DNA of 38,599 nt from a bacterium (GTDB lineage Bacteria > Patescibacteriota > Andersenbacteria > UBA10190), in NCBI GenBank assembly GCA_030698495.1, contig JAUYKA010000032.1, positions 1 to 38,599 of the forward strand. The letters run 5' to 3'. Positions 1 to 38,599 of this stretch are shown in pieces. Both the position numbers and the translations under genes were made by a program. How positions within the stretch are numbered: the stretch's first letter is position 1; the number at the start of each line of letters is the position of its first letter. The notes below the pieces were generated by a model, which was not told the origin of the DNA, made no database searches, and saw only the letters and a list, made by a program, of their open reading frames with translations.

Positions 1-72
1 CTTCAGCTTCACCTCCTTTCTGACAATGGGCAGAACCCATCGTAAACGTTCTTCTTGAATGGTTTGGGGCAT
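1..72 (-). CDS. Partial N-terminus of an IS481/integrase-like transposase helix-turn-helix region (truncated by window edge)
   Basis: Reverse complement from ATG at 72 reads MPQTIQEERLRWVLPIVRKEVKLK, open to the window edge; resembles N-termini of IS481-like/DDE transposases. Only 24 codons visible. Confidence 0.45.
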   Translation of the reverse strand, partial: MPQTIQEERLRWVLPIVRKEVKLK

Positions 73-147
73 ATGGGCTGACATTCCTCAAGCCTACGAG
101 GCTCTAGGGGAAAACCGCCATATGTGTGTGCACATTACCAATCGTAC

Positions 148-176
148 TTGACAGACTATCATAAAAAGAGTATGAT
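148..176 (+). promoter_or_regulatory. Putative sigma70-type promoter: TTGACA - 17 bp - TATGAT
   Basis: TTGACA at 148-153 and TATGAT at 171-176 with a 17-bp spacer, upstream of and co-oriented with the DGR target gene. Confidence 0.6.
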
Positions 177-350
177 TACTTGTTAGTTGAGGGGCGTTGT
201 ATTTGGCCATAGAATTACCAATAAAGAGTACTTTTAAGCCAATTTTTGTAAGGTTATATATCTTCTTGCCTGTTAATCACTAGCATTGTCAGGCATGAGG
301 ATGTATTGATTGCTCTCTTCACTTGCTTGCTACCGATGTAGTAAAGCCCC

Positions 351-399
351 GTTGCTCCGGGTAGGAGCTAGTCTTTCAGGCAACTAGCCTGCGAAAGGA
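351..399 (+). promoter_or_regulatory. Structured 5' leader of the DGR target gene with SD-sequestering hairpin
   Basis: GCTCC(354-358)/GGAGC(364-368); CTTTCAGGC(373-381)/GCCTgcGAAAG(387-397), overlapping the SD AAAGGA (394-399); competing stem GCTAGT(367-372)/ACTAGC(383-388). Confidence 0.45.
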
Positions 400-406
400 A
401 TGTGTC

Positions 407-1054
407 ATGGTCGCGAAATACAGTGAGTGGACTCGTGGTCAGGATGAAGCCTTGCTGAACAAGCTGGGTGGTATGAAAGTCGCTCTGCGCCTTCTCAACT
501 GCCGCGAAGTCAACGTGGAATTCGGGGACGAAGAAACGGTTGCGACAGTCGCTGCCATTGCTCCCAAACTGAAAGTCTGGAGACGGATCAAGCTCGGCAC
601 CGGCCTCAAAACCGCTGACGATTTCCGTCAGGCCATCAAGGACAACGATCTGCGCCTTGGCGACTGGGCAAGCGACATTCTCGGCAAGGAAGCCTTCACT
701 GTTGCTATCGAAGAGCAGGAAGTCGACCTCGTCGTGATGTCGGTGAAAGAACTCGGCTTCAAAGGCAATGCGCGTTTTGATCAGATTTGCGCTCGTGCCA
801 AGGAGCTGGGGTTGGAGCTGTGTCCCGCCGAAGTTGGTCCCCAGTTGCGTTTACAGTATCTGGACCAGCCCAAGAACGAGTGGCTCATCATTGCGATGGA
901 AGCCATTCGCGATTCGGACGGCCACCTGGGCGTCTTCGACGTCGAGCACGTTGACGATGGTCGTTGGTTGCGTGCCGGCGGTGGTGATCCCGTCAGTGTC
1001 TGGTATCCTGACGACCGGTTTGTGTTTGTCTCCTGCAAGGCTTTGGTTCCTTAG
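407..1054 (+). CDS. DGR target (variable) protein with C-terminal C-type-lectin-like variable region
   Basis: 215-aa ORF with SD AAAGGA; 3' end contains the VR encoding RDSDGHLGVFDVEHVDDGRWLRAGGGDPVSVWYPDDRFVFVSCK, matched by a downstream TR with adenine-specific differences. Confidence 0.9.
   Translation: MVAKYSEWTRGQDEALLNKLGGMKVALRLLNCREVNVEFGDEETVATVAAIAPKLKVWRRIKLGTGLKTADDFRQAIKDNDLRLGDWASDILGKEAFTVAIEEQEVDLVVMSVKELGFKGNARFDQICARAKELGLELCPAEVGPQLRLQYLDQPKNEWLIIAMEAIRDSDGHLGVFDVEHVDDGRWLRAGGGDPVSVWYPDDRFVFVSCKALVP
904..1038 (+). repeat. DGR variable repeat (VR)
   Basis: 135 bp aligned without gaps to 1368-1502 (offset 464); 14 of 15 mismatches are at TR adenines; final block ccggtttgtgtttgtctcctgcaa is identical. 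Confidence 0.92.
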
Positions 1055-1367
1055 ACTCTTCGACCTTGTTGTCGTTGCCCTTTGACCCCTTGAGCCCTTT
1101 ACAATTCGTTTTGCATCGGGCTCTTTTCTTTACTACAATTTTACATGGCATAGGTGACAACGTGGGCGGTTACGGCTTCCCGCTGCTTATTGCTAGTATC
1201 CATACAATCCAGAATATTCTCGGCTACGGTTTAGGATAGCGCGGTGTATGCAGACACTTCACCTCAAAATGAAGCTACTTGGTGTAGGGTGTTAGGGCAT
1301 GTGAGATGCCAAAAGCAATTCAGCCTTAAGAGTATTCAAGGGGCAGTGGAATAGACGGCATCCTATA

Positions 1368-1502
1368 CATTCGCGATTCGAACGGCAACCTGGACGTCTT
1401 CAACGTCGAACACGATGACGATGGTCGTTGGTTGCGTGCCAACTATGGTAATCCCGACAATGTCTGGAATCCTGACAACCGGTTTGTGTTTGTCTCCTGC
1501 AA
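1368..1502 (+). repeat. DGR template repeat (TR)
   Basis: Non-coding copy of the VR with about 30 adenines (hand count), rich in AAC/AAT codons, close to the RT gene and on the same strand. Confidence 0.92.
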
Positions 1503-1519
1503 CTTCTTCATTATCCTCC

Positions 1520-1918
1520 TTATTGTTTAGGGAGCGAGGTTTGTTTATCGCGCGCAGGCTGGATAAATTGTTCGGCCTGCTTGCGCCAGCCCCCGAGCAT
1601 CTTTCCGACCTCGGTTAGGGGATTAGAAAGCTCCATGTACTTTTTGTTGTTCAGAGCCTTTAATTCCCAAGCTATTTGTAGGAAGAATTTGAGCGAATCT
1701 AATTTCTGGGTGGCTTTCTGAATGACAGCTAGCTTTTCGCGTCGTTGGGTATAACTGGCAATAAGAATTAATTCGACTGTCTCGGTGAAAAGTCCATCGA
1801 TTTTTTCGCCGAGCGTATAGCGGGTTAAGCGCGGAATATCTTCTAGTAATCCGTGCCAGGACTTATAGGCACTGGTTGCTTTCGTGAGAATAGTCACGTT
1901 TGTGGTATGCGTTGGCAT
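1520..1918 (-). CDS. avd: DGR accessory variability determinant (Avd)-like four-helix-bundle protein
   Basis: LPRLTRYTLGEKIDGLFTETVELILIA...KLDSLKFFLQIAWELKALNNKKYMELSNPLTEVGKMLGGWRKQ matches the Avd/four-helix-bundle pattern; located between TR and RT. Confidence 0.85.
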   Translation of the reverse strand: MPTHTTNVTILTKATSAYKSWHGLLEDIPRLTRYTLGEKIDGLFTETVELILIASYTQRREKLAVIQKATQKLDSLKFFLQIAWELKALNNKKYMELSNPLTEVGKMLGGWRKQAEQFIQPARDKQTSLPKQ

Positions 1919-1950
1919 AATGTGGTTGGGTTTTTAATAAATAAATTGTT

Positions 1951-2949
1951 ATGTGTACTCAGCTCAAAGTTACCTTTGAACAAATCATCTCTTTTGAAAA
2001 TCTGCTTGAAGCATGGCAGGAATTTATAAGGGGAAAGAGAAACAAACAAGACGTGCAGTTTTTTGGCCTGCATTTGATGGATAATTTAGCAGATTTGCAC
2101 CTCGACCTAGCGCACCAAACGTACCAACACGGCTCATATCACGCGTTCTCTATATCTGACCCTAAGCCAAGAAACATCCATAAAGCAAGTGTACGGGATC
2201 GAGTCCTGCATCATGCGATTTACCGCAAACTCTACCCATTTTTTGACCACACGTTCATTGCCGATTCATATTCTTGTCGCAATAAAAAGGGAACACATAA
2301 GACTTTAGAGCGATTGACTGCTATGGCCAACCAGGTGAGTGCCAATCATACGAAAACTTGCTGGGTATTAAAGTGCGATATTACTAAATTCTTTGCTAGC
2401 ATTAACCAAGATATTCTGCTTTATATTTTAGGCTTATATATTCCTGATGAGAAAATTCTTTGGCTTCTCCAAAAAACTATTACCAGCTTTTCAACAAAAG
2501 AAAGGACGGGGTTGCCTTTGGGAAATCTTACTTCACAACTATTGGTCAATATCTATATGAATCAGTTTGATCAATACGTAAAACACATACTTAAAGCAAG
2601 ACACTATATCCGCTATGCTGATGACTTTGTTTTTCTATCAAATAGCCATCATTTGCTGGAGAGACAAGTTAGATTTATTCAAATCTTTTTAGAACAATGT
2701 TTGTTATTGTCTCTTCATCCCCACAAGGTTTCGATTCAGACCCTAGCTTCCGGTGTGGATTTTTTGGGCTGGGTCCACTTTCCTAATCATCGCGTATTAA
2801 GGACTACTACAAAGAAACGAATGGAGCGGCGGTTGGCGGTTAATTCCGAGCGGCCTACGTTAGCGTCGTATTTAGGAATGTTGAGCCATGGGGATACTCA
2901 GAGGATAAGGGGGGAAATGCTTAATAAGTATTGGCGACCGATCAATTAA
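1951..2949 (+). CDS. DGR-type reverse transcriptase
   Basis: RT motifs: RDRVLHHAIYRKLYPFFD, DITKFFASIN, GLPLGNLTSQLLVNIYMNQFD (the LGxxxSQ signature of DGR RTs), IRYADDFVFLS, GVDFLGW. Confidence 0.95.
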   Translation: MCTQLKVTFEQIISFENLLEAWQEFIRGKRNKQDVQFFGLHLMDNLADLHLDLAHQTYQHGSYHAFSISDPKPRNIHKASVRDRVLHHAIYRKLYPFFDHTFIADSYSCRNKKGTHKTLERLTAMANQVSANHTKTCWVLKCDITKFFASINQDILLYILGLYIPDEKILWLLQKTITSFSTKERTGLPLGNLTSQLLVNIYMNQFDQYVKHILKARHYIRYADDFVFLSNSHHLLERQVRFIQIFLEQCLLLSLHPHKVSIQTLASGVDFLGWVHFPNHRVLRTTTKKRMERRLAVNSERPTLASYLGMLSHGDTQRIRGEMLNKYWRPIN

Positions 2950-2987
2950 TTTATATCTAAAGGTAAATATGATTATTCTTCTTTCAC

Positions 2988-3974
2988 TCATTCACTTCTT
3001 TCCATATCAAACCCTTCTTGGGTATATTGCCCCGGTTTCTCGGAAATCGCGAAACCGTAAAGGATGGGTTCGGAAGATATGCCTTCGGTGACAAAAGTCA
3101 GGTACGCCAAGTTTGGCGCATTTTGGAATTTTGTCGGATATTCCACGTAATAACGGCCGCCTTTACGAATGACTTGACTGGGTTCGTCAATGTGAACATA
3201 GGGGCCGAGTAAATCCCGCTTGTTGTTTATCGGATCTTTTTTCAGCAGTTCCCTTAAAACAAATCCGCAGTATTTACAAAAATTGCCAAAGTCTTTTTGG
3301 TTATAATAGCCAAACATTTCTTTGGCCATCGGATCGACGTAGGCAATAACTGTTTGTTGTTCCCGGTCGTCAAGATAGTAGACCTTTTCTTGGAACATTT
3401 TGGCACTAATGAGAAGCGAGCCGATGGACAGAAAAACGACTAAACTTCCCAGCAACTTTTTTTTGGTAGCAAACAGATAGATACCAAAAATTAATAGGAT
3501 GGCCAGATTGATTCGCGTATAAACAAAGTTTTGGTAAAAAGAAGAAGGGTTGGCGATAGCGCTCATTAGAACAGATATAGAAACAACAACCAGCGCGATG
3601 AGTTTTTTGGCACCTTGCTTTGTTCTGGCCCAAAAAACTGAATTAACCAGGAGAAAAAATAGAAATAACGACAGTATTAACATGGAGATTCTTTCGTCAA
3701 GGATGCTGGAGAAAATACCGCCGGTTTTATTGTCAGAGCTGTCAAGGGTGATGCCGTTAATCAGCAGAGATACCAGTACCAGAGAAAAGAATGACACTGA
3801 ACTTAAGAATTTCAGGTTTTTAAAAACAAGCAGGGTGTAGAGAGACAGGGTAATGGCATATGAGATAAGAGCGGCCGGTAAATTTTTAACGGTAATATAA
3901 TAGAGGGAAAAGGCGGCCGGTATAAACGCTGCCAGGTATAAAAGAATCCAAGCGATTTTTTTAGAAATGGTCAC
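2988..3974 (-). CDS. Multi-pass membrane protein with C-terminal soluble domain, unknown function
   Basis: 328-aa ORF with many hydrophobic N-terminal segments. Confidence 0.7.
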   Translation of the reverse strand: MTISKKIAWILLYLAAFIPAAFSLYYITVKNLPAALISYAITLSLYTLLVFKNLKFLSSVSFFSLVLVSLLINGITLDSSDNKTGGIFSSILDERISMLILSLFLFFLLVNSVFWARTKQGAKKLIALVVVSISVLMSAIANPSSFYQNFVYTRINLAILLIFGIYLFATKKKLLGSLVVFLSIGSLLISAKMFQEKVYYLDDREQQTVIAYVDPMAKEMFGYYNQKDFGNFCKYCGFVLRELLKKDPINNKRDLLGPYVHIDEPSQVIRKGGRYYVEYPTKFQNAPNLAYLTFVTEGISSEPILYGFAISEKPGQYTQEGFDMERSE

Positions 3975-4065
3975 AGATGCAGTTCAGGAGGACGATTAAG
4001 GGTCTATTTATATAATAGCACAAACAGGTTTGGTTAGTTGGGACAATGGGCATAAAATATAAGTA

Positions 4066-6165
4066 ATGGTGAATCTTTCTAGATTTTTGGTTATTTTGTT
4101 TATTGTGGGTCTCTTGGGATTTCTTGCCACTCCCAATGAATTGTTAGCCGAGTATAAATCAGATACGCCGTCGGGGCAGAATATTGCCAAGCTGCCGGCG
4201 ACGCCGGACGATCCTAAATTACTTAACGGCCATGTTTATCCGAACTGGGGGCCGGTATGCCAAAGGTATACATATTCGGTAATTTATGTGGATGACAAGG
4301 GCAGAGCGCCGGAATATGTGAAAATATATTTTAACGGTCAGATGTATGACATGGAGAAAGAAGATCCGGCTAGCAGTGATTATTTCCGGGGCGTTAAATA
4401 TGTTTACAAATATGTGCCTAAAAAACTGGGTTCCAATTTCTACTTTTTTGAAGCGTCCAATGGTCTCGGCAAAGCCAGGAGTAATATCATTGATTCGCCT
4501 GACAACGGGCCGGTATTGTTTAACAGCGCCTTTGAAAAAAACGAAATTGCGGTGGTGGATGCCAGTCAGCAAACAAAAATCTTGGCCTATGACGTTGGAG
4601 ACGAGTGGGTCGGCGGGGTGGCATTAAGTGATGATGGTAAATACTTAGCTGCCAAAACCCACAAAAAAATCTATCTTTTTGATACCTCAAAACCAGATAA
4701 TCCTATTTGGGTGTATGAAGGTCCGGGAGAACGTCCCGGGGATGTAAAGGGAGGGATTGATATCTCTGGTGACGGGAGCCGAATTTTTGCTTCAATTGGT
4801 GGCAGGGGTATCTTGTTTGACAATAAAAGCAACGAACCGCTTTGGATCTATCAAGGAACTAATAATGCCTATAATGCAGCTATCTCCAAAGACGGCAAGT
4901 ATATGGCGATGGGAACGGCCGGCGGGGTATCGAGCACGGCTGACGGCTATCAATCATTCCCAGACACTAATCTTTTAATCTTGTGGAATGAGAAAAGTGA
5001 AGCGCCTTTATGGCAGTATCACACCGAAGGAAACTGGCATGATGTTTCTTTATCTGATGACGGCAGTTTTATAACCGGCGCGACCGGTTGTCCTGACAGG
5101 AGATTCTATCTTTTCTCTAAAGATTCAAATAAACCAGTTATAAGAAGCGAGATGCTGACAAAGGATTCGCCGGTGCACCGGGCAAAAATTTCCGGGGACG
5201 GCCGGTATGCGGCCGTCGGCAGCGAGTCTAATGACGGGGCAGTGTTTCTGTTTTTCCAGGACTCAAGTACGCCGGTCTGGAAAGCGCCTATGCCCGATCG
5301 AAGCTCGGTCAGAGCATTGAATTTTACTTCCGACGGCAAATATATCGGGGCAGCTACATTCAAAGGTGATGTTTTTATTTTCGGCCGTGATTCAGACAAT
5401 CCCATCGCTCACTGGAATGTCGCTAATGTGTCATTGGGAGGAGTTGATATTGCCGAGGATGGCAGTTTTATAGCTGCTGGCGGAACTGATAACAAGCTGC
5501 ATATTTTTCCGCGGGATTCCGCGGTACCGAAAAGTATTGATTTTAACGAATACGTGCAGGAAGTGGATATTGCGGCCAACGGAAAATATATCGCGGCTGG
5601 AACTGGCGGGTCTGTTTATTTTTTTGAAGCGTTCGAGGGCTCTATGCCACCAGCGGTTGAATGTCAGGAGATTAAAGAGCCTCCAGTCGAGGAGGCAACA
5701 ATTATCAATCAGCCCTTGTCTGGCAATGCAGTTATAAAGGACGCAAGGACAGATAAAAAACAATGGCCGGGAATGTTGTTTGGCTTTGGTTTTTTGGGTT
5801 CACTAATGGTCTTAGCCGGTTATATCGGGGCGGTTAAATATGGCTGGTTATCCAAGCTAAAGCGCATACCAGTAAAGGAGATGGCAGAAATACAATCAGC
5901 TGATGGCCGAGAAGAGAGGTTGAAGTTGAATAGAAAAATTGTTACTGCGATTAGCGCCGTTAGTTTGATTTTTCTGGTATTGACTGTTATGGCTGGAGTA
6001 ATAAATGGGATAAACAAGCAGAAACTGGAGAATAGTGGAAAACAAGGGCAGGAAGCTGCTTTGGCAGAAGAGGGTGAAATTAAGGAGACGGGATGTGGCA
6101 ACAGTATGTGTGAGCCTGATCGTGGTGAAACAAAAGCAAGCTGCCCGCAAGATTGCTTGGAGTAA
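4066..6165 (+). CDS. Beta-propeller (WD40/PQQ-like) repeat protein, exported, C-terminal TM and Cys-rich motif
   Basis: Repeated SDDGKYLA/SGDGSRIFA/SKDGKYMAMG/SDDGSFITG blades; N-terminal hydrophobic segment; TM segments near the C-terminus; terminal CGNSMCEPDRGETKASCPQDC. Confidence 0.8.
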   Translation: MVNLSRFLVILFIVGLLGFLATPNELLAEYKSDTPSGQNIAKLPATPDDPKLLNGHVYPNWGPVCQRYTYSVIYVDDKGRAPEYVKIYFNGQMYDMEKEDPASSDYFRGVKYVYKYVPKKLGSNFYFFEASNGLGKARSNIIDSPDNGPVLFNSAFEKNEIAVVDASQQTKILAYDVGDEWVGGVALSDDGKYLAAKTHKKIYLFDTSKPDNPIWVYEGPGERPGDVKGGIDISGDGSRIFASIGGRGILFDNKSNEPLWIYQGTNNAYNAAISKDGKYMAMGTAGGVSSTADGYQSFPDTNLLILWNEKSEAPLWQYHTEGNWHDVSLSDDGSFITGATGCPDRRFYLFSKDSNKPVIRSEMLTKDSPVHRAKISGDGRYAAVGSESNDGAVFLFFQDSSTPVWKAPMPDRSSVRALNFTSDGKYIGAATFKGDVFIFGRDSDNPIAHWNVANVSLGGVDIAEDGSFIAAGGTDNKLHIFPRDSAVPKSIDFNEYVQEVDIAANGKYIAAGTGGSVYFFEAFEGSMPPAVECQEIKEPPVEEATIINQPLSGNAVIKDARTDKKQWPGMLFGFGFLGSLMVLAGYIGAVKYGWLSKLKRIPVKEMAEIQSADGREERLKLNRKIVTAISAVSLIFLVLTVMAGVINGINKQKLENSGKQGQEAALAEEGEIKETGCGNSMCEPDRGETKASCPQDCLE

Positions 6166-6455
6166 ACAGGAAAATAAGAACGGGCACTTTCTATGCTGCC
6201 ATCTCTGGCTGGACAGTTTTTCGGAAAGAGCAATCTCATAAGTCGCCGGTAATGGAGGAATGAAATGCCGTCTGTAGTTACGTGACAGGTTTCGTTAAAT
6301 GGTTAAGGGGTCAAGGACAAGGAGAAATGGCTTACATGGGGGTTGAGGCGCTTAAGCTCTTTGGGCGTTCTTGACTTTGGCTGGTTTGTCGTGCACAATT
6401 TTAAGTTGCTGCCAGAGGACAGCGAGACTTAGGTTCTTTTGCAATAAGGAGACTT

Positions 6456-7130
6456 GTGATGCTAGACACTTTGCAGTTGTATCGTTGTATGTGTCTGATG
6501 TCCGGTAGATTTCCCCGGTTGGTTCATTGCGGAAAGGTCAGCGCGATTTTTGTTTGGGGGCGGGCTGTGGATGAGGGGGCACCGACACCATACGACGATG
6601 GAGTGTTGAAATTGGTAGCCGATTTGTATCGGCAGACAGGAGCGCCGGTGATTATCCCCGGTTATTGCGGGGTTGATGTGGGACAAGGTGGGACCGGTTA
6701 TCCGGGACCACAGGTGTGGCGTGGTGTTTTGAAGGTACTAGGAGTACCTGGTGATCAGGTTATAAGTGGTTCCGGTTGTGGTCATAACACCAAGACGGAG
6801 ATGGACGATTTTCTGGATTTAGCAATGACCAAGCGCTGGCGTACGATACTGGCGGTGACGCAGGTGCATAACGCTCTTCGGGCCATGCTGGGCGCTGTCA
6901 AGTCAATGGCCAACCAGCACATTTCACGTCTGATGGTGGTCCCGATGTGGCCAGTTGCGTTTGACTGGGGGCGCGAGTGTTACGGGTCGCAAGGGGAGGG
7001 GCCGTTTCCGCGGACAAGATGGGTTGATGAGGAGTTTGACCGGATTGTTCGATATCAGGCGAAGGGCGACTTGGCGAGCCTAACTGACTTGTACGCGTAT
7101 CTGATGTGGCTTTATCGTGAGCTACAATAG
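6456..7130 (+). CDS. YdcF/DUF218-like protein
   Basis: AIFVWGRAVDEG...PVIIPGYCG...VISGSGCGHNTKTEMDDFLDLA...ILAVTQVHNALRAM resembles the DUF218 fold; SD aaggaga upstream. Confidence 0.65.
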   Translation: MMLDTLQLYRCMCLMSGRFPRLVHCGKVSAIFVWGRAVDEGAPTPYDDGVLKLVADLYRQTGAPVIIPGYCGVDVGQGGTGYPGPQVWRGVLKVLGVPGDQVISGSGCGHNTKTEMDDFLDLAMTKRWRTILAVTQVHNALRAMLGAVKSMANQHISRLMVVPMWPVAFDWGRECYGSQGEGPFPRTRWVDEEFDRIVRYQAKGDLASLTDLYAYLMWLYRELQ

Positions 7131-7145
7131 ACTGTGTGATGTTTC

Positions 7146-7176
7146 CCGCTCGAGGTTTTTACCCCGGGCGGTTTTT
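7146..7176 (+). terminator. Rho-independent terminator
   Basis: CCGCTCG...CGGGCGG followed by TTTTT. Confidence 0.7.
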
Positions 7177-7209
7177 CATTTTCGGCCAAACGTATAAACT
7201 AAAAGTATA

Positions 7210-9018
7210 ATGAGATTCGAGCGTTTTATTTGTTTAGGCATAGTATTGGCCGCGGTGATTGGCGGCGCTGTGTCTGTGTGGGCGCAGGAGGGTTGGCGTA
7301 TAAATAGTCTGGACAGTGACTTGACGGTGCAGCCAGATGGGGTGCTGGCGGTGACGGAAAGCATCGCGGTTGATTTTGGTTTATTGTCCAAGCACGGGAT
7401 TTATCGCGATTTGCCGGTGACATATCAAGAAGAAAACGGCAGTAAAAGTTATACGCGTATTACCGATATCACCGTTATACAGGATGGCACGCCGGCCGTG
7501 GTGGATACAACTTCTAACGGCGCAAATTTGCGTATAAAGATTGGCGATGCTGACAGGACAATCAGCGGCAAACATGATTATGTAATCAGCTATGCGGTCA
7601 CGGGAGTCCTGCGGGCTTACGAGGGATTTGACGAGCTTTATTGGAACGTAACCGGCAACGAGTGGGAAGTGCCGATTAATGAGGCGCGGGCGACGGTGAC
7701 AGTGCCGGTACCTGTTTTACGGGCGGCTTGCTATAAAGGAGTGTATGGTTCTAAGGAAAAATGTGATGATTTAACGCAGGCGGAGCATAAGGTTACGGTT
7801 GCGGCGCTTGGCTTGGCGGCGGGCGAGGGGCTAACGGTAGCTGTCGGCTGGCAGTCGGGCGCGGTACCGATTTTAACGGTGGCAGCGCCGCCAACTTTAG
7901 CTGATATTATTTTTGCACCGGTGACGCTGGTGACGGCCGGGCTAGTTTGGTTAATTGGCGCGGGCTGGTTAGTGCGGCATTGGTGGAAGTACGGGCGGGA
8001 TCGTTATTGGGCGCGGTCCGTTTTACCGGGCGTGACTTCGCCGGGGGGTGACAAAAATTTAGCGGAAAAAATTTTGCCGTTTGGCTATCGACGTCCGGTA
8101 TCCGTTGAGTATGAATCGCCGAATGGGTTGCGGCCGGCGGAGATTGGTGTGTTGATGGATGAGAAAGCGGATACATTGGATGTGTCGGCGACTATTGTTG
8201 ATTTGGCGGCACGGGGATATTTAATAATTACAGAAATTTCCAAGAAGTGGTTGTTCGGGAGTGTTGATTATGAATTCGGGCGGACGGATAAGGGGTCGGC
8301 GGATCTTTTGCAATACGAGCATAAATTGTTGGAGGGTCTTTTTGATGATGGTAATAAGGTGAAGCTGTCCGAATTAAAGAATAAGTTTTATAAGGATTTG
8401 GAGCAGGTGAAAGACGAGTTGTACGAAGAGATGGTACGCAAAAAGTTGTTTGCTGGTCGGCCGGATCGGGTGCGTGCTTTGTCATTTTTGTTGACGGCGG
8501 GGTTGGCGGTGCCCGGGACAGTGTTGGTGTTTTTGTCCCTAAATAGCGTGGGGAATATTGGCTGGCTGCAGCGATTGTTACTGGGGGCCGGGATTGGCTT
8601 GGCTGCAGCGGCGGTCGTTGCGGCACTGGCAGCACCGTTTATGCCGCGCAAGAGCGGTTTGGGACGGGAACTATACGAGCGTGCGAAGGGCTATCGGTTG
8701 TTTGTGAGTGGCACGGAGAAATATCGGGCGCGATGGTTGGAGGATGAGGGTTTGTTTGAGCGGGTACTGCCTTACGCGATTGTTTTCGGCGTGACGGACA
8801 AGTTGGCACAGGCCTTTAGGGAAATGGGATACCAACCGCAACAGCCGGGTTGGTATCACGGAGCAGGTGTGTTTAACGCAGCCGTTTTTGCGGCCAACGT
8901 GGATGGTTTTTCCAAATCGTTGTCATCGGCTTTGGCATCCAGGCCGGGCGGATCCGGTTCCGGTGGCGGAGGTTTTTCCGGTGGCGGAGGCGGTGGCGGA
9001 GGGGGAGGATCGTGGTAA
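7210..9018 (+). CDS. DUF2207 domain-containing predicted membrane protein
   Basis: Signal peptide; WRINSLDSDLTVQPDGVLAVTESIAVDF...GIYRDLPV; central TMs; Gly-rich C-terminus GGGGFSGGGGGGGGGGSW. Confidence 0.85.
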   Translation: MRFERFICLGIVLAAVIGGAVSVWAQEGWRINSLDSDLTVQPDGVLAVTESIAVDFGLLSKHGIYRDLPVTYQEENGSKSYTRITDITVIQDGTPAVVDTTSNGANLRIKIGDADRTISGKHDYVISYAVTGVLRAYEGFDELYWNVTGNEWEVPINEARATVTVPVPVLRAACYKGVYGSKEKCDDLTQAEHKVTVAALGLAAGEGLTVAVGWQSGAVPILTVAAPPTLADIIFAPVTLVTAGLVWLIGAGWLVRHWWKYGRDRYWARSVLPGVTSPGGDKNLAEKILPFGYRRPVSVEYESPNGLRPAEIGVLMDEKADTLDVSATIVDLAARGYLIITEISKKWLFGSVDYEFGRTDKGSADLLQYEHKLLEGLFDDGNKVKLSELKNKFYKDLEQVKDELYEEMVRKKLFAGRPDRVRALSFLLTAGLAVPGTVLVFLSLNSVGNIGWLQRLLLGAGIGLAAAAVVAALAAPFMPRKSGLGRELYERAKGYRLFVSGTEKYRARWLEDEGLFERVLPYAIVFGVTDKLAQAFREMGYQPQQPGWYHGAGVFNAAVFAANVDGFSKSLSSALASRPGGSGSGGGGFSGGGGGGGGGGSW

Positions 9019-9028
9019 TTAAAATATT

Positions 9029-11416
9029 ATGAAACGACTGATTAAAACTTGGCTGGCGCTGTTTATTGGACTTGTTATTGTCGGCGGTCTGATTTCTTGG
9101 TGGTTGTTATCTGCTCCGGCGGATTGGCCGGTAGCGAAGACGGTGGGAGTGGATAAGTGGAAGTGGCACCGGCCGTTTGCCGGCGAGGCGCAAGTGAGCC
9201 AGTGGTTTGTGCCGGAAGCGGAAACGCTTTCCCGAGTGGATGTGTTAGTGGTGGATTTTAAACATCGCTCGCCGGTGGCGCCGATTGTTTTGCGGATTAG
9301 CGATATGGATTCCGGCGAGGTGCTGCGTACGGTGGAAGTGTCGGGTAATGAAGTGAAGGATGACTATTACCTGCCGTTTAGTTTTGAGCCGATCAGGAAC
9401 GCGGAAGGAAAGAAAATACTGCTTACTTTATCGGCACCCGAGGCCAGTTTGGAAGCGCCGTATGCCGTGCGTCTGACGGAGGGCGACGCGATAGAGGGAG
9501 GTGTTAAAACGGCGCAGGAAAGAGTTTTTATTGAGCAGGACATTGCTTTTGGCTATTATCGCTCGACTAATCAAGCGTTTGTGTTGTGGCAGTGGGGGCT
9601 GGCGCATGAGCGGGAAGTTGTGTTGTTGGCGGCGGCGCTGGTGTTGGCATTAGCGGGGAGCTGGCTGTTGGCGGCGGCGCAGACAAGCAGAAAATATGCG
9701 AACTTATTAATCGGGGTAATAGCTGTTTTGGGTGCGGTATTGCAGTTGAATGTCATCCGCTTTCTGACGGGCGCGGTGGGCGGCGACGCTTATTATTATC
9801 TGGCGGCGGCTTATAGGATGGCGCATGGGATTAATCCGCTGGCGGGCAGTTTGCATTTGCCTTTTTATCTGTTGTTGCTTTATCCGGCCCTACTGCAGGC
9901 AGTGCCGGATTTGTTGTGGGGAAGGATTTTAGGGGTGTTGCTGACAACAGGTATTGTTTGGGCGCTGGTGTTGTTGGCTCGGGCTTTAGGGTTTCGGCCG
10001 TTGGTGGCCGGTTTGGCGGCGGTGCTGCTTTTTATTAATGCTAATTTTGTAGTGACCAGCGTGCGGCCGCGGCCGTATACGCTGTTGGCTTTTTTATTAC
10101 TGATGAGCATAGCGTTATTGTGGCGGGTGAAAACGCCGCGGCAGGCTTGGCTGTGGGGGATGCTGTTAGGCGCGGCGGCAATTACCCGGCAGGAGACTTT
10201 TATTCCTATTGCCATATTAGTGGCGGTGTTGGCAGTGAGACTGTGGCGGCAGGGAACGGCTTGGCGGAAAATTGCTTGGTGTTTGGTGCTGGCGGTGCTG
10301 CCGGCGGCGGTGATGATGCTGCCTTATTTCTATGAGAATTATCGGGAATTTGGTAATCCCTTAACCAGCGCTTACTTCGGGCGTTCAGATTTAGCGGAGC
10401 CGGATAGTGTGCATGCCTTTTTAGACGGCAATTTACGCAGCATGGTCTGGACGCTGTCTTATGTGTGGCTGCCCAGTTCTGCGTCGGGAATGAAGTTGAA
10501 CGCCGGCGGGCAGGTTGCTTTGATTTTCGGCACTTTGCTGCTGGTATATTTGGCGCAGCGCTGGCGTGTGAGCCGACGATTGTTGTCGGTGGTGATGCGG
10601 AAATGGTATGGGGGAGATGCGGTGGCAATCGCGGCGGCTATGGCGGCGCTGGCAGCATTGGTCTGGTGGCAATTTCGACACGGAAAAGACTGGACCCAGG
10701 AAATGAATATGGTGCTGCTGGCGGCAATGATTTTAGGCGCGGTGGAAATAATCCGGGTGGGGCGGTGGCGCGGGCTGGTAGTGGTGGGGGTCTTGTTGTC
10801 GCAATTGGGCATTGCCACCTGGTTTCATCCGGAGGCCAAGCACTATCAGCAGGCGATGCCGTTTTTGGCTCTGGGTATGGCAGTGGTTCTGCTGCCGCTG
10901 GCAGGCGCGGGAGTTATTGAAAAAAATGATACGTTGCCGACAAAGCGTTGGCGGCTGGCGTTATGGGCGGCGCCGCTGGCGCTTTGGCTGGCATTGTTGG
11001 GTGCGGCCGATATAACTCATTTTGATTTTGCTATTGACCAGCATAATTTTCCGGCAGCGCCGTATTATGTTACTACCGCTGCGGCGGAAGAGTTGGAGAG
11101 ATATGCGGGCAATAAGGCGGCAGAGGTTGATTATGCTAACGGGAGCGGGATTTACCGGCTGCACACGTATCAGCAGTATAAATTTATCCAGTATGAGCTG
11201 AAGTTATCCGAAGAGGAGCAGATACGCTGGTTGTGCGATAATGATATTAAATATGTGGTTGATCATGATGATTTAAATTGGTTTACGGTGATAGAAGAGG
11301 ATGCCGACTGGTCGCCGTATTTTAAATATATGTTTGAGAAAAAGACGCTGGGCAGGAACGATACACAGTGGCGGGTAAGTGTCTATGAGTTTGATCAGGT
11401 GGCGTGCGGGAGGTAA
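9029..11416 (+). CDS. Multi-pass membrane glycosyltransferase-like protein (GT39/GT-C style)
   Basis: 795 aa, many TM helices, GDAYYYLAAAYRMAHGINPLAGSLHLPFY loop typical of GT-C enzymes. Confidence 0.65.
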   Translation: MKRLIKTWLALFIGLVIVGGLISWWLLSAPADWPVAKTVGVDKWKWHRPFAGEAQVSQWFVPEAETLSRVDVLVVDFKHRSPVAPIVLRISDMDSGEVLRTVEVSGNEVKDDYYLPFSFEPIRNAEGKKILLTLSAPEASLEAPYAVRLTEGDAIEGGVKTAQERVFIEQDIAFGYYRSTNQAFVLWQWGLAHEREVVLLAAALVLALAGSWLLAAAQTSRKYANLLIGVIAVLGAVLQLNVIRFLTGAVGGDAYYYLAAAYRMAHGINPLAGSLHLPFYLLLLYPALLQAVPDLLWGRILGVLLTTGIVWALVLLARALGFRPLVAGLAAVLLFINANFVVTSVRPRPYTLLAFLLLMSIALLWRVKTPRQAWLWGMLLGAAAITRQETFIPIAILVAVLAVRLWRQGTAWRKIAWCLVLAVLPAAVMMLPYFYENYREFGNPLTSAYFGRSDLAEPDSVHAFLDGNLRSMVWTLSYVWLPSSASGMKLNAGGQVALIFGTLLLVYLAQRWRVSRRLLSVVMRKWYGGDAVAIAAAMAALAALVWWQFRHGKDWTQEMNMVLLAAMILGAVEIIRVGRWRGLVVVGVLLSQLGIATWFHPEAKHYQQAMPFLALGMAVVLLPLAGAGVIEKNDTLPTKRWRLALWAAPLALWLALLGAADITHFDFAIDQHNFPAAPYYVTTAAAEELERYAGNKAAEVDYANGSGIYRLHTYQQYKFIQYELKLSEEEQIRWLCDNDIKYVVDHDDLNWFTVIEEDADWSPYFKYMFEKKTLGRNDTQWRVSVYEFDQVACGR

Positions 11417-11526
11417 AAATTCAAGGTTTGCGGTTTTGGGGCGAGGTAGAATATAATAGGAGGCTTTGCTTTGGGCAAGGTCGCAGGTTTTCGTCCTTTT
11501 GGCAATTGAATATGGAGGATAGTGAT

Positions 11527-12585
11527 ATGAAGTTGAGATTACGCGGAATTGGAATTAATCGTGTAGGCAATGCGGCGGGAGCGCGAGGTCTTTTCGGTGA
11601 TGGCTATTGGTACCATAAGTACCTTCGGCCGTTCGGGTTGAACTGGGACGGGGCGACGCTGTTTACCAAGACGGCTACGTGGGGTTCCCGGCGTGGTCCG
11701 GATTACAATGAGCCGGGCAATATGCGAATGACCGAAGACGGTAAGCAACCAAAGGAGCGTTTTCCGGATTGTATTAAAGTATATCCGGTCCGGCGTATGG
11801 CGCTTAACTCGGTTGGTTTAAGCGGCCCGTCATTAGACGCAGTACTGGCGGATGGACGCTGGCAGGTGTGGCCCGAGACGCTGGTGATTTCGGTTATGGC
11901 GCTGGGGGAAACCATGGAAGCGCGGTTGGCTGACATGCAGCGCATCGTGCGTCGGCTGAAAACGGCACTGCCCGGTTGGCGCTCGCCCGTTGTGATTGAA
12001 ATAAACATTTCCTGTCCGAATGTTTGTCTGGATTTGATGGCGCTGGTGAGAGAGGCCTGGTATTTGCTAGATATTGCGGCGGAGCTTGATGTGCCCCTAA
12101 TTATCAAACTGAACGCATGCACGCCGGCAGAGGCGGTGAAGAAGATATCGGATCACCTGGCTTGTGATGCGATTAGTGTGACCAACACTATCCCGTGGTG
12201 GCGCCAGCCGGTGGTTGGATATGTGGACTGGATGCGCCTGTTTGGTACGGACATTTCACCGCTGGCTAAATACAAAGGAGGTGGTCTGTCGGGCGCGCCG
12301 CTGTTGCCGATTATAGAGCAGTACATCAAGTTGCTGTTGGAAATCGGCGTGACGGTGCCGATTATCGGCGGCGGCGGAGTGTTATGTTGCCGTGATGCCG
12401 ATCGTCTGATTCGTGCCGGCGCCAGTGCGATATCGCTGGGATCGATTGCCATGCTGGCACCGTGGGAGGTGCGGCGGGTGATCAGTCATGTGAAGCGACG
12501 CTATGCGGCGATTACTAGAGTAAGAAAACCCGCTTGGGAGAGAAGGCGGCGGGTGTTGTGGCCGATGGATTTGGCGGCGTGCTAG
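11527..12585 (+). CDS. pyrD: Dihydroorotate dehydrogenase
   Basis: INISCPNVCLD, IIKLNACT, ISVTNT, GGLSGAPLLPI, IIGGGGVLCCRDADRLIRAGASAISLGS; start chosen at 11527 because of ggagg upstream (ORF track starts at 11404). Confidence 0.88.
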   Translation: MKLRLRGIGINRVGNAAGARGLFGDGYWYHKYLRPFGLNWDGATLFTKTATWGSRRGPDYNEPGNMRMTEDGKQPKERFPDCIKVYPVRRMALNSVGLSGPSLDAVLADGRWQVWPETLVISVMALGETMEARLADMQRIVRRLKTALPGWRSPVVIEINISCPNVCLDLMALVREAWYLLDIAAELDVPLIIKLNACTPAEAVKKISDHLACDAISVTNTIPWWRQPVVGYVDWMRLFGTDISPLAKYKGGGLSGAPLLPIIEQYIKLLLEIGVTVPIIGGGGVLCCRDADRLIRAGASAISLGSIAMLAPWEVRRVISHVKRRYAAITRVRKPAWERRRRVLWPMDLAAC

Positions 12586-12619
12586 TTTGCAATCACAGTT
12601 TTAGCGTAGGAGAAAGATT

Positions 12620-13648
12620 ATGGGTACGTATACACAGAGACGGCCGGACAACGGGCACGTGCATTTGCGCGATCTGAACTTGGAGACTGGGGAGTTGCTG
12701 CGTTTCATGGTGCCGTACACGGCGCGGCAATTTGGCCGGGCGGTGTGTATGGGCAACACGAAGCCGCCAACCGAAACGGCGGCGTCTGCCGCTGGGTACA
12801 AAGAACAGATTTTAGGGTTTGCCAAGGAAGCCGGGTGTCTGAACTTTGAGCCGGTGGTAACACTTTTTCTGACGGAAAGGACGACTCCTTTACATATTTT
12901 GGAGGCTCACGCGGCCGGTATTGTGGTGGCAAAACACATACCGGATGGTGTGAGTACAAACTCTGACAATGGTCTCGCGGATTTGCTAACTAAAAAGAAC
13001 GTGCTGGCAACCATGCGGGATGTGGGCATGATCCTGTCGGTGCATCCGGAGAAGCCGGGCGTGTTCTGTCTGGATCGCGAGGAGGCGTATCTGCCGACGA
13101 TTGCCGAGACTATTCGTTTGTTCCCACGCTTGCGGATTGTGGTTGAGCACTTGACAACAAAAGCAGGGGTTGAGTTTGTTGTTGAGGCGCCGGAAAATGT
13201 GGCGGGGACAATTACGGCGCATCATTTGTGTATGACACTGGATGACTTGATTAGCGGTGGGTGCCAGCCGCATAATGTGTGCGCGCCGTGCGCCAAGCGG
13301 CCATCGGATCGGGAAGCGTTGTGGAGCGCGATTGGCAGCGGCAACCCGAAGTTCTTTTTTGTATCGGACAGTGCGCCGCACATGAGAGAGCTTAAGGAAT
13401 GTGCCAAGGGTAAGCTGGGTACGTTTACGGAGCCGTTCGTGATGCCACTCTTGGTGCAGAAGTTTGAGAAAAGAGGGCTACTGCACCGACTGGAGGCGTT
13501 CACGTCGGAGTTCTGGGCGCGGTTCTACGGCTTTTCACTGAATGAAGATACGATAACGCTGAAGCGGGAGCCGTGGCAGATACCCGCGAGTTATCATGGC
13601 GTCGTGCCGTTCATGGCCGGGGAGATGCTGGGTTGGCAGTTGGCGTAA
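12620..13648 (+). CDS. pyrC: Dihydroorotase (class II/homodimeric type)
   Basis: RRPDNGHVHLRD, VPYTARQFGRAVCMGNTKPP, KHIPDGVSTNSDNG, VVEHLTTKAGVEFV, TITAHHL, FFVSDSAPHMRELKECAKG. Confidence 0.9.
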   Translation: MGTYTQRRPDNGHVHLRDLNLETGELLRFMVPYTARQFGRAVCMGNTKPPTETAASAAGYKEQILGFAKEAGCLNFEPVVTLFLTERTTPLHILEAHAAGIVVAKHIPDGVSTNSDNGLADLLTKKNVLATMRDVGMILSVHPEKPGVFCLDREEAYLPTIAETIRLFPRLRIVVEHLTTKAGVEFVVEAPENVAGTITAHHLCMTLDDLISGGCQPHNVCAPCAKRPSDREALWSAIGSGNPKFFFVSDSAPHMRELKECAKGKLGTFTEPFVMPLLVQKFEKRGLLHRLEAFTSEFWARFYGFSLNEDTITLKREPWQIPASYHGVVPFMAGEMLGWQLA

Positions 13649-13656
13649 AAGAGGAT

Positions 13657-13690
13657 GCCGGTTTTGCTGTTTAGGCGAGACCGGCTTTTT
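13657..13690 (+). terminator. Rho-independent terminator after pyrC
   Basis: GCCGGT...ACCGGC followed by TTTTT. Confidence 0.6.
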
Positions 13691-13916
13691 AATCAGTTTT
13701 CAATGTTCAATTCCCAATTTCCATATAAATACCAATTTTCAATAATCAAACACAACGACGGAACTGTTTTTCTTCTAGCTAAGTAAGGGGAATAATAATT
13801 ATGAAATAGTGGTCAGGTTTGGAAATTGATTTTGAATATTCTATGGAAATTGGAAATTTTATTCATAGTTTCCTTTAGGTTTATGTTTTATAGAAAAACA
13901 GGGATAATATATTGAT

Positions 13917-15029
13917 ATGTTATCTGATTTAGTAAAGTCTTTGTTGGCGGAGATTGATGTTAAGATTGACGGTGATCGGCCGTGGGATATTCGAGTTCAT
14001 GATGACGATTTTTATGGGCGGGTGATAAGGGAGGGTAGTTTGGGACTGGGTGAATCATATATGGACGGCTGGTGGGATTGCGAGCAGCTGGATGAGCTGA
14101 TGTACCGTGTTAGTAAAGCCGATTTGGAAGCGCGGGTGCGGGGAAGAATGAATTTTTGGATAGCCTGGCATGTTTTGTGGCAGCGCTACATGACGGGGCC
14201 CCGCCGACGGGCTTTTGAAATTGCCGAGCGTCACTATGATATCGGGAATGATCTGTTTAGGATGATGTTGGATAAGCGAATGGTGTACACCTGTGGTTAC
14301 TGGCAGAAAGCGCGCACGCTGGAAGAAGCGCAAGAAGAGAAGTTGGAGCTGATCTGTAAAAAAATAGGTTTAAAGCACAGTATGCGGGTACTGGATATCG
14401 GCGGTGGCTGGGGCAGTTTCGCCAAGTACGCGGCCGAGCGTTATCACGCATCGGTGGTTAATATAACGGTATCGCGTGAGCAGTTAGAGCTGGCTAATAA
14501 GTTGTGCGCCGGTTTGCCGGTAGAGAGTCGCTTGCAGGATTACCGGGATGTGGATGAGAAGTTCGACGCGATTGTTTCGTTGGGGATGTTTGAACACGTG
14601 GGGCCGCGTCATTATGACGCTTACATGGAGGTGGCCCGGCGGTGTTTGAATGATGACGGGTTGTGTTTGCTTCACACGATTGGCCGGAACGAGACGGCCG
14701 GACCGTCGGATGCCTGGATAGGTAAATATATTTTTCCCAATTCAGCCTTGCCGTCGGCTAAGTTGATTGCCGAAGCGGTGGAAGGAAAGTTTATAATTGA
14801 AGACTGGCATAACTTCGGGATGGATTACAGCTGGACGTTGTTAGCCTGGCATGATAATTTCGAGCGTCATTGGCCGCAACTTAAGGAAAAGTATGGGGAA
14901 CGGTTCAGGCGGATGTGGCGTTATTATTTATTGTCCTGCGCCGGGGCTTTTCGGGCGCGGAGTATTCAGCTGTGGCAGGTGGTTTTATCGAAACAGGGAG
15001 TGCCGGGGGGATATAAGTCGGTTAGATAG
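13917..15029 (+). CDS. cfa: Cyclopropane-fatty-acyl-phospholipid synthase-like SAM methyltransferase
   Basis: GESYMDGWWDCEQLDELMYRV, HYDIGNDLFRMMLDKRMVYTCGYW, VLDIGGGWGSFAKYAAERY, SLGMFEHVG, HTIGRN, KYIFPNSALPS. Confidence 0.92.
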   Translation: MLSDLVKSLLAEIDVKIDGDRPWDIRVHDDDFYGRVIREGSLGLGESYMDGWWDCEQLDELMYRVSKADLEARVRGRMNFWIAWHVLWQRYMTGPRRRAFEIAERHYDIGNDLFRMMLDKRMVYTCGYWQKARTLEEAQEEKLELICKKIGLKHSMRVLDIGGGWGSFAKYAAERYHASVVNITVSREQLELANKLCAGLPVESRLQDYRDVDEKFDAIVSLGMFEHVGPRHYDAYMEVARRCLNDDGLCLLHTIGRNETAGPSDAWIGKYIFPNSALPSAKLIAEAVEGKFIIEDWHNFGMDYSWTLLAWHDNFERHWPQLKEKYGERFRRMWRYYLLSCAGAFRARSIQLWQVVLSKQGVPGGYKSVR

Positions 15030-15120
15030 TAAATACAGCGAGAACAGTAAATTCAGTAAATACAGCTGCTGTATTCACTGTACTTGCTGTTTTGGCTGTG
15101 TCTGTTGTCAGTAGCTGCTG
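15028..15120 (+). repeat. Long imperfect hairpin / 9-bp-periodic CTG-rich element downstream of cfa
   Basis: Arms around 15061-15070 (aatacag-ctg-ctgtatt) extend to about 35 positions with 27 matches (hand alignment); followed by TGTCAGTAGCTGCTGACA. Confidence 0.6.
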
Positions 15121-15214
15121 ACAGGGGTTTATGCAAAAAACCTTTAAATTGTTTGGCAAAACGGCATATTGGAAGTACAAATCAGTAATATTGCAAAGGA
15201 GGGGGGTGATAAAT

Positions 15215-15592
15215 ATGGCAATGGCTTTGCAGCAGGCTAGAACGAGCGTAAAAACAGCCAGCGGGCTGGATGCGTTGGTAGGGTTGTGGCTAGTGCTGTC
15301 ACCTTTTATCTTGGGATATTCTTTGTTGACGGGGGCTTTGTGGAATGCGATTATCGTGGGGGTCTTGGTAATTTTACTGGCCGGCATGAGAGCTTTGGGA
15401 GAAGGCTATCGTTCGGCATGGCCGAGCTGGGTTAATCTGGTGTTGGGACTGTGGATGATAGTAGCGCCGTTTATAATCGGGTACGCGGGAGTGATGGCGG
15501 TATTGTGGAATAGTATCATTGTAGGAGCGTTGATTGTGATTTTGGCGGCATGGAGCGCTCTATCGACACCGGAGGAACAAAAAATGTCTTAA
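15215..15592 (+). CDS. SPW-repeat membrane protein
   Basis: Two related units: SGLDALVGLWLVLSPFILGYS...LWNAIIVGVLVILLAG and PSWVNLVLGLWMIVAPFIIGYA...LWNSIIVGALIVILAA; strong SD aaaggagg before 15215. Confidence 0.85.
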   Translation: MAMALQQARTSVKTASGLDALVGLWLVLSPFILGYSLLTGALWNAIIVGVLVILLAGMRALGEGYRSAWPSWVNLVLGLWMIVAPFIIGYAGVMAVLWNSIIVGALIVILAAWSALSTPEEQKMS

Positions 15593-15607
15593 CAACTAGT
15601 CTGCAGG

Positions 15608-15647
15608 AAAAAACCGCGCTTTAGATAAAAATAAGGCGCGGTTTTTT
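15608..15647 (+). terminator. Rho-independent terminator (potentially bidirectional)
   Basis: AAAAACCGCGC ... GCGCGGTTTTTT. Confidence 0.8.
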
Positions 15648-15652
15648 ATTCT

Positions 15653-15982
15653 TTAGGCGGCGCGGCGTTTAGAGTCTGGTAATTGAGGTTCTTCCGGTTC
15701 GGATATGGCCGGAGACTGCGGCGGTATTGGTTCGCGCGATTTTTCCCGGTCAGCGCGATTTTTCAGGTAGTCTTGCAAGACTTGATGACCCTGTTGATAG
15801 GCGGAGAAAAACTGGCGGGCGGTGTCTAGGTCGTGAACGTTGTTGGTGTCTAATAGGCCGCGAAAACGCGCCCGCTCACGCTGGTCGGGGATTTGGTTTT
15901 GAATCTCTGTTAGGAAGTTTTCGACCCATTTATGATCGTCGTTGTTTATGTAGCGCTCGTACATGTATTTATAGTAGCGCAA
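15653..15982 (-). CDS. Hypothetical protein (109 aa)
   Basis: ORF with basic/acidic helical composition, bounded by a terminator at its 3' side. Confidence 0.5.
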   Translation of the reverse strand: MRYYKYMYERYINNDDHKWVENFLTEIQNQIPDQRERARFRGLLDTNNVHDLDTARQFFSAYQQGHQVLQDYLKNRADREKSREPIPPQSPAISEPEEPQLPDSKRRAA

Positions 15983-15990
15983 AATTCTAC

Positions 15991-16019
15991 TTGACTAAAA
16001 TCTATATTAGTGCTATAAT
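15991..16019 (+). promoter_or_regulatory. Putative sigma70 promoter with extended -10: TTGACT - 17 bp - TATAAT
   Basis: TTGACT 15991-15996, TGCTATAAT 16011-16019. Confidence 0.65.
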
Positions 16020-16024
16020 TAAGT

Positions 16025-16095
16025 GTTGTACCCTACAATTTCACGGATCGTGAAAATTATCCTCGTGTGGTCCGACCACGCGAGGATTTTGCTTT
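16025..16095 (+). ncRNA. Candidate orphan structured small RNA
   Basis: Promoter at 15991-16019 immediately followed by three hairpins (TTGTA-ccc-TACAA; TTTCACG-gat-CGTGAAA; ATCCTCGTGTGGTC/ACCACGCGAGGAT plus T-tract) and no ORF; the next genes lie on the opposite strand. Confidence 0.5.
16059..16090 (+). terminator. Strong hairpin terminator (potentially bidirectional)
   Basis: ATCCTCGTGTGGtccgaCCACGCGAGGATTTT. Confidence 0.75.
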
Positions 16096-16096
16096 A

Positions 16097-16540
16097 TTAA
16101 GACTGTCGCCGGTAAGTTCCCATCAACTGCGCTTCTTTCAAAATATGATTTTGCATAGTGGCTTGCAGGTCGGAGGCGTTGGTTGTTATGGGTAGATCAA
16201 ATGTGGTGTCTAAGGCATACAGGGTGAAGTAGTAGCGATGGGTGCCGGAAGGCGGGCACGGGCCGGTGTAGCCGGTTTGGTCGGAGCTGTTTTGTCCTTG
16301 AATGGAATTTAGTGGAGTACTGTTAGCGGTAATGATTGCGGTAGCGGGATTAATGTTCCAAATAACCCAGTGGATAAAATTGCCGGAAGGAGCGTCGGGG
16401 TCGTTAATAATAATGGCCAGGCTTTTAGCGCCGGTCGGAACGTCTTTTATTTCCAGCGGCGGGTTGATGTTTTGGCCGTCGCAGGTATAGCGGGCCGGAA
16501 TGGTAGTTTTATTATCAAAAGCAGTGCTTATTAGCTGCAT
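16097..16540 (-). CDS. YbhB/YbcL-family (PEBP / Raf-kinase-inhibitor-like) protein
   Basis: IPARYTCDGQNINPPLEIKDVPTGAKSLAIIINDPDAPSGNFIHWVIWNI, TGYTGPCPPSGTHRYYFTLYALD. Confidence 0.92.
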   Translation of the reverse strand: MQLISTAFDNKTTIPARYTCDGQNINPPLEIKDVPTGAKSLAIIINDPDAPSGNFIHWVIWNINPATAIITANSTPLNSIQGQNSSDQTGYTGPCPPSGTHRYYFTLYALDTTFDLPITTNASDLQATMQNHILKEAQLMGTYRRQS

Positions 16541-16652
16541 AATGGGGTGGTTATTGATAAAAGAGGTTGGAGTAGGTGGTGACTGGTTTTGGCCGGGAGT
16601 GAAAAAAGGACGCGGGGGTTTAAGTCGCGTCCTTGGTGGGTTTACGGGTTGG

Positions 16653-16880
16653 CTATGGTGGTTTTTGTCCGCCTAGGCCCGTGGTGTCTTTGGGGTCGGG
16701 CCGGGAAGCGCGAAGATTTTCGCGCTGAATGGCCTCGTACACTTCTCGGCGGTGCACCGGGATTTCCGACGGCGCTTCGATACCGAGGCGGACTTTGTCG
16801 CCGCGGATATCGACGATGGTGATGACGATGTTGTCGCCGATGATGATGCTCTCATCCCGCTGACGGCTTAAGACCAACAT
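16653..16880 (-). CDS. csrA: Carbon storage regulator CsrA
   Basis: [55 protein letters not shown]. Confidence 0.96.
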
Positions 16881-17017
16881 GCTTCTCTCCTTGGTATAGC
16901 GGTTTACTGTGGGGATGTTAAAAGAACCAATCGAGCGGCTATTATGGCACAGGCATTAATAAAAAGCAAGGAGGACGCGCTGTATTGCCAAGTAAACTAT
17001 GCTAGGCTGAAGTAGGT

Positions 17018-17848
17018 ATGTATATAACTAAAGCCAGAGGAAATAAGGAGCCGTTTTCGGAGGAAAAGATACACTCATCGAGTCTGCGAGCCGGTGCATC
17101 GTCGGAAGTGGCCATGGATATTACCAGGCGGGTGCAGAAAAAGATAAAACCGGGTGTAAGCTCGGATAAAATATATGAGCAGGTGGTGAAGGGGTTGCAG
17201 CAGCATGAACCGGCCTTAGCGGCGCGCTATTCATTGAAAAGGGCAATTATGAAAATGGGACCGACGGGATATCCTTTTGAACAGTATATAGCCGCGGTGT
17301 TGCGGGAGCACGGTTATGGCGCCGAGGTGGGCCAGATAATGTCCGGTGAGTGTGTACAGCACGAAGTTGATATATTAGCCCGGCGAGAAAAGAAAAATTA
17401 TTTAATTGAATGTAAATATCATAATCAACCGGGGACGAGATCGGACATAAAGGTGCCGCTATATGTTTACGCTCGTTTTTTAGATGTGAAGAAAAAGTGG
17501 GACGAAAGCCATGTCGGCGATCCGCTGGCCGGCGCTTGGGTGGTGACTAATACTAAGGTGACGCAGGACGCTGTTATGTATTGCAAATGCGTTGGTATGC
17601 GGGTGATTGCCTGGCGTTATCCTGGTAGCGGAGGGTTGGAACAGTTAATAGAAAGCAAAAAACTGTATCCGTTGACGGTATTGCCGTCACTTTCCAGTGC
17701 TATTTGGATACAGTTAGCGCGCTGCGGCATTGTTTTAGTTAGAGATTTGCTGCGTTTTGACAGTGTTAGTTTGTCTCGGAAGACGGGGTTAGCGGTACGA
17801 TCATTGGGTAATATTCGGGCGGAAGCGCAACAGTTGCTGGCTGTTTAG
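17018..17848 (+). CDS. ATP-cone + Mrr-like restriction-endonuclease-fold protein with C-terminal helical (HhH-like) region
   Basis: N-terminal ATP-cone-like KARGNKEPFSEEKIHSSSLRAGAS; nuclease motif EVDILARREKKNYLIECKYHNQPG; C-terminal ARCGIVLVRDLLRFDSVSLSRKTGL. Confidence 0.75.
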   Translation: MYITKARGNKEPFSEEKIHSSSLRAGASSEVAMDITRRVQKKIKPGVSSDKIYEQVVKGLQQHEPALAARYSLKRAIMKMGPTGYPFEQYIAAVLREHGYGAEVGQIMSGECVQHEVDILARREKKNYLIECKYHNQPGTRSDIKVPLYVYARFLDVKKKWDESHVGDPLAGAWVVTNTKVTQDAVMYCKCVGMRVIAWRYPGSGGLEQLIESKKLYPLTVLPSLSSAIWIQLARCGIVLVRDLLRFDSVSLSRKTGLAVRSLGNIRAEAQQLLAV

Positions 17849-17928
17849 GGGGTAATTTCCCTTGCCGGAGACGTGTTGATTAGGAAGGCTTGAGATATAG
17901 ATAATTTAAAAGAAAGGGGATGAGAACT

Positions 17929-18171
17929 ATGTTTATGAATGAACCCAGCAAAGACGATATTGTTCGTGACGCTAAAAAATTAGCGGAGGATACAAGCAGG
18001 TATATGTATGCGCATGGTGAAGAAAAATGGCATAAGCTACAAGCCAAGGCGACCATGAAGGGGAGAAAGCTGGACGAGTTAGTGAACGGCAATGCTTGGG
18101 CGGCCGTGGGAATAGCGGCGGCTATTGGTGTGTTGATTGGTGCGGCAGTTTCAAAGATGCCGCGGCGGTAA
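17929..18171 (+). CDS. DUF883/YqjD-ElaB-like small membrane protein
   Basis: DIVRDAKKLAEDTSRYM...NAWAAVGIAAAIGVLIGAAVSKMPRR; C-terminal TM. Confidence 0.65.
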   Translation: MFMNEPSKDDIVRDAKKLAEDTSRYMYAHGEEKWHKLQAKATMKGRKLDELVNGNAWAAVGIAAAIGVLIGAAVSKMPRR

Positions 18172-18181
18172 AAGACTTAAT

Positions 18182-18484
18182 ATGAAAACATGGGTGAAAT
18201 CGGCCGCTTGGATAGGCTTGTACTGGGGCTTGTCACTGGCGGCGATAGGTAAGAAACGGGCGGTGGCCAGGATAAAATATTTAATAACGGCAGTGTTGAT
18301 GTTTGTCTTGGCTGCAGTTGCGGCAGCGGTCGGCGCGGTTTTTCTGGTCAGCGGATTGTATTTAAAACTGGTGGTAATTGTCGGGGGAGTCCGAGCGGCG
18401 CTTTTGGTGGCGGGTATTGCCGTGGTTGCGGCGGTGCTGATTTTGTTTGAAGGGTGGCGGCGGCTGACAAAGGCCAGGTCGTAA
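18182..18484 (+). CDS. Small two-TM membrane protein, holin/DUF1469-like
   Basis: Directly follows the DUF883-like gene; two hydrophobic segments (VLMFVLAAVAAAVGAVFLVSGLYL; AALLVAGIAVVAAVLILF). ORF track start 18137; ATG at 18182 preferred. Confidence 0.55.
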   Translation: MKTWVKSAAWIGLYWGLSLAAIGKKRAVARIKYLITAVLMFVLAAVAAAVGAVFLVSGLYLKLVVIVGGVRAALLVAGIAVVAAVLILFEGWRRLTKARS

Positions 18485-18512
18485 GTAGGTGTAATTTGGA
18501 ACTGAATTATTA

Positions 18513-18546
18513 AAGAAAGCACCCCGGACGTACGGGGTGCTTTCTT
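18513..18546 (+). terminator. Rho-independent terminator
   Basis: AAGAAAGCACCCCG gacgta CGGGGTGCTTTCTT. Confidence 0.85.
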
Positions 18547-18591
18547 GTTGGGGTGATAATTTGACAGGGAACTGGTGAGTGGGTGTAGTAT

Positions 18592-18795
18592 GTGTGGGTC
18601 AGGGATGTTTTTTGTACCTTTTGCAGGAAAGGGCAGAATATGGAGGCCGGGACAATTCACTGGGGGTGGTTGGCAGTGCGGGCGTTGTTGCTCGTAGTCA
18701 CAATGGTAGTGGTGGCTTACTTGGTCAGTCAGTCGAGCAGCTACAACGACTCACGCGAAAACCGGTCAAAGCAGACAGCCGGGAAATACAGATGA
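18592..18795 (+). CDS. Small single-TM protein (start may be ATG 18640)
   Basis: IHWGWLAVRALLLVVTMVVVAYLVSQSSS; framed by terminators at 18513-18546 and 18813-18845. Confidence 0.4.
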   Translation: MWVRDVFCTFCRKGQNMEAGTIHWGWLAVRALLLVVTMVVVAYLVSQSSSYNDSRENRSKQTAGKYR

Positions 18796-18812
18796 TAGTT
18801 TTGCCCGGCCAT

Positions 18813-18845
18813 AAATCGCATATCGGGGGTATGCGATTTTCTTTT
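18813..18845 (+). terminator. Terminator-like hairpin
   Basis: AAATCGCATA tcggggg TATGCGATTTTCTTTTT; perfect 10-bp stem. Confidence 0.75.
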
Positions 18846-18960
18846 TGGCTTGATTTAGTGTTTTGGGGGAAAGTCACCCTTGCATTTATTGGAAATATTC
18901 ATACTATGTCATATGGTCGTTGTGTTTTGATGTTCTTTGGTTCAACATTGGGAGGTGTCG

Positions 18961-19173
18961 ATGGAGAAGCACGGGAAAACGGAAGTTGCTAGTCGCGCTG
19001 ACGTGGAGCGTGATCCTGTGTGGCGGGTGCCGGGAAGGAGTGATTTGATGACTACAGAGGAGGTTGATGACTTATTGGTTCTTCCTCTTGATAAAGCGCC
19101 TGATCCGGACGAGATACTTTTGTGCGACGGCGAAAGATCGGGCATCAGCTTCAAGACGTTCTACGGGGGGTAG
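18961..19173 (+). CDS. Hypothetical small protein (~70 aa)
   Basis: SD ggaggt before ATG 18961; followed by a terminator at 19209-19243. Confidence 0.5.
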   Translation: MEKHGKTEVASRADVERDPVWRVPGRSDLMTTEEVDDLLVLPLDKAPDPDEILLCDGERSGISFKTFYGG

Positions 19174-19208
19174 AATTTCTTCGGGGCCAGTCGATACAAG
19201 CAATCAAT

Positions 19209-19243
19209 AGCCGCTTCTGTTTTACGGGAGCGGCTCTTCTTTT
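19209..19243 (+). terminator. Rho-independent terminator
   Basis: AGCCGCT ... AGCGGCT cttcTTTTTT. Confidence 0.7.
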
Positions 19244-19274
19244 TTATCGGTTTATTAGAGTAAGCTAGAAGGTA

Positions 19275-20024
19275 ATGTCGCAGTACTACAACGCCAAGCG
19301 GACAAGGAATATTTTTGATCCGGATAGCAGGGCTTCATTTAATTTGAGTCGATCAAAGATTGATTTGTTTATGGAATGTCCAAAATGTTTTTATATGGAT
19401 CGGCGTCTGGGGGTGGGGCGGCCGCCGGGATACCCGTTTAATTTGAATTCGGCGGTGGATACGCTGTTGAAGAAAGAGTTTGATTGGCATCGAGCGCGGG
19501 GGAGTAAGCATCCGTTAATGGAAGCCTATAAGATAGATGCGGTGCCGTTTAAGCACGAGAAGATGAATGAGTGGCGGGAGAATTTTAAAGGGGTGCGCGC
19601 GTTGCATAAAGCGACCAACCTGGTGATTACCGGCGCGGTGGATGATGTTTGGGTTAATCCGCAGGGGGAACTGATAGTGGTGGATTATAAATCAACGGCC
19701 AAGGAGAGTGAAGTTAATATAGATGCGCCGTGGCAGATCGGTTACAAGAGACAAATGGAAGTGTATCAGTGGCTATTGCGGCAGAACGGTTTTAAAGTGG
19801 CCAATACCGGTTATTTCGTTTATGCCAATGGGCGCACCGATCGCAAAGCTTTTGACGGTAAACTGGAGTTTGATGTGACGGTGCTGCCGTACACGGGCAG
19901 TGCTGATTGGATAGAAGGCGCTTTAACTGATATCAAGAAGTGTTTGATGGGTGAGGAGGTTCCGCTATCTGGTAAAGATTGCGACTTTTGCGCGTATCGT
20001 GTGGCGGCGCGAGCGTTTGATTAG
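19275..20024 (+). CDS. PD-(D/E)XK nuclease superfamily protein (RecB/Cas4-like nuclease domain)
   Basis: LSRSKIDLFMECPKCFYMDRRL, ITGAVDDVWVNPQGELIVVDYKST, QMEVYQWLLR, C-terminal KDCDFCAYR. Confidence 0.85.
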   Translation: MSQYYNAKRTRNIFDPDSRASFNLSRSKIDLFMECPKCFYMDRRLGVGRPPGYPFNLNSAVDTLLKKEFDWHRARGSKHPLMEAYKIDAVPFKHEKMNEWRENFKGVRALHKATNLVITGAVDDVWVNPQGELIVVDYKSTAKESEVNIDAPWQIGYKRQMEVYQWLLRQNGFKVANTGYFVYANGRTDRKAFDGKLEFDVTVLPYTGSADWIEGALTDIKKCLMGEEVPLSGKDCDFCAYRVAARAFD

Positions 20025-20597
20025 CTAATTACTGTGTATATCTTGTTCGCGGAAAGCGTAAAGGCCGACGCCTATTAAGATGACGAAGATAGCGATAATA
20101 GTGACGAGTCGTCCCCAGCCGGGTGACATCATCCAAATTTGAGTGCCGGCGACAAAAAAGGCGACAATACCGCCGATCATGAGGCCGGGAGCAACCGGTT
20201 TAAGTTGTTTCAATAAGAGACTGGCGGTTACAGCTAAAGCGCCACCAATAGCAAAAACAAAAAGAGTGGTTTGACGGCTAGATTCGGTTTGGGCTTCTCG
20301 CTGGCGATCAATTGTTAGTGGTCCCTGGCAGTAGGCAGACGGTACGGCTGGAGAGTTTTCGTCCAGGCGCTGTGGTGCGTTTTTAGCGGATGTTTCTGGA
20401 ACCCAGCGTCCGCCGGCGGCTTGGCAGGATTCTCGGGTGCTGGTATCGGGGTAAGCTTCGAGCAGGGGTTGCGGCGGCGGAGTAATTTGAATGGCGATAC
20501 TGCGTAGTACCAATACATAAAGGAGGGCCAGGGCAATAGCAAACGCACCGGTGACAAAGTTGATAGTCCAGCGCCGAGCGGTTTTTGAGGCAGGCAT
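20025..20597 (-). CDS. Hypothetical membrane protein
   Basis: 190 aa with several TM segments. Confidence 0.6.
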   Translation of the reverse strand: MPASKTARRWTINFVTGAFAIALALLYVLVLRSIAIQITPPPQPLLEAYPDTSTRESCQAAGGRWVPETSAKNAPQRLDENSPAVPSAYCQGPLTIDRQREAQTESSRQTTLFVFAIGGALAVTASLLLKQLKPVAPGLMIGGIVAFFVAGTQIWMMSPGWGRLVTIIAIFVILIGVGLYAFREQDIHSN

Positions 20598-20670
20598 GTT
20601 TATAGTATAAACGCAAAGTTAAAAACGAAAAAGGTAAAACAGCAACATAAAACTCAAAAGAATTCATTGT

Positions 20671-20702
20671 AAAAAATGCCCCTTCACCGCGAGGTGAAGG
20701 GG
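20671..20702 (-). terminator. Terminator hairpin for minus-strand gene
   Basis: aaaaaatgCCCCTTCACcgcgaGGTGAAGGGG; T-run on the minus strand. Confidence 0.7.
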
Positions 20703-20732
20703 GAGGGCGCGAGCGAGGCTGTGGTATTGGCG

Positions 20733-20942
20733 CTATTCAGTCCAGACGCTAGCGTAGGCTTCGGTTTTGTGCTGATTGGCCTTAGCCTTGACTTTTTGAC
20801 GGAGTTCGTCGACTTGGTGGGGTAGACTAAGGTGTTTGACTTCATCGCTGAAGTTATAAAGATCGGCGACTTCGTGAAGATCAAGGAAATCCATCCGATC
20901 AATCGTTTCAATCGACAGGGCAGCGAGAGCGGTTATGCACAT
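20733..20942 (-). CDS. Hypothetical small protein (69 aa)
   Basis: Complete ORF ending before the minus-strand terminator; SD-like aaaggagtc upstream of its ATG on the minus strand. Confidence 0.5.
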   Translation of the reverse strand: MCITALAALSIETIDRMDFLDLHEVADLYNFSDEVKHLSLPHQVDELRQKVKAKANQHKTEAYASVWTE

Positions 20943-21121
20943 ATCAGACTCCTTTCGCGAGTGGTTGTATATAACAAAACCGACCCTTAGAGTAAGTCGG
21001 TTCGTTGATAAAGAGGACGATATTCATACTATATCATATCTTTTCATATGAGTTATCCACTCTTGTTAAAGCTCTTGTCATTGGTAGGAAAAACTGGCAA
21101 GGATTAACAATAGGTTCCACA

Positions 21122-21448
21122 ATGCAGTTAATTGATAGAAAAACGAAGCCGTGCCAAGGGGTTAAATCTTTGTTGGATGAGGCCGAGGTACGGGAATTTT
21201 TAGAACAGCTGACTACATCTTGGCAGTTGATTGATGATAAAAAATTGAGACAAGAGTTAGAGTTCGCCAGCTTTATGGACACGATGTTGTTTATCAACGA
21301 CTTGGCGGCGATCGCGGAAGATGCCGATCATCATCCTGATGTTTTTTTCTCCGGCACTAAGGTGGTGGTGGAGTTGTGGACGCATTCATCTGGGGGGTTG
21401 ACGGAAAATGACTTTATATTAGCCAGTAGGCTGGAAGATATTCTGTAA
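21122..21448 (+). CDS. Pterin-4a-carbinolamine dehydratase-like (DCoH family) protein
   Basis: WQLIDDKKLRQELEFASFMDTMLFINDLAAIAEDADHHPDVFFSGTKVVVELWTHSSGGLTENDFILASRLE. Confidence 0.85.
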   Translation: MQLIDRKTKPCQGVKSLLDEAEVREFLEQLTTSWQLIDDKKLRQELEFASFMDTMLFINDLAAIAEDADHHPDVFFSGTKVVVELWTHSSGGLTENDFILASRLEDIL

Positions 21449-21587
21449 GTAAATACAGCCAATTTTTAATTTTTAATTTAAAATTTTTAATCAATATATA
21501 AATTACGGAATTTATAAATTATTTTGGTCATTAATAAAAGTTCGGATACTATTTATATATACCTTTATTTGCTAACTACTTCATATT

Positions 21588-22916
21588 ATGTTTAATCCGG
21601 ATATTTTTCGTTCTTATGATGTTCGCGGTGTGGTGCCGGACGAGTTTGATCCGGCCGAAGCATATCATATCGGTCGGGCTTATGTTGAGTACACGCAAGC
21701 TGATCGTGTAGTGGTGGCGCGGGATATGCGCCAGAGTGGAGACGAGATAGAAGCGGAGTTGGTACGCGGTTTAACGGAGGCCGGGGCGGATGTGGTAAAA
21801 ATCGGGCAGTCAACTTCGCCCATGTTTTATTTCTCGGTGCATTATTTGAAAGTTGACGGCGGTTTAATGGTGACGGCATCGCACAATCCGGGTAAATACA
21901 ATGGGATTAAAATGACACGCAAAGAAGCTATTCCCATAGGCGGCGATTCCGGTTTGTATGATATTCGTGATTTGGCTAAAAAGAGACAGTGGCAAGAGGT
22001 AGCGGAGAAAGGAAATGTGTCAGAAGATACATCAATAAAGAAAGCTTATTTGGATATGGCTTGCGAAGATGGTTTGGCGGAAGGTTTAAAGATAGTAGCG
22101 GATGCGGGTAATGGAATGTCGGGGTTATTATTGAATGATGTTTTCAAAAGAATTGGCGGAGAAGTGGTGCCGTTGTATTGGGAGCTGGATGGGAGTTTTC
22201 CCAACCATGAAGCAAATCCTTTGGAAGAGAAGAATATGCGCGATTTGCATACGGCGGTTAAGGAGAACGGAGCTGATTTGGGCGTGGCTTTTGACGGCGA
22301 TGCCGACCGGGTGTTTTTCGGTACCGAGCAGGGCGTGACTGTTCCCGGCGATATTACCACGGCGTTGATTGCCCAGCGGGTTTTGGCCCAACAGACGGGA
22401 GCGACTATTTTGTATGACTTGCGTTCATCGCGAGCGACTAAAGAGGCTATTGAGGCGGCGGGCGGTAAGGCGGTAATGAGTAAGGTGGGGCATTCCAATA
22501 TCAAGAAGCAAATGCGGGAAACGGGTGCGGTGTTTGCCGGAGAGCTGTCCGGGCATTTTTATTTCACGCCGTGGTATGCCGAGTCGGGGCTGCTGGCATT
22601 GATGGCGATAATTAAAACATTAAAGAAAGATGGCAAGCCGCTATCGCAAATAGTTGAGCCGTTGTTACGCTACGTGAAAACCCCGGAAATTAATTTTGAA
22701 GTGGCCGATAAAGCAGGAGCTATGAATCGAATAAAAGAGCGGTTCAGCGACGCGGATATATTGGAGCTGGATGGTGTGTCGATAAGCTATCCCGAGTGGT
22801 GGGCTAATGTGCGGGCGAGCAATACGGAACCTTTGTTGCGGCTGAATATGGAGGCGAACACACCGCAACTGTTAGCGGAAAAAAGAGCCGAGATTGAAGA
22901 GTTGATTAAGGAATAG
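21588..22916 (+). CDS. Phosphomannomutase/phosphoglucomutase
   Basis: FRSYDVRGVVPDEFDPAEAYHIGRAY, VTASHNPGKYNGIKM, GVAFDGDADRVFF, VRASNTEPLLRLNMEA. Confidence 0.94.
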   Translation: MFNPDIFRSYDVRGVVPDEFDPAEAYHIGRAYVEYTQADRVVVARDMRQSGDEIEAELVRGLTEAGADVVKIGQSTSPMFYFSVHYLKVDGGLMVTASHNPGKYNGIKMTRKEAIPIGGDSGLYDIRDLAKKRQWQEVAEKGNVSEDTSIKKAYLDMACEDGLAEGLKIVADAGNGMSGLLLNDVFKRIGGEVVPLYWELDGSFPNHEANPLEEKNMRDLHTAVKENGADLGVAFDGDADRVFFGTEQGVTVPGDITTALIAQRVLAQQTGATILYDLRSSRATKEAIEAAGGKAVMSKVGHSNIKKQMRETGAVFAGELSGHFYFTPWYAESGLLALMAIIKTLKKDGKPLSQIVEPLLRYVKTPEINFEVADKAGAMNRIKERFSDADILELDGVSISYPEWWANVRASNTEPLLRLNMEANTPQLLAEKRAEIEELIKE

Positions 22917-23022
22917 GGCAGGTAGGTTTCCGGCTGGATTTTTTGCCGACCTTGAGTTACGGTGAGTTTGGTTCATTTCTCAAGAGGAACTTCACTAAAG
23001 GCATTCGCCGAAGGGGGTCGAG

Positions 23023-23421
23023 ATGAAATGGTTTAAAGCTCTTTGGCTGGCTGGCCTGTATACTTTGGCCGGCTTCGGTTTGGTGGTGTTGGCAACGTGG
23101 ACTGTTTTGCCGTCCTCCCAGCGGGCATTGGTGCCGACTGATTATCAGGGAGGTGTGTATCAGCTGGAGGTGGGACAGCCGCCTGATTGGCAAGCGTCAT
23201 ACCGCATGGCCGAGCTGGTATACGGTTATGACCGGGTATACCGTATGCGGCTTGATGTGTGGGAAAAAGGCGAGCAGTCACCTATTTTGTTTGTGTGGAC
23301 GTCGCCCGAGGAAACGCCCGCTTATGGTTTTCAAGTTAAGGGCTTGGAGGTGCGCCGGGTTAAGGGAAAAGCGCCACCTTCGGTTGAGCCGGTGTCATCG
23401 GGGCAGATTGCCGTGAAATAG
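23023..23421 (+). CDS. Hypothetical protein with N-terminal TM
   Basis: 132-aa ORF between a PMM gene and a terminator; N-terminal hydrophobic LWLAGLYTLAGFGLVVLATW. Confidence 0.55.
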   Translation: MKWFKALWLAGLYTLAGFGLVVLATWTVLPSSQRALVPTDYQGGVYQLEVGQPPDWQASYRMAELVYGYDRVYRMRLDVWEKGEQSPILFVWTSPEETPAYGFQVKGLEVRRVKGKAPPSVEPVSSGQIAVK

Positions 23422-23434
23422 TATCAGGTTATTG

Positions 23435-23465
23435 AGTGGTCGAGCGATGAGTTCGGCCACTTTTT
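23435..23465 (+). terminator. Rho-independent terminator
   Basis: AGTGGTCGA gcgatgag TTCGGCCACT TTTT. Confidence 0.7.
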
Positions 23466-23480
23466 CAAGTTCAAGTGTTT

Positions 23481-24515
23481 TTACAATAGTCCCATTTTTT
23501 CTTTGACGTCACGCAAGGTAGTATTCGCGAATTGTTCGGCGTGATGTTTGCCTCGGCCCAACATGATACGCAGCTCATCGTCGCTCTGACGCAGTTTTTT
23601 GTATTCTTGCTGCAGGGGGGATAATTGATTGATGACTAATTGAGCAAGCGCTTCTTTGAATTCTTTGTAGCCTTTGCCGTTGAACTTGGCCTCGATGGCT
23701 GATGGTTCTTCGTCACTAAAGGCTTGGTAGATGGTCAGTAAGTTTTTGACGGCCGGTCCGCTTTTGGTAAAGGAAAAAACAGGATCGGTCTCGGTAACGG
23801 CTGACATAATCTTGATTTTGATTTCATCCGGAGAATCTGTTAAGGCAATATAGCTTTTAGTATTGTCGCTCTTACTCATTTTTTTAGTCGGATCGGACAG
23901 GGACATGATTCGCGCCGTGTTGTTATTAATCTTAGCCTCGGGGATGGTGAAGACTTCGCCGAAACGATTATTGAAGCGTTGGGCAATGTCGCGCGCCAGT
24001 TCAATATGTTGTACCTGATCTTCGCCGACGGGCACAATCCGGGTTTGGTAAAGAAGGATATCGGCAGCCATAAGAACGGGGTAGCCGAACAATCCGGCCG
24101 TCGCTCCGCTTTCAGCGGAGGCTATGGCCGGCAAGCCGGCTTTGTTTTTCTTGCTAAGTTGTTTTGACTTGTCTTTGAACTGGGTCATGCGGGCGAGCTC
24201 GCCGAAGGGGGTGGTGGTCATAAGAAGCCAGGCCAGCTCGGTGTGAGCGGCAACGTGGGATTGGACGAAGACGATACTTTGGTCCGGGTTAATGCCCGCG
24301 GCCAAGTACGTCGCTGCCAGATTTAAAATGCGCTCGGGCATATCTTTTGGTTCGTAGGGGACAGTGATGGCGTGTTCATCAACAATGCAGAAATAGCCGG
24401 TGTTATCGGCGGCCAGTCTTACCCATTGTTTAATGGCGCCTAAGTAGTTGCCGATGTGCAGAGTGCCGGAGGGCTGAATGCCGGAGAAAATGGTTTTTTT
24501 CTGGGGGCTAGTCAT
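23481..24515 (-). CDS. trpS: Tryptophanyl-tRNA synthetase
   Basis: FSGIQPSGTLHIGNYLGAIKQW, DEHAIT, PVLMAADILLYQ, PVGEDQVQHIELARDIAQRFN, SLSDPTKKMSKSD. Confidence 0.97.
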   Translation of the reverse strand: MTSPQKKTIFSGIQPSGTLHIGNYLGAIKQWVRLAADNTGYFCIVDEHAITVPYEPKDMPERILNLAATYLAAGINPDQSIVFVQSHVAAHTELAWLLMTTTPFGELARMTQFKDKSKQLSKKNKAGLPAIASAESGATAGLFGYPVLMAADILLYQTRIVPVGEDQVQHIELARDIAQRFNNRFGEVFTIPEAKINNNTARIMSLSDPTKKMSKSDNTKSYIALTDSPDEIKIKIMSAVTETDPVFSFTKSGPAVKNLLTIYQAFSDEEPSAIEAKFNGKGYKEFKEALAQLVINQLSPLQQEYKKLRQSDDELRIMLGRGKHHAEQFANTTLRDVKEKMGLL

Positions 24516-24603
24516 TGCTTAAACAGTACGATATTGGGAGAAGGCGGGCAAGGCAAGAAAGCTTAAAACTTAAAACGAAAAAGGAAAAACAACAACGCAA
24601 AGC

Positions 24604-24628
24604 AAAAAAGACTGTTTCGTGAGTCTTT
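24604..24628 (-). terminator. Terminator downstream of rnj (minus strand)
   Basis: AAAGACT gtttcgtg AGTCTTT with an A-run on plus (T-run on minus). Confidence 0.6.
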
Positions 24629-24677
24629 GTTCTTTTATGGTGTAGTTTTTACTTTTTCGTTTTGCCTTTTTAGTTTG

Positions 24678-26606
24678 CTAGACTTCAACAATAACCGGCA
24701 GTATCATCGGGCGGCGCTCGGTTTTCTGGAAGAGAAACTGGCCGACGGAGTCGCGCAGGGTGGCTTTAAGGTGAGTCCAGTTGGGTTCCCCGCCGTGATT
24801 TTGTCCTGATTGTTTGGAGATGATGTTGCGGATTTGCTGGCGTGTGTCCTTAATCAGCTGCTGTTGTTCCTTAATGTAGATGAAGCCGCGGGAGATGATA
24901 TCGGGTTCGCCGACAACATCACCGGTGCGGCCGTCGACGGTGGCGATAACCACCACCATGCCGTCGGACGCGAGCATTTGTCGGTCGCGCAGAACGACAT
25001 TACCGACATCGCCGACACCGAGGCCGTCCACCATGATGTGGTCGATTTCGTACTTTTCGCCGGTTAGGCGCACTTTGTCCGGTGTTATTTCAATGACTTC
25101 GCCGTTACTGGGCAGAAGAATATGGTCGCGCGGGTAGCCGTGGTTAACGGCCAGCTTAGCGTGCTCGGCGCGGAAACTGAAGTAACCGTGCGCGGGGATG
25201 AGGTATTTGGGTTGAGTCAGTTCAATCATGTGGAGCAAGTCATCGCGATGACCATGTCCGCCGGAGTGAATATCCATCATTTTGTAGTGATAGACTTCGG
25301 CGCCTTGTTTGTAGATTTGGTCTTTTACCATTTGGACGGAAGCCTCGTTGCCGGGAATGACGGAAGAAGAAAATATAACCACATCGCCGGCTTGCAGTTC
25401 AAGGCTTCTGTGTTCCTTGTTAACAATACGCATAAGGACGGCGTTATCCTCACCTTGGGCGCCGGTACACAGCACCAATACTTTGCCGGGAGGAAGTTTG
25501 TTGCTTTCTTCCGGTGTAATGAGGGATTCCTTATGTAATTTCATGAAGCCTATTTCGCGGGCAATCTCCACGTTGGTTTTCATGGAATACCCGTCAATGG
25601 CGATCTTGCGTCCATAACGCTCGGCGATAGCGATCATTTGCTGCAGGCGATCGATCATAGAGGAGAAGGTGGCGGCAATGATGCGCTGGTTGGAGTGGGC
25701 CTCGAATATCTTTTCTAGGTTGGTTTCAATGACTGATTCGGAGATAGAGTGGCCCTCTCTTTCGGCGCCGGTGGAGTCGGTGTAAAGGACAGAGATGCCT
25801 TTCTCGCCCAATTGTTTAATGTGAACTTCGTCGGCCGGGAGATCGTTAACCGGATTGGAGTCAAACTTGAAATCACCGGTGAAGGCAATGGATCCGGCCG
25901 GGGAGCTTACCACTACGCCGAAGGCGTTGGGAACGGAGTGGTTGACGTGAAAAGTTTCAAGCTCAAGTTCGCCCAAGCGGAATTTCTGATTAGGTTTGAC
26001 TACGTTTACTTTAGGCTTAGCGTAGTTGGGAAAATCGGCTTGGCGTTTTTCCACTAGGCGCATGGTGAATTCCGAGCCGTAGATGGGGGGATTGCCGAGT
26101 TTAGGCAAGAGATGAGGTACGCCGCCAAAGTGGTCATAGTGGGCGTGGGTGACAATGACGCCTTTGATTTTTTTCTCTTTACCGTACAGGGGGGAAATGT
26201 CGGGAATAATGTAGTCGATGCCGTGCATGTTTTCAGTGGGAAACATTAGTCCCAAATCGATGATGACGATGTCGTTTTTATATTCGACGGCACTGCAGTT
26301 GCGGCCGATTTCTTCCAAGCCACCTAAAGGTAGGAGATACATGGCATCCGGATTACGCGGGGGCTGTTTGGCACTGGGTAAGTGTCGACTGCGCGGCGGT
26401 CCGAAATGCACACCGGCGTGGGAGCCGCGGCGCCCGCTGTGTTTGTTGTTGGGTCGTCCGGATTGACGGCGGAAGTTGTTGTTTGATTGTTTAAGTACCG
26501 GCGCTTGGTGACGTGGCCGGGCAGCGTTTGTTCTAACCGGAACAGGCGGAGGCAGCGGCACGGGACGAGAAGTCGCCGGGCGCTGCGCGTTACTAGGTTG
26601 GTTCAT
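24678..26606 (-). CDS. rnj: Ribonuclease J with long basic/Pro-rich N-terminal extension
   Basis: LPLGGLEEIGRNCSAVEY, VTHAHYDHFGGVPHLLPKL, FHVNHSVPNAFGVVV, HSGGHGHRDDLLHMIELTQPKYLIPAHGYFS; extension of roughly 85-90 residues before the core. Confidence 0.95.
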   Translation of the reverse strand: MNQPSNAQRPATSRPVPLPPPVPVRTNAARPRHQAPVLKQSNNNFRRQSGRPNNKHSGRRGSHAGVHFGPPRSRHLPSAKQPPRNPDAMYLLPLGGLEEIGRNCSAVEYKNDIVIIDLGLMFPTENMHGIDYIIPDISPLYGKEKKIKGVIVTHAHYDHFGGVPHLLPKLGNPPIYGSEFTMRLVEKRQADFPNYAKPKVNVVKPNQKFRLGELELETFHVNHSVPNAFGVVVSSPAGSIAFTGDFKFDSNPVNDLPADEVHIKQLGEKGISVLYTDSTGAEREGHSISESVIETNLEKIFEAHSNQRIIAATFSSMIDRLQQMIAIAERYGRKIAIDGYSMKTNVEIAREIGFMKLHKESLITPEESNKLPPGKVLVLCTGAQGEDNAVLMRIVNKEHRSLELQAGDVVIFSSSVIPGNEASVQMVKDQIYKQGAEVYHYKMMDIHSGGHGHRDDLLHMIELTQPKYLIPAHGYFSFRAEHAKLAVNHGYPRDHILLPSNGEVIEITPDKVRLTGEKYEIDHIMVDGLGVGDVGNVVLRDRQMLASDGMVVVIATVDGRTGDVVGEPDIISRGFIYIKEQQQLIKDTRQQIRNIISKQSGQNHGGEPNWTHLKATLRDSVGQFLFQKTERRPMILPVIVEV

Positions 26607-26933
26607 TAAATTTAATATTGACTATTAAGAATAAAAATAAATTCAGGTTAAATACCTTGCGTTGTGAACGATTGGGAAAAAAGATGAGTTTAAACGCAGT
26701 TATGCTGGCATTTATGTCTTGTCTGCCACTATAAGTAGGTAAGACGCGGCTGGTAAAATTGGTCTTTTAGAATCGGAAAACGCGAAAATCCATGTTAATT
26801 AGAACGTGTTCTTTCGTGTTGTGCGATGCACTTGAAGGAAAATCTATATAATAGCTTAGCAGAAGGGTGGTGGGTTGTCAAATTGATTTGGCAGTCCCCC
26901 GTCGCTCTTTAGTATCGGCGAAGAGCGGAGGGG

Positions 26934-27017
26934 TGGGGATGGAGAGACTCGAACTCTCACGAGCGAATGCCCACAGCGTCCTGAACGCTGCGCGTCTACC
27001 GATTCCGCCACATCCCC
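26934..27017 (-). tRNA. tRNA-Leu (anticodon CAG)
   Basis: Reverse complement GGGGATGTGGCGGAATCGGTAGACGCGCAGCGTTCAGGACGCTGTGGGCATTCGCTCGTGAGAGTTCGAGTCTCTCCATCCCCA; anticodon stem CAGCG/CGCTG, loop TTCAGGA, long variable arm; CCA not encoded. Confidence 0.95.
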
Positions 27018-27161
27018 GTAAAAACAATTTACAATTTACAATTCTCAAACTTTTGTTTGATGACGTATTTCTTGTAGCTTGTCTTGAGAAGGGGAAAAAA
27101 TCAAGTTATATTGATAATTATTAAGAGATACGAAATACCAGATACTAAAATACAAATTACC

Positions 27162-27320
27162 ATGACGCATTATACGTGTACGGAATGCGGTGGGGAATCG
27201 GATCAGCCGGGTGTTTGTCGGGATAAAGATTGTCTTAAGCGCGGGCAGGAGCTGACGCCTTGCGAATGCACGGATGGGGAGCACGGTGCTGATTATGAGG
27301 AGGATTATTACGCGCGTTGA
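27162..27320 (+). CDS. Small Cys-rich putative zinc-ribbon protein
   Basis: MTHYTCTECGGESDQPGVCRDKDCLKRGQELTPCECTDGEHGADYEEDYYAR; five Cys in CxxC/CxxxxC-like spacing plus CEC. Confidence 0.6.
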   Translation: MTHYTCTECGGESDQPGVCRDKDCLKRGQELTPCECTDGEHGADYEEDYYAR

Positions 27321-27445
27321 TTTTTTAAGTAAATACAGCCCAGTCTTTGTATGTTGGGACTGTAAGAAGCGCAATTTTTGAGTTTTCCACTTATTTCGAC
27401 CGGTGTGGTTTGCAGTAGTAGTGGATTCGAGATAATATTAGGCAT

Positions 27446-28012
27446 ATGAATAACCAAATTAATTCCAATCAAATTACACCGAGCAAGCAGGCGGCGGTGC
27501 AAAAGCCAAAACAAAAAAGAAGTAGGAAGGGTTTTTTGTTTAATTTATTATTAATTGTGGCGGTGGTTGCGGTGGCGGCTTTGCTGGTGCGAGCAGAGAC
27601 AGAGAGACGTTCGGCGCAAAAAGAGTTAGAGAGCACGGCTAGTCAGCTGGAGGAGTTGCGTCAGTCAACGCAGAATAGTGGCCAAAAAGTAGCGGAAGAA
27701 GTGTTGAATAAAGTGCGGCAGCATATTGATGTGCCAAACGATCCGGCGCCAACGGTAGCTACCATCACTGACGTGGAAAAACTGCAGGCGAATAATGATT
27801 TTTATAAAGCGGCCAAGAACGGTGATAACTTGATCATCACGGAGAAGAGGGCGATTTTGTATGATGCGCAGAGGGATATTGTTTTAGACGTGGTGCCGGT
27901 AAGGGTAACGCAGACTGCCAGTCCAACGCCCGGTACGCAAACTCCTGCATCTACACCAGTGGGTGGGGCACCCGATACTAATGCTAACTCTGAAGTTACA
28001 CCCAGTCCCTAG
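27446..28012 (+). CDS. Hypothetical single-TM protein
   Basis: 188 aa; TM FLFNLLLIVAVVAVAALLV; coiled-coil-like segment; Pro/Thr-rich C-terminus. Confidence 0.65.
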   Translation: MNNQINSNQITPSKQAAVQKPKQKRSRKGFLFNLLLIVAVVAVAALLVRAETERRSAQKELESTASQLEELRQSTQNSGQKVAEEVLNKVRQHIDVPNDPAPTVATITDVEKLQANNDFYKAAKNGDNLIITEKRAILYDAQRDIVLDVVPVRVTQTASPTPGTQTPASTPVGGAPDTNANSEVTPSP

Positions 28013-28049
28013 AGCTTTGGAAAGGTAGCAGTTTGTTGTGAGGTAAAAT

Positions 28050-28307
28050 ATGGCGCAAAAAGAGCGTTTGATGGTGGCGGTTGTGTCTCCGGAAGGGGTG
28101 GCGTTTGAGGGGCGTGTTATGTCTGTTACGGCCAAGAATGATACCGGCCCGTTTGATGTTTTGCCCGGTCATGCCAGCTTTATTTCTTTGATAAAAGACG
28201 AAGTTGTCATTAAAGAGGGGAATAAGAGCGTTAAAAAAATACCGATAAAATCGGGGATCATTTCTTGCCGGCGCGATAAGGTGGATGTCTATATTGGGTT
28301 TGAATAA
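28050..28307 (+). CDS. atpC: F-type ATPase epsilon-like subunit (N-terminal beta-sandwich only)
   Basis: VAVVSPEGVAFEGRVMSVTAKNDTGPFDVLPGHASFISLIKDEVVIKEG. Confidence 0.8.
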   Translation: MAQKERLMVAVVSPEGVAFEGRVMSVTAKNDTGPFDVLPGHASFISLIKDEVVIKEGNKSVKKIPIKSGIISCRRDKVDVYIGFE

Positions 28308-28348
28308 ACGACCTTTGACATTTAACTTTTGACCTTTGACTTATTTGT

Positions 28349-28368
28349 ATCACGCTTCTTTGCGTGAT
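28349..28368. terminator. Hairpin between convergent epsilon-like and beta genes
   Basis: ATCACGC ttcttt GCGTGAT. Confidence 0.5.
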
Positions 28369-29822
28369 TTTATGATGGCTTCAGCGGCCTTACTGCGTGC
28401 TTGTTTTTTAAGATTTTTAATACTGCCAATGTATAACAAGTCGTCGGGCTTGATGTCATCATATTTACCGTTGACCATGTTGTAAATGGCGTCAATTGTT
28501 TCTTGGCGGGGAATGTATTCGCCAATGGTATCGGAGAGCATGGAGCCGGTGAAAAGGTCTTGGGTCATGAAATTAGTGATAAGCCGCGAGCGAAGGTACA
28601 TCTTTTGATTGTCTTGGGATAGTTCTCCTTCGCCTACCAGCGAAACAATACGTTTCAAATCAGTGGCTTTTTCCAGGATTTGTTTGGATTGAATATAGCT
28701 TTGGTAGTGTTTGTCGCCGATAGTTAGCGGGTTGAGAGCACTGGAAATGGATTTGAGCAGATCAATGGCGGGCAAGATGCCGGCTTGATAAACTTCGCGG
28801 GAGAGGATAATCATGCTATCTAAGAAGGGGAAAACCGAGCGCACGCCGTGGTCGGTCAGGTCGTCTGAAGGCACGAAAATCGCCAGAAAGGAAGTAATAC
28901 TGGCTTTTTGGGTAGAGATTAAGCGTTCATTTAAATTGGCCATTTCGGAAGCCAGGGTGGGTTGGTAGCCGTCTTCAGAAGGAATTTCCCCCATTAGGGT
29001 GGCTAGTTCGTGTCCGGCTTGGGCAAAGCGGTACATATTATCCATAAAGAAAAGAACATCCGTTGCCATTTTGTCTCGGAAATATTCGGCGATGGTGGCG
29101 CCGGCGTAAGCGGTGCGGAAACGCAGGGCGGGGTTTTCACCCATCTGGCCCAGAACAATGCTGGTAAAGGGCAAGGCCTTGGCGCGTTCCAATTCTTCCC
29201 GGAGTTCCTGGGCTTCGCGTGATCTCTCGCCGACAGCGCTATAGACAGCCACCTTGTTTTTTTGTTTATGAGCTTGGACAACCAAGCGATTGATGATGGC
29301 GGTCAGGATTACCGTTTTGCCTACGCCGGCGCCGCCAATGAAGGCAGTGCGACCGCCGCTTAAAACGGGAGTAAAAAAATCGATAGCTTTAATACCCGTT
29401 TCTAAAACTTGGGTGGGGTTTTCGACCGCGGCTAAGCTTTGAATTTGATGATCGAAAAGCGGCCAATAGTTTTTGGATTTTATTTTGTCGGCACTGTCGT
29501 GCGCATTGCCGAAGATATCAAAAGCTCGTCCCAAGACTTCTTGGCCGACAGGGATCATTAAAGGAGCGCCGGTGTTTTGAACTTTATCTCCGCGGGATAG
29601 CTGGTGTTCGGGGTTTAAAATAAAACAAAAGAAAAGACGGGGTGAGATGGATGATACTACTTCAAGGAGAATAGACGAATCTTTGGCAACCATTAGGATG
29701 TCATGTCTTGTGGGGCGGTGATCCGAAAAAGAAACTTTAGCTATTTGTCCGTTGACAGCGGTAATTGTTCCAGTGGGTTTCATTGATTTAGTATAACAAA
29801 ATATATATTCGGCTATTCCCAC
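28350..29822 (-). CDS. atpD: F-type ATPase beta-like subunit (true N-terminus may be an internal Met)
   Basis: GGAGVGKT Walker A; GERSREAQELREELERAKAL; DVLFFMDNMYRFAQAGHELATLMGEIPSEDGYQPTLASEM; DELSEED region degenerate (GELSQDN). Confidence 0.92.
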   Translation of the reverse strand: MGIAEYIFCYTKSMKPTGTITAVNGQIAKVSFSDHRPTRHDILMVAKDSSILLEVVSSISPRLFFCFILNPEHQLSRGDKVQNTGAPLMIPVGQEVLGRAFDIFGNAHDSADKIKSKNYWPLFDHQIQSLAAVENPTQVLETGIKAIDFFTPVLSGGRTAFIGGAGVGKTVILTAIINRLVVQAHKQKNKVAVYSAVGERSREAQELREELERAKALPFTSIVLGQMGENPALRFRTAYAGATIAEYFRDKMATDVLFFMDNMYRFAQAGHELATLMGEIPSEDGYQPTLASEMANLNERLISTQKASITSFLAIFVPSDDLTDHGVRSVFPFLDSMIILSREVYQAGILPAIDLLKSISSALNPLTIGDKHYQSYIQSKQILEKATDLKRIVSLVGEGELSQDNQKMYLRSRLITNFMTQDLFTGSMLSDTIGEYIPRQETIDAIYNMVNGKYDDIKPDDLLYIGSIKNLKKQARSKAAEAIIKSRKEA

Positions 29823-30673
29823 AAAGAAATACCGGCCAAACGATCGCGCTGTTTGCGGTTACGGTGCCGGCGATCTTGCCTTAATTTTTCCAGGCGAAGT
29901 ACTTTCAGATATTTACTGATATTATTCGAGGCTTGTTCCATGGCAGTGATGCGAGAGCCAAGCAGAGACAGCCAGGATTCGCTGGTGGTTAGTTGGAGGA
30001 GGACGGAAAATATTTGGTTGTTGAAGAAATAGGTGATTTTTTCCAGAGAGGGTTCAAATATAAAAGTTTCTCCTTGAGGAAGGGTGAAGAATCTGGATTT
30101 AGCCGGTTTATATTTTTTCAAAATATCTTTTTCTCCGAATTCGGCGGTAGCGGGTTTTTGAGTAACTAAATTTTCAAAATGACCGAAGAAGACAATTACC
30201 GATTGATAGGGCAGTAAAAAACTTATCAAAGATCGCAATTCTTTGATTGTCGGCTGGCCGGCGGGTAGAGGGAAAAATTTAATTTTTCTATCCGGCAAGG
30301 CAGAGAGAAAATGTTCTTTGCCAACTTGGCCGAGAATAACAGGGTCGACTGATTGCTGGGAAACATATTTAATGAAAGATCGGGAGGTGCGCGAGGTGAT
30401 ATCTCCGGCTAAGCGGGTATTGGTGGAGACAAGTACGGCTGCTTGTCTGGCAATAGTTTTTGTTTTTTGCAGTACGGCGATAATCTCTTGCTGTTGAGAA
30501 GTGCGTACTTGGGAGAACACTTGGGTTAAGCCGCTGCGAAACTGGCGTGCGGCTAATACGTTGTTTCTTACTCGTTCGATGCGCATAACAGCAATTTCTT
30601 CATAGGTGGATACCAAGCCGTTGAGGTTAGCGGTAAACGACAGTTCCTCTTCTATTTCGTGGTTGACTGGCAT
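29813..30673 (-). CDS. atpG: Divergent F-type ATPase gamma-like subunit
   Basis: Position between alpha and beta; 286 aa; C-terminal helix ITAMEQASNNISKYLKVLRLEKLRQDRRHRNRKQRDRLAGI comparable to the gamma C-terminus (RMxAMxxAtdNA...NxxRQaxIT). Confidence 0.7.
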   Translation of the reverse strand: MPVNHEIEEELSFTANLNGLVSTYEEIAVMRIERVRNNVLAARQFRSGLTQVFSQVRTSQQQEIIAVLQKTKTIARQAAVLVSTNTRLAGDITSRTSRSFIKYVSQQSVDPVILGQVGKEHFLSALPDRKIKFFPLPAGQPTIKELRSLISFLLPYQSVIVFFGHFENLVTQKPATAEFGEKDILKKYKPAKSRFFTLPQGETFIFEPSLEKITYFFNNQIFSVLLQLTTSESWLSLLGSRITAMEQASNNISKYLKVLRLEKLRQDRRHRNRKQRDRLAGISLWE

Positions 30674-32133
30674 AGGGACAATAAATAATCTTGTTGTTGT
30701 TTCATTTGCGCCGCAAACGCATCGAGGTCTTTGATAGACATTAGTTTTTGGAATAAATTATTTATTTGAGTCTGGCTTTGATAGACTTCTGCCAGGTTGT
30801 CTCTCCATTGACCTACCTGGGCTTTGTTTTTATTAAGCCAGCCTAACCAGATCATGGAGGCGAATATAACTTGTACCGGATAGGGGATGGTGCGAAAAAG
30901 TGGTTGGGAGAGGAAGTTTAGTAGGCAGTCTCCGGCGTCAAGAATACGTTGCATATTTTCCGGAAGCTCAGCGCCAAAGTGAGTATAGCTTTGCGCTTCG
31001 GCGTGTTTGTTCATCAAGACGATTAGCTTTCGGTTCAGCTGTCGGGTTAAAGCTGTTTGGGTATGACCGCCTAAACGAGTGACGGAAAGAGGGACGTTAA
31101 TGGCAGGGCGGCGTCCTTGACTGAAAATATTTTCGTCGAAGAATAAATGTCCGTCAGTGATACTGATGATATTGGATACTATGTACCCGGTGAAATCTTC
31201 TTTGACTGTTTCTACAACCGGTAAGCAGGTGATGGAAACTTCTTGTTTCTTGGTGGGGTGAAAGAAGTTGCCACCTCTCTCCAAGAGGCGGGCGTGCAGG
31301 TAAAAAATATCTCCCGGGTAAGACTCTCTGGCGGGGAAGCGGCGAGCCAGCAAGCCTATTTCCCGGTAGAATTTAGCATGACTGGACAAGTCGTCAAAGA
31401 CAACGAGGACGTTTTCTCCTTGGTCGCGCCAGTATTCGGCAATGGTCATGGCGGTGAAGGGGGTAATAGTAATGTTGCTTATTATGTCTTCGGCGCTGGC
31501 GGCGACGAGGATGATATTTTCCTTTTTTGCGTTCTGAACAATATAATTGTACATCTTTTTAATATCGTTCCAAGGCTTGCCTATAGCCGCGTAAACCACG
31601 ATGCCTGTTTCGGCGTGGTTTCTGATAGTGGTGAGCAGGAACGAGCTTTTGCCGGTGGTGGGATCCCCCAGGATAGCTTCTCGTTGTCCTTGCGCTAGGG
31701 GGAGCAGTAAATCAATAACGCTGGTGCCGGTATAAAAAGGCTTAGTAATAGTTCTTCTGGTTTTGATATGCGGAGGGGTAATATCGATAACCCTTTCTTC
31801 TTGTTGCGTGACCGAAATGGGTTGATCGGCGAATAAAGATTCGCCAAGAGGATTGATGGCATGGCCGCGCAGGTGAGGACCGACGGCAATAGAAAGCTGT
31901 TTTTGGCAGCGGGCAACTTCCATGCCGGGCACTATATCTACGGGGGAGAGGATTAGGACTTCGACGTAATCGTCATTTAGGGCCGTGATTTGTCCGATTG
32001 CTTCATTTTCGATAATAACCATTTCACCAAGCGAGCTGCCGGGAAGTCCTTGGACATAGGCAAGAGGGTGGCGCAATTCTTCAATAACGCCGTATTCGTT
32101 ATTTTTTTTGCGGTATTCCTGATAACTGGGCAT
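30652..32133 (-). CDS. atpA: F-type ATPase alpha-like subunit
   Basis: ILGDPTTGKSSFLL Walker A; FDDLSSHAKFYREIGLLARRFPARESYPGDIFYLHARLLERGG; RPAINVPLSVTRLGG (Arg-finger region). Confidence 0.93.
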   Translation of the reverse strand: MPSYQEYRKKNNEYGVIEELRHPLAYVQGLPGSSLGEMVIIENEAIGQITALNDDYVEVLILSPVDIVPGMEVARCQKQLSIAVGPHLRGHAINPLGESLFADQPISVTQQEERVIDITPPHIKTRRTITKPFYTGTSVIDLLLPLAQGQREAILGDPTTGKSSFLLTTIRNHAETGIVVYAAIGKPWNDIKKMYNYIVQNAKKENIILVAASAEDIISNITITPFTAMTIAEYWRDQGENVLVVFDDLSSHAKFYREIGLLARRFPARESYPGDIFYLHARLLERGGNFFHPTKKQEVSITCLPVVETVKEDFTGYIVSNIISITDGHLFFDENIFSQGRRPAINVPLSVTRLGGHTQTALTRQLNRKLIVLMNKHAEAQSYTHFGAELPENMQRILDAGDCLLNFLSQPLFRTIPYPVQVIFASMIWLGWLNKNKAQVGQWRDNLAEVYQSQTQINNLFQKLMSIKDLDAFAAQMKQQQDYLLSLCQSTTK

Positions 32134-32575
32134 ATTTTTCTCTAAGTTTAGAAGCTAATGAGAAGTCAAAAAATTTACCTTTGTAACCAAAAACAATACC
32201 GGCTACTATATCCGGTTTTACCTTGAGGCGTACGATACCCGGGCCCGGTCCGTGTGTCTCCAGCCAGGCGAGCAATGTTTCGGTAAAGGCCAGAGTAGGA
32301 GAAAATGCCAAATGGACATCAATAGCAGGAAGGTTGGCTATGGCGCTAAGCGACAGTTTGAGTAATTGGATAATATCCTGGTTTTTGGCTGGTCGGGGTA
32401 GTCGGGACGCGTAAAAAGAAAACTCTTCGACGGTAAGGTATGTTTTAAGATAGTCACTACTATTATTGTGGTGGTCTTTATGGAATAGAGCCGCTATTAG
32501 CTTATTTATCCGCGAAGTAAAAAAATCCGCTTGCTCGGCAGTAAGGAGGTGATAGGGGGAGGCTTCTATGTCCAT
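32099..32575 (-). CDS. atpH: Divergent F-type ATPase delta-like subunit
   Basis: Operon position; C-terminus RLKVKPDIVAGIVFGYKGKFFDFSLASKLREKY resembles the delta C-terminal motif. Confidence 0.6.
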   Translation of the reverse strand: MDIEASPYHLLTAEQADFFTSRINKLIAALFHKDHHNNSSDYLKTYLTVEEFSFYASRLPRPAKNQDIIQLLKLSLSAIANLPAIDVHLAFSPTLAFTETLLAWLETHGPGPGIVRLKVKPDIVAGIVFGYKGKFFDFSLASKLREKYAQLSGIPQKK

Positions 32576-33372
32576 AGGTTTGACCTAGAGATGTTCTCAA
32601 GGATGTCCTTAATAATTTGTTCCTGTTCTTTACTAGGCAGTTTCCGGCTGAATGTTTGCTCTATTAATCGGGGAATAGTGTCGTTTAATTGAGTGGTAAT
32701 CTGGTTAAGCACGTGCGACTTTTTGGTGTCGATATCTTTTTGGTAACGCTGGTGTATGGCCAAGATATCTTCGGCTAGTTTTTTTTGCAGGGCAGTGGTG
32801 CTAACAGTAATGTTTTGCTCCATTTTATCGAGATAATCGCCCACTTGAACGTTTACTGTTTTGGCGCTGGCGGATAAATTGCCCCGGAATGCCTCCAGGG
32901 CTTTATAGGCCTCGGCATCGGTTTGCTGGTGTAATTTTGAAGAGGTATCGGCGGCCATTGTTTTTAGGTGTTCTAACGCTTCAGCAAAACCATGGTGGGC
33001 CTCGTTAATTTTATCGATAGCGACTTTTGTTAGAGATGATACGTGAGTAGTCGATTGATTAAGAAAAGCATCAAATTCTTCGATAGTCTTGGTTTTGGCC
33101 GCGTCTAAAGCGGCATCGAGTTCCTGGCGGTGTTGGCTAATAACATCATTCATTTGTGCCAGGCTGTTTTTTTGGATTGTCTGGCTCAAAGAATCGACAA
33201 CGGTAGTCAGTTTGTCCTCCAGTTCCTTAGTAAAAGACTGAATATGGGTAACACTTTTGGCGGCCTCTTGCGAGGCTTGGTCGATAATTGCCCGCGCTTT
33301 CCGGTGAGCGTATTCTTCGATATTGTCATCAGAAGAAGAAGGTGGGGGTGATGAGGAAAATAGTCCTGTCAT
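32566..33372 (-). CDS. b-subunit-like coiled-coil protein without visible TM helix
   Basis: Long Ala/Gln/Lys-rich helix (HRKARAIIDQASQEAAKSVTHIQSFTKELEDKL...) and C-terminal ..IPRLIEQTFSRKLPSKEQEQIIKDILE; position between c-like and delta-like genes. Confidence 0.55.
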   Translation of the reverse strand: MTGLFSSSPPPSSSDDNIEEYAHRKARAIIDQASQEAAKSVTHIQSFTKELEDKLTTVVDSLSQTIQKNSLAQMNDVISQHRQELDAALDAAKTKTIEEFDAFLNQSTTHVSSLTKVAIDKINEAHHGFAEALEHLKTMAADTSSKLHQQTDAEAYKALEAFRGNLSASAKTVNVQVGDYLDKMEQNITVSTTALQKKLAEDILAIHQRYQKDIDTKKSHVLNQITTQLNDTIPRLIEQTFSRKLPSKEQEQIIKDILENISRSNLWT

Positions 33373-33423
33373 TCTTCCATTCTACATTAAAAAGCGATGT
33401 CGTTACACCGCCATTGTTCAATT

Positions 33424-34287
33424 TCAGAGAGCAAGAACCAAGAAAGACAGAACCAGTCCGGCGGCTACAAAAGAAACAGTAATAACGATATTGAAGACGA
33501 CAACGGCAAAGATGGATTTTCTGGCCAGGGGATTGCGTCCGATGGCGATGATGCCATTAGTGGCCGCCCGGCCAAAAACCATAAAGCCAAATCCAATGGA
33601 AGCGACCAAGATTAGTATGGCGGCGGCGTAGCGCATGGCGGTATTGGGTTCGGAAGCCACGGCGCGCATGCCGACGGTAAGAGCGTTGTTTAATTGGGCG
33701 GCAAAGGCGCGAGGTGATATTTTGTCTTGGGTTAAGGAGGATAAGAATTTGATGCTTATAACGACAGAGATTAATCCTGTCTCGCCTTGATCGGCGCTGA
33801 AAGCTTCGGAAGCGGTACCCAAAACGAAGCCGGCTTCAGTTGCTTTCATGCCAATGCCCGGGTCGTCGGAACTGGTGATGTAGTCACCCGGTTCTATATT
33901 GCCGTTCTTAGCGCTGACTAAGACTTTAGTTGTGCCGGAAGCAACGATCGGATAAGCGTTGTCGCGCCCGATTTGGCTGTAGGCCACGGCCGGTTTAAGG
34001 TTTACTACGCCATATACATCGCCACTGTAGGCTTCGTGAGCGAGTACGTGTTTGCCTTGTTCCAGGGCCACTATTTGTCCGTCGTTTACTTCTCCTTCTA
34101 TTCTGACGTATTCAGCCAGACCTTGTAGGCCACGCAGATAACTTTGGGCAAGAGCTATCGGGGTTGTCATAACAACACTTAGAAGGATAGCCGTCATTAT
34201 AAGCAAGGTCTTGTGGCAGTTCATGTGTTCATTATAGTCGCTATGTTGCTTTATGAGTAGTAATAAGCAGCACACGGTAGGTAGCAA
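33424..34287 (-). CDS. c-subunit-like two-TM hairpin fused to an N-terminal signal/TM and beta-rich domain
   Basis: C-terminal MRYAAAILILVASIGFGFMVFGRAATNGIIAIGRNPLARKSIFAVVVFNIVITVSFVAAGLVLSFLVLAL matches the c-subunit pattern with RNP loop; N-terminal extension includes NGNIEPGDYITSSDDPGIGMKATEAGFVLGTASEAF. True start probably an internal Met. Confidence 0.65.
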   Translation of the reverse strand: MLPTVCCLLLLIKQHSDYNEHMNCHKTLLIMTAILLSVVMTTPIALAQSYLRGLQGLAEYVRIEGEVNDGQIVALEQGKHVLAHEAYSGDVYGVVNLKPAVAYSQIGRDNAYPIVASGTTKVLVSAKNGNIEPGDYITSSDDPGIGMKATEAGFVLGTASEAFSADQGETGLISVVISIKFLSSLTQDKISPRAFAAQLNNALTVGMRAVASEPNTAMRYAAAILILVASIGFGFMVFGRAATNGIIAIGRNPLARKSIFAVVVFNIVITVSFVAAGLVLSFLVLAL

Positions 34288-34880
34288 GAGACGGCGGTGC
34301 GACTTATGCGACAGTTGTCGTTGGGTTGGTTTCTTTTTTACGGGTCAACAATGATTGGAGGATGAGTTTGTGGAGATGTCTATAAGTAATGGTTCTCTCC
34401 GGTTTGGTTGTTAATAGAATATTGATAGCTAATACCTATATATACACAAGTCACGCATAGTTTTTAAGAGAAGGTTTGCATAAGTTTTGCTCATTTTTCT
34501 ACTGAATACTTTATGTGTTCAGGTATTAGTAGTAAGTAGTAGGCAGCAGGTAGTGGGGGGGGCAACACCAACTAGAGGGATTGTGTAAAACGTAGTTTAA
34601 TTGAGTTGAAGGGTGTGTTTACCGCGATAAAAGTATAGCTGGCGGTTTTGGGTGGATAGTATTGTCAAAACACAATTGGTCATAGGGGAGTATATATCTG
34701 TTGTAGTGATACGGGGTTTGGTGTGTTGTCTTGGATATATGTACGCAAAGGAAGATGTTGCAAAAGTGTCGGTTGCCTATTGCTTATTGCCTACTACATA
34801 TTGCCTGATCATTTAGAGAAGTTACAAGTTTTGGGTTATAAGGTTTGTATATTTTTGTACACAGTTGACCGTCAAAAATG

Positions 34881-34889
34881 TGCTATAAT
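34881..34889 (+). promoter_or_regulatory. Extended -10 promoter element TGCTATAAT
   Basis: TGnTATAAT upstream of the ATG at 34943. Confidence 0.5.
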
Positions 34890-34942
34890 TGTAGTAGTTG
34901 AAGTAGGTATGCATAGATTTTTAGGAGGGTTTGCATAGATAT

Positions 34943-37900
34943 ATGCCAGAAAGTAGTCCTTCGGAAAAATTAGTGTCCATAAGCGCTGCGGCGCGGATTT
35001 TGGCTGTGTCGATTGATACGGTACGTCGATGGGAAAGGAAGAAATTAATAGCGTCTTCCAGATCGGCTGGGGGGCATAGATTATTTGCAGTCAGTGAGTT
35101 GGAGGATTTTAAGAATAATAAGCCGTATTCAATCTCGGAGGCGGCGCATTTTTTGGGGGTGTCGGCAAGCACTTTGCGTCGGTACGAGGAAAGGGGTTTT
35201 TTAATTCCTAAACGTAACGAGCATGGAGAAAGAGTATACGGTTTAGGAGTTTTAAGAGTATTTAAGGATCGCAAGAAAGAGAGAGTCAAAACTGTTGCGA
35301 AGCGTGTTGAGCAAGAAGGTTTGCCGGTCGTATCCGCGGAGGCTTTGATAGCGCCGGCGCTGTCGTCTTGGTCTCATAAACCGCAACATGATCCTATTTT
35401 TAGCCGACCGGTAAGTGTGGTTGATGAAAAACCTAGGAGGCTTTATATAGAGCCAAATAATGTTACTGGGAAAAAAGAAATTTTTATAAAAGTAAGATTT
35501 AGACATATAGCTGTATCTGCTGCAGCGGTATTGGCGGTGGTTGTAATGTCTAGAGTGTTATGGTTGTCTGGAGCTAGGTTTAGCGGAAATATGTCTTTTA
35601 TGAACGAACCTTTGGCTAAGATTGCCGGTGATAGGTTTGAAGATGGCGGCCAGGCAAGCTTGCAGTTTGCGGGCGTGCCCGATGAGGGAGCGAGGGTGCT
35701 GGCGGTAACATCGGAGGAGTTGGATAGTTTTCTGGAAGTAAACGTACCGTCTTTCTTTAACGCTCCTATTACGGCGGACGGGATGGATATAAATCTTGGG
35801 TCGGGGCGAATATTCGCATCGAATATTGTGAACTCTTTGCAGGGGCAAGTGGGTGATTTGAATTTGCAAGCAGGCGAGGGTATAGCTATTGACGGTTTGA
35901 CTATAACCAATACGGCCATGGGGCTTGAAGTTGAGCCGCAGGATGCGTTTCAAACAGTAAAAGTTGGCAGTGATGAATTTGCGGCGAACGAGCCGGATGA
36001 AATACTGACAGTGGCGGGTAGCGGCAGCACAACTGTTTCTTTGGATAAGAATACGGGCACTCTGACTATTACCGGCACTGATAGTGACACTACTTACACG
36101 GCCGGATCTGACTTGACTTTAAGCGGGACAACCTTCTCGCTTGATTCGGTTTTAGATTCCGTTACCACTATAAACGGGTTAACTACCGTTGACGCAGTGA
36201 CGGAGAATACAGTTGAAGGGCTAATATTCGATACTGATGCAGAAACTATTAGTGGTGTGTGGACGGTAGCGGATGACACGGCTTTAGGGTTTGGTAGCGA
36301 TTCCGACTGGTCGTTAAGTTATGCCGAGACAGGGACGGATCAGTTGCTTTTGCAAACAACCAACACGGCGGCTACGGCGACATCGAAGCCAATGTTTGAA
36401 ATTTTGGTGGGGACGACGCCGACGGCAAATCAGCAAGTATTTGGTATTGCCAAAGGGACGACGGCAAGCCGAACGCCAATCTTTACGGTTGACGAGGATG
36501 GAGACGTGGGGGTGACAGGAACGACAACTTTGAATGGACAGACTTATACATGGCCAAGTGCTGATGGTGATTCTTATTATGTTTTAAGTACAAATGGTTC
36601 GGGACAGCTGTCCTGGATTAACCCGGCGGAGGCGGGAGCGTCCGGCGATATCTTCTCGGTAGGCACATGTGCCAGCGGTGATTGTTTTACCAGCGGCAAC
36701 ACTCAAGCGTATAGTTTGTATTTTGAAGGGGCAACAGCTGATGACTACGAAGTGATATTGACTGCCGCCGATGCCACATCTTCCGATAAAACTATTACTT
36801 TGCCTAACGCAACAGGGACCGTAATATTGTCCGGTCATACTTTAACGAGTGATGTTACCGCGACTTTACAGTCAACCGGCAGTACGTCTGTTACTGTAGC
36901 CAGAATTAATGGTGCAGAGTTGGGCGATGTTACCGCGACAGATGGGGACTTATTGTTGGCTAATGGCAGCCAGTGGGCATCGGTGGCAATGAGTGGAGAT
37001 GTAGGAATCACCTCCGGTGGGGTGACAACAATTCAGTCGGAAGCGGTGGAAACGGGAACGCTGGATTTAATGGATGGAAATTCGGTTTCTGATGAGTATT
37101 GTCTTACTTATGAGGCAGATGGCGTGAACGGCAATTTCGCCTGGCAGGATTGCAATGCTACAGGTTACCAGTCATTTGCTATCAGTGATGGATTCACATC
37201 GCAAACCATTGAGAGTGGCGATACAATAACTTTTGCGGACGGGGCGGGGATAGACGTGGCTGTTTCGGCTACCGATACGGTGACGGTAGCCTTAAGTCAT
37301 CTCGGTTTGCAGAGTCTGTCTGATCCTGGTACTGATAGTATGTTTTTCTGGGACGAAAGCGTTGATGCTTCAGCGTGGTTGGCGCCTGACGGTACTATTC
37401 TGCAGATATCCGGCACTACTCTACAGGTAGCGTCCAATAGCCTAAACTTTTCCGAGTTGAGTAATGACTTGGCGCTGGATGCTTCCACCACTATTACTGC
37501 TGATGGTACGGAAGTGCTAACTATAACCAACACTGGCAGCGGCAACTCGTTTGTAGTTAACGATGAGGCGGGTGACGCTACACCGTTTGTTATCAACGCG
37601 TCCGGCAATGTGTCGGTAGGCGGTGACCTTACTATTTCTGGTGATGATCTCTTTATGACTACCAATACCTTAGGTGCTGTTTTGGTTGCTGATGGTACCA
37701 ACTTCAATCCGGTTGTCATGTCAGGCGACATTACAGTTGCTGTTGATGGTGTCACAACGATTGCCAACGACGCGGTGGAGCTGACCACCCAGACGACCGG
37801 CAATTACGTGGCGACCATCGCCAACGCTGACGGCGGGGTGATGACGGTGGCAAACGGCACGAGCGAGGGCGGAGCGGTTACTTTAGATATTACTGATAAT

Positions 37901-38599
37901 AGTTTGGATTTCACGGAACTTTCTAATACACTGGCGCTGGATGCTTCCACCACTATTACTGCTGATGGTACGGAAGTGCTAACTATAACCAACACTGGCA
38001 GCGGCAACTCGTTTGTAGTTAACGATGAGGCGGGTGACGCTACACCGTTTGTTATTGGTCCAGCCGGAACTATATCTGTTGCCGGCGTAGAATATACTTG
38101 GCCGGCTGGTCCTATTGCCGGCAATGATTATGTTTTGGCTGCCCAAACAGACGGCGTGTTGGCTTGGGTGAGTGCTGAAAGTGCTGGTGCAGTTATGGCG
38201 ATAGGCGACTGCGCTTCCGGCGACTGTTTTACCGGCACATCTGGAACTTATCTGGTGTTTAATGACGCCACCGGCGATGGGACACTGGAGATTGCAGATT
38301 TAACAGAAGCGGCCGGACGCACCTGGACGCTGCCGGATGCGGATGGCACCGTCATTTTGTCCGGGCACACGTTTACCGGCGATGTCACCGGCACGCTGGA
38401 CACGGACGGCAGCACGGGACTGACGATTGCCAATGACGCGGTGGAGCTGACCACCCAGACCACCGGCAACTACGTGGCCACTATCGCCGATGCCGGGAGC
38501 AGCTTAATCACGGTGGCTAACTCGGGGACCGAGAACGCGGCGGTAACGCTGACCATTACTGATGACAGTCTGGATGCGGCGCAACTGGCTGACAGCCTC
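34943..38599 (+). CDS. Giant MerR-HTH (x2) / TM / repetitive fiber-like surface protein, incomplete at the 3' edge
   Basis: ATG 34943, in frame for 1219 codons to the window edge with no stop found in the stretches translated. N-term VSISAAARILAVSIDTVRRWERKKLIASSRSAGGHRLF and YSISEAAHFLGVSASTLRRYEERGFLIPKRNEHGERVYGL; TM HIAVSAAAVLAVVVMSRVLWL; then Ser/Thr/Gly/Asp-rich beta repeats. Confidence 0.85.
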   Translation, partial: MPESSPSEKLVSISAAARILAVSIDTVRRWERKKLIASSRSAGGHRLFAVSELEDFKNNKPYSISEAAHFLGVSASTLRRYEERGFLIPKRNEHGERVYGLGVLRVFKDRKKERVKTVAKRVEQEGLPVVSAEALIAPALSSWSHKPQHDPIFSRPVSVVDEKPRRLYIEPNNVTGKKEIFIKVRFRHIAVSAAAVLAVVVMSRVLWLSGARFSGNMSFMNEPLAKIAGDRFEDGGQASLQFAGVPDEGARVLAVTSEELDSFLEVNVPSFFNAPITADGMDINLGSGRIFASNIVNSLQGQVGDLNLQAGEGIAIDGLTITNTAMGLEVEPQDAFQTVKVGSDEFAANEPDEILTVAGSGSTTVSLDKNTGTLTITGTDSDTTYTAGSDLTLSGTTFSLDSVLDSVTTINGLTTVDAVTENTVEGLIFDTDAETISGVWTVADDTALGFGSDSDWSLSYAETGTDQLLLQTTNTAATATSKPMFEILVGTTPTANQQVFGIAKGTTASRTPIFTVDEDGDVGVTGTTTLNGQTYTWPSADGDSYYVLSTNGSGQLSWINPAEAGASGDIFSVGTCASGDCFTSGNTQAYSLYFEGATADDYEVILTAADATSSDKTITLPNATGTVILSGHTLTSDVTATLQSTGSTSVTVARINGAELGDVTATDGDLLLANGSQWASVAMSGDVGITSGGVTTIQSEAVETGTLDLMDGNSVSDEYCLTYEADGVNGNFAWQDCNATGYQSFAISDGFTSQTIESGDTITFADGAGIDVAVSATDTVTVALSHLGLQSLSDPGTDSMFFWDESVDASAWLAPDGTILQISGTTLQVASNSLNFSELSNDLALDASTTITADGTEVLTITNTGSGNSFVVNDEAGDATPFVINASGNVSVGGDLTISGDDLFMTTNTLGAVLVADGTNFNPVVMSGDITVAVDGVTTIANDAVELTTQTTGNYVATIANADGGVMTVANGTSEGGAVTLDITDNSLDFTELSNTLALDASTTITADGTEVLTITNTGSGNSFVVNDEAGDATPFVIGPAGTISVAGVEYTWPAGPIAGNDYVLAAQTDGVLAWVSAESAGAVMAIGDCASGDCFTGTSGTYLVFNDATGDGTLEIADLTEAAGRTWTLPDADGTVILSGHTFTGDVTGTLDTDGSTGLTIANDAVELTTQTTGNYVATIADAGSSLITVANSGTENAAVTLTITDDSLDAAQLADSL
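37470..37593 (+). repeat. 124-bp perfect direct repeat, copy 1
   Basis: tggcgctggatgcttccacc...acaccgtttgttat identical to 37932-38055. Confidence 0.9.
37932..38055 (+). repeat. 124-bp perfect direct repeat, copy 2
   Basis: Identical to 37470-37593; offset 462 bp (154 codons), in frame. Confidence 0.9.

Follow-up and report, generated by a model that had tools for sequence, protein, structure and literature searches.

A Patescibacteria diversity-generating retroelement with an antisense avd and a structured RNA 5' of the template repeat that may guide target choice

Introduction

The systems closest to the diversity-generating retroelement (DGR) described here are that of phage BPP-1, the inverted DGRs and the DGRs restricted to CPR bacteria; a further parallel is offered by group II introns, which recognise their targets by EBS1-IBS1 pairing. 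In BPP-1, the order is mtd-avd-TR-brt: avd precedes the template repeat (TR) and shares its strand, and the end of TR (2332) is separated from the start of brt (2477) by a 144-nt spacer. The spacer recruits the reverse transcriptase (RT) together with Avd and primes cDNA synthesis (PMC12875486); how the mutated cDNA finds the variable repeat (VR) is, according to the same paper, not fully understood even in this phage (PMC12875486). Inverted DGRs, group 4 of DiGReF, have their parts distributed over two strands (PMC3521204). Clade 2 of Roux et al. (2021, PMC8144416) comprises DGRs of Patescibacteria chromosomes whose targets are without membrane domains; as far as its main text goes, that study leaves open whether these targets are truly non-membrane proteins, and it makes no mention of either Avd or an RNA domain.

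The window analyzed here is a stretch of 38,599 nucleotides that makes up the entire contig C31 of the 1.16-Mb genome of a tiny uncultivated bacterium. A sequence-only reading had described positions 404-2949 as a complete DGR of an already known class, with a layout deserving attention. The class is indeed known from the published clade 2, and the layout does merit attention, for a reason which that reading did not contain: an antisense Avd and an RNA domain 5' of TR. A chromosomal DGR of a Patescibacteria lineage is the best explanation of the locus.

Results

Components of the retroelement

Target, VR, TR, Avd and RT were all identified (Table 1), and the identity of the locus as a complete DGR is well supported by adenine bias and by profile matches of RT and Avd. 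The 135-bp repeat proposed at 904-1038 and 1368-1502 was recovered with 89% identity and no gaps; VR forms the C-terminal end of ORF 407-1054, and no supported gene covers the TR copy, as had been claimed. The two copies differ at 15 positions, 14 of them on the 30 adenines of TR (A>G 10, A>T 3, A>C 1; P = 5e-10 for at least 14 of 15 falling on adenine by chance), the single remaining difference being T>G at TR position 1444. The differences are therefore adenine-specific, as is characteristic of DGRs. Among 85 unique loci chosen with an adenine-bias threshold of 0.7, 1451 of 1534 TR/VR differences are at TR adenines, and VR and TR are 261-447 nt apart in 82 of the 85 (loci with TR and antisense Avd). 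The genome yielded no further VR of this TR, 904-1038 being the only one.

Table 1. Coordinates of the DGR, its RNA elements and the second DGR of the genome (L009 positions refer to that locus)
Feature	Position	Strand	Basis
Target gene, 215 aa	407..1054	+	ORF; AlphaFold model, pLDDT 86.5
VR, C-terminal codons of target	904..1038	+	repeat comparison with TR
VR 3' boundary, CAAG-GCTT, complementary to leader guide with 2-nt bulge in guide	1036..1043	+	weak at this locus, strong across relatives
Terminator-like hairpin and T-run downstream of target gene; possibly also the target-site hairpin	1092..1130	+	position conserved, 85 loci
-10-like TACAAT, candidate template-RNA promoter	1134..1139	+	consensus match only
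P0 5' strand in leader, AATGAAG	1268..1274	+	leader/TR-flank pairing
Candidate guide segment in leader, AAGC-TA-CTTG, complementary to VR 3' boundary	1272..1281	+	complementarity tests
Structured RNA, three-way junction (model R1)	1275..1372	+	covariation; window match 93 bits, E 4e-23 (window is 1 of 29 training rows)
Junction stem P1	1282-1293 with 1357-1368	+	model R1
Junction stem P2	1296-1300 with 1306-1310	+	model R1
Junction stem P3	1323-1327 with 1340-1344	+	model R1
TR, template repeat	1368..1502	+	repeat comparison with VR
P0 3' strand in TR 3' flank, CTTCATT	1506..1512	+	leader/TR-flank pairing
Bulged hairpin (1514-1537) and U-tract (1540-1546), terminator-like, overlapping 3' end of antisense avd	1514..1546	+	folding; position over loci
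avd, antisense to TR and RT	1520..1918	-	Pfam bAvd, NCBIfam Avd, PHROG 3206
DGR reverse transcriptase (LGxxxSQ as LGNLTSQ; YADD)	1951..2949	+	profile and structure matches, tree
L009 RT, strand opposite TR/VR	7583-8683	+	second DGR
L009 TR	8990-9110	-	second DGR
L009 Avd	9426-9764	-	second DGR
L009 target	11907-13253	-	second DGR
L009 VR	11914-12034	-	second DGR

The product of 1951-2949 carries the proposed DGR-type motifs, GLPLGNLTSQ and YADD, and its best solved relative is the RT of the BPP-1 DGR (8ub7, E 2e-39); group II RTs score about 19 orders worse. The tree position on which the earlier reading had staked its claim was examined by maximum likelihood: the RT joins other Patescibacteria DGR RTs (97/94), BPP-1 bRT lies among the DGRs, and group II RTs fall outside (100/100). 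An Rfam search for a group II intron ribozyme around the RT gave no match. Of 381 genomes sampled from the phylum, 96 contain RT relatives (E <= 1e-40), whose surroundings were retrieved for comparison together with those of relatives in named genomes; the closest named relatives belong mostly to Kaiserbacteria and Zambryskibacteria, with 57-65% identity. Several Patescibacteria (e.g., G009, G174, G301) have 3-5 DGR-type RT matches per genome. A subset of RTs (G178:C5, G230:C9, G065:C5) contains an insertion of about 25-30 aa just before LGxxxSQ, where the matches split at query residue ~183 inside one open frame.

The target has no match in Pfam, NCBIfam or PHROG, and inspection by eye revealed neither a signal peptide nor a membrane helix; the protein is probably cytoplasmic. 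Its AlphaFold model reaches pLDDT >90 over most of residues 60-210, and the best Foldseek hits are almost all C-type lectin domains at non-significant values (E 0.03-0.5, low TM-scores); the predicted VR-encoded C-terminal face is possibly C-type-lectin-like. Homologues occur in 14 of 97 genomes searched, both as short proteins and as fusions in which the target-family C-terminal domain is carried on long N-terminal regions (420-770 aa in total; L013, L017, L018, L024, L032); three scanned fusions gave no Pfam domain above the cut-off.

The same genome contains a second DGR of another type, L009 (G000:C36:4000-20000), with a TR/VR of 121 bp in which 16 of 17 differences are at adenine, and a 448-aa target that by eye looks exported and has an FGE-sulfatase-like C-terminus. 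The R1 RNA described below is absent from L009. Palindromic repeats (GTCATTCCGG...) are densely scattered over its region 4600-12000, with as many as 8 copies of 70 nt, and some of them overlap ORFs. At the far end of the window, an open-ended plus-strand ORF (34931-38599, >1223 aa) displays, by eye, two MerR-like helix-turn-helix stretches, a membrane helix and long adhesin-like repeats.

Antisense orientation of avd

The assignment of 1520-1918 as Avd agrees with the profile searches: Pfam bAvd matches above its cut-off (E 3.5e-14), NCBIfam Avd matches at E 9e-20 with 70.9 bits, below the 80-bit cut-off, and PHROG 3206 matches as well. The gene lies on the minus strand, which had not been stated earlier. 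Avd is antisense and situated between TR and RT in 103 of 104 unique Avd-bearing Patescibacteria loci; the lone exception, L072, has an RT that groups with the RT of L009. Relative to the TR end, the avd stop codon lies between -12 and +57 nt (median 17) in 84 of the 85 loci with TR and antisense Avd. In the phage DGRs inspected, BPP-1 included, an annotated avd or an equivalent small gene is located upstream of RT on the same strand. The novelty of the antisense layout is not proven.

A structured RNA ends at the start of TR

By fold z-score, the 85 loci are structured in three zones: behind VR, immediately ahead of TR, and in the first 70 nt or so that follow TR. The zone before TR corresponds to a three-way junction with the conserved motifs ACTTGG, AATA..ATACAGCC, GAGAGTATTC and GGCAGTGG. 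In its alignment, 93% of cells are paired and 20 of 22 pairs show two-sided changes; compensatory cells number 155, whereas shuffling leaves 44 (0/500) and sliding the structure 16-44, and the covariation score of 0.72 falls to 0.33 after shuffling and to 0.23 at most after sliding. Since G.U cells outnumber A.C cells (86 vs 16), the RNA is the plus, TR-sense, strand. The existence of an RNA structure 5' of TR is thus well supported.

A covariance model of the junction, R1, finds the window element as its sole match on the contig and sole strong match genome-wide, recognises 53 elements in loci outside the training set, and has matches in 70 of 381 Patescibacteria genomes. The element directly precedes TR in 66 of the 85 loci, the other 19 having no R1 match. 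R1 had no match in the DGR loci searched from outside Patescibacteria or in five of the genomes that carry them. Viral DGR contigs likewise gave none, and the element is absent from viral DGR loci with related RTs. A pattern of the conserved core did occur in viral contigs; none of the 80 contigs listed fits the covariance model, so these occurrences are attributed to chance. In Rfam, the 5' RNA of the window and 14 related loci has no match at gathering score, and the hits of the window at a lax threshold are chance only.

The leader, which precedes the junction, can pair with the bases immediately 3' of TR; this pairing is designated P0. In 66 loci, a leader and its own partner average -11.08 kcal/mol, compared with -7.29 for permuted partners (0/20000 as low; z -12.7 with the anchored window, z -8.3 with the initial 80-nt leader window); with the exception of the VR boundary, pairing the leader with windows elsewhere in its locus yields -5.7 to -7.3. 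The pairing persists though the sequences vary widely, and it recurs in held-out cassettes (11 TR-VR pairs, 0/10000). Upstream, -10-like hexamers peak 220-260 nt before TR across loci. An unconstrained fold of 1255-1550 contains P0, P1, P2, P3 and the 3' hairpin together; the whole folded window RNA is not more stable than its shuffles (z -0.61), and single-sequence folding was rejected as proof for that reason.

In three relatives (L086, L337, L338), target, VR, junction, TR, P0 3' strand and hairpin are present, and the 5-9 kb fetched contains neither Avd nor RT; each of their genomes has an RT elsewhere. The RNA element is therefore independent of a neighbouring avd, the 3' hairpin is not a by-product of avd coding, and the template RNA probably acts in trans.

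Complementarity between leader and VR boundary

The match between leader and VR boundary first appeared in the control windows of the P0 test. The final leader bases, which immediately precede P1, can pair with the VR end and its VR-specific flank: the longest Watson-Crick helix averages 5.71 compared with 4.05 on permutation (z 13.5) and 3.2-3.8 at shifted windows, and helices of at least 7 pairs occur in 16 loci against 1.4 expected; since the loci are related, the permutation values somewhat overstate independence, and held-out loci agree (P 0.0009, 11 previously unused TR-VR pairs). Examples are L106 (AGCTACTTG with CAAGTAGCT), L107 (AGTTACTTG with CAAGTAACT) and L144 (ACGAAACTGC with GCAGTTTCGT). 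The case rests on such relatives, because the match in the window amounts to 4+4 pairs (CTTG/CAAG and AAGC/GCTT) around a 2-nt bulge and its own fold is unremarkable. A guide function in target choice is suggested by the complementarity across loci and is weak in the window's own sequence.

The complementarity might instead be a by-product of leader-TR pairing through the shared TR/VR 3' end, having no role in target choice. TR and VR resemble each other up to the boundary, the leader pairs with the TR end within P0, and, because the guide overlaps both the P0 strand and the shared end, part of the signal could be cis pairing. Permuting only the VR-specific flank nevertheless abolishes the match (z -6.8, 0/10000), a single test that speaks against a cis origin, and the helices reach 1-10 nt into the VR flank (L106, L107, L040, L144, L339). 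We regard the by-product explanation as having some plausibility but as unlikely, and favour a guide that pairs with VR.

In 31 DGRs of other types, the stretch +32 to +52 nt 3' of TR alone is clearly more complementary to the VR end than expected (z -3.1, a modest value given related sequences and 18 offsets tested). Such spacer stretches are seen in L387, L048, L049, L052 and others; in the BPP-1 spacer, AGGTGGTC is complementary to GACCACCT and CTCAA to TTGAG across the VR boundary. These sequence matches suggest the hypothesis that the 3' stretch of other DGRs and the 5' guide here could serve the same function in permuted order.

The 3' side of TR and the leader hairpin

A second alternative is the ordinary BPP-1 mechanism, in which the stretch 3' of TR, now antisense avd and hairpin, is the spacer and the 5' structure merely stops or stabilises the cDNA. 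It would accommodate the conserved hairpin and T-run, which in 56 of 85 loci end no more than 60 nt past TR, compared with 0-3 per 30-nt bin farther into avd, and BPP-1 cDNA synthesis is known to end 5' of TR (PMC12875486). Against it, no unusual structure was detected deeper in the antisense avd of the 85 loci (mean z near 0 beyond about +70 nt) whereas the 5' junction covaries strongly, and the cassettes without avd retain only the short hairpin 3' of TR. The contrast of 5' here with 3' elsewhere is not a clean one, as other DGRs give mixed fold z-scores, with some structure, both 5' and 3' of TR. On this evidence we hold the ordinary mechanism to be improbable.

At 1257-1274 of the window and in the leaders of relatives, a local hairpin, CTTCA..TGAAG, excludes P0; it folds in 32 of 66 leaders, 13 being expected, and a conformational switch between the two is possible. 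The switch-like hairpin, present in part of the loci, would suit a regulatory leader (riboswitch or attenuator) controlling TR or RT expression in place of a component of the template RNP. This explanation is very hard to reconcile with a P1 end that coincides exactly with the TR start, with a P0 that spans TR and with an element that accompanies TR in cassettes without RT or Avd. That the DGR is degenerate and inactive, as its single VR and the one difference outside adenine might hint, is scarcely credible, since all ORFs of the locus and the catalytic motifs are unbroken and the TR/VR differences are nearly all adenine-directed.

Discussion

We consider it likely that this DGR employs its template RNA as a separate unit, with a guide/primer domain 5' of TR, and that VR is recognised by pairing of the group II kind. 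In this model, TR would be transcribed as its own short RNA consisting of leader, three-way junction, TR, short 3' flank and terminator hairpin. Pairing of the leader with the TR 3' flank in P0 would bring both TR ends together, and junction and P0 would be the likely docking and priming platform for RT and Avd, a task for which BPP-1 uses the spacer 3' of TR. The RT would copy TR into adenine-mutated cDNA and halt at the P1 stem, which ends at the TR start. The leader guide would pair with the VR 3' boundary, like EBS with IBS in group II introns, so that VR and not TR is chosen, and the cDNA would replace VR and alter the C-terminal face of the target.

More tentatively, and with slightly less than even confidence, we hypothesize that the template RNA of Patescibacteria is a stand-alone, trans-acting guide RNA, whose guide/primer domain moved from 3' to 5' of TR in a circular permutation of the BPP-1 order and whose EBS-like segment selects the recipient gene by pairing with the VR 3' boundary; the weaker complementarity 32-52 nt 3' of TR in the 31 other DGRs would be the ancestral form. 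A guide covarying with the VR boundary across dozens of genomes offers a testable answer to how the cDNA finds VR, and R1 detects template RNAs even where no RT gene is nearby. If the model is true, target choice by DGRs would be linked to the base-pairing logic of group II introns.

The locus shares with BPP-1 the RT family, Avd, an adenine-mutagenised TR/VR pair and a C-terminal VR. It departs from the canonical layout in that avd is on the minus strand, 3' of TR and before RT; a structured spacer of its own between TR and RT is absent, a short hairpin followed by antisense avd taking that place, and the structured RNA lies 5' of TR. Like DiGReF group 4, it has parts on two strands, although there RT is opposite to TR and VR (PMC3521204) and here Avd alone is opposite. 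It very probably belongs to clade 2 of Roux et al. (PMC8144416), from which no difference has been shown: it too resides on a Patescibacteria chromosome, and its target likewise has no recognisable membrane or other domain. With group II introns it has in common a related RT and a short RNA complementary to the target boundary, whereas no ribozyme was found and the RT is that of a DGR, outside group II in the tree; the likeness is one of mechanism, not of membership.
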